From Dialister hominis (GTDB lineage: Bacteria > Bacillota > Negativicutes > Veillonellales > Dialisteraceae): DNA of 64,000 bases. The translations under genes and the position numbers were made by a program. Shown piece by piece: positions 1 to 64,000 of this stretch; the first letter of the stretch is position 1; each line of letters begins with the position of its first letter. The DNA lies in NCBI RefSeq assembly GCF_007164725.1, contig NZ_AP019697.1, positions 540,001 through 604,000 of the forward strand. The letters are read 5' to 3'. The notes beneath the pieces are model-generated. The model made no database searches and was not told the DNA's origin. It saw nothing but the letters and a program-made list of their open reading frames with translations.

Positions 1-628
<628 letters not shown>

Positions 629-706
629 AATTTCACAAAAGCACGACCGGCTTGAAAGAGCCTTCGGAACTTCTTCTGTATAGTTTTGAGAGAACAGACT
701 CTCAGA

Positions 707-822
707 TTCAGTGGTGATAGCTGTGAGGATACACCCGTACCCATGCCGAACACGGTAGTTAAGCTCACAAACGCCGAAAGTACTTGGCTGGAAGCGGCCT
801 GGGAGGATAGGAAGCTGCTGAT
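707..822 (+). rRNA. rrf: 5S ribosomal RNA
   Basis: The conserved 5S core CCCATGCCGAACACGG is at about 739-754, followed by GTTAAGCTC and the 3' strand GGGAGGATAGGAAGCTGC. It lies about 80 bp after the 23S end, as usual for a bacterial rrn operon. Ends were placed by comparison with the general 5S consensus and may be off by 1-3 bases. Its 3' third is the apparent parent of the repeat units that follow. Confidence 0.95.
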
Positions 823-828
823 TAACTA

Positions 829-864
829 AAAGGGCACTAACCAATATAGGTTAGTGCCCTTTTG
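829..864 (+). terminator. rrn operon intrinsic terminator
   Basis: A perfect 12-bp stem (AGGGCACTAACC at 831-842 with its complement at 849-860) closes an AATATA loop and is followed by TTTT. It is the strongest hairpin of the region and directly follows 5S. Confidence 0.93.
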
Positions 865-1025
865 CTTTATGTGTCATCTTGGCTGGAATGGCTGGGAGGA
901 ACAAGCAGAGCTGATTAACTAAAAGGGCGTTGGTCTTACGATCAGCGTCATTTTTATTTGCATGAATACCTGCTGCTTATCTTGGCTGGAATGGTGAACA
1001 ACAAGCAGAGCTGATTAATAAAAAA

Positions 1026-2487
1026 GGCTCTTCACGCTTTTTTGTGGGATAAAAATAATAACATATAAAATTGGCATTGAAAAAGAGCATTATCTACTCC
1101 AAAATGTAAGTTGCCTAAAACTACGCACGGAGGTCGAATAATGCTCTTTTATTACCATAATGAAATCACTTTTAATTGTCAATATTATCGCACAGAAAAT
1201 ATCACTAACCATCCAAATCCTCATTGCCATACCCGAGTTACCAGTCTACGGACTGCCAGAGATTTTTCCTGTCCGCACTGTCACTCCCGTATGTATAGTT
1301 ATGGGGCTTTTTCTGTACTCATCAAGGATTTTCCAGATCTTCCTAAGCAAAAGAAGTATATAGAGTTCTCGGGGCACAGATTCCGCTGCACATCCTGCGG
1401 GGAGACCATAACGGAAGATATCCCCTGCCAATGCCCTTTCACACGCGTTACTTGGGATATGGCCTTGTGGATTATCCATCTGCTTAAGTGTCATACATCC
1501 ATTTCTGCCATTTCGGCCATGCTCTCTGTACATTGGAGTGCCATACAGAAAATACAAAAGCATATCATGGATAAGGCGTTGGCTGCCTTTGAAACCTGCC
1601 TGAAGAAAAGTAACTATCGCCCACGGTATTTGGCCGTAGATGAGTTCGCTATCCATAAGGGCCATCGCTATGCCACCTGCGTTATGGATTTGGAAACGGG
1701 ATTCATCTTGTGGGCCGGCCTGGGCCGCTCCATGGCAGATTTTGAGCACTTCTTTAAGAGCATTGACCTTTCGCTTCTTTCCAGGCTAAAAGCGGTGGCC
1801 ATGGATATGAACGCATCCTTTAACAGGCTGTTCCAGAAATATTGTCCGAAGGTCCCCATCGTTTATGACCGGTACCATATGCAGGCACAGTTTGGGCGTG
1901 ATGTTATGGGAGCCGTGCGCCTGGAGGAAGCACAAAAGCATAGGCAGGAAGCAGAAGCATTAAAGGAATATACGAAAAAAACTAATAATCCAGAGCTCCA
2001 GAAGATGGCCAGGGAAAAGAGCCATGAAGAAAGGAAGCTTTATACCGAATTAAAGAAATCCCGATGGATACTGTTAAAGAAGGACGACCACCTGAATGAA
2101 AGGCAGAAAACTCATCTGTTGGATATCCTGAGCGAGCATAGGGATTTGGCGATTTGTTATGCCATGAAGCAGGAGATGACTCGTCTGTTCACATTGACTG
2201 ACTATGAAGAAGCTCTCGCCGGATGGACAAAATGGATTCAGGCTGGACTGGAGAGCGGGATTCCTGCCCTGGTAAAGTTTGCCCGGCAAAAGCAGAAGCG
2301 AATCAAGGGACTGGCTGCTCATGCCCTGTATCCTATCAATACGGGGAAGCTTGAAGGATTCAATAATAAGATCAAGGTACTAAAAAGAATCGGATATGGG
2401 TACCGAAACATGGATTATTTCTTTACCCTTATCCGATTCCATTCTTTACCTAAAAATTATTCATCCCCCAAATTTCCGTGAAGAGCC
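1026..2487 (+). mobile_element. ISL3-family insertion sequence, complete
   Basis: The terminal inverted repeats begin GGCTCTTCACG at 1026 and end CGTGAAGAGCC at 2487, and similarity continues inward for about 27 bp. An exact 8-bp direct repeat, ATAAAAAA, flanks the element (1018-1025 and 2488-2495). Eight base pairs is the usual target duplication of ISL3 elements. The single transposase gene runs into the right repeat. Removing the element and one target copy restores a terminator hairpin with its A-tract, so insertion was into a 5S-like repeat unit. Confidence 0.93.
1141..2481 (+). CDS. ISL3-family transposase
   Basis: This 446-residue DDE transposase moves the surrounding element by cutting and joining at its inverted repeats. 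N-terminal zinc-binding pairs are visible (CPHCHSR and CTSCGE), followed by a helix-turn-helix-like stretch. The catalytic acidic residues are probably those in AVDEFAIHKG, the VAMDMN / VYDRYH region, and TGKLEGFNNKIK near the C-terminus. The start was chosen at 1141 because GGAGG lies 7 bp upstream; an in-frame ATG at 1111 has no ribosome site. The stop codon lies within the right inverted repeat. The frame is open throughout, so the element may be active. Confidence 0.93.
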   Translation: MLFYYHNEITFNCQYYRTENITNHPNPHCHTRVTSLRTARDFSCPHCHSRMYSYGAFSVLIKDFPDLPKQKKYIEFSGHRFRCTSCGETITEDIPCQCPFTRVTWDMALWIIHLLKCHTSISAISAMLSVHWSAIQKIQKHIMDKALAAFETCLKKSNYRPRYLAVDEFAIHKGHRYATCVMDLETGFILWAGLGRSMADFEHFFKSIDLSLLSRLKAVAMDMNASFNRLFQKYCPKVPIVYDRYHMQAQFGRDVMGAVRLEEAQKHRQEAEALKEYTKKTNNPELQKMAREKSHEERKLYTELKKSRWILLKKDDHLNERQKTHLLDILSEHRDLAICYAMKQEMTRLFTLTDYEEALAGWTKWIQAGLESGIPALVKFARQKQKRIKGLAAHALYPINTGKLEGFNNKIKVLKRIGYGYRNMDYFFTLIRFHSLPKNYSSPKFP

Positions 2488-2918
2488 ATAAAAAAGGACG
2501 TCAATCATTACGATCGATGTCCTTTTTTGCTTTGTGTGAATAACCTGCTGCCTCATCTCGGTTGGAATGGAAGGGAGGAATAAGCAGAGCTGATTCAGCT
2601 AAATCCCATCAATCTTTACCGGTTGGTGGTTTTATTGCATGAATACCTGCTGAGTCCTCTTGGCTGGTATGGTGAAAAACATGCGGATTTGATAAGCGAA
2701 GGTATGTCAATCATTGCGATTGACTTTTTCATTTTATGTTTATATTATGTTCTGCACTATCATTGCTGAAATGGTTAATGGAAGAGACGGGGGATTAAGA
2801 GGGACGTCAATCGGCGTAATTCGTGTTCTTTATGTTCCCTTTTCTTTTATTATGCTGACATGGTAAACTATATGTAACATTGACTGAAAGATACGATAAA
2901 ACTATGGCAGGGGGATTT
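2488..2918. other. Gene-free stretch holding 5S-like repeat units and terminators
   Basis: No credible gene is visible. It holds the right part of repeat unit 2 and units 3-5. Hairpins with T-runs lie near 2497-2527, 2610-2636, 2705-2730 and 2800-2835. A promoter for the nitrilase gene is not obvious; the leader from 2852 is AT-rich. Confidence 0.7.
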
Positions 2919-3845
2919 ATGATGAAAGTAAAGGACGGACAATGCCGGGTGGCTGTGGTGCAGGCGGAGCCTGTGATGTTTGACAAGAAGGCCTGTCTTT
3001 CGAAGGCTTTATCGCTTTTGAAGAAGGCGGCTAAGGGCGGGGCGAATCTTGTTGTGTTTCCGGAGCTTTTTATTCCCGGTTATCCTTATGGAATGAATTT
3101 CGGCTTTTCTGTGGGACGTCGTACGGCTGATGGCAGGAAGGACTGGAAGCGTTATTCGGATGCATCCATTGTTGTGGGTGAGGAAGAGACGGAAGTGCTG
3201 AAGGAAGAGGCCAGGAAGCTTGGCGTGTATGTAAGCATCGGCATTTCGGAAAGGGATGCGGTGAACGGGACGCTTTATAATTCCAATCTTCTGATTTCCC
3301 CGGATGGTGAAGTCTTGACGCACAGGAAGCTCAAGCCTACGGGCTCGGAGCGTGTGGTCTGGGGCGATGCGAATGAGGGATATTTCCCTGTGATGGATAC
3401 GCCTTGGGGGCCGATCGGCTGCCTGATCTGCTGGGAGAGTTACGTGCCTCTTGCAAGGACGGCGCTGTATCAGAAGGGGATTACGATCTATATTTCCTGC
3501 AATACGAATGACAATGCGGAATGGCAGCATACGATCCGTCATATTGCACTGGAAGGACGCTGTTTTGTCATCAACTGCGATATGCTGATTACAAAGGATT
3601 CTTATCCGGGGGATCTTGCAACGGCTCCGGAGAAGGATGCTGTTTCCAAGGGTATCGTATGCCGCGGAGGAAGCTGTGTGATCGATCCTTATGGTCATGA
3701 TATTTCTGAGACGGTATGGGATATGGAGCGTATTATTTACGCGGATTTGGACATGGAGGACGCTGCGGCTGCCAAGATGGAATTTGATCCCTGCGGTCAT
3801 TATGCAAGAAATGATGTCCTCTCACTTCATGTGGACGACAAATAA
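2919..3845 (+). CDS. Nitrilase-family carbon-nitrogen hydrolase
   Basis: A soluble enzyme of about 308 residues in the nitrilase superfamily, which hydrolyses nitriles or amides through a Glu-Lys-Cys triad. The triad is visible: Glu in VVFPELFIPGYPYG near residue 49, Lys in HRKLKPTGSE near 132, and Cys in CLICWESYVPLAR near 166. The CWE(S/N)YxPLAR signature favours a true nitrilase (branch 1) over an amidase, but the substrate cannot be read. The start at 2919 (or the adjacent ATG at 2922) has AGGGGG just upstream; an ATG at 2880 lacks a ribosome site. It is monocistronic, with its own terminator, and follows the rRNA repeat array. Confidence 0.88.
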   Translation: MMKVKDGQCRVAVVQAEPVMFDKKACLSKALSLLKKAAKGGANLVVFPELFIPGYPYGMNFGFSVGRRTADGRKDWKRYSDASIVVGEEETEVLKEEARKLGVYVSIGISERDAVNGTLYNSNLLISPDGEVLTHRKLKPTGSERVVWGDANEGYFPVMDTPWGPIGCLICWESYVPLARTALYQKGITIYISCNTNDNAEWQHTIRHIALEGRCFVINCDMLITKDSYPGDLATAPEKDAVSKGIVCRGGSCVIDPYGHDISETVWDMERIIYADLDMEDAAAAKMEFDPCGHYARNDVLSLHVDDK

Positions 3846-3861
3846 TCAATAAAAGTGCAGG

Positions 3862-3903
3862 CGGATGGATATGTCCCGGTTCGGGATATTCCATCCGTTT
3901 TTC
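3862..3903 (+). terminator. Terminator after nitrilase gene
   Basis: CGGATGGA (3862-3869) pairs with TCCATCCG (3890-3897) around a second stem closed by a GTTC loop, followed by a T-rich run. Confidence 0.85.
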
Positions 3904-3956
3904 ATTTATTTAGGTTTTGTTTTCTGTTACAATAAGGTAGACATGAATGAATTTGG

Positions 3957-3980
3957 ATCCGGGCATGCCTGGATTTTTTC
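3957..3980 (+). terminator. Second terminator-like hairpin, in the presumed leader of the RND locus
   Basis: ATCCGGG pairs with CCTGGAT around a CATG loop and is followed by six T residues. A TACAAT -10-like box lies just upstream at 3928-3933. If that promoter is used, the hairpin sits in the mRNA leader and could attenuate the efflux genes. It may instead be a backup terminator for the nitrilase gene. Confidence 0.5.
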
Positions 3981-4061
3981 TATTGGAATCAATAGTCTGA
4001 TGATCCCTGCCTGATGAATTGAAGGCAGGAGACACGGACAGACAGAGTCAGGGGTGGGAAT

Positions 4062-5284
4062 ATGTTGATAGGAAATGCAAGGAAGAAGGCAGGAATAGCG
4101 GCAGCTGTGATTCTTTTCGGAATCATGGGTCTGACGGCCGGATGCGGCACGACGGCGCAGAAAAGCAATGCTGTTTCTGTCAAGACGATGAAGGTGCTCC
4201 AGCAGGATGTATCTGTTTCCCATGATTATTCAGGGGAAGTACAATCGACGGATGCGGTAGCCATCAAGCCAAGGGTTTCCGGTTCTATTGTGGAAAAGTA
4301 TTTTACCAGCGGGCAGGCTGTCCAGAAGGGGCAGCCGCTTTATAAGATCGACAGATCGACGATCGTCAGTATTCGTCCCAGGTACTTTCTGCAAGGTCGA
4401 ATGTGGATAAGGCCAGGACGGCTTACAACAATTCCCTGATTGATCTTCAGCGCTATGAAAAGCTGGAGGCTTCGGGTGCGATTGCAGAGCAGACGCTCAC
4501 GACGCAGAGAGCCACGGTGGAAACAAACCGTTCTGAATATGAAGATATGCAGGCACTTTTGCAGGAGGCAGAGGAGAATCTGGATGATACTGTCGTCCGT
4601 TCTCCAATGTCAGGAAAGCTTTCTGTCGATGATGTGGCGGCAGGGACGTATGTGACGTCGGGATCGACGCAGCTCGTATCTGTCGGCACAATCAATCCGG
4701 TCTATGTCTCTTTCTCTGTCAGTGAAAATGAATTCCTGAATTTCAGAGAAAACGGACGCAAGCCGAAGGAAAGCGATGCAGCAAGCAGTGAATTTGTTCC
4801 GCCGACGGCAACGCTCACGCTCAGCAATGGTTCCAAGTATGCGGAAACAAGCACGACATATATTGCTGACCGCCAGCTCAATCAGTCCACTGGTACGCTC
4901 ACAGTCAAAGCTCTCTTCAATAATGACAATCATCTCCTGCTTCCAGGCATGTTTGCCAAGATTACGATTGAGGGCCAGCCGCAGAAGGATGCACTTCTCG
5001 TTCCGCAAAGAGCAGTGCAGCAGGTTCTCAACAAGTCCTTTGTCATCGTCGTGGGGCCGGACAACAAGTCTGTTTCCAAGATCGTAGAGCTTGGCGATGA
5101 AGTGGGAAGCTACTATGTCGTCAAGAGCGGTCTTACCAAGGATGATAATGTCGTAGTAGAAGGTCTGACGAATCTGAAGGAAGGACAGGCTCTGAATCCT
5201 ACGGAAACGAATGCGCAGGAACTGGGGCTGTCCCTGACGACAAGCACGACGCCGTCTTATGCCGTTACCTCCCAGCAGTCATAA
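4062..5284 (+). pseudogene. RND efflux periplasmic adaptor (AcrA/MexA family), frameshifted
   Basis: The adaptor would link an RND pump to an outer-membrane channel. The first frame (4062-4439) encodes a lipoprotein signal (LTAGC lipobox near residue 27) and the first lipoyl half (SGEVQSTDAVAIKPRVSG). The second frame (about 4354-5284) encodes the coiled hairpin, second lipoyl half (VRSPMSGKLS) and beta-barrel domains. Sense is lost at GATCGACA/GATCGACG (4346-4361), an imperfect 8-bp tandem duplication. Removing one 8-bp copy restores a normal adaptor of about 404 residues reading KIDDRQYSSQV. It may be a true mutation, a reversible slippage switch or an assembly error. The RND pump gene follows 12 bp downstream. 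Confidence 0.85.
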
Positions 5285-5296
5285 AGGAGGCCGGTT

Positions 5297-8200
5297 ATGT
5301 CTAAATTCTTTATCAGGCGTCCAATCTTTGCGATTGTCATTTCGCTGATTATCGTACTCCTCGGCCTGATCTCGCTTTCGACACTGCCAATTGCGCAGTA
5401 TCCGCAGATTTCTCCGCCGACGATACGTCTCAGCGCCAATTATACGGGTGCCAACGCAAGCATCGTCAATCAGACGGTCGCGCAGGTCATTGAAGACCAG
5501 CTGAACGGCGTTGAAAATATGGACTACATGTCTTCGACGTCAAGCAACAGCGGTTCTTACAGCCTCTCGATTGTCTTTGACCTCGATTCTGACGGGGATA
5601 CGGATTCCGTCAATGTACAGAACAGTGCCAATCTGGCCAAGAACAGCCTGCCTTCCGAGGTCCAGCAGACGGGCCTTACTGTCAGGAAAGCATCCGGCGA
5701 TATGGTGCTGATGGTCAATCTGTATTCGCCAAAGGGTACATATGACCAGGCCTTCCTTAAGAATTACGCAGATATTTACCTTCTGGATAAACTGCAGCGT
5801 GTAAACGGCGTAGGCAATGTCAATACATTCGGTTCCAGCTATGCCATGAGAATCTGGCTGAATCCGGACAAGCTCGCTGAAAGAGGGCTGACGGTGGCAG
5901 ACGTCACATCTGCCATCAAGGAGCAGAACGTGTCCGCTCCTGCCGGTACGATCGGTGCCCAGCCGGCACCGGCTACGCAGGAAAAGCAGTACAGTGCCAA
6001 GGTGGAAGGGCGTCTCACGACACCGGAACAGTTCGGGAATATCATCCTGAAGTCTGCTTCCAATGGCCAGTTTGTCCATTTGCAGGATGTTGCCACGATT
6101 GAAAGAGGCACGCAGAATGAAAGCAATAATTCGAAGATCAACGGGAAGTCGGGGATCGGGTTTGGCGTACAGCTGACCAATGATGCGAATACTCTTGATA
6201 CTGTCACGCAGGTCAAGCAGATTCTTTCGGAGGCCAAGGACAGTTTCCCGCCGGATCTTGATTACATTATCGTCATGGATAATACGTCGTTCATCAATGC
6301 ATCCATAGATGAAGTCAAGGCTACATTCATTGAATCTTTGATTCTTGTCGTTCTCGTCGTATTCCTCTTCCTGCAGAAGTGGAGGACGACGCTGATCCCG
6401 GTCCTCGCAGTGCCGGTTTCCATTATCGGTACGTTTGCTTCTTTCGTTCTTCTTGATTTCTCCATCAATACGCTGACACTCTTTGCGATGGTCCTGGCAA
6501 TCGGCATGGTCGTCGATGATGCGATTGTCGTCATTGAAAACGTTGAAGAGCACATGGAAAGGGAGGAACTCGATCCAAAGGCTGCGACGGAAGCGGCTAT
6601 GGATGAAGTACAGGGGCCGATTGTCGCAATGACGGCAGTCCTGGCATCCATCTTCATTCCGGTTGCCTTCCTTGGCGGCATCACGGGCGTCCTTTACAAG
6701 CAGTTTGCCGTGACGATTACGATATCGATTGCAATTTCCGCATTTGTTGCACTGACGCTGACGCCTGCCCTCTGCGGGCTTCTCCTGAAGCCGGGCGATA
6801 CAGGTTTCAGGCATGGCCCGCTTGCCGCATTCTTCCATAAGTTCAATTCTTCTTTCGACCATATACGCGAAGGCTATACGAAGAAGGTTGACTGGATGAT
6901 TCATCATCTGAAGTTTGCAGGCATTTTCCTCGTCGTCATATGCGTCCTCATGGGTGCTTTCTACAAGATTCTTCCTTCGACCTTTGTTCCGTCTGAAGAT
7001 CAGGGATTCTTCATGGCAAGCATCAAGATGCCGGAAGGGACGTCCCTCAATCAGACAATCAAGACAGTCGATGCCATGGCGGCTGAAACGAAGACGATTC
7101 CAGGCGTCAAGGATGTCATGACAAATGCAGGCGGATCCAGTTCGAATACAGGAAATCTTTACGGTTCTCTGGATAACTGGGATCAGCGGACTGCATCGGC
7201 CGAAAGTGTCACGTCCATTATTACCCAGTTCAACATGATGGCGGCAAAGGATCATCCGGAAGCCAGCATTTATGCATTCAATGTGTCCTCGCTCCCGGGC
7301 CTTGGCATGGAAGGCGGCTGGAGCATGCAGCTGCAGGATAATCTGGGCCTTTCGGATACGGAACTCAGCGATCTGGCGGCCAAGGCTGTCGCAGCCTGCA
7401 ACGCGCGTCCTGAGCTCATGAGTACAAGAAGCGACTACAGTGCTGATACGCCAAGCTATGAATTCTCTGTCGACCGTGAGAAGGTCAAGAGTCTTGGCAT
7501 CAATTTGTCAGATGTATTTACGGCCCTTCAGGTCAACTTCGGCGGTACGCAGGTCAATGATTTCAATCAGTTCGGCCGTACGTACAAAGTCATCGTACAG
7601 GCAGGCACGCAGTACCGCTCCCAGGCGGATTCCCTGAAGTTCATTTCCGTTAAGACTTCCAGCGGCGATATGGTTCCGCTTGATACCATCCTGACGAAAT
7701 CCATTACGACAGCGCCTTCTTCCATCACGCGTTTCAATGGTGTAAGAAGTATTGCCATCCAGGGCAGTGCCGCTTCCGGCTACAGCTCCGGCGAAGCCAT
7801 GGAAGCGGCTAAGGAAGCTGTCCTTTTCGTCGCTCCTGCAGGGGAGACAATCGAATGGTCCGGCCAGAGCCGCGAGGAAAATAACTCCTCTAGCTCAACG
7901 ATGAAGACACTTGCCATGGCGCTTGTCTTTGCTTTCCTCTGCCTGGCAGCTCTCTATGAAAGCTGGTCAGTCCCGTTTGCCGTACTCTTTACCGTACCGA
8001 CGGGTATTTTCGGAGCGCTCTTCTCTGAATATGCCATCAATAAAATGGCAGCGCTTCTCGGATCGACCAGTGATGGTTTCCAGAACAGCGTTTACATGCA
8101 GATCGGCATTATCATGATCATCGGTCTGGCGGCAAAGAATGCCATCCTGATCGTTGAATTTGCCAAGGAACGTGTCGATAACGGCATGGATCCGCTGGAG

Positions 8201-8476
8201 GCTGCAGTGGAGGCATCCCGTCTCCGTTTCCGTCCGATCCTCATGACAGCCTTCACCTCCATCATCGGCTGCCTGCCGCTGGCGCTTGCAACCGGTGCGG
8301 GCGCAGGGGCCAGATGCGGCATGGGTGTTGCCGTCGTAGGAGGTATGACATTTGCTACGTTATTCGGGCTCTTCCTGATCCCGGCATTCTATATCGTAAC
8401 GGAGAAAGCAGCTGCTGCCATCCGCAGTTCAAAACTTGGCGGAGGCATCAAGCCGTATTTCAAAAAGCAGAAGTAA
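5297..8476 (+). CDS. RND multidrug efflux inner-membrane transporter (HAE1/AcrB family)
   Basis: This 1059-residue proton-driven pump captures hydrophobic drugs from the periplasm or inner membrane and needs an adaptor and an outer-membrane channel. The family start SKFFIRRPIFAIVIS is present. The paired intramembrane aspartates (MVVDDAIVVIENVEEHM in TM4) and the TM10 lysine (GLAAKNAILIVEFA) that form the proton relay are intact. Twelve TM segments and two large periplasmic loops fit full family length. GGAGG precedes the start, 12 bp after the adaptor stop. No TolC-like gene is in the window. If the adaptor is truly broken, this pump would need a partner from elsewhere. Confidence 0.95.
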   Translation: MSKFFIRRPIFAIVISLIIVLLGLISLSTLPIAQYPQISPPTIRLSANYTGANASIVNQTVAQVIEDQLNGVENMDYMSSTSSNSGSYSLSIVFDLDSDGDTDSVNVQNSANLAKNSLPSEVQQTGLTVRKASGDMVLMVNLYSPKGTYDQAFLKNYADIYLLDKLQRVNGVGNVNTFGSSYAMRIWLNPDKLAERGLTVADVTSAIKEQNVSAPAGTIGAQPAPATQEKQYSAKVEGRLTTPEQFGNIILKSASNGQFVHLQDVATIERGTQNESNNSKINGKSGIGFGVQLTNDANTLDTVTQVKQILSEAKDSFPPDLDYIIVMDNTSFINASIDEVKATFIESLILVVLVVFLFLQKWRTTLIPVLAVPVSIIGTFASFVLLDFSINTLTLFAMVLAIGMVVDDAIVVIENVEEHMEREELDPKAATEAAMDEVQGPIVAMTAVLASIFIPVAFLGGITGVLYKQFAVTITISIAISAFVALTLTPALCGLLLKPGDTGFRHGPLAAFFHKFNSSFDHIREGYTKKVDWMIHHLKFAGIFLVVICVLMGAFYKILPSTFVPSEDQGFFMASIKMPEGTSLNQTIKTVDAMAAETKTIPGVKDVMTNAGGSSSNTGNLYGSLDNWDQRTASAESVTSIITQFNMMAAKDHPEASIYAFNVSSLPGLGMEGGWSMQLQDNLGLSDTELSDLAAKAVAACNARPELMSTRSDYSADTPSYEFSVDREKVKSLGINLSDVFTALQVNFGGTQVNDFNQFGRTYKVIVQAGTQYRSQADSLKFISVKTSSGDMVPLDTILTKSITTAPSSITRFNGVRSIAIQGSAASGYSSGEAMEAAKEAVLFVAPAGETIEWSGQSREENNSSSSTMKTLAMALVFAFLCLAALYESWSVPFAVLFTVPTGIFGALFSEYAINKMAALLGSTSDGFQNSVYMQIGIIMIIGLAAKNAILIVEFAKERVDNGMDPLEAAVEASRLRFRPILMTAFTSIIGCLPLALATGAGAGARCGMGVAVVGGMTFATLFGLFLIPAFYIVTEKAAAAIRSSKLGGGIKPYFKKQK

Positions 8477-8483
8477 GTTGATG

Positions 8484-8516
8484 AAAAGAGGGGCTGACAA
8501 GAGCTCCTCTTTTTCT
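8484..8516 (+). terminator. Terminator after RND pump gene
   Basis: AAAGAGG-GGCT pairs with AGCTCCTCTTT, with a short bulge, and is followed by TTTTTCT. Confidence 0.75.
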
Positions 8517-8669
8517 ATTGGAATATTCCATGGGAACCGCGCATAATGGTACAATAAAGAAATAAGCATAAACCGGGATTCTCTGCGCTTTGCCAGGAAA
8601 GAGGTAAAATGATTCATCCGGATGGCAGGAGCGGCAGGAAGGCCCGTTTAAATTGAAAGAGAGAAAAGT

Positions 8670-9632
8670 ATGAAAGAATTCAGGGTCCGCGAATCGGAAG
8701 CAGGGCAGAGTGTATGGAAATACATCACGAAATTGATGCCCGGTGCATCAGCCAGTCTTCTGCGGAAGAGTCTTCGAAAGAAAAATATTACACTGAACGA
8801 CAGGAAGCTTGAAGGAAAGGAAAAAATCCAGGCAGGGGACAGCATTAAAATCTGGTTCTCCGATGAAACGATAGACAAGTTCATGGGAAAAGAAGAAAAG
8901 GTCCCGGAAAGGAAAGCTGACGGGGATGAACTCTCCGGAAGAATCGTCTATGAAGATCATGATGTGCTTCTTGTCAACAAGCCGGCAGGGCTTCTGACGC
9001 AGGGGGATGCATCCGGGGAAAAATCATTGAATGATGAAATCCTTGCGTACCTGAAGGATGAAGTGACGCCTGTTTTCAAGCCGTCCGTCTGCAACCGCCT
9101 CGACAGGAATACGAGCGGCCTTGTCATTGCAGGAAAGAATATCCATGCCCTGCAGGCCATGAATGAAATCATCCAGAAGCGTGATGTGAGAAAGATCTAC
9201 ACAGCCCTTGTTTACGGAGAAATGAAGGGGAAGGGAAAGCTGGAAGGCTATCTTAAGAAGGATCATGAGGATAACCAGGTACGCCTCGTGAAGAAATCAG
9301 AAGATGCGCAGCATATTGAAATCCTCTATGAAGCCGAAGAAACGTATCGCAAAGAGGGAATTACCTTCACGCGCGTAGAAATCGAGCTCCTGACAGGACG
9401 TTCCCATCAGATCCGCGTGCAGATGGCAGGAGAAGGTCATCCGCTCCTGGGGGATAAGAAGTACGAAACAAAGGAGAGCATCGAAGCGTCAAGGGAACTT
9501 GGCATCAAAAGGCAGATGCTTCATGCAGGACTGCTATCATTTCCTGCCTTTGAAGAAGGCTTTGAAGGCGTTTCAGGGAAATCCTTCCGCGCGCCGCTTC
9601 CAGAAGATATGGAAAAACTCATTCAGAAATAA
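8670..9632 (+). CDS. RluA-family 23S rRNA pseudouridine synthase
   Basis: A 320-residue cytoplasmic enzyme that isomerises uridine to pseudouridine in RNA, most likely 23S rRNA (RluC/RluD group). An N-terminal S4 RNA-binding domain covers roughly residues 12-75. The catalytic domain carries NRLDRNTSGLVIAGKN, whose Asp is the family nucleophile, and GRSHQIRVQM near residue 250. The ribosome site is GAAAGAGAG. The gene stands alone and faces the dehydrogenase gene across a shared terminator. The exact uridine modified cannot be read. Confidence 0.92.
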   Translation: MKEFRVRESEAGQSVWKYITKLMPGASASLLRKSLRKKNITLNDRKLEGKEKIQAGDSIKIWFSDETIDKFMGKEEKVPERKADGDELSGRIVYEDHDVLLVNKPAGLLTQGDASGEKSLNDEILAYLKDEVTPVFKPSVCNRLDRNTSGLVIAGKNIHALQAMNEIIQKRDVRKIYTALVYGEMKGKGKLEGYLKKDHEDNQVRLVKKSEDAQHIEILYEAEETYRKEGITFTRVEIELLTGRSHQIRVQMAGEGHPLLGDKKYETKESIEASRELGIKRQMLHAGLLSFPAFEEGFEGVSGKSFRAPLPEDMEKLIQK

Positions 9633-9654
9633 ATACATGGAGTGTACATACAAA

Positions 9655-9692
9655 AAGACCCTGTCATGCCAGGCGGCATGCAGGGCCTTTCA
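9655..9692. terminator. Bidirectional terminator between convergent genes
   Basis: CCCTGTCATGCC pairs with GGCATGCAGGG around AGGC, with an A-run on the left and a T-run on the right, so it serves both 8670-9632 and the minus-strand gene at 9704-10648. Confidence 0.85.
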
Positions 9693-9703
9693 TTTATATT
9701 GCA

Positions 9704-10648
9704 TCAGCAGATGACGTTTTTCTGGTCGCCTTTCAGGTAGTTCTCAATATTGTGGAATACAAGGATGGCTCTTCTTTCCATAGCTTCTTTCGTATCAAAG
9801 CCTACGTGCGGCGAAAGGATGGTGTGAGGAGCAGAGAGGAGCGGATGATCGGCAGGAAGCGGAGGTTCGCCTTCAAAGACGTCGATGCCTGCGCCGGCAA
9901 TTTTTCCTTCCTTCAATGCATCGGCAAGGGCTTTGCTGTCGACGACAGGGCCTCTGGCGGTATTGATCAGGATGGCATCCTTCTTCATGAGGGCAATCTT
10001 TTCCTTATTGATCAGTCCTCTTGTCTCATCGGTCAGGGGGACATGGATAGAAATGATGTCGCAGGTCTTAAGAAGGGTATCAAGATCGGTGTAGTTGACA
10101 AGGTAAGTCTTCGGTGTGCGGCTGTATCCATAGACTTCGCATCCGAATGCCTGGGCAAGACCGGCCACGCGCTGTCCGATAGCGCCTGTTCCGATGATGC
10201 CGAATTTCCTTCCCTTGAGCTCGATGCCGCAAAGGCCGGCGTTCGTTTTTCCATTTCTTATGGCTTCCCCGCATTCAGGAAGCATGCGGTAGAGAGAAAG
10301 CGCCATGCCGAAGGCAAGTTCAGCAACGGATTCAGTGGAATAGCCTGCGCAGTTGGATACGGCAATATGTCTTTCCTTGCAGTAAGAGATATCGACATGA
10401 TCGACACCGGTGAAAGCGACGCAGAGGTACTTGAGGGAAGAGGCTTTTTCCAATGCTTCCTTCTTCAAAGGATAGTTGGCAATGACAGCGATGTCAGCAC
10501 CTTCGATGCGTTTCCCGAGCTCTTCCTGTCCGGAGGGGACTTTGTCATAAGCGGTCAGGTTCCAGCCTTCTTTCTTAAGACCGGATGCAAGGGATTCCAA
10601 AAGCTCCCTGGTAATGCCCAATGGCTGCGCGATAACGATTTCTTTCAT
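9704..10648 (-). CDS. D-isomer-specific 2-hydroxyacid dehydrogenase
   Basis: A 314-residue NAD(P)-dependent oxidoreductase interconverting a 2-keto acid and a D-2-hydroxy acid. The Rossmann motif GTGAIGQRVAG is near residue 147. The arginine/glutamate/histidine catalytic set is visible in NTARGPVVDS, AGAGIDVFEGEPP and LSPHVGFDT. Candidate roles are hydroxypyruvate or glyoxylate reduction; a phosphoglycerate dehydrogenase is less likely because there is no C-terminal ACT domain. GGAGC precedes the ATG. It is a single-gene unit with the EamA remnant next upstream. Confidence 0.9.
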   Translation of the reverse strand: MKEIVIAQPLGITRELLESLASGLKKEGWNLTAYDKVPSGQEELGKRIEGADIAVIANYPLKKEALEKASSLKYLCVAFTGVDHVDISYCKERHIAVSNCAGYSTESVAELAFGMALSLYRMLPECGEAIRNGKTNAGLCGIELKGRKFGIIGTGAIGQRVAGLAQAFGCEVYGYSRTPKTYLVNYTDLDTLLKTCDIISIHVPLTDETRGLINKEKIALMKKDAILINTARGPVVDSKALADALKEGKIAGAGIDVFEGEPPLPADHPLLSAPHTILSPHVGFDTKEAMERRAILVFHNIENYLKGDQKNVIC

Positions 10649-10701
10649 AATACTGCTCCTTCCTGATCAATTCCCGTAAGGGGATGAATACATCGTGGGA
10701 T

Positions 10702-11587
10702 TTATGAGATGGGTTTTTCTCTGAGCCGGAGAATGGCCCGGCTTGGAAGCTGCGAGACGAATACGCCTATGCACATGGCGGCAATGCCTGCCATCTGGCG
10801 TTCGGTGAATGTGTCGCCCAGGAAAAGGACGCCGCTCAATCCGCCGAAGACCATTTCAAGGCTTAAAATCATGGAGGCTTCAGTCGGGGGCATGTATTTC
10901 TGCCCGACTGCCTGCAGCGTGTAAGCAACGCCGCTTGAAAGGATGCCGGTATAGAGGAGAGCGCCCATAGCGCCTTCGATTCCGGTCCATGTCGGTGTTT
11001 CATACATAAAGGCAAGGACAAGGTTCAGGATGCCTGTGACGAAGAACTGTCCCGATGAAAGAAGAACGGGATCGAATCTCTGCGTCAGGTAATCAAGCGC
11101 CAGAATCTGCAGGGAGAAGAAAATAGCGCAGAGAAGCATCATGAGGTCGCCCGGACTGATGGTGAAATCTGATTTGATGGACATGAGGTAGACGCCCGTA
11201 ATAGCAGTGACGGCTCCGACAAGGTGCGTCAGGCGGAGCGGATGTCCCAGAAAGAGCCCGAAGAAGGGGACCAAGAGTATGTAATTGGCTGTCAGGAAAC
11301 TGGCCTTTGATGCCGTTGTGAACTTGCAGGCCGACCTGCTGGATCGTGGCAGCGGCAAAAAGGGGAAGTCCCGTCATGAGGAAAGCCGCCCAGAGCGGAA
11401 TCTTCGTGGACTTGGGATTTTCCTTATGCCGGTTCATATAAATAATGGGCAGAAGGCTTGCGCTTCCCAAGAGGAAACGTACGCCGCCGAAGGTAAATGG
11501 ACCGATCGTGTCCATGCCGACGACCTGCGCCACAAAGGCAGAGCCCCAGATCAAGGCCGCCAGTACGAGCAGAAGACGATATTTCAT
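10702..11587 (-). pseudogene. EamA/DMT-family membrane transporter, frameshifted
   Basis: The gene would encode a ten-TM drug/metabolite transporter of about 294 residues with two EamA repeats. The start at 11587 reads MKYRLLLVLAALIWGSAF after a GGAGAA site. Sense continues to IQQVGLQ, then shifts frame near 11322-11326. The second frame resumes FTTASKASFLTANYILL and runs to 10702 with the second repeat. One extra base in the CTGCAAGTTCAC context explains the break. It may be a real mutation or a one-base sequencing error. The substrate is unknown. Confidence 0.85.
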
Positions 11588-11597
11588 ACATTCTCCG

Positions 11598-11626
11598 TTG
11601 AAAAAAAGAGCCGCGGCAGGCTCTGG
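11598..11626 (-). terminator. Terminator-like hairpin directly before the EamA gene's ribosome site
   Basis: On the minus strand, AGAGCC pairs with GGCTCT around TGCCGC and is followed by seven T residues. The ribosome site begins about five bases later. A TATAAT-like box lies upstream near 11655-11660, so the hairpin would be in the leader and may act as an attenuator. Confidence 0.6.
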
Positions 11627-11847
11627 AATTTGGCATGAGGCATGCCCTTGATTATTATTTATTATAATGAATAATCCTGCTTTTTGCTACCATTCAGCAA
11701 AGAGGAAGGTGAAATCGGCTCCATTTGGCGCCAAGGGTATTTTCTCATCTGTAAATGTGGTATAGTCGAATAAGAATGTTCTTTTGAAATAATTACCCGT
11801 TTACCGGGTATCATACAGGGATTTCCCTGAAGAAGGAGAGTTTTGAT

Positions 11848-12648
11848 ATGTCGATTCGTATGATGGCGATTGATCTTGACGGTACGCTCCTGCATGACGA
11901 CATGACCATTTCCTCATACTCTCGTGATGTAATCAAGAAAGCATCGGAGGAAGGATTCAAGGTCGTCATTGCTACGGGACGTATGTGCAATTCGGCCAGG
12001 AAGAAAATGGAAGTGCTCGAACTGGGCAATGTCCCGGTCGTATGCTATACGGGCGCATGGATCATGATGGGGGAAACGGGGGAAGCCATCTATCAGGAAG
12101 GCATGGATCCAAAGTTTGCTTCAAAGGCTCTTTTATGGGCAAAGGAAGAGGGGCTCAAGGTCACTGCGTTCTGGGATGATAAAATCTACATGGAAGGCCC
12201 CGACGGGACGGAAATCAAGTACAGGAAGTACAGGACCGTGCAGCCAGAATTTCTCGGGGCGGCTTTCTTCAATCCGCCAAAGAAGGTGACAAGGATCGTT
12301 TTCTCTGATCCGGATCCCGCTGTCAGGCTGGAAATCAGGAAAGCTATTGAAAACAAGTTCGGGGATGCAGTAGATGTCGTATTCCCCGGAGATGACTTCG
12401 TCGATATGCACAAGAGCGGCATTAATAAAGCAACGGCTGTGAAGTACCTGGCGGATCAGGCAGGGATTTCCTCTTCCGAGATCATGGCATTTGGAAATAC
12501 GGAAAATGATGTCCCGCTTCTCAGGATGGCAGGAGAGTCTTATGCAGTAGCCAATGCGGACAAGATTGCCCTTGATGCAGCGAAAGCTGTCTGCGCATCG
12601 AATGAAGAAGACGGCGTAGCGCACATGATTGAAAAACGTCTGAAATAA
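11848..12648 (+). CDS. Cof-type HAD-superfamily phosphatase
   Basis: A 266-residue cytoplasmic phosphatase of the Cof/YidA branch, which removes phosphate from small metabolites such as sugar phosphates or flavin mononucleotide. Motif I is AIDLDGTLLHDD at residue 6-17, motif II the threonine in VIATGRM, and the late motif AFGNTENDVPLL binds magnesium. The C2-type cap lies between motifs II and III. A GAAGGAGAG site precedes the ATG. The substrate cannot be inferred from the neighbours. Downstream is a bidirectional terminator. Confidence 0.9.
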   Translation: MSIRMMAIDLDGTLLHDDMTISSYSRDVIKKASEEGFKVVIATGRMCNSARKKMEVLELGNVPVVCYTGAWIMMGETGEAIYQEGMDPKFASKALLWAKEEGLKVTAFWDDKIYMEGPDGTEIKYRKYRTVQPEFLGAAFFNPPKKVTRIVFSDPDPAVRLEIRKAIENKFGDAVDVVFPGDDFVDMHKSGINKATAVKYLADQAGISSSEIMAFGNTENDVPLLRMAGESYAVANADKIALDAAKAVCASNEEDGVAHMIEKRLK

Positions 12649-12656
12649 ATCCAACA

Positions 12657-12701
12657 AAAAGAGACTGGAATCGATGGTTCGATTGACAGTCTCTTTTTAT
12701 T
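12657..12701. terminator. Bidirectional terminator
   Basis: AAAAGAGACTG pairs with CAGTCTCTTTT, with an inner AATCGA/TCGATT stem. It lies between the convergent HAD and epimerase genes. Confidence 0.9.
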
Positions 12702-12704
12702 GGA

Positions 12705-13640
12705 TTATTTGGTATTCTTTTCCCGCTGGGTAAAGAAGGAAAGGGTATCCTTCAATCCGTCGTTTAAGTTGTACGATGGTTTCCAGCCGAAGAGAGATTT
12801 CAGCTTTTCATTGGACAGGCAGGAACGATGGATATCTCCTGTACGTTCTTCTGTGTAATGAATGAAGGAATCATCATATCCGGCCAGTGTGACTATTTCA
12901 TGGGCGAGCTCGTTCAGGCTGATTTCCGTTTCCGTGCTGACATTGCAGATTTCCCCGCTTCCTTTTTCAAGGGCAGCGACATTGGCTGCAACGATGTCAT
13001 GGACGGAAATGAAGTCTCTTGTCTGTGAACCGTCGCCGAAGATGGTGATGGGCTTTCCGCAGGCAAGGGCTTTTGCGAAAATGTAGATGACGCCGCCTTC
13101 TCCGTTAGCTCCCTGACGGGGACCGTACACGTTGCTGTAGCGAAGGATCGTGTAATCAAGGCCGTACAGTTTCTTGTAAAGTTCCAGGTACTTCTCGGTC
13201 ATCCACTTGGTCAGGCCGTAGAAGGATTCCGGGACAGGCACTTCATTTTCCTTGAGGGGAAGGGCGGGGTTGTCCCCGTAAACAGCGGCAGAGGAGGAGA
13301 AAATAATCTTTCTCACGCCAGTCGCTCTTGCGCACTCAAGGACGGAAAGAAGTCCCATGATGTTTTCGTCCGCATCATAGCTTGGATCCTTGATGGATAC
13401 AGGAACCATGGTCTGTGCTGCTTCGTGATAAACGACGTCAAATTTCCTTTTTTCAAAAAGGTCTTGAAGGGTCTTTCTATCTCTGATATCCGCTTGAATA
13501 AATTCCGCCTGAGGCGGGAGGAATTCTCCCGTCCCTGCGGAGAGGTTATCAATGACGGTTACTTCATGGCCGAGCGACAGAAGCTTGTCGACCAGATGAG
13601 AACCTATAAATCCGGCACCGCCGGTTACTAAAATTCGCAA
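12705..13640 (-). CDS. NAD-dependent sugar-nucleotide epimerase/dehydratase (GalE-like)
   Basis: A 311-residue extended short-chain dehydrogenase acting on a nucleotide sugar, probably UDP-glucose 4-epimerase-like, feeding envelope polysaccharide synthesis. The NAD motif TGGAGFIGSHLVDKLL is at residue 6 and the catalytic Tyr-Lys pair is in SFYGLTKWM near 147-151. The start codon is TTG at 13640, preceded by GGGGGGTGG; no nearby ATG fits better. It lies 17 bp behind the response regulator in what looks like one transcript. Exact sugar specificity is uncertain. Confidence 0.87.
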   Translation of the reverse strand: MRILVTGGAGFIGSHLVDKLLSLGHEVTVIDNLSAGTGEFLPPQAEFIQADIRDRKTLQDLFEKRKFDVVYHEAAQTMVPVSIKDPSYDADENIMGLLSVLECARATGVRKIIFSSSAAVYGDNPALPLKENEVPVPESFYGLTKWMTEKYLELYKKLYGLDYTILRYSNVYGPRQGANGEGGVIYIFAKALACGKPITIFGDGSQTRDFISVHDIVAANVAALEKGSGEICNVSTETEISLNELAHEIVTLAGYDDSFIHYTEERTGDIHRSCLSNEKLKSLFGWKPSYNLNDGLKDTLSFFTQREKNTK

Positions 13641-13657
13641 AATTCCACCCCCCGGAA

Positions 13658-14362
13658 TCAGTCCTGATGGAAGCGGTAGCCTGCGCCCCAGACGGTTTCG
13701 ATTCCTTCATAAGGATGTCCGGCAGCGTTTTTCAGCTTGTCTCTCAGTCTGTTGATATGTACGGTGACCGTTGCAGGATCGCCGATCGGATCGAAGCTCC
13801 AGATTTTCTCGAAGAGCTGTTCCTTGGAGAATACTTCATTCGGATGCTGGACGAGGAAGTAGAGGAGGTCGAATTCCTTGCCTGTCAGTGTGACGTCCTT
13901 GCCGTTCAGGAGTACCTGGCGGGCTTTCGGACAGATGGTGACATCGCCTACGGTAATGCCTTTTTCCACCTGCGGTCTTGCAAGGTCTCTGCTGAGGAGA
14001 CGGTTGTGGGTAGCGAGCTGAGCTCTCAGGTGAGCCATGAGGACAGTGCCCTTGAACGGCTTCACGATGTAGTCATCAGCGCCGAGGCCCAGACCTCTGA
14101 CGATGTCCGCATCTTCTGTGCGTGCTGTTGCGAAGATAATCGGCGCATCAGTCTTTTCACGCATTTTGCGGCAAAGAGAGAATCCATCCTCTCCCGGAAG
14201 CATGACGTCAAGGATGATAGCATCGATTTTCACTTCATCCATGATCTTGAGGGCTTCCTCGCCATTGTCTGTGACATATGGTTCAAAGCCGGCGCCTTCC
14301 AGGAAATCTCTTTCCATGTTGGCAATCTTCGGTTCATCTTCCACTACAAGTACTTTTCTCAT
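13658..14362 (-). CDS. OmpR/PhoB-family response regulator
   Basis: A 234-residue two-component transcription regulator. The receiver domain has the acidic pocket VVEDEP, phospho-acceptor Asp52 in AIILDVMLPGEDG, and the lysine in YIVKPFKG. The winged-helix output domain occupies roughly 130-232 and ends GAGYRFHQD. It overlaps the kinase gene's stop codon by one base (TAATG), so translation is probably coupled. Target genes are not indicated beyond the epimerase downstream. Confidence 0.94.
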   Translation of the reverse strand: MRKVLVVEDEPKIANMERDFLEGAGFEPYVTDNGEEALKIMDEVKIDAIILDVMLPGEDGFSLCRKMREKTDAPIIFATARTEDADIVRGLGLGADDYIVKPFKGTVLMAHLRAQLATHNRLLSRDLARPQVEKGITVGDVTICPKARQVLLNGKDVTLTGKEFDLLYFLVQHPNEVFSKEQLFEKIWSFDPIGDPATVTVHINRLRDKLKNAAGHPYEGIETVWGAGYRFHQD

Positions 14363-15519
14363 TATTTTGTGTTGCTCCCTTCTTTCAGCGGGATATCAAA
14401 TATCATTTTCAATCCATTTTCATTGACAGCGCGGTAACGTCCCTTATGCGCCGTGACGATCTCCGCTACAATCGCAAGACCAAGGCCGCTGCCGTTGCTT
14501 GTTTTGCTTCTTGCCTCATACGTCCTGTAAAAGGCTTCGAATATGTGGGCGGTCTTTTCCGGAGGAACTCCGGGGCCGTCATCCTGATACGTGAATTCTG
14601 CATATTTTCCCTTGCGGTAAATCTGGATCAGGACTTCTGAGGTATCTTTGTCTCTATATTTTATCGTATTTGCCAGTAAATTGAAAGCCACTCTCTGGAA
14701 TTCTTTCTCATCAAGCATGGCGATGATGGAATCATCGGTGTTGTAAGAGACGTTCACATTCCTGGATTTCAAGTATTCCAGGTCTTCATTGATGAAGGAG
14801 TGGATAGCGCGGCTGAAGTTCGTCGGTACCGGATGGCAGATGATGCGGCTTGTCGAAAGTTTATTATAAAGAGACAATTCATCGATCAGTTTTGACAAGT
14901 CATCTGCGCACGAGGCAATCGAGGCAAGGTACTGCTTCCTCTTTTCCGGCGTTTTGCCAAGTCCCAGCTGCAGGGCTTCCGTGTATCCCATGATTGTCGT
15001 GAGCGGGGTCCTAAGGTCATGTGTAATGCCTGAGAAGAGGATCTTGCGGCTTGTGAGGAGGTGGGCGCGTTCTGCGATGCTGTTCTTCAGGTATGACTGC
15101 ATCGTGCGGAATGTGTTGCAGACCTCGCCAAGCTCATCATCGCTGTGGTGGTCAACCACGACATTGAAGTTCCCGTACTGTATGGCATGGGCTGCCAGGG
15201 ACAGCTGCTGGAGCGGGATGATGATGCGCGACTTCGTTCTTTCATAGAAGAGGTAATCCATCCTTGCGCTGAAAGCGATGATCGCAAGGATCAGGAGGAT
15301 GAATCCCATGTAAACATACTTGTTGATGACGGCGTCCCCGTGAGAAGCATAGAGGAGGAGCAGTGTCGTAATGATGATGGAAGCGGAGACAGGAATGCCT
15401 ATGAGTCCCAGTGTGCTTGCAATCATCTTCTGCTGCAGACTGCTTCCTTCCGGCGGGGCAGGCGGTACAGGTGGCAGCGGAGGTGCTAAGTTCTCTGCCG
15501 GATTATCATTTTCATCCAT
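14362..15519 (-). CDS. Sensor histidine kinase
   Basis: A 385-residue membrane kinase paired with the regulator at 13658-14362. A proline-rich cytoplasmic tail (PPLPPVPPAPP near residues 13-24) precedes two TM helices (about 36-58 and 66-86) with almost no external loop, so it probably senses an intramembrane signal. A HAMP-like stretch follows, then the H-box GITHDLRTPLTT, N-box NLLANTIKY, G1 DDGPGVP and G2 GSGLGLAI. GGAGG lies nine bases before the ATG. It sits 18 bp after exoA. Confidence 0.92.
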   Translation of the reverse strand: MDENDNPAENLAPPLPPVPPAPPEGSSLQQKMIASTLGLIGIPVSASIIITTLLLLYASHGDAVINKYVYMGFILLILAIIAFSARMDYLFYERTKSRIIIPLQQLSLAAHAIQYGNFNVVVDHHSDDELGEVCNTFRTMQSYLKNSIAERAHLLTSRKILFSGITHDLRTPLTTIMGYTEALQLGLGKTPEKRKQYLASIASCADDLSKLIDELSLYNKLSTSRIICHPVPTNFSRAIHSFINEDLEYLKSRNVNVSYNTDDSIIAMLDEKEFQRVAFNLLANTIKYRDKDTSEVLIQIYRKGKYAEFTYQDDGPGVPPEKTAHIFEAFYRTYEARSKTSNGSGLGLAIVAEIVTAHKGRYRAVNENGLKMIFDIPLKEGSNTK

Positions 15520-15537
15520 ATTGATTCGCCTCCGTCC

Positions 15538-16305
15538 TTAATCCAGATCAAGATCAAGTTCGACAGGGCAGTGATCGCTTCCCATGATTTCCGGATGGAT
15601 CTTTGCATCCTCGATATGCGCCTTCAAAGCATTGGAGACGATGAAGTAATCGATTCTCCATCCAATGTTTCTTTCCCTGGATTTAGCAAAATAGCTCCAC
15701 CAGGAATACGCCTTTTCCTTGTCAGGATACTTGAAGCGGAAGGAATCGGTAAATCCTTCTGACAGAAGCTCAGTCATGCGGCTTCTTTCTTCGTCGGTGA
15801 ATCCGGCGTTCTTGTGGTTGGATGCCGGGTTGGCGATATCGATTTCCTCATGAGCGACATTGAGGTCGCCGCAGAGGATGACGGGCTTTTCTTCGGAAAG
15901 ACGCTTCATGTAAGCAATCATTTCCGTTTCCCATTTCATGCGGTAGTCCAGACGGACAAGTCCGCGCTGGCTGTTTGGCGTGTAGCAGCAGAGGAGATAA
16001 TGCGATCCGAAATCGGCAGTGATGAGACGCCCTTCCTGATCATGTTCCTCGATCCCTAGTCCATAGGTGACGGACAAAGGCTCTTTCTTGCTGAAAATCG
16101 CGGTCCCGCTGTAGCCTTTTTTGACAGCGCTGTTCCAGTACTGGTGGTATCCGGGCAGGTCAAGTTCGATCTGATCCGGCTGCAGCTTGGTTTCCTGCAG
16201 GCAGAAACAGTCTGCATCCAGATCATGGAATGCGTCCATGAACCCTTTCTTGATGCAGGCCCGGAGTCCGTTGACATTCCAAGAGATGTATTTCAGTTTT
16301 GACAT
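15538..16305 (-). CDS. exoA: Exodeoxyribonuclease III / AP endonuclease
   Basis: A 255-residue metal-dependent nuclease that cleaves at abasic sites and trims 3' ends in base-excision repair. Family motifs are SWNVNGLRA, LQETKLQ (metal-binding Glu), YSGTAIFSK, CGDLNVAHEEID, WRIDYFIVS and the C-terminal catalytic GSDHCPVELDL. Length is standard for the ExoA/Xth family. GGAGG precedes the ATG. It is the first gene of the minus-strand run leading into the two-component system. Confidence 0.95.
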   Translation of the reverse strand: MSKLKYISWNVNGLRACIKKGFMDAFHDLDADCFCLQETKLQPDQIELDLPGYHQYWNSAVKKGYSGTAIFSKKEPLSVTYGLGIEEHDQEGRLITADFGSHYLLCCYTPNSQRGLVRLDYRMKWETEMIAYMKRLSEEKPVILCGDLNVAHEEIDIANPASNHKNAGFTDEERSRMTELLSEGFTDSFRFKYPDKEKAYSWWSYFAKSRERNIGWRIDYFIVSNALKAHIEDAKIHPEIMGSDHCPVELDLDLD

Positions 16306-16949
16306 ACGGCCCTCCTTTGATTCAAAAACAATTTACCATGGCTGGTAAATTCAGAAACTTCTATTCCCATCCTAATTATACACTTTTTAGACGGCATAAA
16401 TACAGTTTTAGTTTATAAATAAATTTATAAATTCAACGGATAGTTCAGTGTTTTGAATACTGGGGAGCCACATATCGCTTTTGTAGTAAATTTCGATAAA
16501 CATCCACGCTGATACAAGGGCTGCTTTTCAAAGTATAAAGAAGAGTCTTTAAGCGATCGTCAACGAAGTTTATACAATTTATAAACTTATATCGGAAATC
16601 AATAACACATGAACGTAAAAAGCAGGTACTTCTCTGCATTTTGGGAATAATAGAAATCATACCATTTCAGAGAGATTTTTGCAGGGTCAAAAGTGAAGGG
16701 AAAGGGAAAGGTGACAATTAAAAGCAAAAGAGAGCATTCCTGCCTCTGCTGCCGCCTGGCAGCCCGGAATCAAATGATGAAAAATAATGATGAAAAATAC
16801 GGAAAGACATAGAAGACAGAGGCCTCAAATGCCATAAGAAAAAGGGGGATCTGTGCTATAATAGCTAGAGCAGTACAACAAACGGGAAGTGACTGCCTAG
16901 GCAGTGATGGAAAAAGGGCGCTTCCGGTATGCCGAAGGGAGGACAGAAC
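16306..16949. other. Intergenic region with divergent promoters and two perfect palindromes
   Basis: No gene is supported; the small frames are AT-rich and lack ribosome sites. Minus-strand side: TATAAT complement at 16375-16380 as the exoA -10, with an inverted repeat ATTTACC-N6-GGTAAAT (16331-16350) between it and the start. Plus-strand side: an extended -10 TGCTATAAT ending at 16862, followed by the perfect palindrome ACTGCCTAGGCAGT at 16892-16905 in the leader of the ACT gene. The middle 300 bp shows nothing recognised. Confidence 0.6.
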
Positions 16950-17222
16950 ATGAAAAAAATCGTGGTAACCGTCATTGGTGCCGACCGCGTCGGTATTGTT
17001 GCCGGCGTAACAAAGGAACTTGCAAAAGAAAACATCAATATTCTGGATATTTCCCAGACCATTCTGGATGGAATCTTTGATATGGTGCTGATCTGTGACA
17101 TGGAGAACGCAAAGGGCTCCTTGAAACAGGTACAGGACGATATGGGAGAACTGGGCCGTGAGCTGGGCGTCGATGTCAGAGTGCAGCTGGCGGATATCTT
17201 TTATGCCATGCACAGGATCTGA
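16950..17222 (+). CDS. ACT-domain protein (UPF0237/PheB-like)
   Basis: A 90-residue single ACT domain, a small ligand-binding regulatory fold that commonly senses amino acids. The sequence starts [20 protein letters not shown], typical of UPF0237 proteins related to the glycine-cleavage regulator GcvR. The start at 16950 has GGAGG seven bases upstream; an in-frame ATG at 16929 does not. It lies 11 bp before the UPF0210 gene, a pairing conserved in many firmicutes. The ligand is unknown. Confidence 0.9.
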
Positions 17223-17233
17223 AAGGGGGAGCC

Positions 17234-18592
17234 ATGCTCGATATAGAGGAAATTCTTGCGACGGAGCGCATGTTTGACCAGAATAAGCTGGATGTCCGCA
17301 CGATTACCATGGGCATTTCGCTCCTGGGCTGCGTATCCGACGATGAAAAGACCCTGCTGACCAGGATCTATGATACGATCTGCCAGAAGGCAGAACACTT
17401 GACGGAAGTCAGCCATGATATTTCCAGGGAATACGGTGTGCCGATCATCAACCGCCGTATTTCTGTCACGCCGGTAGCGCTCATTGCCGGCGGCACGAAT
17501 GCAAAGAGCTATGTGCCGATCGCTGAAACGCTCCAGAAAGCAGCTGATGCTGTCGGTGTCGACATTCTGGGCGGATTTTCCGCACTTGTAGACAGAGGCA
17601 TGTCTTCTTCGGATAAAATTCTGATCGATTCCATTCCGGAAGCTTTGGCTGTCACGAAGAGCATCTGCAGCTCGGTTGCCATCGGATCCACCAGGGCAGG
17701 CATCAATATGGATGCTGTGAAGCGCATGGGCGAGATTGTGAAGGAAACAGCTGAACTCACAAAGGATCAGGATGCATACGGATGCACGAAGCTTGTCGAA
17801 TTCTGCAATGCAGTCGAAGACAATCCGTTCATGGCAGGCGCCTTCCACGGCGTCACGCAGGGCGATACTGCCATCCATGTCGGCGTATCCGGTCCGGGCG
17901 TCGTCAAGAGAGCGCTGGAAGATGTCAAAGGCGCACCGCTTAATGTCGTTGCCAAGACGATCAAGAATACAGCCTTCATGATTACCCGTCTTGGACAGAT
18001 GGTGGCAGAAGCTGCCGTCGATCGCCTCCATGCGCCGTTCGGCATTATCGACCTTTCCCTTGCACCGACTTCTGCTGTCGGAGACAGTGTAGCGCAGGTT
18101 CTTGAGGAAATGGGTCTTGAGAGCTGCGGCGGCCCCGGTACCACGGCAGCCCTGGCGCTCTTAAACGATGCAGTGAAGAAGGGCGGCCTTATGGCTTCTT
18201 CTTCCGTCGGCGGTCTTTCCGGCGCTTTCATTCCGGTCAGTGAAGACCTTGGCATGATTGAAGCCGTACAGAAGGGAAGCCTTTCCCTTGAAAAACTCGA
18301 AGCCATGACCTGCGTATGCTCGGTCGGCCTTGATATGATTGCCGTTCCCGGAGACACGACGGCATCCACGATTTCCGCCATCCTTGCAGATGAAGCGGCT
18401 ATCGGCATGATCAACAACAAGACGACGGCTACCCGCCTGATTCCGGTACCTGGAAAGAAACCGGGAGACATGGTTCAGTTTGGCGGACTCATGGGATATG
18501 CTCCTGTCATGAAGATCAACGAATTCAAGGCAGATGAATTCATTGCAAGAGGCGGCAAGATCCCTGCACCGATCCGTTCCCTGACAAACTGA
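17234..18592 (+). CDS. UPF0210 (DUF711/PFL) family protein
   Basis: A 452-residue protein of the UPF0210 family, distantly related to glycyl-radical pyruvate-formate-lyase folds but without a known reaction. Glycine-rich stretches such as [25 protein letters not shown] and [11 protein letters not shown] are family-typical. No glycyl-radical motif was seen. A GAAAGGGGGA site precedes the ATG. It follows the ACT gene by 11 bp and ends in a strong terminator, so the two form a two-gene operon, and the ACT protein is a likely partner or regulator. Confidence 0.9.
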
Positions 18593-18618
18593 TACAGGAT
18601 AAACTGATACAGGAAAAT

Positions 18619-18680
18619 AAAATGCCCGAAGGGGGTTCCAGTGCAATGCCGGAGCCTTTCCTTCGGGCGTTTTTTTGATG
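18619..18680 (+). terminator. Terminator of the ACT-UPF0210 operon
   Basis: ATGCCCGAAGG pairs with CCTTCGGGCGT across a long partly paired loop, then seven T residues. Confidence 0.88.
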
Positions 18681-18818
18681 GAATGGAAGGAAATTCATGT
18701 AAAACGAGGGAAGAGGGACCTTTCCGTTCCTTGATGTATTTTTTGCATACTTGTGATAAAATAAAACAGTTATTTTTTTATCAGTAAGGATATAGTTACG
18801 GGTATGTAAAGGGTTATC

Positions 18819-20960
18819 ATGACACGTAAAAAAATAAAAGCAGGGAAAGCTTCCGCAGGGAAAAAAGATCTTCCGGGAAAGAAACCGGCAGATGAAATAA
18901 AGAAAGAAATAAATGAAATAAAAGAGCCGGACAAAGAACCGGTGAAAAAAATGGAAAAAAGAGAAAGTCTGGGCCACTGGAAACGCTGGTGGGCAATCGC
19001 AACGCTCGTTCCATTTACGATTGCTCTCTTCCTTTCCTGGTACTTCGGTGCACCTGGCGGATATGCCTTCGCATCTCAGATCAAGGTATTCCTGCTCTTC
19101 CTGCAGGTGGGTTTTGTTACTGCCTACTTCATCCGTCACGATTTGAAAAAGGCTGCGCTCCATCTATGGCTCACGATTGCATTCCTATGGGCGCTGGGGC
19201 TGATTGTGCCGTTCCTGTCCACGCAGACGAATGTCCTTCTGGATATGTCGGATATATCAGGGGAGCTGTCGACGCCGCTTTATCTCTTCATTTCCTGCCT
19301 GACTGCCGCATGGATCCTGCCGGGGAAATGGAGAACGATAGCACGTATCATCTGCGCGCTTCTCATTGTCGTTTATGTGCTTATCCAGTTCACTTATATC
19401 GGATATTACTTCATTACGCATTCCCTGATTTCCATCAACATGCTGCTCGCACTGGCGCAGACCAATCTGGCGGAGACGATGGAATACATCCAGGTCAATA
19501 TCCCGTATGCAGGCATTGCCGTGGGCGTGACAGCCGTTCTTCTCCTTGGCTGGCTCATTTACCACAACAGCCGCTTCAGCTTTGACCGCGTGGAATCTGT
19601 TTCGAGAAAGACATGGTTTGCCATGCTGGGGCTCTTCATCGTAAACCTCGGTCTCTGCGGACTGTCGATCGGCGGCACGCGCATTGCGCAGGTCTATGCA
19701 GAAACGTATGAAACGCTGCAGAGCTTCCATGATTTCCAGAAAATCGTTGAAGCCCGCAGAAATATGAGAATCAAGGATCCTGAAATCATTGAAAAGCTCA
19801 AGGCTGCGCCGGACGGGGTCTATGTGCTTGTCATCGGTGAATCCCTGACGCGCGATCATATGAATGTCTATGGATACGAAAGAGATACGACACCGTTCCA
19901 GTCACAGGCAGCCATCGATCCGCATTATGTATTCTTCAATCATGCTTACTCCTGCTATACGCAGACCGTCCAGGTTCTGACCGAAGCTTTGACAGAAAAG
20001 AACCAGTATAATGATATGGCGCTTGCCAATGCTTATTCCATCATCGATATGGCAAGGGAGGCTGGCTTCCATACGACATGGATTTCCAACCAGTCCCGCT
20101 TCGGCATCTGGGATACGCCGATCGGCGCAATCGGATCTGCCTGCGACGACCAGTACTGGATCAACCAGTATGTCGGCACTGATGTCATCACCAAGGACTA
20201 CGATACAGTGCTTGTCCCGTACTTGAAGAAGGTCGACCCGAATAACCGCCGCCAGCTCATCGTCATCCATCTGATGGGCAGCCACGTCAGCTATTGGGAC
20301 AGGTATCCGTCCGAGTTCTACCACTGGTCGGAAGATCAGGGCAAGGTCAGAAGCACTTCTGAAATCATGAATGATGAATACGACAACTCCGTGCTTTTCA
20401 ATGACTATGTCATGGGAAGCATCATGAATTCTGCCACGAACTATCTCCACGCTGACAGCGTCATGTACTTCTCCGATCATGGGGAACAGGTGACGGAAAG
20501 ACCGGGCCATAATGCGGACCAGTTCGATTTCACCATGGTCCACATCCCGTTCTGGGTGTACACATCCCCGCAGTATGAGAGAGAACGTCCGGAAGAGTTC
20601 CGCATGATGCTCGAAAGAAGAAATATGCCGTTCACCAACGACATGCTCTATGATACCTTCCTTGGCATCATGGGAATCAAGGCGGCTCATTATGATCCGA
20701 CCGACGATTTCTTCTCGCCGAAGTACGACAAGGACGTCACAACGCTCATGACCATGTATGGCAACATCATGATCAGGAACGATGTGGAGCAGCTTGGATC
20801 GGATAAGGCGGCCAATGACGCAGCCTGGAATCAGGGCCTGCAGGACCGCGCAAGAGCATCCGGCAGTGATGAATTCGACTGGAGCCGTTTCAAGCCGGTC
20901 AAGATTTCCGCCAAGCCGATGCCTGAAGTGGAAAACGAAGGACTGTCCCAGGCATCGTAA
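18819..20960 (+). CDS. Phosphoethanolamine transferase (sulfatase fold, EptA/CptA type)
   Basis: A 713-residue inner-membrane enzyme likely to move phosphoethanolamine from phosphatidylethanolamine to lipid A, core sugars or another envelope glycan. A 45-residue Lys/Glu-rich cytoplasmic tail precedes five TM helices (about 55-280). The periplasmic sulfatase domain carries VIGESLTRDHMNVYGY, whose Thr is the presumed nucleophile, then IHLMGSHVSYW and the metal site YFSDHGEQV / GHN. The ribosome site AAGGG is weak. A terminator follows. The acceptor cannot be read from sequence. Confidence 0.9.
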   Translation: MTRKKIKAGKASAGKKDLPGKKPADEIKKEINEIKEPDKEPVKKMEKRESLGHWKRWWAIATLVPFTIALFLSWYFGAPGGYAFASQIKVFLLFLQVGFVTAYFIRHDLKKAALHLWLTIAFLWALGLIVPFLSTQTNVLLDMSDISGELSTPLYLFISCLTAAWILPGKWRTIARIICALLIVVYVLIQFTYIGYYFITHSLISINMLLALAQTNLAETMEYIQVNIPYAGIAVGVTAVLLLGWLIYHNSRFSFDRVESVSRKTWFAMLGLFIVNLGLCGLSIGGTRIAQVYAETYETLQSFHDFQKIVEARRNMRIKDPEIIEKLKAAPDGVYVLVIGESLTRDHMNVYGYERDTTPFQSQAAIDPHYVFFNHAYSCYTQTVQVLTEALTEKNQYNDMALANAYSIIDMAREAGFHTTWISNQSRFGIWDTPIGAIGSACDDQYWINQYVGTDVITKDYDTVLVPYLKKVDPNNRRQLIVIHLMGSHVSYWDRYPSEFYHWSEDQGKVRSTSEIMNDEYDNSVLFNDYVMGSIMNSATNYLHADSVMYFSDHGEQVTERPGHNADQFDFTMVHIPFWVYTSPQYERERPEEFRMMLERRNMPFTNDMLYDTFLGIMGIKAAHYDPTDDFFSPKYDKDVTTLMTMYGNIMIRNDVEQLGSDKAANDAAWNQGLQDRARASGSDEFDWSRFKPVKISAKPMPEVENEGLSQAS

Positions 20961-20981
20961 TCATTTGAACTATTTTTTAGG

Positions 20982-21010
20982 AAAGAGCCAGGATTGCCCG
21001 GCTCTTTCTT
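20982..21010 (+). terminator. Terminator after phosphoethanolamine transferase
   Basis: AAAGAGCC pairs with GGCTCTTT around a 10-base loop, followed by CTT. Confidence 0.75.
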
Positions 21011-21038
21011 GCTATCCTATTAAAATTCATCTAAAATG

Positions 21039-21068
21039 TTGAATTAAGATTTCATTTTCCCGTATAAT
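21039..21068 (+). promoter_or_regulatory. Candidate trmB promoter
   Basis: TTGAAT (21039-21044) and TATAAT (21063-21068) are separated by 18 bp. The start codon is only 13 bp beyond the -10, so the predicted transcript would begin near or within the ribosome site AAGGAGG. That is unusually tight and weakens the call. Confidence 0.45.
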
Positions 21069-21081
21069 ATAAGGAGGACTA

Positions 21082-21741
21082 ATGAGACTTCGCAGAAAGC
21101 CCTGGATTGAAGAATCCATTAAGCAGTACACTTCCATTCTTTTTCTGGAAGAACCGAAAGATCTGAAAGGCAAATGGAGCACGCAGTTCGCGCATCCTGA
21201 AAAGCCGATTCATGTGGAATTCGGTACAGGAAAGGGACAGTTCATCTCCGGAATGGCAGACATTCACAGGGATGTCAATTACATCGGTATGGAAGTGCAG
21301 GAAGGCGTCATTTACTATGCCGCAAAGAAAGTAGCGGAAAAAGAACCGCCGCTCGACAATGTACGTTTGATCCTTGGGGATGTCAGTGAAATTCTTGATA
21401 TATTCGCACCGGGGGAGGTTGAGGTGATTTACCTGAACTTCAGCGATCCATGGCCGAAGAAACGCCATGCCAAGAGAAGACTGACATACCGCGATTTCCT
21501 GAAACGCTATGCCCTCATCCTCAAAGAAGACGGGGAAATCCGTTTCAAGACTGACAATAAGGATCTTTTTGATTTTTCCATCGAGGAATTCACAGAGATG
21601 GGATGGAAATTATCCGACGTGACTTATGATCTGCATCAGGCTCCCGTGCCAGGCGATGTAGAGACGGAGTACGAGGAGAAATTTTCCAGGAAGGGGAATC
21701 CAGTATGTCGTCTCGTAGCGAGACGTCCCAAGTCAAATTAG
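21082..21741 (+). CDS. trmB: tRNA (guanine-N7-)-methyltransferase
   Basis: A 219-residue SAM-dependent enzyme that makes 7-methylguanosine at position 46 of the tRNA variable loop. The SAM-binding motif HVEFGTGKGQFISGMA is near residue 50 and the family signature YLNFSDPWPKKRHAKRRL near 119. Late residues RFKTDNKDLFDFS also match TrmB. The start has an ideal AAGGAGG site. Its last 37 bases overlap the start of the FtsW/RodA gene in another frame. Confidence 0.95.
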   Translation: MRLRRKPWIEESIKQYTSILFLEEPKDLKGKWSTQFAHPEKPIHVEFGTGKGQFISGMADIHRDVNYIGMEVQEGVIYYAAKKVAEKEPPLDNVRLILGDVSEILDIFAPGEVEVIYLNFSDPWPKKRHAKRRLTYRDFLKRYALILKEDGEIRFKTDNKDLFDFSIEEFTEMGWKLSDVTYDLHQAPVPGDVETEYEEKFSRKGNPVCRLVARRPKSN

Positions 21742-23012
21742 AAGTTTCGCGATATACACCACCTGAATTATTGGGGCTGGTTGCTGTCACGGTAATTCTG
21801 ATCTGCATCGGGACTGTGAATATCTACAGCTCAACTCAGTACATGAATATCATATCGGGGGACAGCACGTACTCCCACTTGGCAAGACATCTTCTGTTCC
21901 TCTCAATCAGCGTAATTACAGCATTCGTGCTGACGAAGCTTCCAATCAAGCTCGTGCGCAAAGGGGCGCTGGTCTGGGTCATCGGGACGGTGCTCTTGCT
22001 CTGCCTTGTCATCGTAGCCGGTAAGAATGTCAACGGTGCGACCCGCTGGATCCAGCTCGGTCCGGTGTCGCTGCAGCCATCGGAATTTGCGAAGGTGACA
22101 GGAATCATATGGGCCTCTTCTTATCTTGCCAAAAAGGTGGATGCCGGAGAGAAAATCGCCCTTATTCCGCAGGTTTTCCGCGCCATTGTCGGCATATTCG
22201 TCAGTATTTTCCTCTTTGCTTCAGGCTCCAAAAGGAAGAAAAACAAAAAGTACACGTTTGGCCAGCTTCTGACATACATTTCGCCATTGGCGGCGCCGCT
22301 TGTCATGGCGGCTCTCGTCATGAAGCAGCCGGATATGGGCACGGCAGCCATCATCCTGCTCCTGCCATGCCTCCTTTATATCATTGCGGGGCTTCCTGCC
22401 ATTGAAATTCTTTTGGGCGGCGCAGGGATCGGTACGCTCGGACTTCTTCTGGCGCTCAGCTCAGCGTACAGAAGAGACAGGCTTTTCGTGCTCTGGGACC
22501 CGTTCTCTGATGCGGCCGGCAAGGGATATCAGACCGTGCAGAGTCTGATTGCCGTTGGCTCAGGCGGATTCCTCGGGCAGGGCATAGGCAAGGGATTTGC
22601 CAAGTTCCTTTATCTCCCCGAGCAGTATACGGACTTCGCCTATGCCGTATTCTGCCAGGAAATGGGCTTCATAGGCGGAATTATCGTCATGCTCCTTTTC
22701 ATGGCATTCCTGCTTTTGGGATTTGCCACGGCAAGGCGTCTGAAGGATTCCTACTCAGCCTTCGTGGTCTATGGGCTGACGCTCATGATCTCGCTTCAGG
22801 GGCTCATCAATATGGCGATGGTTCTTGGATCATTCCCTGTTACAGGCGTTCCGCTGCCTTTCATTTCCTTTGGCGGCACATCCCTGATGACGAATATCTG
22901 CTCCGTCGGCCTGATTTACGGAACCGCTGTGCAGAGCATTGAAAACACCGAACGGGAAGTACGAAAGAAGCGGATACAGGCGATGGATGGAGTGAATCCT
23001 TTCTGGCAGTAA
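21705..23012 (+). CDS. FtsW/RodA/SpoVE-family peptidoglycan glycosyltransferase
   Basis: A 435-residue polytopic SEDS protein that polymerises lipid II for septal or lateral wall growth. About ten TM helices are visible. Family motifs are GATRWIQLGPVSLQPSEFAK, GKGYQTVQSLIAVGSGGF and the C-terminal PVTGVPLPFISFGGTSL. FtsW versus RodA cannot be settled from context. The start lies inside trmB, with AGGAAGGGG upstream, so translation is probably coupled to trmB. The stop is followed by a strong terminator. Confidence 0.92.
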   Translation: MSSRSETSQVKLEVSRYTPPELLGLVAVTVILICIGTVNIYSSTQYMNIISGDSTYSHLARHLLFLSISVITAFVLTKLPIKLVRKGALVWVIGTVLLLCLVIVAGKNVNGATRWIQLGPVSLQPSEFAKVTGIIWASSYLAKKVDAGEKIALIPQVFRAIVGIFVSIFLFASGSKRKKNKKYTFGQLLTYISPLAAPLVMAALVMKQPDMGTAAIILLLPCLLYIIAGLPAIEILLGGAGIGTLGLLLALSSAYRRDRLFVLWDPFSDAAGKGYQTVQSLIAVGSGGFLGQGIGKGFAKFLYLPEQYTDFAYAVFCQEMGFIGGIIVMLLFMAFLLLGFATARRLKDSYSAFVVYGLTLMISLQGLINMAMVLGSFPVTGVPLPFISFGGTSLMTNICSVGLIYGTAVQSIENTEREVRKKRIQAMDGVNPFWQ

Positions 23013-23047
23013 TGAATGGTTCCACAGCCAGCTGGCTATAATGGAGG

Positions 23048-23071
23048 AAGGCGGCGATGCCGCCTTTTTTT
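23048..23071 (+). terminator. Terminator of trmB-ftsW, abutting the next ribosome site
   Basis: AAGGCGGC pairs perfectly with GCCGCCTT around GAT, then a seven-base T-run. GGAGG of the next gene begins about three bases later, leaving no space for a promoter. Confidence 0.88.
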
Positions 23072-23083
23072 ACGGAGGAAATC

Positions 23084-23674
23084 ATGGAAATGGATTGGAG
23101 AGAAGAAACGCTGGAAAGCCTTCTTGCTTACTTTAATAAAAATCCGAAGGGGACGCCATGGGCAGATATTGCCGTTTATTATCCGGCAGGCGAAGTGCTT
23201 TCTGCTATCCTGAAGAAGGCAGCCATGATTTCTGAAAAATCGGGACTGTCTGTGTTTCTTGCGCCGGCAGGCGATGACAGGCCCTACTACCTTCGGGAAG
23301 TTTTCCGCTGCAGGTCAGCTTTGTGGATTGTCCGGTCTGAAGAAGAATGCGGGAAGACAGCCCTCTTTTCATCCCGGATGGGAAGGGACGGTGTTTCCCT
23401 CTATGGACGGGATGACGGCGGCATTTCTCTTTCGGGAACCAATCTTCTCTCTTTTGCAAGAAAGGGAGACACGGGTTCCACGGTCTTCTCAGCGGATGAT
23501 CTTGCATTTCCAAAACGCAGCAGAGACGAGGAATTTTCCCAAGCGGAAAAAGATGAAGGGATAGAAAAAGAGCAGGTGCTTTTATATGCATCTCTCATCC
23601 TTTTTGCAGGCGGAAAGGCAGGTACGCTTCTTGGCGCGGCAGACCTTGCCCGCCATTATTATATGGGACACTAA
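23084..23674 (+). CDS. Conserved-looking hypothetical protein
   Basis: I do not recognise this 196-residue protein. It has no signal peptide or clear TM segment and no motif I can name. It is soluble-looking, with an Ala/Gly-rich C-terminus (SLILFAGGKAGTLLGAADLARHYYMGH) that could form an amphipathic helix. The start was set at 23084 because GGAGG lies five bases upstream; an in-frame ATG at 23057 lies inside the terminator hairpin. Expression probably depends on read-through from trmB-ftsW or an internal promoter in ftsW. Confidence 0.7.
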   Translation: MEMDWREETLESLLAYFNKNPKGTPWADIAVYYPAGEVLSAILKKAAMISEKSGLSVFLAPAGDDRPYYLREVFRCRSALWIVRSEEECGKTALFSSRMGRDGVSLYGRDDGGISLSGTNLLSFARKGDTGSTVFSADDLAFPKRSRDEEFSQAEKDEGIEKEQVLLYASLILFAGGKAGTLLGAADLARHYYMGH

Positions 23675-23698
23675 AAAAGGACCGTTTCCGGTCCTTTT
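23675..23698. terminator. Bidirectional terminator
   Basis: AAAAGGACCG pairs perfectly with CGGTCCTTTT around TTTC, between convergent genes. Confidence 0.88.
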
Positions 23699-23703
23699 GG
23701 AAT

Positions 23704-23973
23704 TCAGTCTTTAAAATATTTTCTTGCCAGGCGCCACGAGAACATCAGCGATTTCTGCAGGAGGAAGAAGTAGACAGCCTTCTTCGGATGCGTCAGAAAA
23801 TAAATAGTCCCGATCGGCTGCAGCGGTCTCCACAGATCCTTTTCTGTCAATTCCTTGGAGTCAGCCGTGACGAGTTCGTGCTTTTTATCATTTTTCTTCT
23901 TCAATGCGCGTGTGACGAGAGCTGTAATGATCGTCATCACAATCGCTTTTTTTGAGCTTTCAGATTTTCCCAT
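23704..23973 (-). CDS. Small hypothetical protein
   Basis: An 89-residue basic protein that I do not recognise. Its N-terminus (MGKSESSKKAIVMTIITALVTRALKKK) holds one possible TM or membrane-surface helix flanked by lysines. The C-terminal half (IYFLTHPKKAVYFFLLQKSLMFSWRLARKYF) is a second hydrophobic-basic stretch, suggesting membrane association. The ATG at 23973 has AGAGGTG five bases upstream; a GTG nine bases earlier is possible but lies inside that site. Confidence 0.65.
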   Translation of the reverse strand: MGKSESSKKAIVMTIITALVTRALKKKNDKKHELVTADSKELTEKDLWRPLQPIGTIYFLTHPKKAVYFFLLQKSLMFSWRLARKYFKD

Positions 23974-24063
23974 GGGAATCACCTCTTTTATTAATCATAG
24001 CAAAATGAAATGGGAAGTTCAATTGGGAATCGGAAAGCCTGGCCAGAAAGAAAGGAGGACCTT

Positions 24064-25050
24064 ATGAAACAGCTCATGAGCTACTATGTCATGGATGATG
24101 ATACAGATGAAAAGATCAGGGAGATGACAGATAATCTTGGCCTTGACGGGATAGAGAGTCTTGTGTACGGAACAAAATCAAGAGATCTTCCCGGGAAAGA
24201 ATCGACTATCGGATGCCACCTTAATTACTGGCCTGACTGGATGAATTTCTGGCTGGGGAAAAGGGAACTCTTCGAGAAGGAATTTCCGACAAGGGATTCC
24301 CTGATTTCCTACTATGGGGGAGAAACACCGGAAGAGTGGCTGGAAACAATCCGGGGAAATCTAAGAGCGGCCGCCAGGGAAGAGCCCAAATACGTCGTCT
24401 GGCACGTGGCTGACTGTATGGCAAGAGAGGCATGGACAGGAAAATTCCATTACACGGACAAGGAAGTCCTTTTCGAAACGGCAAGAATCTACAGTCTTGT
24501 CAAAAATGCGCTTCCGTCCAATGTCACCGTCCTTTTTGAAAATATCTTTTGGCCGGGGCTCAATGCACTTTCTCCGGAAAATGTGGATTATTTCTTCTCT
24601 CTTCTGGGCGGCGGAAATGTTGGACTCCTGCTTGATACAGGCCATCTGATGAATACGAATCCCGATATCAGGGATGAAAAGGATGGTGCAGATTATGTGA
24701 CGAAGGTAATCAAGAATCTGGGATCCATGAAGGATCTGATTCTTGGCATGCATCTTTCCTGCTCGATTTCAGGAGAGTACAGGAAAAGGGCGGCTGGGAA
24801 TATTCCTGGGGAAATCACGCCTGAAGTCATCAGCCGCCATATTTCATCCATCGACCGGCATGAACCTTTCAGGACAGAAGCAGCCGCACGGATCGTGGAA
24901 GTGGCCGAGCCTTCCTATATGACGCACGAGCTCTTTGGCAAGGGCCCCGGAATCCCGGAAGAAGAAATCAAAATACAGATGAATGCCATGAAAAAGGGTT
25001 ATAATTCCTGCAATCGTTTTTCGTTATTTGTTGCATATCGGGAAAAGTAG
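24064..25050 (+). CDS. TIM-barrel sugar-phosphate isomerase/epimerase-like protein
   Basis: A 328-residue protein with the overall look of the AP-endonuclease-2/xylose-isomerase-like TIM-barrel superfamily. Supporting stretches are LGLDGIESLVYG near the start, VTVLFENIFWPG (a strand ending in a likely metal Glu), VGLLLDTGHLMNTN (Asp and His ligands) and LGMHLSCSISG. The substrate is unknown. AAGGAGG precedes the ATG at 24064; the upstream in-frame start at 24010 has no site. A promoter for the next gene overlaps its stop codon. Confidence 0.78.
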   Translation: MKQLMSYYVMDDDTDEKIREMTDNLGLDGIESLVYGTKSRDLPGKESTIGCHLNYWPDWMNFWLGKRELFEKEFPTRDSLISYYGGETPEEWLETIRGNLRAAAREEPKYVVWHVADCMAREAWTGKFHYTDKEVLFETARIYSLVKNALPSNVTVLFENIFWPGLNALSPENVDYFFSLLGGGNVGLLLDTGHLMNTNPDIRDEKDGADYVTKVIKNLGSMKDLILGMHLSCSISGEYRKRAAGNIPGEITPEVISRHISSIDRHEPFRTEAAARIVEVAEPSYMTHELFGKGPGIPEEEIKIQMNAMKKGYNSCNRFSLFVAYREK

Positions 25051-25056
25051 TATAAT
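25028..25056 (+). promoter_or_regulatory. Promoter of the secreted protein gene
   Basis: TTGTTG (25028-25033) and TATAAT (25051-25056) are spaced by 17 bp. The -35 is inside the end of the TIM-barrel gene and the -10 directly follows its stop. Confidence 0.7.
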
Positions 25057-25096
25057 GGGCGGAAACGGGGTATTGCCCGGAAAGAGGGATCTTACT

Positions 25097-25657
25097 ATGA
25101 ACAAAACGAAAATGGCATGGGCATCGGCCGCACTGGCACTGGCTTTATTGCTGCCAGCGGCAGGCGTCAAAGCCTATAGCAGCGAAAATGTCTCACTGCC
25201 AAGTCCGATTGTGGAATATGCATCATACAATAAGCTTCGCGAGGCAGTCGGTTTTGAACCGCTCTTCCTGCCGCGTATTGCAGGATACAAGACGGAACAT
25301 TTCCTTTTCATAGGAGAGGGACTGGCAGATGTCCGTTACAGCGGCAATCTTGGCGAACAGCTGACAATCCGTTCTTCCCGTCTGACAGGAGAGAATCCGG
25401 ATACAGATATCAGTGGCGTCTATACAGGAAAGTGGAAGGATATCGAAATAGGCTCGACGGTTGTTTCCGTGGCAAAACTTTCGGATAAATCTTTTGCCGC
25501 TCACTGGATTGAAGGCGGCTACGCTTTTTCCTTCATGGGAGAAAATATGAAAGAGAAGGATTTCGAATCCCTTCTTTCAGGATACTTCATCGATGTGACA
25601 GAACACGTCTTTGGAACGGATGATGCTTCTTCCATCCACCATGATATGCCGTTCTAG
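25097..25657 (+). CDS. Secreted hypothetical protein
   Basis: A 186-residue exported protein that I do not recognise. It has a clear Sec signal peptide (ALALALLLPAAGVKA, cleavage expected near residue 27). The mature part is a mixed alpha/beta sequence with repeated short strands (FIGEGLADVRYSG, LTIRSSRL, VSVAKLSDKSFAAHW, YAFSFMG), reminiscent of small periplasmic beta-rich domains such as DUF4367-like folds, but this is only an impression. GAGGGA precedes the ATG at 25097. It has its own promoter and a weak terminator. Confidence 0.72.
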   Translation: MNKTKMAWASAALALALLLPAAGVKAYSSENVSLPSPIVEYASYNKLREAVGFEPLFLPRIAGYKTEHFLFIGEGLADVRYSGNLGEQLTIRSSRLTGENPDTDISGVYTGKWKDIEIGSTVVSVAKLSDKSFAAHWIEGGYAFSFMGENMKEKDFESLLSGYFIDVTEHVFGTDDASSIHHDMPF

Positions 25658-25669
25658 CTTTCAGGAAAC

Positions 25670-25694
25670 GGGCGCCCCTGCGGGCGTCTTTTCT
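25670..25694 (+). terminator. Weak terminator after secreted protein gene
   Basis: GGCGCCC pairs with GGGCGTC around CTGC, followed by TTTTCTG. Confidence 0.6.
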
Positions 25695-25775
25695 GTTTGC
25701 AGGATAGTTTCCGCTGAAAAAAGCAGGCAAATGATGTAAAATAGAGGACAGCGTATAAATATCGGAGGATAATCG

Positions 25776-26714
25776 ATGGACCGCATAGCTGTGCTCATTC
25801 CGTGCTGGAACGAAGCTTTGACAATCAGGAAAGTCGTGACGGATTTCAAAAGGGAGCTCCCGGAAGCCGTCATTTATGTGTATGACAACAATTCAACGGA
25901 TGATACAGCTGCCATTGCCAGAGAGGCAGGAGCCGTCGTCAGAAAGGAATACCGCCAGGGCAAGGGAAACGTCATCCGTTCCATGTTTCGTGATATCGAT
26001 GCAGAATGCTACATCATGACGGACGGGGATGATACATATCCCGCAGAATGCGCCCGCGAAATGGCGGATATGGTTCTTTCGGGGCAGGCGGATATGGTCG
26101 TAGGCGACCGCCTTTCCTCCAGTTACTTTGAAGAAAACAAGCGGCCCTTCCATAATTCAGGAAATGTGGTCGTCCGCCGCTTCATCAATATGTTCTGGGG
26201 CAAAAACAGCCATGACATCAAGGACGTCATGACCGGCTATCGTGCTTTTTCCACCATGTTTGTCAAGACATTTCCTATCCTTTCCAAAGGATTTGAAATT
26301 GAAACGGAAATGACGATTCATGCGCTGGACAAGAACCTTCTCATCCGGAACCTTCCCGTATCATACCGGGACAGGCCCGAAGGGAGCGTCAGCAAGCTCC
26401 ACACCTTCCGCGACGGGACCAGGGTTCTCCGCACGATTTTCCTTCTTTACAAGGATTACAGGCCGCTCCGTTTCTTCACGATGGCATCGCTCATCCTTGC
26501 TCTGATTGCCCTTCTTCTTTTCATCCCCGTATTCCATGAATACGTAATGACGGGACTTGTGCCCAAGCTTCCGACGCTTGTCACATCCGGATTCTTCATG
26601 GTATCTGCCGTCGTGGCGCTTGGGATAGGCCTTGTCCTTGATACGGAAGTGAAGAACAGCAGGAAAAATCTTGAGATCCAGATGAATATCATCCAGATGA
26701 TGCTGAAGAAGTAA
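25776..26714 (+). CDS. GT2-family glycosyltransferase (polyprenyl-phosphate sugar transferase type)
   Basis: A 312-residue membrane-anchored enzyme that probably loads a sugar onto undecaprenyl phosphate on the cytoplasmic face. The GT-A core shows LIPCWNEALTIRKVV, VYDNNSTDDTAAIA and the nucleotide-metal motif TDGDDTYP near residue 89. Two C-terminal TM helices (about 230-250 and 265-285) match the DPM1/GtrB group. GGAGG precedes the ATG. A GtrA-type flippase gene follows by 38 bp, which supports a lipid-linked sugar pathway. The sugar is unknown. Confidence 0.88.
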   Translation: MDRIAVLIPCWNEALTIRKVVTDFKRELPEAVIYVYDNNSTDDTAAIAREAGAVVRKEYRQGKGNVIRSMFRDIDAECYIMTDGDDTYPAECAREMADMVLSGQADMVVGDRLSSSYFEENKRPFHNSGNVVVRRFINMFWGKNSHDIKDVMTGYRAFSTMFVKTFPILSKGFEIETEMTIHALDKNLLIRNLPVSYRDRPEGSVSKLHTFRDGTRVLRTIFLLYKDYRPLRFFTMASLILALIALLLFIPVFHEYVMTGLVPKLPTLVTSGFFMVSAVVALGIGLVLDTEVKNSRKNLEIQMNIIQMMLKK

Positions 26715-26752
26715 GTCATCCCATTGGGAAATAATAAAAATCCAGGAGCATT

Positions 26753-27163
26753 ATGATTAAGAAACTGATATTGAAATACTTTCCATCTGAAGAACGATTC
26801 TGGGAAGTTTTCCGTTTTCTCCTCGTCGGAGGCGGATGCTTCGTACTCGAATACGTCCTTCTTTACACACTGACAGAGTATGGCGGCCTTCCTCCGCTGT
26901 ATTCAGCGCCGATCGCCTTCACGGTCTCGCTCATATTGAACTACTTCCTCTGCGTCAGCTTTGTCTTCCATGCCGAGCATCAGAGCCGCTCGCAGGTCGT
27001 CCTCTTCGTCGTGACATCCCTTATGGGACTTGGCATCAATCAGGTGACCATGTGGATTTTCATCGACCTTGTCGGTATCTGGTACATGTTTGCCAAAGTC
27101 ATCGCTTCGGCCATCGTCATGATCTGGAACTACTTCACCAAACGCTTCATTCTGCACCATTGA
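26753..27163 (+). CDS. GtrA-family membrane protein
   Basis: A 136-residue, four-TM protein of the GtrA family, proposed to flip polyprenyl-phosphate sugars across the inner membrane. Family features are FLLVGGGCFVLEYVLLYTL at the first helix, LNYFLCVSFVF, and the closing IWNYFTKRFILHH. It lies directly after the GT2 gene, the usual GtrB-GtrA order. The lumenal transferases that could use the flipped sugar are the GT39 enzymes encoded just downstream on the opposite strand. Confidence 0.9.
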   Translation: MIKKLILKYFPSEERFWEVFRFLLVGGGCFVLEYVLLYTLTEYGGLPPLYSAPIAFTVSLILNYFLCVSFVFHAEHQSRSQVVLFVVTSLMGLGINQVTMWIFIDLVGIWYMFAKVIASAIVMIWNYFTKRFILHH

Positions 27164-27180
27164 TAATGATCAGGAAATGA

Positions 27181-27217
27181 AAAACCTCTCTCCGCGATTG
27201 GAGGGAGGTTCTTTTTA
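27181..27217. terminator. Bidirectional terminator
   Basis: AACCTCTCTCC pairs with GGAGGGAGGTT around GCGATT, with A-run and T-run flanks, between GtrA and the UDG-like gene. Confidence 0.85.
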
Positions 27218-27901
27218 TTTCCTGAAGAAATCGGCAAGCTGGTTCCTGAAAATGTTGGCGCCGCCATTTGCCGGGTGGCGTAGTCCCTTGACGGAGAAGC
27301 CTGCATCCAGGAGCGTGTTCTCGCTCTTCTTTCCAATGGCAAGAAGGGGAAGGGACCCGGTGAGGGAGAGGAGCTCTTTTGTGTAGGAGAGCCCGATGGC
27401 AAGTTCATCATCTGTCGGCGTCCTGTTGGAAAGAAGGTCGTCTTTCTTATGAGGATGGAAAGGATAGATGTTCCATAAGATGAATTCATCAGCGGAAAGG
27501 CCGGCATCGAGGCATGCTTTCCATACGACGGAATCGGTCGGCTCATTGAAGCCTTTTTCCTTCTGCGTGGGTTTTGCAATCATGGGAGAATCTTTCCTGC
27601 TTGTCCGTTTTCCCTCTTTCCCGAGGATCATGAGGCTGTTTACTGCGGGATGCTCGTTTAGTATCATGCGCTCGCATGTCATGGCAATCCCGGTGAAGTG
27701 TCCGCCCTGATAACCGCATGCCTCAGCGATCAGAAGAAGCTTTGCCTTCCCAACGCGGCGGGAAAGGTAGTCGTGAAGCTGCTCTTTCCTTATGGATGGC
27801 GCATTTTCCACTTCATAGCGAAGGTCCGTATCTTTCCAGGGATTAAAGGTGAGCGCTCCCTCGTAGGAAGCAAGGCTCTTAATGAATGCATCGATAGTCA
27901 T
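27215..27901 (-). CDS. Uracil-DNA glycosylase-superfamily protein
   Basis: A 228-residue protein that looks like a member of the UDG superfamily, which removes uracil or other damaged bases. The catalytic-loop region reads LLIAEACGYQGGHFTGIAMT near residues 55-75, and the closing active-site segment LRHPANGGANIF resembles the HPS/HP-(A/S) loop. It lacks the obvious four-cysteine Fe-S pattern of family 4/5 enzymes. Activity on uracil is inferred only. The ribosome site follows directly after the GT39 terminator, so expression may depend on read-through from the GT39-DedA operon. Confidence 0.75.
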   Translation of the reverse strand: MTIDAFIKSLASYEGALTFNPWKDTDLRYEVENAPSIRKEQLHDYLSRRVGKAKLLLIAEACGYQGGHFTGIAMTCERMILNEHPAVNSLMILGKEGKRTSRKDSPMIAKPTQKEKGFNEPTDSVVWKACLDAGLSADEFILWNIYPFHPHKKDDLLSNRTPTDDELAIGLSYTKELLSLTGSLPLLAIGKKSENTLLDAGFSVKGLRHPANGGANIFRNQLADFFRK

Positions 27902-27917
27902 GGCAGTTCCTTTCGTC

Positions 27918-27946
27918 TAAAAGAAAAGCCGGCATAAGCCGGCTTT
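27918..27946 (-). terminator. Terminator of the DedA-GT39 operon, just before the UDG-like gene
   Basis: AAAGCCGGC pairs perfectly with GCCGGCTTT around four bases; on the minus strand a TTTTCTTTT run follows. The UDG-like ATG is 16-17 bases past the T-run, with AGGAA between. Confidence 0.85.
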
Positions 27947-27947
27947 A

Positions 27948-29657
27948 TCAGTTTTCTTCAGCCGGGGAGAGGGGCGCTGTTTCGCCCGCTGCTTCCGGTT
28001 CATCATTTAAATGGTAAAGTGTTCCTCTTGGAAGATCCTTATCCTTTGTGAAATCATCTTTCATCGGCCATTCCTTGAAGTACTTCATATCGCTCTTGGA
28101 AACAAAGAGATAGACAGACTTGCCGGAGTCTTTGTATTCCTTGGCAAAGTCTTCATCAGACTCGGACGGCATGACATACTTTTCATTCCAAAGAGCGCTT
28201 CTCTTTTCTTCGTCAGGAAGAGAAGGAACAAGGCGGATGCCTGTTTCTCCGGTATAGTACGTATAGCCGGCCGGATAGGAATGGAAGAAGTAATGGATGC
28301 CTGGTGCATCATGGATATCATTGGCCGAGTCCATGATGGAACGCGACGGAAGGTAGTTGGGAAGTCCTTCCATGATGATGAAGAGGTAAGCCGAAGCAGT
28401 AACGGCGGAAATGACTGTCAGACGGCGGCCGCTGCTCTTTTTCCAGCGGAGGATGAGTTCCCATACGGCGTAAAGGATGACAGCGTAGAAAAGAAGCCAG
28501 CTTCCTTCCTTGATGTAAATGGTACCTGCCACAAGAGCGGCAATCAGGAAGAAGAAACCACCGTAAGCGCAGAGGCTCGATGCTTTTTCCCCTTCACGCA
28601 CGAGGAGCGCGCACATGGCGGAAAGAATAATGGCAGGAACGATGGAAATGTAAGTGTAGGTCACATACTTTGTCGCCATAAGGGTGTAGAAAAGGATTGT
28701 GCCGATCATCCAGACCATGAGAAAACGGTAGAACGGGGTCTTTTCTTTCCACTGCCTGACGGCTTCATAAATTGTCATGCCGGTCCAGGGAAGGAGAGCG
28801 GCCGGGAAGATGACAAGGTAGTAGTACCAGTGATTGTCTTCCGGATGCTCGGAAACCGTAGCTCTTGCTATGTTGTGCAGGCCGAGGAACTGGGAAACGA
28901 AGTCGCTTCCATGAATGGCATACATGCCGCCGTACCAGGGAAGGACGACGACAAGGAAAGCAAGGATGCCCGTGATGGGGAAGAGGGAAAGAATCTTCTT
29001 CGGCTCTTTCATGGAAAGGCACCAGAGAACAAGAAGGATGCCTGGAAGGACAAGCCCGACAGGGCCTTTAGTGAGGCAGGCAAAGCCAGCAGCGGCATAA
29101 GCAATGATCAGATGCTTCCTGCTTCCTTCCATGACGCCGATGTAAGCGGAAAGAAGGGTCGGAATCGTAAAGAGAAGAAGGATGCTGTCCGTGATGATGG
29201 CATGGGAGATGATCCAGAATTCAAAGGAAAGCGCCAGCATGAGCCCTGCCCAGATGGCTGCAATATTGTCCTTCAGGATTCTTCTTACGTACCAGGTAAG
29301 AAGCGTGACGGAAAGCGCCCCGCAAAAGGCAGAGGGGAGCCTTGCCGCGAGATCGGTGAAGCCCAGGATGGAATAGCTGATGGAAAGCAGCCAGTAAACC
29401 ATGATAGGCTTGTCATACCAGTAAATGCCATAAATCTGCGGGGACATCCAGTTGCCTGACATGACCATTTCCTTAGCCGTCAGCGCATAATTGGATTCGA
29501 CGGGATCGGTAATGGGGAGGGCCCAAGATCCCCAGAGCAGGAATGCAAAGGCAAGGATGAAGATGAATCCCAGGGATTTCTCTGTCACATGGGAAGTAGA
29601 GAACGCTTCCTGCCTTGCTTTTTCCTTCTTTTCTTTTTTCTGTCGTTTCGTGCTCAA
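27948..29657 (-). CDS. GT39-family glycosyltransferase (ArnT-like), second copy
   Basis: A 569-residue polytopic membrane protein of the ArnT/PMT fold, transferring a sugar from a polyprenyl-phosphate donor to an envelope acceptor on the periplasmic side. The first loop holds TDPVESNYALTAKEM, where Asp and Glu are the expected catalytic carboxylates. About 11-12 TM helices are followed by a periplasmic C-terminal domain. The start is TTG at 29657 with GGGAGGAA upstream. It lies 33 bp after the other GT39 gene. The N-terminal tail is rich in Lys/Glu. Confidence 0.88.
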   Translation of the reverse strand: MSTKRQKKEKKEKARQEAFSTSHVTEKSLGFIFILAFAFLLWGSWALPITDPVESNYALTAKEMVMSGNWMSPQIYGIYWYDKPIMVYWLLSISYSILGFTDLAARLPSAFCGALSVTLLTWYVRRILKDNIAAIWAGLMLALSFEFWIISHAIITDSILLLFTIPTLLSAYIGVMEGSRKHLIIAYAAAGFACLTKGPVGLVLPGILLVLWCLSMKEPKKILSLFPITGILAFLVVVLPWYGGMYAIHGSDFVSQFLGLHNIARATVSEHPEDNHWYYYLVIFPAALLPWTGMTIYEAVRQWKEKTPFYRFLMVWMIGTILFYTLMATKYVTYTYISIVPAIILSAMCALLVREGEKASSLCAYGGFFFLIAALVAGTIYIKEGSWLLFYAVILYAVWELILRWKKSSGRRLTVISAVTASAYLFIIMEGLPNYLPSRSIMDSANDIHDAPGIHYFFHSYPAGYTYYTGETGIRLVPSLPDEEKRSALWNEKYVMPSESDEDFAKEYKDSGKSVYLFVSKSDMKYFKEWPMKDDFTKDKDLPRGTLYHLNDEPEAAGETAPLSPAEEN

Positions 29658-29690
29658 AATGGATTCCTCCCTGAATGAAGTGAAATGTGA

Positions 29691-31301
29691 TTACTTCTGC
29701 AAAGAACCTTCGCTATTTCCTTTGCGGAAGAGGTAAGCCGTATCTTTTTCCCAAATGAGTGTGAGGTCCTTCTTCTCCTCATCCGGCCAGTTCTTGTAAA
29801 GCTTTTTCTGAATCAGTATGTATGCCTGATCCGGCAGGCGGGCAGGTTCTTCAAGGCCCGGAAGCAGGACGCCGTTTTCCTTGTTCTTTTCATCGACCTG
29901 CTGCTTCCTCTTGTCGAAGTCAGGAAGCGCTTTTCCGTACAGATCCTCATAGAAAGCAAAGGACGGACGGTAGAAAGGATCGATATAAAGAGGGACATCG
30001 GGGTCGAGTGATTCAGCGGCTGTCTTTTCCGCAATGGCTCTTGATGTGAAAAGATCGGAGACCGGTTTTTCAAAAGCGCCCCAGACGGAAAGGACGAAGA
30101 CGAGAATCAAAGCAGCCTGCGTCATGAAGAAGGCATGGAACCTTCCTTTTGCGAGGCGGCTTGCCGAGAAGAAGGCAGCAAGGACCATGAGCCCTGCGAT
30201 AGCGTAGTGGACGATGGGTCCGCCTTCCGGAGAAAAGGGGACAAAAGCGACGGCGCCGGTCGTAATCAGTGCAAAGACGACATGGCAGATGATGAAGGCT
30301 TTGGAAATGTGCCCTGTCTCTTCAATCCGCGCAAGATAAGCGGAAGAAAGAATGGCAAGCGGCGGGAACATCGGAAGGATGTAGGAGAAGAGCTGCGTGG
30401 AAGATACGGAGAAGAAAAGGAAAATGAAAAGCGCCCATACGATGAAGTAGAGCATGACCTTGTCTTTTCTCCATTCACGGAAGCTCTTCAAAAGCCCCGG
30501 AAGCGTTCCGCTCCATGGATAGAAGCCTGCCAGCACGACGACGATGTAGAGCCAGTAATGGTTCTGCCCTGCGTGCTCAGGAGCCACGAAGCGCGTGATA
30601 TTATGGTAGCCCAGAAATGTATCGATGAAAGCATCTCCGTGGAGCATGCCCATTTCAATGTACCAGGGAAGTCCGACGAGGCAGGCAAGCGGGATGCCCC
30701 AGTACCATTTAAGTCCCATGATGTGCTTAATGTCAAACTGGCGCGAAAAAATGAGCCAGAGACTGACAATCAGGGCCGGGAATCCGAATCCAACAGGCCC
30801 CTTCGTCAAAAGTGCAAGGCCGCACGCGATATACGCAGCTGCGTATTCTTTTCTCAGGAATGACATGAGCGCAACAGTCAGTGTGAGGCAGAGGAGCATG
30901 TCCGTGACCGAGCTTCTGGCAAGGACGATGATTTCAAGCGATGTGGCACAGATGAAGCCTGCGCGAAGCGCAGCCCTTTCTCCTAAGAAGCGGCGGGAGG
31001 AGAGGAAGAGGTAGCAGGGCGTCAGCGCGCCTAAAAGGACGGAAGGAAGTCTGGCGGCCCAGGTAGAGACGCCGAAAATCGAGAAGGAAATAGCTTCCAG
31101 CCAATAGAAAAGCGGCGGTTTGTCATACCAAAACTCGCCGTAGATGCGCGGGGATATCCAGTCTCCTGTCGCCAGCATCTCCTTGGCCGTTTCGCCATAA
31201 ACGGGTTCATCCGGGTCCAGAAGCGGAATCAGTCCGGAAAATGTGCCGTAAAGAAAAAGGCAGAAAAGGAAAAGGAGGATGCAGTTTCTATATGTTTTCA
31301 T
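29691..31301 (-). CDS. GT39-family glycosyltransferase (ArnT-like), first copy
   Basis: A 536-residue ArnT-like membrane glycosyltransferase. The first periplasmic loop carries LLDPDEPVYGETAKEML, a clear match to the catalytic DE motif, and YDKPPLFYWLEA follows as in the family. The start was placed at 31301, where the TM-rich sequence begins; a longer upstream frame only reads through dedA in the wrong phase. It overlaps dedA by 14 bases without a strong ribosome site, so it is probably translationally coupled. It shares general layout with the downstream paralogue. Confidence 0.88.
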   Translation of the reverse strand: MKTYRNCILLFLFCLFLYGTFSGLIPLLDPDEPVYGETAKEMLATGDWISPRIYGEFWYDKPPLFYWLEAISFSIFGVSTWAARLPSVLLGALTPCYLFLSSRRFLGERAALRAGFICATSLEIIVLARSSVTDMLLCLTLTVALMSFLRKEYAAAYIACGLALLTKGPVGFGFPALIVSLWLIFSRQFDIKHIMGLKWYWGIPLACLVGLPWYIEMGMLHGDAFIDTFLGYHNITRFVAPEHAGQNHYWLYIVVVLAGFYPWSGTLPGLLKSFREWRKDKVMLYFIVWALFIFLFFSVSSTQLFSYILPMFPPLAILSSAYLARIEETGHISKAFIICHVVFALITTGAVAFVPFSPEGGPIVHYAIAGLMVLAAFFSASRLAKGRFHAFFMTQAALILVFVLSVWGAFEKPVSDLFTSRAIAEKTAAESLDPDVPLYIDPFYRPSFAFYEDLYGKALPDFDKRKQQVDEKNKENGVLLPGLEEPARLPDQAYILIQKKLYKNWPDEEKKDLTLIWEKDTAYLFRKGNSEGSLQK

Positions 31302-31902
31302 GGGTATCTTTGCTTGCTTTCTGTTTTCGCTTTGAATATAAATGGAATCCAAGGGCGACCGCAATGGAAATGACGACGCAGACGAGTGCGATTTCCAGCT
31401 TGTAGTCCAGGATTTTCTGCCAGTTGTGGCCGAGGACGGATCCTGCGTATACGAGGAAAATCGTCCAGGGAACCGTTCCCAGAATCGTAAGGCCGATGAA
31501 TTCAGGCATCGGATACTGGGCAATTCCGGCAGGAAGAGAAATGAACGTGCGGACGCCCGGAAGAAGGCGGCCTGTGAAAATGGCGATTCCGCCGTATATT
31601 TCAAACCAGTCTTTGGCAGCAATCATTTTTCTTGCAGTAAGGCCGCCTTTGGCCGTATGTTTCAATATGAGTCCGCGTCCGCCTTTGTAGCCCATGTAGT
31701 AGGAAGCGACGGAACCAGCAATCCCGGCAGCCGTCCCGATGGCAATGGTAGGCCAGAACGAGAAAATTTCCTGAGAAACAAGAAAACCGGCAAAGCCCAG
31801 AATGATTTCACTGGGAATCGGAACATTCATGTTTTCAAGAGCCATACAGATGAAGAGAGCGAGGTATCCCCAGTCATAGAGGAAGTTGATGATGATGTCC
31901 AT
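31288..31902 (-). CDS. DedA-family membrane protein
   Basis: A 204-residue inner-membrane protein of the DedA/VTT family. Recent work assigns some members to recycling undecaprenyl phosphate or phospholipids across the membrane. Family motifs are ENMNVPIPSEIILGFAGF, GYKGGRG and FTGRLLPGVRTFISLPAG, the last with the conserved Arg. AAGGA lies five bases before the ATG at 31902. As first gene of an operon with two lipid-linked-sugar transferases, a role in returning the carrier lipid is plausible (inference). Confidence 0.92.
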   Translation of the reverse strand: MDIIINFLYDWGYLALFICMALENMNVPIPSEIILGFAGFLVSQEIFSFWPTIAIGTAAGIAGSVASYYMGYKGGRGLILKHTAKGGLTARKMIAAKDWFEIYGGIAIFTGRLLPGVRTFISLPAGIAQYPMPEFIGLTILGTVPWTIFLVYAGSVLGHNWQKILDYKLEIALVCVVISIAVALGFHLYSKRKQKASKDTHENI

Positions 31903-32439
31903 AGAAGTCCTTTGTGTATAAACGACGCGGCGGGGAGGAAGCAGAAATATCTTGAAGAATCCCCTGCCTAAAGAGTAAGGTAAAAACTTATACAATACAT
32001 AAACAATATCTAAATTCTCTAAAATTTTTTGCCTTGCATAGTCTTCAGAGTATTTGCACTTTCAAATATAACATGACAGCGGGCAGGGGTCAACGAAAAC
32101 GGGAATCTGCCGGGCAAAAAGGCGGTGAGAAGAGGGAGAATTCTTCCCTGCAGCCGAGTATTCATTTTATTCAAAGGCGGTTTTTTCACTCTCCTATTTT
32201 CACTCTCCTATATATAATGAAATATTATATATGCAGTCATATACAGAATAATCAGTATTTTTATTGACAGGAATGTATAAAGTTGATAGAATATGCATTA
32301 AGTTATGTATGGAAAAGGATATTCCAGCCGGATGGGGTGGAGAAATACACCGGACGGAGAGCTTTTCTGTATCTGCAATGAATTTTCATGCAGATTCCTT
32401 TTATTCATTTGTAAGTTGTCATTTGTGGAGATGAAACAT
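31903..32439. other. AT-rich intergenic region with tandem repeat, inverted repeat and promoter
   Basis: No gene is supported. A perfect 14-bp tandem repeat, TTTTCACTCTCCTA, occupies 32183-32196 and 32197-32210. It is followed immediately by an inverted repeat, TATATAAT-N5-ATTATATA (32211-32231). The binding-protein promoter and a 140-base leader follow. The left half up to 32040 is the DedA upstream region. Confidence 0.6.
32264..32292 (+). promoter_or_regulatory. Promoter of the amino-acid binding protein gene
   Basis: A consensus TTGACA (32264-32269) and TAGAAT (32287-32292) with 17-bp spacing. The repeats at 32183-32231 end 32 bp upstream and are candidate regulator sites. Confidence 0.75.
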
Positions 32440-33240
32440 ATGCTGGGCAAAAAGTTAAAAATTCTGTTGGCTGTCGGAGCTGCTTCCGCAGTTATGCTTG
32501 CTGCAGGATGCGGCGGCGGAGATTCCAAATCGAGTTCTGCTTCAGGAAAAGGCGGCATTCCTGCTGTTATCCGTGTCGGCTCTGAAACAACATTCCCTCC
32601 GTTCGAATTTACAGAGGATGATAAATATGTAGGCTTCGATCTTGATCTGGCTGACGCCATCATTAAACAGATGGGCAGCAAGATGGAATTCAAGAGCATG
32701 GGCTTTGATGCACTGATTCCGGCTGTCCAGTCCGGACAGATCGACATGATCGCTGCCGGCCTTGATGCTACACCGGAAAGAGCTAAGCAGGTCGCTTTTT
32801 CTGACGTATACTTCAAGGATAACGGCTACTGCATCGTTGTAAGAAAAGACAATACCACGATCAACGACTGGGCTGATCTTGCAGGAAAGAATGTAGGCGC
32901 TCAGGTAGGCACCTACCAGGTCAAACTGGCTCAGGAAGCCAAGGCTGCTGAAGTCAAGCAGCTCGATTCCAATTCCCAGGCATGGATGGAACTGCAGGCT
33001 AATACGCTTGACGCTGTCGTCATCGATCAGCCGGTTGCCATGTACTACCTGAAACAGGGCGCAGGCAAGGACCTGAAGATTGTTGGAACACAGAAAGACG
33101 GTTCCGGAATGGTATTCGCATTCAAGAAAGACAACAAGCAGCTTCAGGAAGGCGTCAACAAAGCGCTGAAGGAACTGAAAGCAAACGGCACATACGACAA
33201 GATTTATGAAAAATGGTTCGGAAAGCCGGCTTCTAAATAA
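32440..33240 (+). CDS. Amino-acid ABC transporter substrate-binding lipoprotein
   Basis: A 266-residue family-3 solute-binding protein for a polar amino acid uptake system. The lipoprotein signal ends in the lipobox LAAGC. The mature part begins the family pattern RVGSETTFPPFEFTEDDKYV, then GFDLDLADAI, FDALIPAVQSGQIDMI and GAQVGTYQ. The start was set at 32440, with GGAG about nine bases upstream; an ATG at 32431 abuts that site. No permease or ATPase gene is adjacent, so the rest of the transporter is elsewhere. Ligand (Gln, Arg or Cys type) is not settled. Confidence 0.9.
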   Translation: MLGKKLKILLAVGAASAVMLAAGCGGGDSKSSSASGKGGIPAVIRVGSETTFPPFEFTEDDKYVGFDLDLADAIIKQMGSKMEFKSMGFDALIPAVQSGQIDMIAAGLDATPERAKQVAFSDVYFKDNGYCIVVRKDNTTINDWADLAGKNVGAQVGTYQVKLAQEAKAAEVKQLDSNSQAWMELQANTLDAVVIDQPVAMYYLKQGAGKDLKIVGTQKDGSGMVFAFKKDNKQLQEGVNKALKELKANGTYDKIYEKWFGKPASK

Positions 33241-33257
33241 TTACAAAGATAATGATG

Positions 33258-33290
33258 AAAAGAGGGCAGGAACACCTGCTCTTTTTTCTT
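33258..33290 (+). terminator. Terminator after binding-protein gene
   Basis: AAAAGAGGGCAGG pairs with CCTGCTCTTTT around AACA, then more T residues. Confidence 0.85.
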
Positions 33291-33433
33291 TGCATACAGT
33301 TTAGGGACGCTGTTCATCTTTTCTTTAAGCATTGTTTAAGTCTTGCCTATATACATGCTGGATGACGATGGTATAATAAGAACAGTGGTGAATGATCACC
33401 GCCGGGTATATTCCAGAGAAAGGAGATGCTGCA

Positions 33434-33655
33434 TTGAAGTCCAAAATTTTGGCCGCTTTAGCAGGTATCCTTGTTCTTGCAGGAGGTTATACCGTCTGGG
33501 CAGAGACCTATGGTCCTTATTGCTACGGACCTGGCGCTTACAGTTCAGAGGTGCAGTCTTCTCAGGATCAGAGTCAGTACCCCTGCGGTCCTTACGGCCC
33601 TAACGGGAACGGCAGAAGAAATTTCTGCGGCGGTCCCTATTACAACAGAGGATAA
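33434..33655 (+). CDS. Small secreted Gly/Tyr/Pro-rich protein
   Basis: A 73-residue protein with a signal peptide (KSKILAALAGILVLAGGYTVWA) and a mature part of about 48 residues. The mature part is rich in Gly, Pro, Tyr and Gln, with a recurring (C)GPYG/YGPG motif and three cysteines. The best start is TTG at 33434, which has AAAGGAG eight to nine bases upstream. An upstream ATG at 33392 would hide the signal peptide behind a polar tail. I do not recognise the family; a surface or periplasmic structural role is possible. Confidence 0.6.
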   Translation: MKSKILAALAGILVLAGGYTVWAETYGPYCYGPGAYSSEVQSSQDQSQYPCGPYGPNGNGRRNFCGGPYYNRG

Positions 33656-33689
33656 ATGATCATCCGCGCTCTATGGAGGCGGATGGCTG

Positions 33690-33900
33690 GTGTCCTTCGG
33701 CAGGACAAGCGGTACAAATATGTCTGGGAAACAGACAAAGTCGGAATGATTGGCTGTGACAGCTTTCGGCAAGCGGCGTGCCTGCGGGCCCCGCGTGCCA
33801 GATGCGGTCAGGGGAGGAAGCAATTCTTCTTCCCGTGAACGGAAATTGAAAACCGCAAGCAGACGCTCTCCATGTATAGGGCGCGGGTTTGCGGTTTTAT
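33690..33900 (+). ncRNA. Candidate structured RNA, unassigned
   Basis: Consecutive stems are visible: TGTCCT/AGGACA, TGTCTG/CAGACA closing GGAAA, a GC-rich stem around GCGTGCC...GCGTGC, and GGAGGAAG/CTTCTTCC with one G-U. The series ends in a terminator of ten pairs (AAAACCGCAA/TTGCGGTTTT). It does not match the 6S, tmRNA, RNase P or common riboswitch motifs I know. A short GGTCAGG...GGAAGCA likeness to SRP RNA is too weak to name it. It may be a 3' UTR of the small secreted protein gene. Confidence 0.35.
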
Positions 33901-33901
33901 T
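33849..33901 (+). terminator. Terminator
   Basis: AAAACCGCAA (33849-33858) pairs with TTGCGGTTTT (33889-33898), followed by ATTTTG. Confidence 0.8.
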
Positions 33902-34102
33902 TTGCCTTTTTGGGGATGGTATCCCCTTGTGATATACTATATGTAGTATGCGTTTCTTGGATTTGTTCTTGTTAAATGCATATATAAGGAAGAAAGGGCA
34001 GAAAAAGCCCGAAATCAGGAACAAGAGAGAGCTGGAAAACAAATCGAAAAAATTTCATATATTTACAGCTACACGTAAATAATATAAAATGGAATAAGAT
34101 TT

Positions 34103-34130
34103 TGATTGTATACATTCTCTGACGTATACA
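34103..34130 (+). promoter_or_regulatory. suf operon promoter with overlapping palindrome
   Basis: TTGATT (34103-34108) and TATACA (34125-34130) are 16 bp apart. Two GTATAC hexamers, at 34108-34113 and 34124-34129, form an inverted repeat lying over the spacer and -10, which suits a repressor site such as an Rrf2-type Fe-S regulator. An alternative -10 is TACAAT at 34134. No regulator gene is adjacent. Confidence 0.5.
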
Positions 34131-34154
34131 GATTACAATATATGAGGTGATAGA

Positions 34155-34898
34155 ATGACCGAATTACTCCGCGTGGAAAATCTTCACGTTTCAGTAGGCA
34201 AGAAAGAACTCCTTCATGGAATCAACCTGACTGTAAACAAGGGAGAAGTCCATGTGATTATGGGCATCAACGGCGCCGGCAAGTCGACGCTCCTTCATGC
34301 CATCATGGGGAACCCTGTTTATACAATTACTGAAGGCCGTATTTTCTTTGAAGGACAGGATATTACAGAACTGTCTGTCGATAAGAGAGCCAAGCTCGGC
34401 ATTTTCCTTTCTTTCCAGAATCCGATTTCCGTTGCCGGCATTACGACTGAAAACTTCATTCGTACAGCCAAGACGACGATTTCCGGAAAGCAGCAGAGAC
34501 TCTTCCCTTTCAAGCGTCTCATGAAATCCAGAATGGAAGATCTGGCTATGGATCCGTCCTATGCAGAACGTTACCTGAATGACGGCTTCTCCGGCGGCGA
34601 AAGAAAGAAGAGCGAAATTCTTCAGATGCGCATCCTGGATCCGAAGCTGGCTATGCTTGATGAAACAGACTCCGGTCTGGACGTCGATGCTGTCCGCATC
34701 GTTTCCCGCAACATTTCCGAATACCACAATGAAAATAATTCACTTCTGATCATTACCCATCTGAACCAGATCCTGAAGTTCATCACACCGGAATTTGTCC
34801 ACGTCCTCATCGACGGCAAGATCGTCAAGGAAGGCGGTCCGGAACTGGTGGACGAAATCGAGACCAATGGCTTTGACGCATACCGCAGCGAGGTGTGA
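34155..34898 (+). CDS. sufC: Fe-S cluster assembly ATPase SufC
   Basis: A 247-residue soluble ABC-type ATPase that powers the SufBCD scaffold for Fe-S cluster assembly. Walker A is GINGAGKSTLL near residue 38, the signature is FSGGERKKSEILQM, and Walker B is LAMLDETDSGLD, all in SufC-specific form. GAGGTGA lies before the ATG. It is the first gene of sufCBDSU; the stop overlaps the GTG that precedes the sufB start. Confidence 0.97.
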   Translation: MTELLRVENLHVSVGKKELLHGINLTVNKGEVHVIMGINGAGKSTLLHAIMGNPVYTITEGRIFFEGQDITELSVDKRAKLGIFLSFQNPISVAGITTENFIRTAKTTISGKQQRLFPFKRLMKSRMEDLAMDPSYAERYLNDGFSGGERKKSEILQMRILDPKLAMLDETDSGLDVDAVRIVSRNISEYHNENNSLLIITHLNQILKFITPEFVHVLIDGKIVKEGGPELVDEIETNGFDAYRSEV

Positions 34899-34900
34899 TC

Positions 34901-36313
34901 ATGGCTGAAGAAAAGAAGAAGAGCCAGGTCGATGACATCAATCGAAGCATCTACGACATCAAGGACAAGGTGGAGTACTCCTACAAGGCTGACAACGGTC
35001 TGACTGAAGAAGTCATCCGTGAAATTTCTGCCAAGAAGGAAGAACCGGAATGGATGCTTGAAAAGCGCCTGCAGGCTCTTGAAATATACAATCATATGGA
35101 CTTCCCGGAATGGGCTCCGGATATCTCCGAGCTCGATATGGATCATATCGACACCTACATCCGCCCGAAGACGGATATGAAGGCGAAATGGGAAGACCTG
35201 CCGCAGAATATCAGGGACACATTCGATCGTCTCGGCATTCCTGAAGCAGAAAAGAAATCTCTTGCCGGCGTCGGAGCGCAGTATGACTCTGAAGTCGTTT
35301 ATCATAATATCCAGAAGGAACTGGAAGAACAGGGCGTCATTTACGTTGACTTCGAAACCGCTGTCAAGGAATACCCTGATCTGATCAAACCGTATTTCGG
35401 AAAGCTCATCACTCCGAATTACCATAAATTTGCTGCACTGCACTATGCTGTGTGGTCCGGCGGCTCTTTCGTTTACGTTCCAAAGGGCGTTCACGTACGC
35501 ATGCCGCTGCAGAGTTATTTCCGCCTCAATGCGCCTGGTGCGGGACAGTTCGAACATACTCTGATCATCATTGAAGAAGGCGCTGACTGCCATTTCATCG
35601 AAGGCTGCTCGGCTCCAAGATACAACGTGGCAAACCTTCATGCCGGAGCCGTCGAGCTCTACGTCAAGAAGGGGGCAACGCTGCGCTACAGCACGATTGA
35701 AAACTGGTCGAAGAACATGTACAACCTGAATACCAAGAAGTCCATCATTGAAGAAGACGGACACATGATCTGGGTATCCGGTTCCTTCGGCTCCCATACA
35801 TCCTGCCTCTATCCGGATACCATCCTCAAGGGCGATCATTCCACCTGTGATTTCACAGGCATCACGTTTGCCGGCAAGGGTCAGTTCCTCGATACTGGTT
35901 CCAAGGTGGAAGCACTTGGAAAAGGCACTTCCATCAATATCAACTCCAAATCCATTTCCAAAGCAGGCGGCACTGCAATTTACCGCGGCGTCGTTTACAT
36001 CGGACCGGAAGCAAAGGGAACAAAGGGCACTATCAGCTGTGAATCCCTGATGCTGGATAATGAATCCAGATCCGACACGATCCCGGACATCATCATTGAA
36101 AATGATGACATCGATCTTGGCCATGAAGCTAAGATCGGCCGTATCCCGGATGATGATATTTACTACCTCATGAGCCGCGGCCTTTCTGAAGAAGACGCGA
36201 AAGCCATGCTCGTCCGCGGATTTGCCGAACCGATTTCAAAGGAACTTCCTTTGGAATATGCTGTAGAAATGAACCGCCTCATCGATCTTGAATTCGAAGG
36301 CGCTATAGGATAA
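34901..36313 (+). CDS. sufB: Fe-S cluster assembly scaffold SufB
   Basis: A 470-residue scaffold subunit that receives sulfur and iron. The C-terminal beta-helix core is highly typical (EGCSAPRYNVANLHAGAVEL, ISKAGGTAIYRG, DTIPDIIIENDDIDLGHEAK). Conserved cysteines are in CSAPRY and SCESLMLDN. The ATG at 34901 is preferred over the GTG at 34895 because GAGGTG lies five bases before it. It is followed 10 bp later by sufD. Confidence 0.97.
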   Translation: MAEEKKKSQVDDINRSIYDIKDKVEYSYKADNGLTEEVIREISAKKEEPEWMLEKRLQALEIYNHMDFPEWAPDISELDMDHIDTYIRPKTDMKAKWEDLPQNIRDTFDRLGIPEAEKKSLAGVGAQYDSEVVYHNIQKELEEQGVIYVDFETAVKEYPDLIKPYFGKLITPNYHKFAALHYAVWSGGSFVYVPKGVHVRMPLQSYFRLNAPGAGQFEHTLIIIEEGADCHFIEGCSAPRYNVANLHAGAVELYVKKGATLRYSTIENWSKNMYNLNTKKSIIEEDGHMIWVSGSFGSHTSCLYPDTILKGDHSTCDFTGITFAGKGQFLDTGSKVEALGKGTSININSKSISKAGGTAIYRGVVYIGPEAKGTKGTISCESLMLDNESRSDTIPDIIIENDDIDLGHEAKIGRIPDDDIYYLMSRGLSEEDAKAMLVRGFAEPISKELPLEYAVEMNRLIDLEFEGAIG

Positions 36314-36323
36314 GGAGGACCAT

Positions 36324-37370
36324 ATGGAAGAAATCAGAGTCAACCGACTGTCGCTTCTTACGTACCGGTACCTTCATACCAACGATACCCCGATGCAGTT
36401 CGAGGCGCCCGAGAAATCAGGCGAACCGGTCTTCTCCGATATAATATATGTCAAAGAAGGGGGAGAGCTTCCGGAAGACTTCAACGGGGCATCCAAAGAA
36501 ACCGTAAAAGCGGCCGCAGACGGCAGACGTTACACCATCACCGTTCCGGCTCATGCTGAAACATCACTCACGATTACGCTCAAGGCAGATGAAGCTCATC
36601 CTGACTTTGCAGGCCAGTTCGTATTCTATCTCGGCGAGGAAGCCAAGCTTTCCCTCGTATGGAGAATCGAAGGCGAAGCACCGTCCGATACCTGCCTCAT
36701 TGCTGCGTATTATGATCTGAAGGAAGGCGCAAACCTCAGCGTTTCCTGTATGGAAAAAGGCCTGACGCATGCGACTATCTATGACCAGAGACATACACAC
36801 CTTGCCAGAAAGGCAAAGGCCGTATTCCTGGCTGCCGAACTTGGCGGACAGAATGTCATCGTCCACAGCTACGGCAAACTGGAGGGCGACAAGTCCACGA
36901 TGCAGGAAAAGGCTGTTTATGCAGCAAGAGGCGACCAGCACCTCGACTTCTTCTGCCACATCGACCATATCGGCAAAAAGACGAATGCCGAGATCGATAT
37001 CAAGGGCGCACTGGCCGATACAGCCAAGAAGATTTTCAGAGGCACATTGAATTTCAAGAAGGGATGCAGCGGATCTGTCGGCGATGAAGGCGACTATGCC
37101 ATCCAGCTCGATCCCCATACCAAGAATATTTCCCTGCCGCTTCTGCTCTGCACCGAAGACGACGTTGTGGGGAATCACGCATCCAGCGCAGGACAGCTCG
37201 ATGCCAATACGATTTACTTCCTCATGACACGCGGCTTCTCGCTTGAAGAGGCAAGAAGAATCGTTGTGGAAGCGCTGATCCGTCCGATCATCGACAGCAT
37301 GGACAGCTCGCTGCATGATGAAGTGATTGAAGAAGTCAGAAGGAAACTGGATTCCAAGGAGATAAAATGA
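36324..37370 (+). CDS. sufD: Fe-S cluster assembly protein SufD
   Basis: A 348-residue SufB paralogue that completes the SufBC2D complex and helps iron entry. The beta-helix core and the family ending NTIYFLMTRGFSLEEARRI are present, and HASSAGQLD supplies the conserved histidine region. The N-terminal domain is divergent, as usual. GGAGG precedes the ATG. The stop overlaps the sufS start as ATGA. Confidence 0.95.
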   Translation: MEEIRVNRLSLLTYRYLHTNDTPMQFEAPEKSGEPVFSDIIYVKEGGELPEDFNGASKETVKAAADGRRYTITVPAHAETSLTITLKADEAHPDFAGQFVFYLGEEAKLSLVWRIEGEAPSDTCLIAAYYDLKEGANLSVSCMEKGLTHATIYDQRHTHLARKAKAVFLAAELGGQNVIVHSYGKLEGDKSTMQEKAVYAARGDQHLDFFCHIDHIGKKTNAEIDIKGALADTAKKIFRGTLNFKKGCSGSVGDEGDYAIQLDPHTKNISLPLLLCTEDDVVGNHASSAGQLDANTIYFLMTRGFSLEEARRIVVEALIRPIIDSMDSSLHDEVIEEVRRKLDSKEIK

Positions 37371-38599
37371 ACTTAGACTTAATCAGAAAAGATTTCCCGA
37401 TACTGGAAACCCAGGTCAACGGTCATCAGATCGTATACTTTGACAACGGTGCGACCACTCAGAGGCCGCTTCCTGTCGTCAATGCTGTTGTGGACTATGT
37501 CACTCACCAGAATGGCAATCCGCACAGAGGCGCGCATATTTTCGCCATCTCTGCATCAGAAGCTTACGACACTTCCAAAGAGGTCGTCCGTGACTTCATC
37601 CATGCAAGAAGCGAAAAAGAAATCATTTATACCAGAAACACGACAGAATCCCTGAATCTCGTATCCCGCTCCTATGGCGAGACACACCTGAAGAAGGGCG
37701 ACCATATCCTCATCACGATTGCGGAACATCATTCCAACCTCGTCACCTGGCAGAGAGCTGCCGAGAAGACAGGCGCTGTCCTTGACTATATCTACATTGA
37801 CAAGGAAACCGGCCATTTCCCGGAAGAAGAACTCAAGAAGATCAATGATCCGAGAGTGAAGATTCTGGCATTTGCCCAGGTATCCAATGTGCTCGGTGTT
37901 GAATTCGATCCGAAGCCGCTGATAAAGAGAGCGCATGCGCATGGCGCAGTCGTCGTCCTTGACGGCGCGCAGTCCACACCGCACAAGCAGATCGACGTGC
38001 AGGATCTTGACTGTGATTTCTTCGCTTTCTCCGGACACAAGATGTGCTCCATGGGCGGCATCGGCGTTCTCTATGCCAAGGAAGAACTCCTTGATGAAAT
38101 GGAACCGTTCCTCATGGGCGGAGACATGATTGAAACCGTAGAAGAACAGACGACGACCTTTGCAGAACTTCCGGCCAAGTTTGAAGCAGGCACGCAGTAC
38201 GTCGAAGGCGCTGTCGGACTCGTCGCAGCCATCAAGTACATTCAGGCAATCGGATATGATGATATCCGCGCACAGGAAAGAAAGCTCGTCACCAGATGTC
38301 TGGAAGGCATGAAGAAACTGCCGTTCATCCAGATCATAGGACCGAAGAACCCGGAAGAAAAAGAAGGCCTCATCGCTTTCGAAGTCGAAGGTGTTCATCC
38401 GCATGATGTAGCACAGATCATGTCTGCAGAAGGCATCTGCATCCGCACCGGGCATCACTGCGCAGAACCGCTGCATCATTACCTTGGTGTCAATGCATCC
38501 TGCCGCGCAAGCTTCTATTTCTACAACACGGAAGAAGAAGTCGACTACTTCCTCGATAAACTGAAGGACGTGCGTAAAGTCATGGGGTATGATGACTGA
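37367..38599 (+). CDS. sufS: Cysteine desulfurase SufS
   Basis: A 410-residue PLP enzyme (group II desulfurase) that takes sulfur from cysteine as a persulfide. The PLP lysine is in FFAFSGHKMCSMGGIG near residue 226. The catalytic cysteine is in VNASCRASFYFYN near 372, with RTGHHCAEPL before it. Start overlaps sufD by four bases and the stop overlaps sufU by one. SufU downstream is its expected sulfur acceptor. Confidence 0.96.
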   Translation: MNLDLIRKDFPILETQVNGHQIVYFDNGATTQRPLPVVNAVVDYVTHQNGNPHRGAHIFAISASEAYDTSKEVVRDFIHARSEKEIIYTRNTTESLNLVSRSYGETHLKKGDHILITIAEHHSNLVTWQRAAEKTGAVLDYIYIDKETGHFPEEELKKINDPRVKILAFAQVSNVLGVEFDPKPLIKRAHAHGAVVVLDGAQSTPHKQIDVQDLDCDFFAFSGHKMCSMGGIGVLYAKEELLDEMEPFLMGGDMIETVEEQTTTFAELPAKFEAGTQYVEGAVGLVAAIKYIQAIGYDDIRAQERKLVTRCLEGMKKLPFIQIIGPKNPEEKEGLIAFEVEGVHPHDVAQIMSAEGICIRTGHHCAEPLHHYLGVNASCRASFYFYNTEEEVDYFLDKLKDVRKVMGYDD

Positions 38600-39051
38600 T
38601 GGAACTGAAACAGCTGTATACAGATCTGATTCTGGAATACAATAAAGACAAGACAAACAAACGCAAGATCGAAAATCCGACCGTGCATGAACATGGACAT
38701 AATCCAAGCTGCGGCGATGATATCGATATCGAAGTGAAAATCGAAGACGGCGTGATCAAGGATCTCGCCTATACAGGTACAGGCTGCGCCATCAGCCAGG
38801 CTTCCACAGCCATGATGGCAGAACTTCTTCAGGGAAGAACCGTTGAAGAAGGAATCCGCCTCTGCCGCCTTTTCCTCGATATGATCCGCGGCAAGGTGAC
38901 TGATGATGAAAGCCTCGAAGAACTCGAAGCAGCCATCACACTGAAGGATATTTCTAAAATGCCTGTCAGAGTCAAGTGTGCAACCCTCGGGTGGCATACA
39001 CTGGAAATGGCGCTCACACGCATTGAAAAACAGCTCTCCGAGCAGAAATAA
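38599..39051 (+). CDS. sufU: Sulfur-transfer protein SufU
   Basis: A 150-residue zinc-containing SufU protein that accepts sulfur from SufS and passes it to SufBCD in Gram-positive-type Suf systems. The cysteines are in HNPSCGDDI, TGTGCAISQAST and RVKCATLGWHTL, and the insertion between the last two is the SufU hallmark that separates it from IscU. It is the last gene of the operon, directly before a terminator. Confidence 0.95.
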   Translation: MELKQLYTDLILEYNKDKTNKRKIENPTVHEHGHNPSCGDDIDIEVKIEDGVIKDLAYTGTGCAISQASTAMMAELLQGRTVEEGIRLCRLFLDMIRGKVTDDESLEELEAAITLKDISKMPVRVKCATLGWHTLEMALTRIEKQLSEQK

Positions 39052-39056
39052 GCATA

Positions 39057-39094
39057 CTAAAAGCCCGCTCTCCCAAATGGAGGCGGGCTTTTTT
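39057..39094 (+). terminator. suf operon terminator
   Basis: AAGCCCGC pairs with GCGGGCTT around CTCTCCCAAATGGAG (itself partly paired), followed by six T residues. Confidence 0.9.
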
Positions 39095-39159
39095 CACTGC
39101 ATTGCGAGCCGTGACTTTGCGGCGGCAAAGGAGCCTGAATCATGCCGCAGGTGCGCTGA

Positions 39160-39495
39160 TTACAGGAAGCTGTGATTATCAGGAAGCATGAACTCACGGA
39201 TCTTATTGAAAATGCCATTGTAGGCCATGGAAAGAGGGATCAGTGTGAGCATGACAAGCTTAGTCACCAGCATGGCGATCGAAGACGCAATCCCAATACG
39301 GATCGGAAGGAACAGACCAGGCGGCACAAAGAACGCAAGCGCGAAACCGGTCATGACAGCCCATAAGACAAGGATTCGTTTTTCGTGACGGAATCCTGCC
39401 AGAAACAGAAGAGCAAAAATCAGACCAGTAATTCCGGCCAGCGTAGAGTGGCCGAGGAATAAAAGAACGAGACTCAATACGGCGATAAGAGGCAT
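39160..39495 (-). CDS. Small hypothetical membrane protein
   Basis: A 111-residue protein with three or four predicted TM helices (about 2-18, 19-34, 41-59, 66-94) and a short polar C-terminus. I do not recognise the family. AAAGGAG lies nine bases before the ATG, which supports translation. It follows the suf terminator on the opposite strand and has a long leader of about 250 bp. Confidence 0.7.
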   Translation of the reverse strand: MPLIAVLSLVLLFLGHSTLAGITGLIFALLFLAGFRHEKRILVLWAVMTGFALAFFVPPGLFLPIRIGIASSIAMLVTKLVMLTLIPLSMAYNGIFNKIREFMLPDNHSFL

Positions 39496-40064
39496 GGCGA
39501 GCGCTCCTTTCCACGGAAAACAGTTGGGTGTTCTTATTTATTCTTCACAGGAAGGAATCGCCTTCCGAGGCGGCATTGTTCCTCTCCGGCCGCGGACCGG
39601 AAAGGAAACGGGGCAAGGGAAGCGGAAGGGTGTTCTATAGAATACCTCCTTTCATGGAAGATCTATTTCATCCGCTGCAGATGAATCCATCCGTATCAAT
39701 CCATCGAGCGGCTGATTATGATTTAAACACATCTTTCTATACTTTAATTATATCATAACAGGCATGAGATTGTGTTCAATAACTCGATTTAAAGTTAAGA
39801 ATTCAAAGAGAATTTTATTTAAATTTTCATAGAAAATAAATGAACGTCAGTCAATTATTAATGAACCGAAGTCAATTATTAGATAAAAATAATATTTTTT
39901 AGATGATGTGAATAAAATGATATAAAAATAAGTTTAATATTTAAAATAAATAAATTTATGATGAGAACTAATAAGAGGCTGCTGAAATGAAGATGCTTTA
40001 CCTGAGCGAATCATTATATAAAGAAAATCCCCTGCAGGTAAACAGATGCAGGGGTGATCAAATA
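39496..40064. other. Intergenic region: leader, tandem 21-bp repeat, AT-rich DNA
   Basis: No gene is supported. A minus-strand TATAAT near 39748-39754 could start transcription of 39160-39495, giving a GC-rich leader of about 250 bases with possible stems near 39545-39610. A 21-bp direct repeat, ATGAACGTCAGTCAATTATTA with four mismatches in the second copy, lies at 39840-39860 and 39861-39881 in very AT-rich DNA. Confidence 0.5.
40022..40056 (-). terminator. Terminator of the HxlR regulator gene
   Basis: CCCCTGCA pairs with TGCAGGGG around ten bases. On the minus strand it is followed by TTTTCTTT. Confidence 0.8.
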
Positions 40065-40442
40065 TTATATGGCATTTCCGTCGCTGTCGTAATGGAAGCC
40101 CCATTTCATGATTTCATAAAAAATGGGCTGAAGATCGTTTCCTTTTTCCGTGAGAGAGTACTCTACATGGGGCGGGATTTCATTGAATTGTTCCCTTTTG
40201 ATGAGCCCGTCAGATTCCAGCTCGCGGAGAGCCTTCGTAAGGGATGCATTCGTGATTACTTTGAGCATCCGTTTCAAAAGTCCGAATCTTGCCGTATCGT
40301 GGATACAGAGTTCATAAAGGATCTGGGCTTTCCACTTTCCCTGCAGCATCAGGAGGAGCGGCGTGACGGGACAGTGGCCGAGATCGGTCACGATTCCTTT
40401 TTTCACATTGACCAGGTATTCTTCGTATGTCATGTATTCCAT
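40065..40442 (-). CDS. HxlR-family transcriptional regulator
   Basis: A 125-residue winged-helix DNA-binding protein. The HxlR pattern is clear: CPVTPLLLMLQGKWKAQILYEL, then FGLLKRMLKVITNASLTKALRELESDGLI and the wing YSLTEKGNDL. One cysteine precedes the helix, as in redox- or aldehyde-sensing members. It is divergent from the UvrA-like gene across 118 bp, so it may control itself and that gene. Two ATATAGT direct repeats (40501 and 40517) lie in that gap. Confidence 0.92.
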   Translation of the reverse strand: MEYMTYEEYLVNVKKGIVTDLGHCPVTPLLLMLQGKWKAQILYELCIHDTARFGLLKRMLKVITNASLTKALRELESDGLIKREQFNEIPPHVEYSLTEKGNDLQPIFYEIMKWGFHYDSDGNAI

Positions 40443-40560
40443 AGGAATTCTCCTTTACGCGGCAGGCACATGCATTTTCTGTACTTGATTTAAATTTTGG
40501 ATATAGTATATTTTTTATATAGTGAAATGTCAATTGCAGGGAAAATAAAGGATGGGAAAT

Positions 40561-43083
40561 ATGGAGAAACAGTATGAAAAAGCAGCGGATGCGCCATCAA
40601 GCATAGAGGTCAGAGGCGCCCGCGTCCATAACCTTAAAAATATCGACGTGGATATTCCCTTGGGAACGATTACGGGCATTGCAGGGGTTTCCGGTTCGGG
40701 CAAGTCATCTTTGGCGCTCGGCGTCCTCTATGCGGAAGGATCGGGAAGGTACCTGGAGGCGCTTTCCACTTATACGAGGAGACGCATGACGCAGGCAGCA
40801 AGAGCAGATGTGGATGAAGTGCTCTACATTCCGGCTGCTCTTGCGCTTCATCAGAGACCGGCGGTGCCGGGAATTCGCTCTACCTTTGGTACGGGAACGG
40901 AGCTTCTGAACGGGCTCCGCCTCATGTATTCAAGGCTGGCCAGCCACGAATGTCCCAACGGGCATTATGTCCTGCCTTCTTTGAATGTGGCAGCAGGGAA
41001 GGAACTTACCTGTCCCGTCTGCGGCGTTCATTTCCATGCGCCTTCAGCCGAAGAGCTTTCCTTTAACAGCCAGGGTGCCTGCCGCACATGCGGAGGTACG
41101 GGCATGGTGCACATGGTCGACCGCGCGTCTCTCATACCCGATGAAAATCTTTCCATTGACGACGGCGCCGTTGCTCCCTGGAAAACACTGATGTGGTCTC
41201 TTATGACAGACGTCTGCCGCGCAATGGGCGTCAGGACAGATATCCCGTTCAAGGACCTCACGGATGAAGAAAAGGAAATCGTCTATGATGGGCCGGCTGT
41301 CAAAAAGCATATCTTCTACAGGCCGAAGAACGGTTCCAATGAAGCAGGCGAACTCGACTTCACGTATTACAGCGCCGTCCATACCGTGGAAAATGCGCTG
41401 GCCAAAGTCAAGGATGACAAGGGCATGAAGCGCGTCAGCCGTTTCCTGAAAGAGGAAACATGTCCTGACTGCCAAGGGAGCCGGTTTTCAGAGACTGCCA
41501 GAAAGCCGCATCTTCGCGGGATTTCAATCGATGAAGCATGCCGCATGACCCTTGGTGAAATCACAGAATGGGTGAAGGGCGTTCCGGAGTCTCTTCCGGA
41601 AGAAATGCGTCCGATGGCTGAAAGCATCTGCGGATCATTTCTGAGGACAGCAAAAGGGCTGATGGATCTTGGCCTGTCCTATCTTTCGCTGGACAGGGCA
41701 GGAAGCACGCTCTCTACCGGCGAAAGGCAGAGAATGCAGCTGGCAAGAGCGGTCCGGAACAGGACGACCGGCGTCCTTTATGTCCTGGATGAACCGTCGA
41801 TAGGACTTCATCCTTCGAATATCGAGGGGCTTTGCGGCGTCATGAAAGATCTCGTCAGCGACGGGAACTCCGTCGTCCTTGTCGATCATGACACGCAGAT
41901 CCTGAAAGAAGCATCCTGGATTGTTGAAATGGGGCCTGATGCGGGAAGTGATGGAGGAAATGTCATTGCAGAGGGGACTGTCGAAGAAATCGGCAAAAAT
42001 CCAAAGTCGAAAATAGGCCGTTTCCTTTCCGGAAATTATCCGCGCCGCGTATTTCCTGTTATTCCCAAGGAAGAAATCTTCAGCGAAGGATGCATCCGGA
42101 TGAAAACGGGGCCGATCCATACAGTAAAGCCGCTTGACGCAGAAATCCCTAAGGGAAGGCTCACGGTCGTGACAGGTGTATCCGGCTCTGGAAAGACGAC
42201 CATGGTGCTTGAAAGTCTTATCCCGGGACTTTTGGCAGCGCTTGCAGGCGAAAAACTCCTCGGCCATGTGCCTTCTATCGATCCTTCCGGCATAAAGAAT
42301 GTCAAACTTATCGATTCTACGCCGATTGGCATCAATGTACGATCGACGGTTGCGACTTATGCGAATGTCCATGATGAGCTGAGAAAAATCTACGCCAGGA
42401 GCGAAGGTGCCAGGGAAAAGGGATTCAAAGCAGGAGATTTCTCTTACAATACGGGAAAACTCAGATGTCCAGTCTGTGACGGGACAGGCGTCATCAGCCT
42501 GGATGTACAGTTCCTGCCGGATGTGGAGATTCCCTGCCCGTCCTGCCATGGCTCGCGCTATGGGAAGGACGCAGAAGGCATCCGTCTTGTGAATAAAAAG
42601 GGAGAAGCAAGATCCCTTCCTGAACTGATGGACATGGATGTGAATCATGCGCTCGGATTCTGCCAGGACATGAAACTCGTCAAAAGAAGACTCGAGGTTT
42701 TGAGGGAACTGGGCCTCGGGTACCTGACACTGGGAGAAGAAACGCCGGGACTTTCCGGTGGGGAAGCGCAGAGGCTCAAGCTGGCAAGCGAAATGGGGCG
42801 CGCCCAGGAAGATACGATTTTCATTTTTGATGAACCGACCATCGGCCTCCATCCGCTCGATGTAAGGACACTCCTTTCTGTATTCCGCGCACTTGTCGAC
42901 CACGGCGCGACGCTCATTGTCATCGAGCATGATCTTGACGTCATACGGAATGCCGATTACATCATCGACATGGGCCCGGGCGGCGGAGAAGAGGGCGGAC
43001 GCATCATTGCCTGCGGTTCGCCGGAAGAAATTGCAGATTCCCCCAAGAGCATCACAGGGAAATACCTTCGCCCGCTGAAATAA
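40561..43083 (+). CDS. UvrA-like excinuclease ATPase (UvrA2/drug-resistance type)
   Basis: An 840-residue double ABC ATPase of the UvrA family. Both Walker A motifs (GVSGSGKSSLALG near residue 45, GVSGSGKTTMVLE near 545) and both signatures (LSTGERQRMQLA, LSGGEAQRLKLA) are present. Zinc CxxC pairs are at CPVC, CRTCGG, CPDC, CPVC and CPSC. It is about 100 residues shorter than housekeeping UvrA, which suggests the paralogue group that lacks part of the UvrB/DNA-binding insertions. The ATG at 40561 has AAAGG nine bases before; 40552 is too close. Likely target is DNA damage or DNA-bound drugs. Confidence 0.88.
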   Translation: MEKQYEKAADAPSSIEVRGARVHNLKNIDVDIPLGTITGIAGVSGSGKSSLALGVLYAEGSGRYLEALSTYTRRRMTQAARADVDEVLYIPAALALHQRPAVPGIRSTFGTGTELLNGLRLMYSRLASHECPNGHYVLPSLNVAAGKELTCPVCGVHFHAPSAEELSFNSQGACRTCGGTGMVHMVDRASLIPDENLSIDDGAVAPWKTLMWSLMTDVCRAMGVRTDIPFKDLTDEEKEIVYDGPAVKKHIFYRPKNGSNEAGELDFTYYSAVHTVENALAKVKDDKGMKRVSRFLKEETCPDCQGSRFSETARKPHLRGISIDEACRMTLGEITEWVKGVPESLPEEMRPMAESICGSFLRTAKGLMDLGLSYLSLDRAGSTLSTGERQRMQLARAVRNRTTGVLYVLDEPSIGLHPSNIEGLCGVMKDLVSDGNSVVLVDHDTQILKEASWIVEMGPDAGSDGGNVIAEGTVEEIGKNPKSKIGRFLSGNYPRRVFPVIPKEEIFSEGCIRMKTGPIHTVKPLDAEIPKGRLTVVTGVSGSGKTTMVLESLIPGLLAALAGEKLLGHVPSIDPSGIKNVKLIDSTPIGINVRSTVATYANVHDELRKIYARSEGAREKGFKAGDFSYNTGKLRCPVCDGTGVISLDVQFLPDVEIPCPSCHGSRYGKDAEGIRLVNKKGEARSLPELMDMDVNHALGFCQDMKLVKRRLEVLRELGLGYLTLGEETPGLSGGEAQRLKLASEMGRAQEDTIFIFDEPTIGLHPLDVRTLLSVFRALVDHGATLIVIEHDLDVIRNADYIIDMGPGGGEEGGRIIACGSPEEIADSPKSITGKYLRPLK

Positions 43084-43090
43084 ATGCACG

Positions 43091-43134
43091 AAAAAAGGAG
43101 CCGCAGAATGACTGCCCATTCTGCGGCTCGCTTT
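43091..43134. terminator. Bidirectional terminator
   Basis: GAGCCGCAGAATG pairs perfectly with CATTCTGCGGCTC around ACTGCC, between convergent genes. Confidence 0.92.
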
Positions 43135-43145
43135 ATATTCATTAT

Positions 43146-43691
43146 TTAAAGTCCTGATTTTGAAAACTGCCTTTCGCGGATGCGCTTTTCTTTCCAGACT
43201 TCCATGCTGATGTCCATGGATGCGATTTTCAGTGTCAGCTTCGATAAGCCGTCAGCATTTTCCTCGCTGATGATTTCGGCGGTCACGTCATCATTGACCC
43301 AGAAAGGGTGGTGCTTTTCAGACAGACCGGGACTGACGCCAAGGCCCTTTGTCAAAGCGTGGATGAGGTAGTCTCTGGCGGGGCGGTAAATCATCCAGTG
43401 CTCGGGAATCGTTGTAAAGGAAATGATCCAGAGCTTTTCGTTATGAAAGGTCAGTTCCATATTCCTGTCGATATCAAGGGAAAGGATATGAAGGGGAAAA
43501 GTGCCGTAATAGACAGCTTTTACGATTTCACTGTCTGTCATGCCGTCGTGGATCCATTCTGCTTTTGGCACTGTTTCAATGGAGGAATCCATGCGGTCGA
43601 TGGATTCTTCGAGACGCAGTTTTCCAAAAGAACGTGATGCGTCAGAAGGCAGGTGCAGCAAACGGGAAACATATTGATGCAGACGGTTCAT
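43146..43691 (-). CDS. Hypothetical protein
   Basis: A 181-residue soluble-looking protein that I do not recognise. It has no signal peptide or TM segment. The sequence alternates predicted strands and helices, with LWIISFTTIPEHWMIYRPARDYLIHALTKG as its most distinctive stretch, split here only by family-neutral residues. Its start has AAGGAG about nine bases upstream. It shares a terminator with the UvrA-like gene. Confidence 0.7.
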   Translation of the reverse strand: MNRLHQYVSRLLHLPSDASRSFGKLRLEESIDRMDSSIETVPKAEWIHDGMTDSEIVKAVYYGTFPLHILSLDIDRNMELTFHNEKLWIISFTTIPEHWMIYRPARDYLIHALTKGLGVSPGLSEKHHPFWVNDDVTAEIISEENADGLSKLTLKIASMDISMEVWKEKRIRERQFSKSGL

Positions 43692-43905
43692 AAATCACAC
43701 TCCTTGAAGGAAGGAAAAAGCAGGAACAGATAGAAATTCTATTTTGATTTATATCTAAGTTTATCATTGGGCAGGAAAACCTGCTATCTCACAAAATTTT
43801 TATAACTATCGATAAGATAACAGTAAAACAGATAATCCTGCTTGTCATGCAGCGCCTGATGACAGATAATAGTAAGTAATACAGGACACTGGAGGAGAGC
43901 AGCTC

Positions 43906-44286
43906 ATGAATAATTACCTTGGCGATATTATTTCCATTTTCATATGCCTTTGGTTTATCAAGACATATCTTCTGCATTACAGGATGACAAAAGAAGAAGC
44001 TTTCATTGTCAGGGAGGCGCCGAAGGTCTTCCTCTATCCTTTGACGATCCTTGTCTGCATCATGCTGATTCTCGTACCGCTTTCGGAAAGAGGGCTTGTT
44101 CCCGGCGTTGTGCCTGATTCCATCCTGAAATATACCCTCGTTTCCTTCATGCTCTGGATCACGCTGGTCCTTTATACGAAATGGAACTGGGGCGTGCATG
44201 TGACCGACAGAAAGGTCAGGAGCAGAAACAACATGCAGATGCTGCTTCTCCTGATTCTTCTCTTCCTTCTGGCAACAATTCTGTAA
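43906..44286 (+). CDS. Hypothetical membrane protein
   Basis: A 126-residue protein with four predicted TM helices (about 2-22, 42-63, 75-95, 107-126) separated by short basic loops (HYRMTKEEAF, TDRKVRSRNN). I do not recognise the family. GGAGGAGAG precedes the ATG. The IS1182-type element begins within ten bases of its stop codon, so its original terminator may be displaced. Confidence 0.68.
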   Translation: MNNYLGDIISIFICLWFIKTYLLHYRMTKEEAFIVREAPKVFLYPLTILVCIMLILVPLSERGLVPGVVPDSILKYTLVSFMLWITLVLYTKWNWGVHVTDRKVRSRNNMQMLLLLILLFLLATIL

Positions 44287-44325
44287 ACGAAAAAGGGGAT
44301 GTGACAAAATTCATCCCAACAAAAA

Positions 44326-44369
44326 AGGCTCTGCCCCGGATCATTTGGTCCGGGGCAGAGCCTTTCGTG
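44326..44369 (+). terminator. Strong hairpin upstream of IS1182 transposase
   Basis: AAAGGCTCTGCCCCGGA pairs perfectly with TCCGGGGCAGAGCCTTT around eight bases. It could end transcription from the left and protect the element from read-through; a TATAAT box follows at 44372-44377. Confidence 0.85.
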
Positions 44370-44384
44370 TTATAATTTTTTACA

Positions 44385-45962
44385 ATGAAAAATAACAACA
44401 CTAGCAATCATTTTACCGCAGAACAAGGCATTTTGCCAATGTTTCCCTCTGAGATTCTCAATGTCGATGATCCTGTTTTAATGTATGACAGATTTATGGA
44501 GGAAATCGATCTTAAAAAGTACCTTCGTTACATACCGACGCGTGGCGCTGGCAGACCCAGGTATAATCCCGTCAACATGCTGAAAACGATCATCTATGGT
44601 TTCGCAGAAGAAGGATATTGCTCTTTTAGAAAACTTGAAGATAATTGCAGGGTTAATATCAGATATATGTACCTGATGAATTATGAAGCCCCATCCTATC
44701 GGACATTCTGTCATTTCGTGAAGGGCTTTCTTAAGTATTCTCTCAAGGATATCTTTTATTCAATTACGAAAGAACTCTGCGGCAAACTCAACGTGGATTT
44801 GCAGCATATATATATTGACGGTTCCAAGTTTGAAGCGAACGCAAATAAATACAGCTGGGTATGGAAGAAATCCGCTGAAAAATCCCGCTACAAGCATTTT
44901 GCCAAGATTACCAGCCTTTTTGAGTTACTCAATGATGATCTTAAGTATGACCATATGAGTGTAAACATCAATACAGAATACGCTCCGGACTATCTGCGTC
45001 TGGTATTGGATAAATTAAAAGAAATCTGGCAGATTGATGAGACGGCCTTTGTTCATGGAAGCGGGCATCGCAAGTCCGATCATCAACGCAAGTATGAGCA
45101 GCTTAAGGCATATACATCAAAACTTGAAGAATATGTTGAGAAGATACAGATATGCGGTACTTCCAGAAACAGTTATTCGAAGACCGATACGGATGCAACA
45201 TTCATGCGAATCAAGTCGGACTACATGGGAAATGATCAGCTTCTGCCTGCATACAATGTCCAAATAGGTGTTGCCGATGAATTTATTGCCGTAATTGATG
45301 TTAACCAGTATCGTTCAGATATGGATTGCTTCGTACCGCTGATGGAGGAATTCCACGAAGTCTATGGGGCTTATCCTAAGTATCCTGTGGCAGATGCAGG
45401 ATATGGATCTTTCAACAATTACATCTATTGCGAGCAGCACGGTATGGAAAAGTATATGAAATTCCCCATGTACAAGAAAGAAACGAAAGACAAGAAATAC
45501 CATACCAATCCGTTTCGGCCAATAAACTTTAGAGTTGATGAGAATGGAACCATCCGTTGTCCAAATGACAGGGCTTTCAAATTTATCTATAGACATCTGG
45601 TCAGAGGGAACTTATACGGCAGGCAGGAGGAAGTATTTGAATGCGAAGACTGCCAAGGATGCCCGCTGGCAGAGCAATGTAAAAAGACCCCGAAGAACAA
45701 AAGAATCTCATTGAGCAGAGAACGGAATAACATGTACCAGGAGGTTCAGGATAATCTGGAAAGCATCCATGGAGCCCTGCTAAGAATGAACCGGTCAATC
45801 CAGGCTGAAGGAACTTTTGGAATCATGAAACATGACAGATGGTACAAAAGAATCGTCAGAAAAGGGATAGATTCTGTAAAAGCCGAGTTATACCTGGTAG
45901 CACTTGGCTATAATTTAAGGAAATACATCACAAAAATAATGCGTATAAGGATTGCCGCCTAA
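44385..45962 (+). CDS. IS1182-family transposase
   Basis: A 525-residue DDE transposase. The N-terminal domain has GRPRYNPVNMLKTIIYGFAE, typical of IS1182/IS5-group transposases. Acidic motifs are YIDGSKFEANANKYSW (first Asp), PVADAGYGSFNNY (second Asp) and RSIQAEGTFGIMKHD (Glu). A cysteine cluster, CEDCQGCPLAEQC, precedes the last motif, as in the family. The frame is open, so it may be functional. Confidence 0.94.
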   Translation: MKNNNTSNHFTAEQGILPMFPSEILNVDDPVLMYDRFMEEIDLKKYLRYIPTRGAGRPRYNPVNMLKTIIYGFAEEGYCSFRKLEDNCRVNIRYMYLMNYEAPSYRTFCHFVKGFLKYSLKDIFYSITKELCGKLNVDLQHIYIDGSKFEANANKYSWVWKKSAEKSRYKHFAKITSLFELLNDDLKYDHMSVNINTEYAPDYLRLVLDKLKEIWQIDETAFVHGSGHRKSDHQRKYEQLKAYTSKLEEYVEKIQICGTSRNSYSKTDTDATFMRIKSDYMGNDQLLPAYNVQIGVADEFIAVIDVNQYRSDMDCFVPLMEEFHEVYGAYPKYPVADAGYGSFNNYIYCEQHGMEKYMKFPMYKKETKDKKYHTNPFRPINFRVDENGTIRCPNDRAFKFIYRHLVRGNLYGRQEEVFECEDCQGCPLAEQCKKTPKNKRISLSRERNNMYQEVQDNLESIHGALLRMNRSIQAEGTFGIMKHDRWYKRIVRKGIDSVKAELYLVALGYNLRKYITKIMRIRIAA

Positions 45963-46072
45963 GACAATATAATTAAAAGTCTTATGGGGGTAAGGGGGCT
46001 TACGCGCATTTTTACGTAAAAGGCTTACAGCAGAGCTAAAAATGATGAAATAAAGACGCAAAAAAGAGGCTG

Positions 46073-46108
46073 CAACAAAATGATTAACCATTTTGTCACA
46101 GCCCCTTT
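46073..46108 (-). terminator. Terminator-like hairpin, WG-repeat gene or IS right end
   Basis: On the minus strand, GGCTGTGACAAAATG pairs with CATTTTGTTGCAGCC around GTTAAT and is followed by TCTTTTTT. Confidence 0.75.
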
Positions 46109-46117
46109 ATTGTGAAT

Positions 46118-47911
46118 TTATTCAAAGAATTTCAGGTTATCGTACGTTGGGGAAACGATCCAGTTTCCTTTTGTATCGATAAGGCCCCACTTGCCATCGA
46201 CTTTGACGCCGGCCCTGTCATTCATGAAGGACGTCATCTGGCTGATCTTCTTTGGGAAAACGATGACGTCGCTGCCATCATAGCTGATGACCTTCCATGC
46301 ATCATCCTTCACAGGAATCAGGCCGCAGGAAGCAGTGCCCGTTTCGCGGTAGAGGGGAGCGGAAATGACTTTCCCATCCTTATCAAGGATGCCGTATTTC
46401 CCGTCCTGCTTATAGGAAAGGATCGAGCTTCCCAGGTACTTGATCTCATCGTAAGAGAAGGGAACGAGTTCTTTGCCGTCGTCCATGGAAAGGACGCCCC
46501 AGTCTCCCTTGTCATTCCTGCAGATGAGGATGCCTGCTTCATCGACGGGGATGACTGCTTTGTAAGCGATGTGGGCAATGAATGTGCCGCTCCTGTTTTC
46601 CCAGCCGTAGCGGTCATTATTGAAAACAAGGATGCCGCGGCTCGATGCCGGGAAGACGCGAGCATTCGACGTGCTTGCAATGACCTTGCCGGTATTATCG
46701 ATGTAACCGCGTTTGACAAGGACGGTTGGAACCGTTCCGTATTCATAGCCCCACGGATCCCAGAGCGGGAAACCGATGCCAAAACCCCATCCGCTGTGAT
46801 AGCGGTGGTGATGGTGGGGACGCAGCCAGTGGCCCCAGCCCCAGCCGATTCCGATCGAGACAGGATAGCGGCGTACGACGCCTTCTTCCCTGACCTCGCC
46901 CTTCCTGACTTCTGCCAGACCATCTTCGAAGGGGAAGAGCATGTCATAATCAGCCATGAAAGCAATCGTCCCGTCCGGCTTGATATAAGCGCCGCTGTCG
47001 ATTGTCTTGACACCTGCCAGGCCTTCAGAAAATTCTGTCATGACGCGCTTGAACTGCGGCTTTACAGCAACCGTTCCCTCGTCATTGATAAAGCCCCAGA
47101 GGCCTTCCTTATTCTTGACGGCTGTCAGGTGTTCGGAAAAAACAGGTACAGCTTCTTCATAAGAGAAGGGTACGACAGGTGTATTTTCCTTATTGATGAA
47201 ACCCCAGAGATTTTCCTTATTCTTGACTGCCAGAAGACCGCTGCTGAAGGATGGCCCTGAATCCTTATAAGAAGGCTCGATGACAACGGCGCCGGTCTGA
47301 TTGATGACGCCCCATTTCCCGTCCATCTTTACAGGCGCAAGCCCCTCAGCAAACCAGCGCGCTTCCTGGTAGAGAGGCGCAATTTCCTTTCCGTCATAGA
47401 AAAGGTAGCCGTACTTGCCATCCAGCTTGACAATGGCAGAGCCGCCCTGGAAATCAGAGACCTGATCATACATGTGATCGGAGATGACAGTGCCGTCTTC
47501 CCGATAGAAGCGTATCTTGCTGTCGGGAAGCTTGACCGCAAGCGCATTGTCCTTCCAGACAGAACGGCTTTCATAGGAAACAGGGACGATGACTTTGCCT
47601 TCCCTGTTGTAGAAGCCGCGAAGCTTGCCCTTTGATACCTCGATCAGGTTGTCACGGCCCGCCTGGCTCGCAAGGTCAGCTTCCTGGTCTTCAGAATCAG
47701 AAAGGGAAACTGCTTCCTTGTCATAAGAAAGGGGAATGACGACCTTGCCCGACGCGTCAAGCGCGCCCCACTTGCCATCCTTTTCAACGCCCGCTGCAAA
47801 GGGGACAGGGGAAAGAGCTTCAGAAGGCTGAGGGGTTTCAGCTGCATAGACATTTGCCGAAAGCGTAAGAGCGGCCGCCGCAAGAATGGCTGCCAGTTGA
47901 TGATGGAACAT
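46118..47911 (-). CDS. Secreted WG-repeat protein
   Basis: A 597-residue exported protein with a Sec signal peptide (LAAILAAAALTLSANVYA) and about 13 WG repeats of 22-45 residues, each with a (K/L)WGxIxxxGxxVxPxxY core. WG repeats are thought to form extended binding surfaces; no reaction is implied. A Trp/Gly/His/Pro-rich insert at roughly 355-390 (HHHHRYHSGWGFGIGF) breaks the repeat series and could be a linker or metal-binding loop. GAGGTG precedes the ATG. It stands alone, next to the IS1182 element. Confidence 0.88.
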   Translation of the reverse strand: MFHHQLAAILAAAALTLSANVYAAETPQPSEALSPVPFAAGVEKDGKWGALDASGKVVIPLSYDKEAVSLSDSEDQEADLASQAGRDNLIEVSKGKLRGFYNREGKVIVPVSYESRSVWKDNALAVKLPDSKIRFYREDGTVISDHMYDQVSDFQGGSAIVKLDGKYGYLFYDGKEIAPLYQEARWFAEGLAPVKMDGKWGVINQTGAVVIEPSYKDSGPSFSSGLLAVKNKENLWGFINKENTPVVPFSYEEAVPVFSEHLTAVKNKEGLWGFINDEGTVAVKPQFKRVMTEFSEGLAGVKTIDSGAYIKPDGTIAFMADYDMLFPFEDGLAEVRKGEVREEGVVRRYPVSIGIGWGWGHWLRPHHHHRYHSGWGFGIGFPLWDPWGYEYGTVPTVLVKRGYIDNTGKVIASTSNARVFPASSRGILVFNNDRYGWENRSGTFIAHIAYKAVIPVDEAGILICRNDKGDWGVLSMDDGKELVPFSYDEIKYLGSSILSYKQDGKYGILDKDGKVISAPLYRETGTASCGLIPVKDDAWKVISYDGSDVIVFPKKISQMTSFMNDRAGVKVDGKWGLIDTKGNWIVSPTYDNLKFFE

Positions 47912-48061
47912 AGAATCACCTCACAGAATAAATCTGGGAAAGCTTTCTTTTCCAGTGTTAGTTTCATTTGCCTTTATTTTAGCATATTTCGATATAAGCT
48001 TTAAAAAGAAAATATAATTGGTGTATTATAAGCAAAAGATTAATTTAATATTACAGAATAA

Positions 48062-48090
48062 TTGACATCATTCTAATAACGGGGCATAAC
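48062..48090 (+). promoter_or_regulatory. Promoter of the binding lipoprotein gene
   Basis: Consensus TTGACA (48062-48067) is 17 bp from CATAAC (48085-48090), about 70 bp before the start codon. No riboswitch was recognised in the leader. Confidence 0.55.
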
Positions 48091-48159
48091 TTGATAAGTA
48101 TAGCATGAATTCCAATGTTCGTTCTGATCATAAAAAGAAGCTGTTCTTTGAGAGGTATT

Positions 48160-49143
48160 ATGAAAAAGTTTTTCCTGATTTTCTTCTGCTGCTTTCTTTC
48201 GATGGCCATGCTTACCGGCTGCATGGTTGAGAAAAGTTCGACTGGGCGCGTGTTGACTGATGATGCGGGAAGGGAAGTAAGGATCCCTGAAAAGCCGTCG
48301 CATATCATTTCCCTGACGTATGGCACTGATGAAGTCCTTCTTGGGCTTGTAAGTACGAAGCGGATCAGTGCGCTTTCTAAATATGCAGGGGATGAAGGAA
48401 TCACTTTTGTGACGAAGAAGGAAAAGGAAGCGGTGGGGCGCACGATGGATCTCAATCCGGAAGCCGTCATGGCGCTTAAGCCGGATCTGGTCCTCGTTTC
48501 TAAGGGAACGCCTGCCAATTTCGTCCAGACACTTTCTGCATCCGGCGTGCCTGTGTTTGTCTCAATCATTCCAAAGAACTGGGATGATATGGAGGTAAGG
48601 ATTAAGGGGATTGCAAAGGCGGTCGATGAAGAGGACAAGGGAAATCAGATGATAGAGGATATGAGGGAAAAGCGGGATGCTTTGGAAAAGAAGCTTTCCG
48701 CAATTTCGCCAGACCAGGAAAGGAAAGCGCTCGGACTTTCCTTCAGGGGCATCCTTGGAAAGAAGGGGACTTTGTTTGCGGAAGTCCTTGAAATGGCACA
48801 TGTGAAGGATGGCGCCGCCATCTATGATATCCGCGAGATTCCAAGGGGAAGCAGCACCTTTATTTCCATGGAAGTGCTGCCGGCCATCGATCCGGATGTG
48901 ATTCTTCTGCCGGTCTGGCAGTCCGGCATGCACATGAGTGAAAGCGAGTTTGCTCATGAGATCCTGTCGAATCCTGCTTTCCAGGATGTGAAGGCAGTGA
49001 AGAACCATAGGATGGTGCCATTCCCTGAGAGGTACAAGTTTGTCATGTCGCAGCACATCACCGATTCCGTGGAGGCAAGCGCAAAGGCCGTTTATCCTGA
49101 ACTCTTTGATGATCCGGATAGTATGACGGTCAATGGGAATTGA
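48160..49143 (+). CDS. Periplasmic binding lipoprotein, BtuF/FepB-like
   Basis: A 327-residue class III solute-binding protein of the type that delivers cobalamin, siderophores or heme to an ABC importer. The lipobox is MLTGC. The family opening RVLTDDAGREVRIPEKPSHI is followed by LNPEAVMALKPDLVLV and a long linking helix (about 150-180). The start at 48160 has GAGAGG nine bases upstream; 48115 would hide the signal. No permease or ATPase is adjacent, so it is an orphan here and the ligand is not known. Confidence 0.87.
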   Translation: MKKFFLIFFCCFLSMAMLTGCMVEKSSTGRVLTDDAGREVRIPEKPSHIISLTYGTDEVLLGLVSTKRISALSKYAGDEGITFVTKKEKEAVGRTMDLNPEAVMALKPDLVLVSKGTPANFVQTLSASGVPVFVSIIPKNWDDMEVRIKGIAKAVDEEDKGNQMIEDMREKRDALEKKLSAISPDQERKALGLSFRGILGKKGTLFAEVLEMAHVKDGAAIYDIREIPRGSSTFISMEVLPAIDPDVILLPVWQSGMHMSESEFAHEILSNPAFQDVKAVKNHRMVPFPERYKFVMSQHITDSVEASAKAVYPELFDDPDSMTVNGN

Positions 49144-49159
49144 ATACTTGCATAACTGC

Positions 49160-49188
49160 TTTACATTTAGCCCTGCATTTGTTATTAT
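49160..49188 (+). promoter_or_regulatory. glyQS promoter
   Basis: TTTACA (49160-49165) and TATTAT (49183-49188) are 17 bp apart, directly before the T-box leader. Confidence 0.7.
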
Positions 49189-49195
49189 GTTTCCA

Positions 49196-49407
49196 TAACT
49201 ACGGCGATGAAGAAAAGGAGTACGCACAGTCAGCGATCCGGTGACAGTGAGAGACCGGTATGGTGCGGAAGGCGTTTCGGAGCTGCTGCCTGAACAGAGT
49301 AGGGCTGCTATCAATTAAGGCGGGCCAATGGCCAATGAGGGTGGAACCGCGGGTTAATGATCCCTGTAACTCGTCCCTGTAACTATATTGTTACAGGGAT
49401 TTTTTAT
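49196..49407 (+). promoter_or_regulatory. T-box leader (glycine), controls glyQS
   Basis: The leader senses uncharged tRNA-Gly and lets transcription pass. The T-box motif AGGGTGGAACCGCG is at 49338-49350. The likely specifier is GGC at 49271-49273 in GAAGGCGTTT, matching the layout of other glyQS T-boxes and codon for Gly. The antiterminator can form CGGGTTA/TAACTCG (49350-49356 with 49367-49373) plus AGGG/CCCT. The competing terminator is TCCCTGTAAC/GTTACAGGGA (49374-49383, 49390-49399) with a T-run. Confidence 0.93.
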
Positions 49408-49436
49408 TGTTTTTCAGATTGTTTTCAGGAGGAAAT

Positions 49437-50321
49437 ATGACATTTCAGCAGATTATTCTGGCACTCCAGCGTTTCTGGTCAAAACAGGGATGCGTACTGG
49501 GAGAGCCATATGACGTGGAAAAGGGCGCAGGCACGATGAACCCTGCGACATTCCTTCGCACCATCGGACCGGAACCATGGAACGTAGCATACGTTGAACC
49601 GTCCCGCCGCCCGGATGACGGAAGATACGGCGACAACCCGAACCGTCTGTACCAGCATCATCAGTTCCAGGTGATTATGAAACCGTCCCCGAACAATATC
49701 CAGGAGACCTATCTCGAATCCTTGAAGGAACTCGGCATCGATCCGGAAGAACATGATATCCGCTTCGTAGAAGACAACTGGGAATCCCCGACGCTCGGCG
49801 CATGGGGCATCGGCTGGGAAGTATGGCTCGACGGCATGGAAATCACCCAGTTCACCTATTTCCAGCAGGTCGGCGGCATTGATGAACATCCGGTAGCCGT
49901 TGAAATCACATACGGTCTCGAACGTATTGCCATGTACATTCAGGAAAAGGACAATGTCTATGATCTGGAATGGACTGACGGCGTTACCTACGGCGACGTA
50001 TGGCATGAAAACGAATATGAACAGTCCGTTTACAGCTATGAGCTTTCTGACCATGATATGCTCTTCAAGCTGTTTGACATGTATGAAAAAGAAGCAACCC
50101 GCGTAGTCAAGAAGGGCTTCGTCCTTCCAGCTTACGATTATGTACTGAAATGTTCCCATGCATTCAACCTTCTGGATGCTGCCGGCGCTATTTCCCTTTC
50201 TGAAAGAACGGAATATATCGCACGCGTCAGAAACATGGCAAGAATGTGCGCCAAGGAATGGCTGAAGAAGCGCAAGGAACTGGGATTCCCCATGCTGAAG
50301 GGAGGCGAGGGAAATGAGTAA
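49437..50321 (+). CDS. glyQ: Glycyl-tRNA synthetase alpha subunit
   Basis: A 294-residue catalytic subunit of the bacterial alpha2beta2 glycyl-tRNA synthetase, which makes glycyl-adenylate and charges tRNA-Gly. The sequence is strongly conserved ([61 protein letters not shown]). GGAGG lies just before the ATG at 49437; the in-frame ATG at 49407 is inside the leader. It overlaps glyS by eight bases. Confidence 0.97.
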
Positions 50322-52365
50322 GAATCTGCTTTTGGAAATCGGCACGGAAGAAATGCCGGCTAATATTATGTCCGGAGTCGTTGATCAGCTCCGCGTTCTG
50401 GCGGAAAATGCCTTCGGAGAAAATCGCATTTCCCTTAAGGAAATCACCGTTTACGCAACACCGAGAAGACTCGCAGTCCTCGTCAAGGAAGCTGCTGACC
50501 GCCAGCCTGATGAAGAAGTCAAGAAGCGCGGCCCGTCCATTAAGGCTGCTTTTGATGAAGACGGCAATCCGACCAGAGCGGCACAGGGCTTTGCAAGAGG
50601 ACAGCATATCGATCCTTCCGAGCTTATCAGGGAAGGCGAATATACATGGGCTCATGTCGTCAATGAAGGCAAAAAGATCGAAGACATCCTTCCTTCTCTT
50701 TTCACGTCCCTCATTACAGGACTGAACTTCACAAGAAGCATGCGCTGGGCTGATGAGGAAGCCCGTTTCATCCGTCCGATCCGCTGGATCGTCGCTCTCT
50801 GCGGCAGCGAAGTCGTTCCGATGGAATTTGCTCATGTCAAGAGCGGCAGAATCAGCCGCGGACATCGTTTTCTCTGCAAGGAAGATGTCACGATTGAAAG
50901 CCCGGAAAACTACAAGGAAACCATGCGCAAGGCATTTGTCATTGTCGATCAGGATGAACGCCGCGACATGATCCGCAAGGGCCTTCTTGCCAAGGCGGAA
51001 GAACTGGGCGGCAATGTCTGGCACAATGCAGACCTTCTTGAAGAAATCAACTACCTCGTTGAATATCCGACACCTCTCTATGGCCGCATCGATGAAGAAT
51101 TCCTGAAGCTTCCGGTACCGGCTGTCGTTACCCCGATGAGAGATCATCAGAGATACTATCCTGTCAGAAATGAAGACGGCTCCCTGATGCCGTACTTCCT
51201 TACCGTCAGAAACGGCGGCACAAAGGCAATCCATAACGTACAGATCGGCAATGAACGCGTTCTCCGCGCCCGCCTTGACGACGCTAAGTTTTTCTTTGAA
51301 AACGACAGGAAGAAGAGCCTGGAAGGCCACCGGGAAGACCTGACCCGCATCAACTATCAGGAAGGCATGGGCACCATGCTTGACAAGGCTGACCGCCTCC
51401 AGAAGCTGTCTGATTTCATCTGCGACGGATGGAACCTTTCCGCTGATGAAAAGGCTGATGCAGAAAGAGCAGCTTACCTTTCCAAATCCGACCTTGCTAC
51501 CGGCATGGTTACCGAATTCACTGAACTGCAGGGCGAAATGGGCAAGGAATATGCTCTCCTCGACGGTGAAAAGAAGAACGTTGCACAGGCCATTTTCGAA
51601 CAGTACATGCCAAGATTTGCCGGCGATATCCTCCCGCAGGAATCCATCGGCCGTGTTCTTTCCATGGCTGACAAGCTCGACAACCTCGCTGCTACATTCC
51701 TCCGCGGCCTCATTCCGACAGGCTCCCAGGATCCGTTTGCTTTGAGAAGACAGACCATCGGCGCTGTCAACATCCTGACTGACGGCGGCATCCACTGGGA
51801 TATCAGGGAAGGCATCAGAAAAGCGCTCGAACTCCTCCCGGGTGAAAAGGAAGCCAAGGAAACAGCTCTGGGCCAGATCGAAGAATTCTTCCGCCAGAGA
51901 ATCAAAGCCATCATGCTCGATGAAGGCATTGCTTACGATATCATTGACGCAGTCCTCGCAGGCCCGGTCGACGACATCGAAGCTCTCTTCCTGAAAGCAA
52001 GAGCCATGGCAGAAAGCCAGCTGAAGGATGAAACCGATCTCCGTCAGGCTGTCACAAGACTGGCAAACATCACCAAGGACAAGGAAGGCGGAGCAGTCGA
52101 TCCGTCCCTCTTTGAAGTAGAATATGAAAAGAACCTGCAGGCAGCACTTGATGAAGTGAAAGCTGAAGTTCTTCCGCTCTACAAGGAATACCAGTACGGA
52201 AAAGCTCTTGCTTCCCTGAAGAAGCTGACAGCTCCGATCAATGATTACCTGGACAACGTCATGGTTATGGTCGATGATGAAAAGGTCAAGGCCAACCGTG
52301 TTTCCCAGCTGATCTCTGCACTGGATCTCTTCCGCGCATGGGGCGATTTCAGCAAGCTCGTCTGA
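50314..52365 (+). CDS. glyS: Glycyl-tRNA synthetase beta subunit
   Basis: A 683-residue beta subunit that binds tRNA-Gly. It begins [18 protein letters not shown], a GlyS hallmark, and has the HD-like middle segment [13 protein letters not shown] and a C-terminal anticodon-binding helical domain ([23 protein letters not shown]). GGAGG precedes the ATG inside glyQ, indicating coupled translation. Confidence 0.97.
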
Positions 52366-52387
52366 TAGGACATAAAGCATCAATAAT

Positions 52388-52425
52388 AAAAAGGAGTCTC
52401 TTCTAGCCGGAGAGGCTCTTTTTTC
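52388..52425 (+). terminator. glyQS terminator
   Basis: AAGGAGTCTCT pairs with AGAGGCTCTTTT around TCTAGCCGG, followed by a T-run. Confidence 0.8.
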
Positions 52426-52543
52426 ATGCCGGGAAGGGGATAAATCAAAAGGATCTCTCTTTATGTTTACAAAATTCGATCTAAATGATAATGAATGGTC
52501 ACAAAAACGCAACACATTATGAAATTTCTATATCGAAATACGT

Positions 52544-52610
52544 TTGACTATTTCGAAAATTTATGATACAATATATTCAGAGTTAGTTGTTAACTAAATA
52601 TCTTTAGATA
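52544..52610 (+). promoter_or_regulatory. Superoxide dismutase promoter and two palindromes
   Basis: TTGACT (52544-52549) and TACAAT (52567-52572) are 17 bp apart. Just downstream lie TTAGTT-GTT-AACTAA (52583-52597) and TATCT-TT-AGATA (52599-52610), two perfect inverted repeats between transcription start and ribosome site. They are candidate sites for a metal- or oxidation-responsive repressor. Confidence 0.6.
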
Positions 52611-52637
52611 AGTTTACATATGAGAGGAGAGTTTATT

Positions 52638-53267
52638 ATGGCTTTTGAATTACCCGCTTTACCTTATGCTTATGACGCTCTTGAACCTGTGATCGATGCA
52701 GACACCATGCGTTTCCATCATGATAAACATCATGCAACCTACGTAGCAAACCTGAACAAGGCACTGGAAGCTCATCCGGAACTGTTTGAAAGATCAGTTG
52801 AATTCCTGATCGCTCATCTGAATCATCTGCCGGAAGACATCAAAGGCGCTGTCCGCAACAATGGCGGCGGAACATACAACCACACCCTATTCTGGGAAAT
52901 GATGGCTCCGGAAGGACAGACTGCATTTGCAGGCCCTGTTGCTGACAAGATCAAGGAAACCTTCGGTTCCTATGAAGAATTCAAGAAACAGTTTGCTGCT
53001 GCTGCCGCAGGCCGTTTCGGAAGCGGCTGGGCATGGCTCGTCGCTGACGGCGACAAGCTTGAAATTCTTTCCACTGCCAACCAGGATAACCCGCTGACAG
53101 AAGGGAAGAGACCGCTGCTCTGCCTGGACGTCTGGGAACATGCTTACTACCTGAAGTATCAGAACCGCCGCGTTGATTACATCAATGAATGGTTCCGCAT
53201 CATCAACTGGGACTTTGTCAATGAACAGTACAAGAAGTCTCAGGAAGCAAGACACTGCGGCAAATAA
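52638..53267 (+). CDS. Superoxide dismutase (Fe/Mn family)
   Basis: A 209-residue cytoplasmic enzyme that converts superoxide to oxygen and peroxide. Metal ligands are His in [13 protein letters not shown] near 27, His in NHTLFWEMM near 80, and Asp/His in [16 protein letters not shown] near 165. Iron versus manganese use is not certain from sequence alone. GAGGAG precedes the ATG at 52638. In an anaerobe it gives tolerance to brief oxygen exposure. Confidence 0.96.
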
Positions 53268-53308
53268 TCACGAAAATTAAGGATACCCTTAATGATAATC
53301 ACCTCACA

Positions 53309-53336
53309 AAGACCCGCCCTTCTGGGCGGGTTTTTA
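53309..53336 (+). terminator. Terminator after SOD gene
   Basis: ACCCGCCC pairs perfectly with GGGCGGGT around TTCT, then five T residues. Confidence 0.93.
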
Positions 53337-53360
53337 AATGTGAGAAGAGCAGTAAATTAA

Positions 53361-53413
53361 TTGTCAACTGTTAATGAAATCTAGTTGACATAAATCAACC
53401 AAGTGACTATAAT
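53361..53413 (+). promoter_or_regulatory. BirA-type operator overlapping consensus promoter
   Basis: TTGTCAAC (53361-53368) and GTTGACAT (53384-53391) are separated by 15 bp and match the known BirA operator layout TTGTTAAC-N15-GTTAACAA. The right arm contains the -35 TTGACA (53385-53390); TATAAT (53408-53413) follows after exactly 17 bp. Biotin-loaded BirA bound here would block the promoter. Confidence 0.85.
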
Positions 53414-53446
53414 AATTCAAGTAAATCACTACACGGAGGGGTTCTT

Positions 53447-53983
53447 ATGGGAAATAATCATTCTGTACGCATGCAGGTCATGTGTGCTCTCTTTACAGCA
53501 GTCTGCGCCGTATTCTCGCAGCTGACAATACCGATCCAGCCGGTGCCGATCACTCTGGGCTCCTTTGCAGCCCTCATGGCAGGCGGATTCCTTGGCAAGC
53601 GCTACGGTTTCCTGAGTCTTGTCATCTACCTGCTTCTTGGCATGGCAGGTGTTCCTGTATTCTCCATGATGCGCGCAGGCGTTTCCGTCATTGCGGGACC
53701 ATCCGGCGGATTCATCGTCGGCTTTGCAGTCATGGCATTCATCGTCGGCCTTGTCGGTGAAAAGCTCGGCTTCACATTCAAGAACATGCTCCTTGGCACA
53801 GTACTTGGTACGGCAGCCTGCTATACGATGGGACTGGCATGGTTCATGTTCCTGACCGGAAACGGACTCTGGGCTTCCATGCTTCTCTGCATGTTCCCGT
53901 TCCTGCCGGGGGATATCACAAAGATCGTTTTGGCCTCTTACCTGATCAGCAGATACCGCAAGAGACTGATCGGAACCAACTGA
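53447..53983 (+). CDS. bioY: Biotin transporter BioY
   Basis: A 178-residue, six-TM substrate-binding S component of a biotin ECF-type transporter. Family motifs are PIQPVPITLGSFAALMAGGFLG and GPSGGFIVGF, and the C-terminal FLPGDITKIVLASYL. GGAGGGG precedes the ATG. It is headed by a BirA-type operator. No EcfAAT genes are adjacent, so it may work with a shared ECF module or alone. A terminator separates it from the acyl cassette. Confidence 0.96.
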   Translation: MGNNHSVRMQVMCALFTAVCAVFSQLTIPIQPVPITLGSFAALMAGGFLGKRYGFLSLVIYLLLGMAGVPVFSMMRAGVSVIAGPSGGFIVGFAVMAFIVGLVGEKLGFTFKNMLLGTVLGTAACYTMGLAWFMFLTGNGLWASMLLCMFPFLPGDITKIVLASYLISRYRKRLIGTN

Positions 53984-53992
53984 TTCATAAGA

Positions 53993-54016
53993 CCGTTCCC
54001 CAGGGAACGGTTTTTT
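53993..54016 (+). terminator. Terminator between bioY and the acyl cassette
   Basis: CCGTTCCC pairs perfectly with GGGAACGG around CA, then six T residues. The next ribosome site starts four to five bases later, leaving no room for a promoter, so the downstream genes appear to need read-through. Confidence 0.88.
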
Positions 54017-54029
54017 CATAGGAGGAAAT

Positions 54030-54530
54030 ATGAAAGATGCAGTAAAGGCCATCTGCCGCATATGGCGCCCGGAGTGGCAGGGGATGCTGATGGGCAGGCT
54101 GACATATAAAAAAGGAAATGGAGAAAATAAAGCGTATGAGGAAATCATCCGCGATGGGAAACTTCTCCGCGTGGCCGTCCGCGGCAGGGAAAGCGGGGAA
54201 TTTCTTGAGCTCATCCTTTCAAAACCTTCTGCTCCCAAAGAAGGAGAGAAGCGGCCCGATGAAGCCGCCTTCTGGAAATCATTTTCAGCAGATGAAGTCA
54301 GAGCTTACAGCAAAGCGCTTGGCGACCATAATGAAATCCATTACACAGAGAAACCCGTCGTCAGCGGATTTCAGATTTTTGAATCCGTGATGGAAGAGTA
54401 TCCCTCAGATGGCATGAAAATTTCGTTCCATCATCCCGTCTTCAGCGGAGAAGAAGTATACTTGATGGAGAAAGATCAGAAGATTGAAGGATACACGGAT
54501 CAGTTGTGCTTTGTGGCGGTGAGATCATGA
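54030..54530 (+). CDS. MaoC-like hot-dog-fold protein
   Basis: A 166-residue protein whose second half resembles a MaoC/(R)-specific enoyl-CoA hydratase: FSADEVRAYSKALGDHNEIHYTE, with the Asp-x-Asn-x-x-His active-site pattern kept as DHNEIH, then PVVSGFQIF and HPVFSGEEV. The N-terminal 80 residues look like a second, degenerate domain. It is probably an acyl-CoA hydratase or dehydratase. AGGAGG precedes the ATG. It overlaps the thiolase gene by four bases (ATGA). Confidence 0.8.
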   Translation: MKDAVKAICRIWRPEWQGMLMGRLTYKKGNGENKAYEEIIRDGKLLRVAVRGRESGEFLELILSKPSAPKEGEKRPDEAAFWKSFSADEVRAYSKALGDHNEIHYTEKPVVSGFQIFESVMEEYPSDGMKISFHHPVFSGEEVYLMEKDQKIEGYTDQLCFVAVRS

Positions 54531-55681
54531 GAGACAGGAAGGTATATATATTAGGAGGACTCCGGTCGCATATCGGGATCCGGTATGGGATTTTCAAATC
54601 AGTAAGGCCCGAAGTGCTGGGCGGTCGTGTAGCCGCCGAGCTTTGCAGAAGGTACAGCGTCGTGCCGGACCTTTGCATTTGCGGGAATGCAGTGGGACCC
54701 GGAGGAAATATCGGAAGACTGCTTCTTTTGGAAAGCGGTTTCCCTGAAAGGGTGCCTGCTTTTACGCTTGATCTCCAGTGCGCTTCCGGTCTTGCCGCCA
54801 TCGATATGGCCGCAGGCAGGATTGCGGCAGGGCAGTGCGATGTAGTCCTGGCAGGCGGCGCGGAAAGTGCATCCCTCCAGCCAAAAAGAATATATGCCGA
54901 TCATGATGAAAGGGCAAAGCTCAGGAATCCGGAATTCACAGCGGCGCAGTTCATGCCGGGAGAATTCGGAGACGATGCCATGCTCCTTGGGGCAGAACGA
55001 GCTGCCAAAGCGGCAGGCATTACAAGGGAAGAAGCGGATGAAGCGGCGCTTAGAAGCCAGATGCTTGCAAAAGATGCATCCGAAAATGGAATATTCAGGG
55101 ATGTCATCCTGCCCCTCTTTGGCAGTACAAGGGATGAAGCCATCCGTCCCAGAATGAGCAGGAAGCTTCTGGAAAGGGCGCCGCGCGTGACGGATTTCCA
55201 GGACGGGATACTGACGGCCGCCAACTCCTGCACAATGAATGACGGAGCCGCTTTCCTTCTTCTTGTTTCTGAAGCTTGGGCGGATGAACATGAAATCACG
55301 CCTGCCTTTGAAATCGCAGATACGAGGCTCATCGGCAGCGATCCCAAGGTGCCGCCTCTTGCGGCGGACGCGGCGGTATCGGAAATGCTTGAGGCCAATC
55401 AGCTCACTTACGAGGATATCGATGCTTTCGAGTATAACGAAGCATTTGCCGTCATCAGCGCGCATTTCATGAAGAAGCATCCTGAAGTGGCCGGGCGTCT
55501 CAATCAGGCAGGAAACGCTCTTGCCTACGGGCATCCTTATGGCGCATCCGGCGCTGAGATCATGATCCATCTGATGGAAATCCTCCGGGAGAAGGAAGGG
55601 CGTCTTGGCGCGGCTGCCATTCCTGCTGCCGGCGGTGTCGGTGAAGCCATCCTTGTAAAGCGCACGGAGGCGGAAGAATGA
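54527..55681 (+). CDS. Thiolase-family acyltransferase, second catalytic Cys replaced
   Basis: A 384-residue thiolase-fold protein. The nucleophile Cys is in DLQCASGLAAIDMA near residue 82. NEAFAVISAHF and GNALAYGHPYGASGAEI supply the Asn and His. The usual C-terminal CxGGGxG loop reads IPAAGGVGEA here, so the deprotonating Cys is Ala. This suggests altered chemistry, for example decarboxylating or one-way acyl transfer, or loss of thiolysis. Start at 54527 overlaps the MaoC stop. The neighbouring ligase gene overlaps by four bases. Confidence 0.88.
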   Translation: MRDRKVYILGGLRSHIGIRYGIFKSVRPEVLGGRVAAELCRRYSVVPDLCICGNAVGPGGNIGRLLLLESGFPERVPAFTLDLQCASGLAAIDMAAGRIAAGQCDVVLAGGAESASLQPKRIYADHDERAKLRNPEFTAAQFMPGEFGDDAMLLGAERAAKAAGITREEADEAALRSQMLAKDASENGIFRDVILPLFGSTRDEAIRPRMSRKLLERAPRVTDFQDGILTAANSCTMNDGAAFLLLVSEAWADEHEITPAFEIADTRLIGSDPKVPPLAADAAVSEMLEANQLTYEDIDAFEYNEAFAVISAHFMKKHPEVAGRLNQAGNALAYGHPYGASGAEIMIHLMEILREKEGRLGAAAIPAAGGVGEAILVKRTEAEE

Positions 55682-57027
55682 AATTATCCGATTATGTGAT
55701 CCGCTGGGGGAAGGACAGGCCGGATCATGCTTTTCTTTCTCTTGACGGGAAAACGATCACTTATGGAGAAGCGGATGCTTTTACAAAAGGAAAAGGGGAA
55801 TCTTTGCCTGAAGAAGTGCACGGGAAGGTCGTTGCACTCTACCTGACGGACCCGGCAAGCCAGGTGCTCTGGTTCCTTGCCGTGGAAAGAGCAGGAGCCG
55901 TTCCGCTCCTTGTCCATGAATATATCAAAGGGGAAAGACTCGAGGAACTCTTCGATGCGCGCCCGATTGATTTCTTCCTGACGGACAGCGAGACGGGCGG
56001 CGTTTCCGTTTCCAAAAGGGAAGACGGGCTTTTCTTTGGAAGAATCAAGGATACGGGCATCACAAGAAAAGAAGGCGTTGCTGTCCTGACTTCAGGAAGC
56101 AGCGGCCTTTCAAAGATCTTTTTCCGGCGTGTGGAAAGCTGGGCGGATTTCTTCCCTGTGCAGAACAAGGCCTTTGGTGTGGACGGAGATTCCATCCTGT
56201 ATACGCAGGGATCCATGGCATTCACGGGAAACCTCAACATGCTCTTTTCCTTCATGGCCGAAGGCGCGGTGATTGCAGGGACAATGAAAGTCCTTCCGCG
56301 CACATGGATGAAGGAAATCATATCACTCCATGCAACGCATATTTACATGATTCCTTCCAAGCTGTATCCTCTTTCAAGAATGAACGGGTCGTCGGATTCT
56401 GTGAAATATATCCTGACCGGTTCCCAGCTCATGACCGAGCGGATCCTTACCGGCCTTAAAAAGCGCTTCCCGAAATCTGATACCGTTATGTACTATGGCG
56501 CATCAGAACTGAATTATGTTTCCTGCATACGGGGAAGCAAGATCCTTGAAATGCCTGACAGCGTGGGGAAACCCTTCCCCGGCGTTAATGTCACGATCAA
56601 GGACGGAGAAATCTTTGTAGAAAGTCCGTACAGGGTCGAGGATATTCCTCTTCCCTTTACCTGCCATGACCTGGGCTATTTTGACAAGGACGGATGGCTC
56701 CATTTCACAGGAAGAAGAGAAGATGTATATAATATCAAGGGAAACCACGTCAGCCGCCAGCGCGTCATTTCCCATATCCTCATGACTGAGGGCATCGATG
56801 AAGCGGAGCTTCTTGCCGTTCCATCAGAAAACGGGCTGCGCCTTATTGCCTTTGTCGCAGGGGATGATGTGCCGGATACCAGGACGATGATACGGAAACT
56901 TCATGAAAAGCTGGAAATCTGGGAAATCCCTCACCGCTTCATCCGCGTCAAATCCATTCCCAAAAGATCGACGGGAAAGACAGATAAAGATGCGCTTTTG
57001 AAAATCCTTGAAGAATCAAAAGAATAA
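55678..57027 (+). CDS. AMP-forming acyl-CoA synthetase (ANL superfamily)
   Basis: A 449-residue adenylating enzyme that activates a carboxylic acid, probably to a CoA thioester. ANL motifs are LTSGSSGLSKI (A3), YYGASELNYVS (A5), CHDLGYFDKDGWLHFTGRREDV (A7-A8, split here by position 325-345) and KRSTGKTDK with the catalytic lysine. It is shorter than typical 500-residue members. Its pairing with a thiolase behind bioY resembles the yhfU-yhfT-yhfS (BioY, ligase, thiolase) group of Bacillus subtilis. Substrate unknown. Confidence 0.87.
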   Translation: MKLSDYVIRWGKDRPDHAFLSLDGKTITYGEADAFTKGKGESLPEEVHGKVVALYLTDPASQVLWFLAVERAGAVPLLVHEYIKGERLEELFDARPIDFFLTDSETGGVSVSKREDGLFFGRIKDTGITRKEGVAVLTSGSSGLSKIFFRRVESWADFFPVQNKAFGVDGDSILYTQGSMAFTGNLNMLFSFMAEGAVIAGTMKVLPRTWMKEIISLHATHIYMIPSKLYPLSRMNGSSDSVKYILTGSQLMTERILTGLKKRFPKSDTVMYYGASELNYVSCIRGSKILEMPDSVGKPFPGVNVTIKDGEIFVESPYRVEDIPLPFTCHDLGYFDKDGWLHFTGRREDVYNIKGNHVSRQRVISHILMTEGIDEAELLAVPSENGLRLIAFVAGDDVPDTRTMIRKLHEKLEIWEIPHRFIRVKSIPKRSTGKTDKDALLKILEESKE

Positions 57028-57036
57028 AAGTAAAAG

Positions 57037-57079
57037 AAGCTCTGACAAAATGACTGCACATTTCGCCAGAGCTTTTTTA
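57037..57079 (+). terminator. Terminator of the acyl cassette
   Basis: AAGCTCTG pairs with CAGAGCTT across a loop containing ACAAAATG, then six T residues. The TGACAAAATG core recurs at both ends of the IS1182 element. Confidence 0.85.
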
Positions 57080-57085
57080 TTGAAA

Positions 57086-57128
57086 GAATAGAACAACTAT
57101 TCCTATATAAAAGTCCTTGTGCTATAAT
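57086..57128 (+). promoter_or_regulatory. Promoter and inverted repeat before the radical-SAM pair
   Basis: A perfect inverted repeat GAATAG-AACAA-CTATTC (57086-57102) lies upstream of an extended -10, TGCTATAAT (TATAAT at 57123-57128). A further GAATAG occurs at 57132. It is a candidate operator, possibly for a damage response. Confidence 0.5.
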
Positions 57129-57160
57129 ATGGAATAGAAAAAATGTTCTAGGAGGAAGAG

Positions 57161-58408
57161 ATGGACATAGAAGACAGACTGGATATACTGGCAGACGCAG
57201 CGAAGTATGATGTGTCCTGCTCTTCAAGCGGCTCATCGCGGCCCAATCGGCCAGGCGGCCTGGGGAATGCCCATTACAGCGGCATCTGTCACAGCTGGAC
57301 GGCGGACGGGCGCTGCATTTCACTGCTGAAGATCCTGATGACGAATTCCTGCATTTATGACTGTGAATACTGCGTGAACCGGAGGAGCAACGATACGCCG
57401 CGCGCCATGCTGACGCCCGATGAAATCGTGCTTTTGACGATTGAGTTTTACCGCAGGAACTATATAGAGGGACTTTTCCTTTCATCCGGCATCGTGAAGT
57501 CGCCGGATTATACGACGGAGCTTTTGATCCGCACGGCAAAGCTTCTCCGCGAAAGGGAGCATTTCAATGGGTACATCCATATGAAAGGCATTCCCGGAAC
57601 GGATCCGAAGCTTTTGAACGAGCTTGGCCGCTACGTGGACAGGGTGAGCGTCAATATAGAGCTTCCCTCGGAGAAGTCGCTCCATCTTCTGGCACCGCAG
57701 AAAACGAAGCAGGCCATCATGGCGCCGATGAAGTTTTTCCGTGACTCGATCAGGGAAAACAAGGAAGAAAGGAAGAAATTCAAGAGAGCGCCCTCCTTTG
57801 TGCCTGCCGGACAGACGACGCAGCTCATCGTGGGAGCCAGCGGGGAAAGCGACCGGCAGATTCTTCTTCTGACGCAGGGACTGTACCGCAAGGCATCTTT
57901 GAAGAGAGTCTACTATTCCGCGTACGTTCCCATCATGAAGGGGAAGAACCTGCCTGCAGTCAAAGCGCCGCCTCTCATGAGGGAGAACCGGCTCTATCAG
58001 GCAGACTGGCTGCTCCGCTTCTATCATTTTGATGCGGAAGAAATCCTGTCGCCGGAGGAGCCTGATTTCGATGAGGAACTCGATCCCAAGTGCTGCTGGG
58101 CGCTCCGCCACAGAGAGCTTTTCCCTGTCGAAGTGAACCGCGCGCCTTATGAAATGATACTGCGCGTGCCCGGAATCGGCGTCAGGAGCGCGCTTAGAAT
58201 CATGCGCCTTCGCCACTATGGGACGCTCAATTTTGAAGACTTGAAGAATATAGGAGTCGTGATGAAACGCGCCCGCTACTTTGTGACGATCAACGGGAAG
58301 TATTCCGCGCCGGGAAGTCTTGATGGCATTGACCTCCGTAATGCGCTCATATCGGGCAAAGCGGCAGAGGAAGTCCGCCAGATGAGTCTTTTCGGCGGGC
58401 AGGCATAG
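57161..58408 (+). CDS. Putative DNA modification/repair radical-SAM protein
   Basis: A 415-residue radical-SAM enzyme. The 4Fe-4S site is CIYDCEYC near residue 64, preceded by a conserved HYSGICHSWTADGRCISLLK segment. A C-terminal helix-hairpin-helix (APYEMILRVPGIGVRSALRI) suggests DNA binding. It matches the family described as a putative DNA modification/repair radical-SAM protein (TIGR03916-type), reminiscent of spore photoproduct lyase. Its partner gene follows 18 bp later. The lesion or base acted on is not known. Confidence 0.9.
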   Translation: MDIEDRLDILADAAKYDVSCSSSGSSRPNRPGGLGNAHYSGICHSWTADGRCISLLKILMTNSCIYDCEYCVNRRSNDTPRAMLTPDEIVLLTIEFYRRNYIEGLFLSSGIVKSPDYTTELLIRTAKLLREREHFNGYIHMKGIPGTDPKLLNELGRYVDRVSVNIELPSEKSLHLLAPQKTKQAIMAPMKFFRDSIRENKEERKKFKRAPSFVPAGQTTQLIVGASGESDRQILLLTQGLYRKASLKRVYYSAYVPIMKGKNLPAVKAPPLMRENRLYQADWLLRFYHFDAEEILSPEEPDFDEELDPKCCWALRHRELFPVEVNRAPYEMILRVPGIGVRSALRIMRLRHYGTLNFEDLKNIGVVMKRARYFVTINGKYSAPGSLDGIDLRNALISGKAAEEVRQMSLFGGQA

Positions 58409-58426
58409 GCTCCTTGGGGAGGATGC

Positions 58427-59347
58427 ATGTATTACTACTATGATGGCACATACCCGGGATTTTTGACGGCCGTCTATGAGATTTACCACTACGGAACAAG
58501 CAAGCTTGAAGGAATCGGCCCGGAAGGAGGAGAGGTTCGTCTTTTCGGCGCGGATTTTATTGTGAAGACAAATTTCCTCTATGCGGAAAAGGTAGCGGCA
58601 AGTTTTGAAAAGAAATGCGGCAAAAAAGGCATCCGCCAGGTGTACCGTGCTTTCCTTTCTGCAAGGCCGGAGAAGGAAATGAAGATTTTCGAGTACATGC
58701 GCCGCGGTTTCAAGACGGGAAAGGATCTGTATTCCTACTGGAAGGAGCCGTGGGCGAGGGAAATCCTGGAAATGGGAAGGGAAGTAGGCAATGAAGCGGA
58801 AAAGTTCCGCGGCATCCTTCGCTTCAGCGAGCTGGAGGAGGGGATGCTTTTTGCTTCCATCAACCCGACGCAAAATGTGGCACCTATCCTGGCGGAGCAC
58901 TTCAAAAACCGCCTTTCGGCTGAATCCTGGGCGATCTATGACGTGAACCGGCAGATTGCGGCGGTATATGAAGAGGGGAAAGTATCGATTGTCGAGGTAG
59001 AAGATCCGAATCTGGAACTGAAGGTCAGCAAGTCAGAGGAGGACCTGCGGCAGATCTGGCGGAACTATTACCGCCATCTTGGCATCGAAGACAGGAGAAA
59101 TCCAAGGGAAAGGATGCTCTACCTTCCGAAAAAGTACTGGCCGTACCTGACGGAGATGCAGGATCCTTACAATGTGCAGGATGTCAGCATGAAGGGGCTT
59201 CCTGAAAAGAAGCGGCCGAGGAATGTCAATCTGAACATATCCGGGCGCGAGTTTGAAAATGCGCTGCGTTCTGTGCAAAGAAAAGCCGGCATCCTTGAAA
59301 AAGGACTGCCGGAAGGAAATAAGGAAAAGAAAGACGAGGAATCCTAG
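58427..59347 (+). CDS. Putative DNA repair protein, TIGR03915/DUF4130 family
   Basis: A 306-residue protein that starts YYYYDGTYPGFLTAVYEIY, typical of the family found beside the radical-SAM repair protein. The middle region has FSELEEGMLFASINPTQNV and HFKNRLSAESWAIYDV. It has no recognisable catalytic motif; the pair is thought to work together. The last 50 residues are basic and disordered-looking (LPEKKRPRNVNLN). The stop codon shares the tetramer CTAG with the convergent AraC gene's stop. Confidence 0.88.
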   Translation: MYYYYDGTYPGFLTAVYEIYHYGTSKLEGIGPEGGEVRLFGADFIVKTNFLYAEKVAASFEKKCGKKGIRQVYRAFLSARPEKEMKIFEYMRRGFKTGKDLYSYWKEPWAREILEMGREVGNEAEKFRGILRFSELEEGMLFASINPTQNVAPILAEHFKNRLSAESWAIYDVNRQIAAVYEEGKVSIVEVEDPNLELKVSKSEEDLRQIWRNYYRHLGIEDRRNPRERMLYLPKKYWPYLTEMQDPYNVQDVSMKGLPEKKRPRNVNLNISGREFENALRSVQRKAGILEKGLPEGNKEKKDEES

Positions 59348-60285
59348 CTGAGGGAACTCGGGGATTTCCCGTAATAATGACGGAATGATTTGTAGAAATT
59401 GCTGCTGTTGCTGTAACCAAGCACGGCAGCAATTTTTTCTATGGTAAGATCCGTGTGGTCAAGAAGAATCTTCGCTTTCTTCATACGTATATCCAAAAGG
59501 AGGGAAGAAAAGTTTTTCCCGAACAGTTTGGGAAGAAGGCGGGAAAGATAAACGGGATGATAGCCGAAATGCGCGGCAAGGTCTGAGAGAGTGATTGTAT
59601 CCGAATGAGATTCCATATAAGAGAAAAGCTGGGAGGAAAGGGGATCCGTATCCACGATTTCATGGGAAAGCCTGTATTCTCTTGCAATGTACATGATCAT
59701 CGAAAGGATCAGAGGCTTCAGCACCTTCTGTGTATCTTGCTTCTTATTGGCATATTCAATGATCATAAGATCCAGAAGATGGTGGATTGGAGAATCCTTT
59801 GGCAGGGAAAAATGGATGAATTCATCGGAGTATGCATTGGTCGTCGGATCCAGAAAAAAACGGACGAGAGAGGCATCTGATGAAATCGGGCCCAGGTAAT
59901 CGCGAAGGAACGTCTTCCTCTGGATGAGGACGCCGGCAATCACAACATCTTCTGCGCTGTCGCATCTGAGCGCATACCCGCTGTAGGGCTGCCCGACGTA
60001 GCAGTCGCCTTCCTTCATGAGAAGCTTGTGGTCATACTTGGCTGAAACTGCTTCGTAGTCACCGTAGTAAGCAAAATTGATGAAGAAGAAACTCTGACGG
60101 TGAAACCGTTCCTGGATGTGGTTTCCCTTGAATGCGCAGACCATGACTTCTTCATCAGGTTCTCCGAGCCATTGGGAAATGAATTCTGTTTTTCCGCTGA
60201 CTGGTTCGAGACGGAAATCCCAGTGGAGATGCGGGAATTCCCGGGCCAGTTTCTCTATGGCATCCGAAAGCATGCGTCCTTTCAT
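59344..60285 (-). CDS. AraC-family transcriptional regulator
   Basis: A 313-residue regulator with an N-terminal cupin-like sensing domain (about 10-150) and a C-terminal double helix-turn-helix (LSDLAAHFGYHPVYLSRLLPK, then IEKIAAVLGYSNSSNFYKSFR). The start was set at 60285, where AGGAGGG lies five bases before; the upstream in-frame start has none. It is divergent from the alcohol dehydrogenase gene across about 150 bp and probably controls it. An imperfect inverted repeat GTTAATATTT...AAATATGTTAAC lies at 60301-60326. Confidence 0.92.
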   Translation of the reverse strand: MKGRMLSDAIEKLAREFPHLHWDFRLEPVSGKTEFISQWLGEPDEEVMVCAFKGNHIQERFHRQSFFFINFAYYGDYEAVSAKYDHKLLMKEGDCYVGQPYSGYALRCDSAEDVVIAGVLIQRKTFLRDYLGPISSDASLVRFFLDPTTNAYSDEFIHFSLPKDSPIHHLLDLMIIEYANKKQDTQKVLKPLILSMIMYIAREYRLSHEIVDTDPLSSQLFSYMESHSDTITLSDLAAHFGYHPVYLSRLLPKLFGKNFSSLLLDIRMKKAKILLDHTDLTIEKIAAVLGYSNSSNFYKSFRHYYGKSPSSLS

Positions 60286-60438
60286 AGTATCCCTCCTGAT
60301 GTTAATATTTGACACTAAATATGTTAACACAAAGCGCTGATGAAAATCATCCGTGATTTTATAATGTAGAAGATCCCCGGGAAGATTGACTTGATATTGG
60401 TTTAGCTGTAAGTGACTAATCAGCAGGAGGATTCAAAT

Positions 60439-61602
60439 ATGTACAACTTTAATTTCTATATGCCGGCAAGGGTACTTTTCGGTGAAGGCAAGCTTTCTGA
60501 ACTTCATGAACAGAAGCTTCCGGGAAAGAAAGCCCTGATTGTGACATCAAATGGTACGTCCGTCAAGAAGTACGGATATCTGGATGATGTAAAGCATGAA
60601 CTCGATCTGGCCGGCGTTTCCTATGAAGTCTTCGACGAAGTCCGCCCGAACCCGACAAGCAAAAATGTCATGGACGGCGCTGAAAAGGCAAAGAAGACAG
60701 GATGTGATTTCGTCATTGCCCTGGGCGGCGGTTCCATCATGGACTGCACGAAGTGCATTGCACTCATGATGACGAACCCGGGCACCATCTGGGACTACAG
60801 CCTCTCCCTTCACGGCGGAAAGAAAGATGCTCTTTATGCAGCTTCTCCTATCGTTGCCATCACAACATCGGCCGGCACAGGCTCTGAAGTCGATATGGCC
60901 TCTGTCATCACAGATGAAGCGACACAGGAAAAGACAGGGATTTTCTTTGAATCCATGTTCCCGTGCCTTTCTGTTGTCGACAGCCGCCTCATGATGAGTG
61001 TCCCGCAGAAATTCACTGCTTATCAGGGAATGGATGCATTCTTCCATGCGGCTGAATCCATGATCAATAAGAATGAACATACCATGGGCAGAATGTTCGC
61101 GCTGCAAGCAATCGAACTCATTGCAAAGAATCTGCCAAAAGCTTATCATGATGGAAGCGACCGTGAAGCAAGAACAAACATGGCTCTTGCCAATACACTG
61201 GCAGGCTATTACATGCTCTGCACATCCGAGCATACGATGGAACATGTCATGGGAAGCTTCCATGACGACCTTATCCACGGAGCCGGCCTCATCATGATTT
61301 CTCATGCATACTTTGATTTCTTTGCAGAAAGAAAAGCAGCTGAGCAGCCGATGATCGACATGGCAAAAGCCATGGGTGTCAAGGATGCATCGTCCGGAAA
61401 AGATTTCATCAAAGCACTTGATGACATGATTGCCAGTGTCGGCTGCAGCGATCTCAGGATGAGCGATGCAGGCATCACGAAGGAAGAATTGAAGAAGTAT
61501 CCGCAGAAAGTGCATGAAGTCCTCGGCGGCGACATCACGGCAGATCCTGTTCTGCTCTCCGATGAGGATTACCTTGCCATCTACGAAGCTTCCTACAAAT
61601 AA
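60439..61602 (+). CDS. Iron-containing alcohol dehydrogenase
   Basis: A 387-residue group III alcohol dehydrogenase, reducing an aldehyde to an alcohol with NAD(P)H. The nucleotide site is [13 protein letters not shown] near residue 95. Iron ligands fall in [19 protein letters not shown] near 265-282 (His residues). It looks like the butanol-dehydrogenase branch. AGGAGG precedes the ATG at 60439; 60412 lacks a site. It is followed 23 bp later by an acetyltransferase gene and is divergent from the AraC regulator. Confidence 0.93.
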
Positions 61603-61625
61603 TAGGAAATGAGGGAAAGGATAAT

Positions 61626-62198
61626 ATGACTGAACTTGAAAAACTGGAAGCAGGGCTTCCTTATGATTTCAGAGATCCCGAAGTGGACGCAAGAAAGCTT
61701 CATGCCGTAAAAATGTGCAAGGTTCTCAATGAAACCGATCCGACAGATTATCCGGCATGCGAGAAAGCCATCCGGGAACTTTTCGGAAGCGTAGGAAAGA
61801 ACCCAGTCGTGCTCCCCAGGTTCAATTGTGATAACGGAAAGAATATCCATGTGGGGGACGATTTCCTGACCAATTACAATGTAACGATCCTGGATATAGC
61901 ACCCGTTACGATCGGAGACCATGTCATCATAGGACCAGGCACGCAGATCATCACAGTCAATCATCCTTTATCCCCGTCAGGCAGAAGAAAAAGTCTTGGC
62001 ATTGCAAAACCAGTGACGATCGGGAATGATGTATGGATCGGGGGAAGTGTCATCATCGTTCCAGGCGTCACGATCGGAAACAATGTCGTCATTGCGGCCG
62101 GTGCCGTTGTGACGCATGATGTGCCGGATAACTGCCTTGTGGGCGGTGTTCCTGCCAGGAAAATCAAGGATATTCCCAATGATCTTGAAGAGGAATAA
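61626..62198 (+). CDS. Maltose/galactoside O-acetyltransferase-like enzyme
   Basis: A 190-residue trimeric left-handed beta-helix acetyltransferase that moves acetyl from acetyl-CoA to a sugar hydroxyl. The N-terminal cap is of the Maa type, and hexapeptide repeats run from about 60 to 180 ([39 protein letters not shown]). The catalytic His is in [12 protein letters not shown]. It may detoxify sugars or modify envelope sugars. It shares a transcript with the alcohol dehydrogenase and ends in a terminator. Confidence 0.92.
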
Positions 62199-62744
62199 GC
62201 CTCTGATTCATCACTTCTGAATTTGAATATCTGCAAGAAAAAGCTGGGAGCCTCCCCATGGATGGCAGCCCGGCTTTTATTGATGAATCCATTTCTTGAC
62301 GGAAACATGGATTTTTCATGATAAATAGTCATTAACCAATATACCTAAATTTTTGTCCTGGAATATGATTCCAGATTTCAGAATCTTCTGAAAGTTAGAT
62401 TTTATCGATGAACAAATTGTTCGGCATTGCATAAAATATTATGACCCCCTTGGATAATTCATGAATAAGTGATACCATTATATATAGAAAAACACTTATT
62501 TATAAATGGTCGTCTATCGATGAACATAGAGGGAAGATGTTCAGAGAGGTGATGGTTCAGGAAGAGCTGCTGCGGAAAGCTGCGCAGCGCTTTGCTTGTA
62601 CTGGATTTGTCAGCAAGAATGTTTCCTGAAATCCGCCGGACAAAAGGCAGTGGATACAGAGATCAGCTGAATAAATGGGGAATACAATGAATGAGGAAGC
62701 GCTTATGGCGCGGAGATGGTGATTGACGGAATGGAGGCGTTACT
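62199..62744. other. Intergenic region: terminator, inverted repeat and long cfa leader
   Basis: A terminator lies at 62238-62280. The inverted repeat AATAAGTG-N21-CACTTATT (62464-62471, 62493-62500) frames a TATATA box that may be the cfa -10. The leader from about 62500 to 62744 contains two short frames: 62537-62629 (30 codons, GAGGGA just before) and 62687-62722 (11 codons). Neither is secure. The stretch 62290-62450 shows nothing else. Confidence 0.5.
62238..62280 (+). terminator. Terminator after O-acetyltransferase gene
   Basis: AAAAGCTGGGAGCC pairs with GGCAGCCCGGCTTTT with small mismatches, followed by ATTG. Confidence 0.8.
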
Positions 62745-63911
62745 ATGCATGTTTTAGATGATTTCCTTATTTATTATTTGCAGAGATTTGATAAATACTG
62801 TTTCGACGTAGTGATTTGCGGCAAGGAATACAGGATCGGGAAAGGTGAGCCTGTATGCCGCGTTATTTTCCATAAGGATATTCCTAAGAAGGAACTCCTG
62901 ACTTCTACGTCCCTTGCTCTTGGGGAAGCGTACATGAGAGGGGACATTGAAGTCGAAGGGGATATGTTCACCGTCCTTAAAGGGCTCCTCGAGCAGATCG
63001 ATCAGTTCTCGCTGGACAGGAATGCCGTTGCCTCCCTTCTCTATCCGCCGGAAGACAAGTCGACACAGAGGGAAGAGGTATGCTCCCATTATGACCTGGG
63101 CAATGATTTCTACAAGCTCTGGCTCGATCCGACGCTGAGTTATTCCTGCGCTTATTTCAAGAATGACAATGACACGCTGGAAGAAGCACAGAAGAACAAG
63201 GTCCATTATATTTTGGAAAAGCTTCATCTTGAAAAGGGCATGAGTCTTCTGGATATCGGATGCGGCTGGGGCTATCTTCTGATTGAGGCCGCCAAGAAGT
63301 ACGGCGTCAAGGGATATGGATGCACGCTCAGCCATGAACAGTGGGAAATGGGCCAGGAAAGGATCAAGGCGCTCGGGCTCGAAGGCCAGGTGCAGATCGA
63401 CCTTCTCGATTACAGGGACCTTCCGAAGAAGGGCATGACATTCGACCGCGCTGTCAGTGTCGGCATGCTGGAACATGTCGGCCGCTCGCAGTATGAACGG
63501 TACATGAGTGTCGTCGAGCAGGTTCTGAAGGACAAAGGACTTTTCCTCCTGCACTTCATCAGCGGCAGGGACAAGGTCAACAGCAATCCGTGGATGAGAA
63601 AGTATATTTTCCCGGGCGGGACGCTTCCTACCATGTATGAAATGCTCGAAATTGCCTACAAGGGCCAGTTCCAGCTTCTGGACGTGGAGAGCCTTCGCCG
63701 CCATTATTACAAGACGCTTTCCTGCTGGTACCATAACTTCCAGAAGGCACGCGGACAGGTGGAAGCCAAGATGGGCAGCGAATTCGTCCGTATGTGGGAT
63801 CTTTACCTCTGCGGCTGCGCTGCTGCCTTCTATATCGGATACATCGATGTGGATCAGATGCTCTTTACCAAGGGAACCAATAACGATCTCCCAATGACAA
63901 GATGGTATTAA
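62745..63911 (+). CDS. cfa: Cyclopropane-fatty-acyl-phospholipid synthase
   Basis: A 388-residue SAM-dependent enzyme that adds a methylene bridge to unsaturated acyl chains of membrane lipids, giving acid and stress resistance. The N-terminal lipid-binding domain (about 1-110) is followed by the CFA signature HYDLGNDFYKLWLDPTLSYSCAYF, the SAM site LLDIGCGWGYLLIEAA and the late FLLHFISG. GGAGG precedes the ATG. It has a long leader and no close downstream gene in the window. Confidence 0.95.
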   Translation: MHVLDDFLIYYLQRFDKYCFDVVICGKEYRIGKGEPVCRVIFHKDIPKKELLTSTSLALGEAYMRGDIEVEGDMFTVLKGLLEQIDQFSLDRNAVASLLYPPEDKSTQREEVCSHYDLGNDFYKLWLDPTLSYSCAYFKNDNDTLEEAQKNKVHYILEKLHLEKGMSLLDIGCGWGYLLIEAAKKYGVKGYGCTLSHEQWEMGQERIKALGLEGQVQIDLLDYRDLPKKGMTFDRAVSVGMLEHVGRSQYERYMSVVEQVLKDKGLFLLHFISGRDKVNSNPWMRKYIFPGGTLPTMYEMLEIAYKGQFQLLDVESLRRHYYKTLSCWYHNFQKARGQVEAKMGSEFVRMWDLYLCGCAAAFYIGYIDVDQMLFTKGTNNDLPMTRWY

Positions 63912-64000
63912 GTTCCTTGAGGAAATGTCATAATATATCAAAAATTTTTAATCTATTTTGATATACATTTCCATCTTTTTGTGGGATAATATTTATAGAT
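63912..64000. other. AT-rich end of window
   Basis: No gene is visible. ATATCAAAA...TTTTGATAT (about 63934-63965) forms an inverted repeat that could be a weak terminator or operator. The next gene lies outside the window. Confidence 0.4.

Follow-up and report, generated by a model that had tools for sequence, protein, structure and literature searches.

A bioY-linked acyl-CoA enzyme cassette of Dialister hominis resembles the BirA-regulated yhfT-yhfS operons and might elongate an imported carboxylate

What do three enzymes of acyl-CoA metabolism do behind a gene for biotin uptake? This question was raised by a 64,000-nucleotide stretch of the Dialister hominis genome (the window, to whose positions all coordinates below refer), in which bioY is followed by genes for a MaoC-like protein, a thiolase and an acyl-CoA ligase. 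A preliminary description had proposed that the cassette makes or recycles a pimeloyl-type biotin precursor, or adjusts acyl metabolism to biotin supply. The region starts with a BirA operator (53361..53391, + strand) of the form TTGTCAAC-N15-GTTGACAT, which agrees with 13 of the 14 specified positions; similar boxes precede homologous operons. When the whole 2.41 Mb genome was scanned with the pattern TTGTNAAC-N13..16-GTTNACA, this box was the sole match, the reversed control pattern gave none, and 100 shuffled versions of the window contained no match either. The sigma-70-type promoter, TTGACA-N17-TATAAT (53385..53413, +), fits the consensus at 12 of 12 positions; its -35 hexamer (53385-53390) lies within the right half-site of the operator, and TATAAT follows 17 nt on, at 53408-53413. 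The operator thus overlaps the promoter, as expected of a BirA-regulon member and as described before. Profile search of the genome found the host BirA gene (C1:717738; TIGR00121, 206.6 bits), whose N-terminal DNA-binding domain was accepted at 59.5 bits (TIGR00122, E 2e-16), under the cut-off of 70. From the sequence we infer that the window operon is probably repressed by BirA in vivo, and switched on when biotin is scarce.

The gene under this promoter, bioY (53447..53983, +), encodes the S component of an ECF biotin transporter (PF02632, 137.7 bits against a cut-off of 25), and its product aligns to L. lactis BioY (4dve, E 1.4e-16). The C-terminal PGDxxK motif of 4dve was preserved in the alignment even in the diverged BioYs of related cassettes; a literature search on BioY ligand residues found no paper. 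The gap between bioY and the enzyme genes holds a terminator-like hairpin with a T run (about 53989..54019, +; -16.1 kcal/mol), which a simple terminator scan did not flag. Hairpins and T runs of differing sequence occupy the same spot in three Dialister relatives (L042, L050 and L051). The three enzyme genes follow behind this element, in agreement with the preliminary description.

The first of them (54030..54530, +) encodes a compact protein of 166 aa, which we assign to the (R)-hydratase/dehydratase type by its motif and predicted fold. Searching Pfam with it gave nothing significant (PF01575, 12.0 bits against a cut-off of 27). However, the catalytic Asp and His are in place in D99-x-N101-x-x-H104, a motif invariant in 20 relatives, and the structure model (pLDDT 93.2) has the hydratase-2 fold, aligning to HtdX (3wew) with a VIA-align Z of 16.3 and an rmsd of 2.8 over 157 aligned residues. 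While fold and motif are common to this protein and the HtdX/hydratase-2 (R)-enoyl-CoA hydratases, the window protein is much shorter than these, shares about 12% identity with them and stays below the Pfam cut-off. The idea that maoC was added to the cassette here did not survive comparison: the gene is present at 50 of 80 related loci, and in many Bacilli it occurs in split form, as two small HadA/HadB-like genes.

The thiolase gene (54527..55681, +; TIGR01930, 312 bits) encodes a YhfS/VraB-type enzyme with C85, C235, N304, H336 and P366 (structure model, pLDDT 91.5). The second catalytic Cys, which canonical two-Cys thiolases carry in the CxG loop, had been described as replaced by Ala. The Cys is indeed gone, but the residue in its place is Pro366, Ala being usual in relatives and Gly in Bacilli. 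The lack of Cys at the CxG position, a Cys at the position of the canonical Ser247 and the ligase neighbour place the protein in the YhfS/VraB type in the broad sense; with its closest specific model, PRK06690 (YhfS), it reached 240.7 bits against a curated cut-off of 498, short of an equivalog assignment. The second Cys was missing in 57/57 sampled family thiolases, and 56/57 had Cys at the Ser247 position, whereas all 14 canonical thiolases showed the reverse pattern, with the second Cys present and no Cys at the Ser247 position. The 80 loci go back to two peptide patterns, one of which includes the Cys235 codon, so the invariance of Cys235 among these loci is partly selected; profile-based thiolase samples are free of this bias. 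The loss of the second catalytic Cys, nearly always with Cys at the Ser247 position, is a property of the whole family. The last gene (55678..57027, +) encodes a YhfT/VraA-type AMP-forming acyl-CoA ligase (PF00501), which retains a P-loop-type motif from residue 138 and the TGK lysine. Its closest model, PRK07638 (YhfT), gave 105 bits against a curated cut-off of 518, and the equivalog test failed here as well.

Taken by its genes, the window cassette represents the anaerobe branch of the BirA-regulated yhfT-yhfS (vraA-vraB) operon of Bacillus and Staphylococcus. The likeness to Bacillus yhfU(bioY)-yhfT-yhfS noted earlier was upheld by the BirA operator, the ligase and thiolase families, the lack of the second Cys in yhfS-type thiolases and the presence of bioY; Staphylococcus yhfT-yhfS shares the operator and both enzyme families, and BirA binding and biotin-responsive repression have been measured at the S. 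aureus yhfS-yhfT promoter (PMC6391492). In contrast to the yhf operons, the window has a single fused maoC-like gene, another gene order and scores under the PRK06690 and PRK07638 cut-offs. Staphylococcal vraA-vraB-vraC-vraP likewise combines ligase and thiolase with a maoC-related part, of which the second small gene (VraP-like, DxNPIH) matches the maoC profile, but there this part is divided over two genes and bioY is not adjacent. According to work cited by PMC10620731, VraCP are cell-wall regulators. A literature search found no substrate assay for any YhfS, YhfT, VraA or VraB protein. In B. subtilis and S. aureus, yhfT-yhfS have so far figured in the BirA regulon with no function assigned; the window cassette extends them to gut anaerobes.

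The unit is almost certainly a conserved, BirA-controlled one. All four genes occurred together at 46 of the 80 related loci, only maoC was missing at 25, and bioY, thiolase and ligase were found together at 71; five loci with full flanks had no bioY nearby. At 49/80 loci a BirA box matching 12 or more of the 14 positions lay upstream, against 0.4 expected from shuffled segments. This, together with the box before the window operon, sustains the earlier proposal that acyl metabolism is tied to biotin supply. No further neighbour recurred in the anaerobe loci beyond close relatives. In Bacilli, L177, L178 and L184 have the order ligase-thiolase-HadA-HadB-FabG-EcfA-EcfA'-EcfT-FabK, L184 with bioY too, while FabG alone is added in L180, L183, L185 and L186, and FabK alone in L182; the FabK-type matches score under the equivalog cut-off. 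Read from their genes, some Bacilli operons with FabG, FabK and an ECF module would thus encode every step of a two-carbon elongation cycle next to BioY. The census thereby gives yhfT-yhfS a set of companions (BioY, MaoC, sometimes FabG, FabK and an ECF module), in which BioF is dispensable.

This dispensability bears on the proposed pimeloyl-type precursor. The window genome has its own bioW adjoining bioF, as well as bioY-bioD-bioA and three bioB genes, and a search for the BioC route gave no match in it at E up to 1e-15. As this genome has bioW, the cassette ligase was dropped as its pimeloyl-CoA ligase. A cassette of the pimeloyl-CoA pathway would be expected only where bioF is present, but bioF was absent from 12 of 20 diverse cassette genomes, several of which retain BirA boxes at the cassette, and D. 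micraerophilus keeps thiolase and ligase without bioB, bioD or bioF. Because bioF, the would-be user of pimeloyl-CoA, is so often absent, we disfavour this role. There is an exact precedent for it in alpha-proteobacterial BioZ, which condenses glutaryl-CoA with malonyl-ACP (PMC7645780); by analogy, glutarate would be converted to glutaryl-CoA, which, once lengthened by two carbons, would give BioF its pimeloyl-CoA. Where BioW bacteria obtain their pimelate has been described as unknown (PMC11089781), and the genome studied here has bioW-bioF. If the cassette does elongate its substrate, it would have in common with the BioZ/CaiB pathway that a short activated acid grows by two carbons, but BioZ is FabH-like, unlike the window thiolase. 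Among 60 relatives within the order, cassette and bioF were positively associated (both, cassette only, bioF only and neither: 22/7/13/18; odds ratio 4.4, Fisher p 0.01, phylogeny uncorrected). Yet 7 of the 29 with the cassette lacked bioF, and 13 of the 35 with bioF lacked the cassette, so that pimeloyl supply seems unlikely to us.

Since the unit recurs across Firmicutes, including species unable to make biotin, its task is probably to rebuild or process an acid taken up from outside, and not to make the standard biotin precursor. Our tentative model is that the enzymes, under repression by BirA, lengthen an imported carboxylate by two carbons; this acid is perhaps a biotin whose side chain has been shortened. 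Under biotin shortage, BirA would leave the operator, bioY would be strongly transcribed, and read-through of the hairpin would allow expression of the enzyme genes. The ligase would activate a carboxylate taken up from outside, and the thiolase, with its Cys-His-Asn set in place but no Cys to serve as Claisen base, would add two carbons, perhaps by FabH-like decarboxylation of a malonyl group. After ketoreduction the product would be dehydrated by the MaoC-like enzyme, with FabG and FabK of the host, operon-encoded in some Bacilli, acting as ketoreductase and enoyl reductase.

Direction and substrate are both matters that we infer. For the reductive, elongating direction the chances appear evenly balanced: the MaoC, FabG and FabK types suggest it, but FabG and FabK genes are missing from the window operon, and an acyl-CoA dehydrogenase gene near L180 and L185 suits the oxidative one. 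That the substrate is a biotin vitamer is possible, though we would not presume it; the best single guess is a form of biotin, or of dethiobiotin, that has lost part of its side chain, for example bisnorbiotin, which would be restored to biotin. The linkage to bioY at 71/80 loci, the BirA boxes at 49/80, the family-wide Cys pattern, the persistence without bioF and the retained PGDxxK all suggest elongation of an imported acid, while the staphylococcus-type loci with the unit away from bioY and the five bioY-free loci speak against it. More doubtful is vitamin repair in the strict sense, in which imported biotin with a side chain shortened by beta-oxidation would be rebuilt under BirA control by a dedicated FAS-like module of ligase, one-Cys thiolase-fold condensing enzyme, FabG, MaoC/HadAB and FabK. 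Bisnorbiotin makes up 13-23% of human urinary biotin (PMC9106636), so host-associated bacteria could meet it; a literature search for a bacterial bisnorbiotin salvage pathway found none. If salvage were true, it would be a new bacterial route to a vitamin, and the defined active-site change together with the census makes the function directly testable with few substrates.

A close rival, which we also regard as possible, is that low biotin limits the biotin-dependent acetyl-CoA carboxylase and hence malonyl-CoA, and that ligase, thiolase and dehydratase, derepressed by BirA, activate and remodel fatty acids from outside, or lengthen acyl-CoA with no need of malonyl-CoA, and so save biotin. It would account for the retention of the cassette in auxotrophs, and it agrees with the fatty-acid annotation of the ligase and thiolase families and with the position of the D. 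micraerophilus cassette (L041) next to FASII genes. However, it leaves unexplained the tight linkage to the biotin S component and the whole ECF transporter in Bacilli, nor does the missing base Cys make a malonyl-free condensation more likely. Its loss should also impair thiolysis, which counts against the quite improbable reading that the enzymes use beta-oxidation to trim a biotin vitamer imported in long-chain or conjugated form, or to degrade biotin. Beta-oxidation ordinarily relies on a ligase, a hydratase and a thiolase, and the dehydrogenase near two Bacilli operons would fit, but the conserved unit lacks a dehydrogenase, and the FabK-type enoyl reductase and HadA/HadB indicate the opposite direction. 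As BirA control implies expression at low biotin, degradation of biotin would make little sense. That the enzymes are unrelated passengers with separate housekeeping acyl-CoA roles, as the hairpin that parts them from bioY in Dialister could suggest, is very improbable, as in several families the cassette is rearranged and yet its genes stay together with the BirA box in front.

The BirA-type operator TTGTCAAC-N15-GTTGACAT (53361-53391) was the only match to the pattern search in the whole source genome (2.41 Mb, one contig), and 100 shuffles of the window gave no match. The -35 element of a perfect TTGACA-N17-TATAAT promoter sits in the right half of this operator, and thus bound BirA would block the promoter, which bears out the preliminary description of a BirA operator overlapping a consensus promoter before bioY. 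Downstream of the promoter lie bioY, a T-run hairpin, and then the genes for the MaoC-like protein, the thiolase and the ligase. The hairpin is a putative attenuating terminator, in keeping with the different T-run hairpins that occupy the equivalent place after bioY in three Dialister relatives (L042, L050, L051). Four-base overlaps join the maoC-like gene to the thiolase gene and the latter to the ligase gene, so the three very probably form one transcription unit.

To collect homologous loci, we combined a profile scan of 60 relatives with a second scan that covered 84,980 named species genomes, and counted co-occurrence, a check proposed in the preliminary description, on the best 80 loci. 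All four genes were together in 46/80, a further 25 lacked only a detectable maoC, and the remainder were partial, some being truncated by contig ends. The order is bioY-maoC-thiolase-ligase in Dialister, maoC-bioY-thiolase-ligase in Veillonella and Negativicoccus, and bioY-ligase-maoC-thiolase in Anaerovibrio; in Lachnospiraceae bioY is divergent. A BirA box (at least 12/14 positions, no further than 400 nt upstream of the first gene or 60 nt into it) was present at 49 of the 80 best loci, as compared to 0.4 loci for shuffled segments, and its density was 1.47 per kb in this upstream zone versus 0.021 per kb elsewhere. No further neighbour gene recurred at the homologous loci beyond close relatives. 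Hence, the four genes form a unit together with BirA control. Outside Dialister, three cassette BioY proteins (L045, L052, L055) keep the PGDxxK motif but not the PVPITLQT-like one; this loss may signal a different ligand. A Streptococcus vestibularis record (L113) carries Veillonella-like maoC-thiolase-ligase genes without bioY, reflecting transfer or a contig mix-up.

The nearest specific models of the thiolase and ligase were PRK06690 (B. subtilis YhfS) and PRK07638 (YhfT), respectively, both scoring under the cut-off. A search of the class to which a Streptococcus record belongs (299 genomes) yielded Bacilli members of the family. Some of their loci are bioY-ligase-thiolase; in others, the thiolase is followed by two small genes, HadA-like without and HadB/MaoC-like with D-x-N-P-I-H, in the same order as in the staphylococcal cluster published as vraA-vraB-vraC-vraP (PMC10620731). 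Since some Bacilli operons already hold this pair, the window maoC gene is probably an old component that has been fused and shortened, rather than the addition it had been taken for.

The thiolase model (pLDDT 91.5) has a canonical thiolase fold (4wys: Z 55.9, rmsd 2.0, 371 aligned) and retains the nucleophile Cys85, Asn304 and His336. The second catalytic Cys is indeed lost, as described earlier, but its replacement in the window protein is Pro366, not Ala. In a 71-sequence alignment this Cys was absent from 57/57 family thiolases, 56 of which have Cys at position 235, whereas 14/14 canonical thiolases have the second Cys and a Ser in the 235 column, which we take to be Ser247 in Zoogloea numbering. 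In the thiolase tree, where Dialister succinatiphilus and D. micraerophilus are the nearest named relatives of the window organism, the anaerobe, Bacilli and canonical groups each fall on one side of a branch, which fits, without proving, a single origin of the Cys change. The second Cys of thiolases is the base in Claisen condensation with acetyl-CoA, and FabH requires only Cys-His-Asn and a malonyl donor; decarboxylative condensation by the family thiolase is therefore a reasonable inference. Alternatively, Cys235 could be a relocated acid/base. Over its full length, the model of the maoC-like protein (pLDDT 93.2) could be aligned with HtdX (Z 16.3, rmsd 2.8, 157 aligned); it also aligned with other (R)-hydratases.

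A pimeloyl-type precursor, suggested previously as the product, now appears unlikely, even though the cassette and bioF are positively associated within the order and BioZ supplies a mechanism (PMC7645780). The bioA, bioD, bioB and bioF genes, whose presence was to be checked, are all in the window genome: bioW adjoins bioF, and bioY-bioD-bioA and three tandem bioB are also present, so the route from pimelate onward is complete and includes a pimelate ligase of its own. Among 20 diverse cassette genomes, bioB was found in 16 and bioF in only 8, its absence being judged partly from draft genomes, while clear BirA boxes stay at the cassette in several genomes without bioF. Moreover, D. micraerophilus has the thiolase and ligase beside bioY, and no bioB, bioD or bioF was found in its genome (estimated 99% complete). 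The tandem bioB genes (G000 C1:1838468-1841573, minus strand in G000; L038:9457-12715), all well above the bioB cut-off, are preceded by a 13/14 BirA box at L038:12749; among related genomes, G003 and G005 likewise have three bioB copies close together, and G007 has two. In the window genome and one relative, a gene for a small S-component-like membrane protein adjoins bioW-bioF (L188:7465-7950, minus strand; L190:6185-6685, plus strand), the relative's copy lying behind a 13/14 BirA box; the protein is a candidate pimelate importer, comparable to BioX.

Enzymes linked to transporters usually act on the compound imported. The cassette enzymes would thus act on the compound brought in by the linked transporter, and this compound would matter under biotin scarcity, as BirA control says. 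In three Bacilli operons (L177, L178, L184), the ligase, thiolase, HadA and HadB genes are accompanied by those for FabG, a FabK-type reductase, EcfT and both Ecf ATPases, and in one case by bioY; as predicted from their genes, this is a complete two-carbon elongation cycle plus importer. Other Bacilli operons have FabG or FabK alone. The family library scans covered FabG, FabK, HadA/HadB and a deaminase-like gene; Ecf, acyl-CoA dehydrogenase and FASII neighbour names were read from sequence by eye. The simplest substrate compatible with auxotrophs may be shortened biotin; bisnorbiotin accounts for 13-23% of the biotin in human urine (PMC9106636). Adjustment of fatty acids is about as likely a role as the use of shortened biotin, because the operon is named in this sense in the literature (PMC6391492, PMC7235819). 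In L177 (4246-4959) and L178 (4449-5162), a predicted vitamin-uptake membrane protein, recognized by sequence resemblance and distinct from BioY, occupies the place that bioY has in the sister operon L184. In two Bacilli genomes, an adenine-deaminase-like amidohydrolase (L180:8743-10461; L185:2783-4522; the family library scan covered the L180 copy only) lies inside BioY-ECF-ligase-thiolase-FabG clusters.
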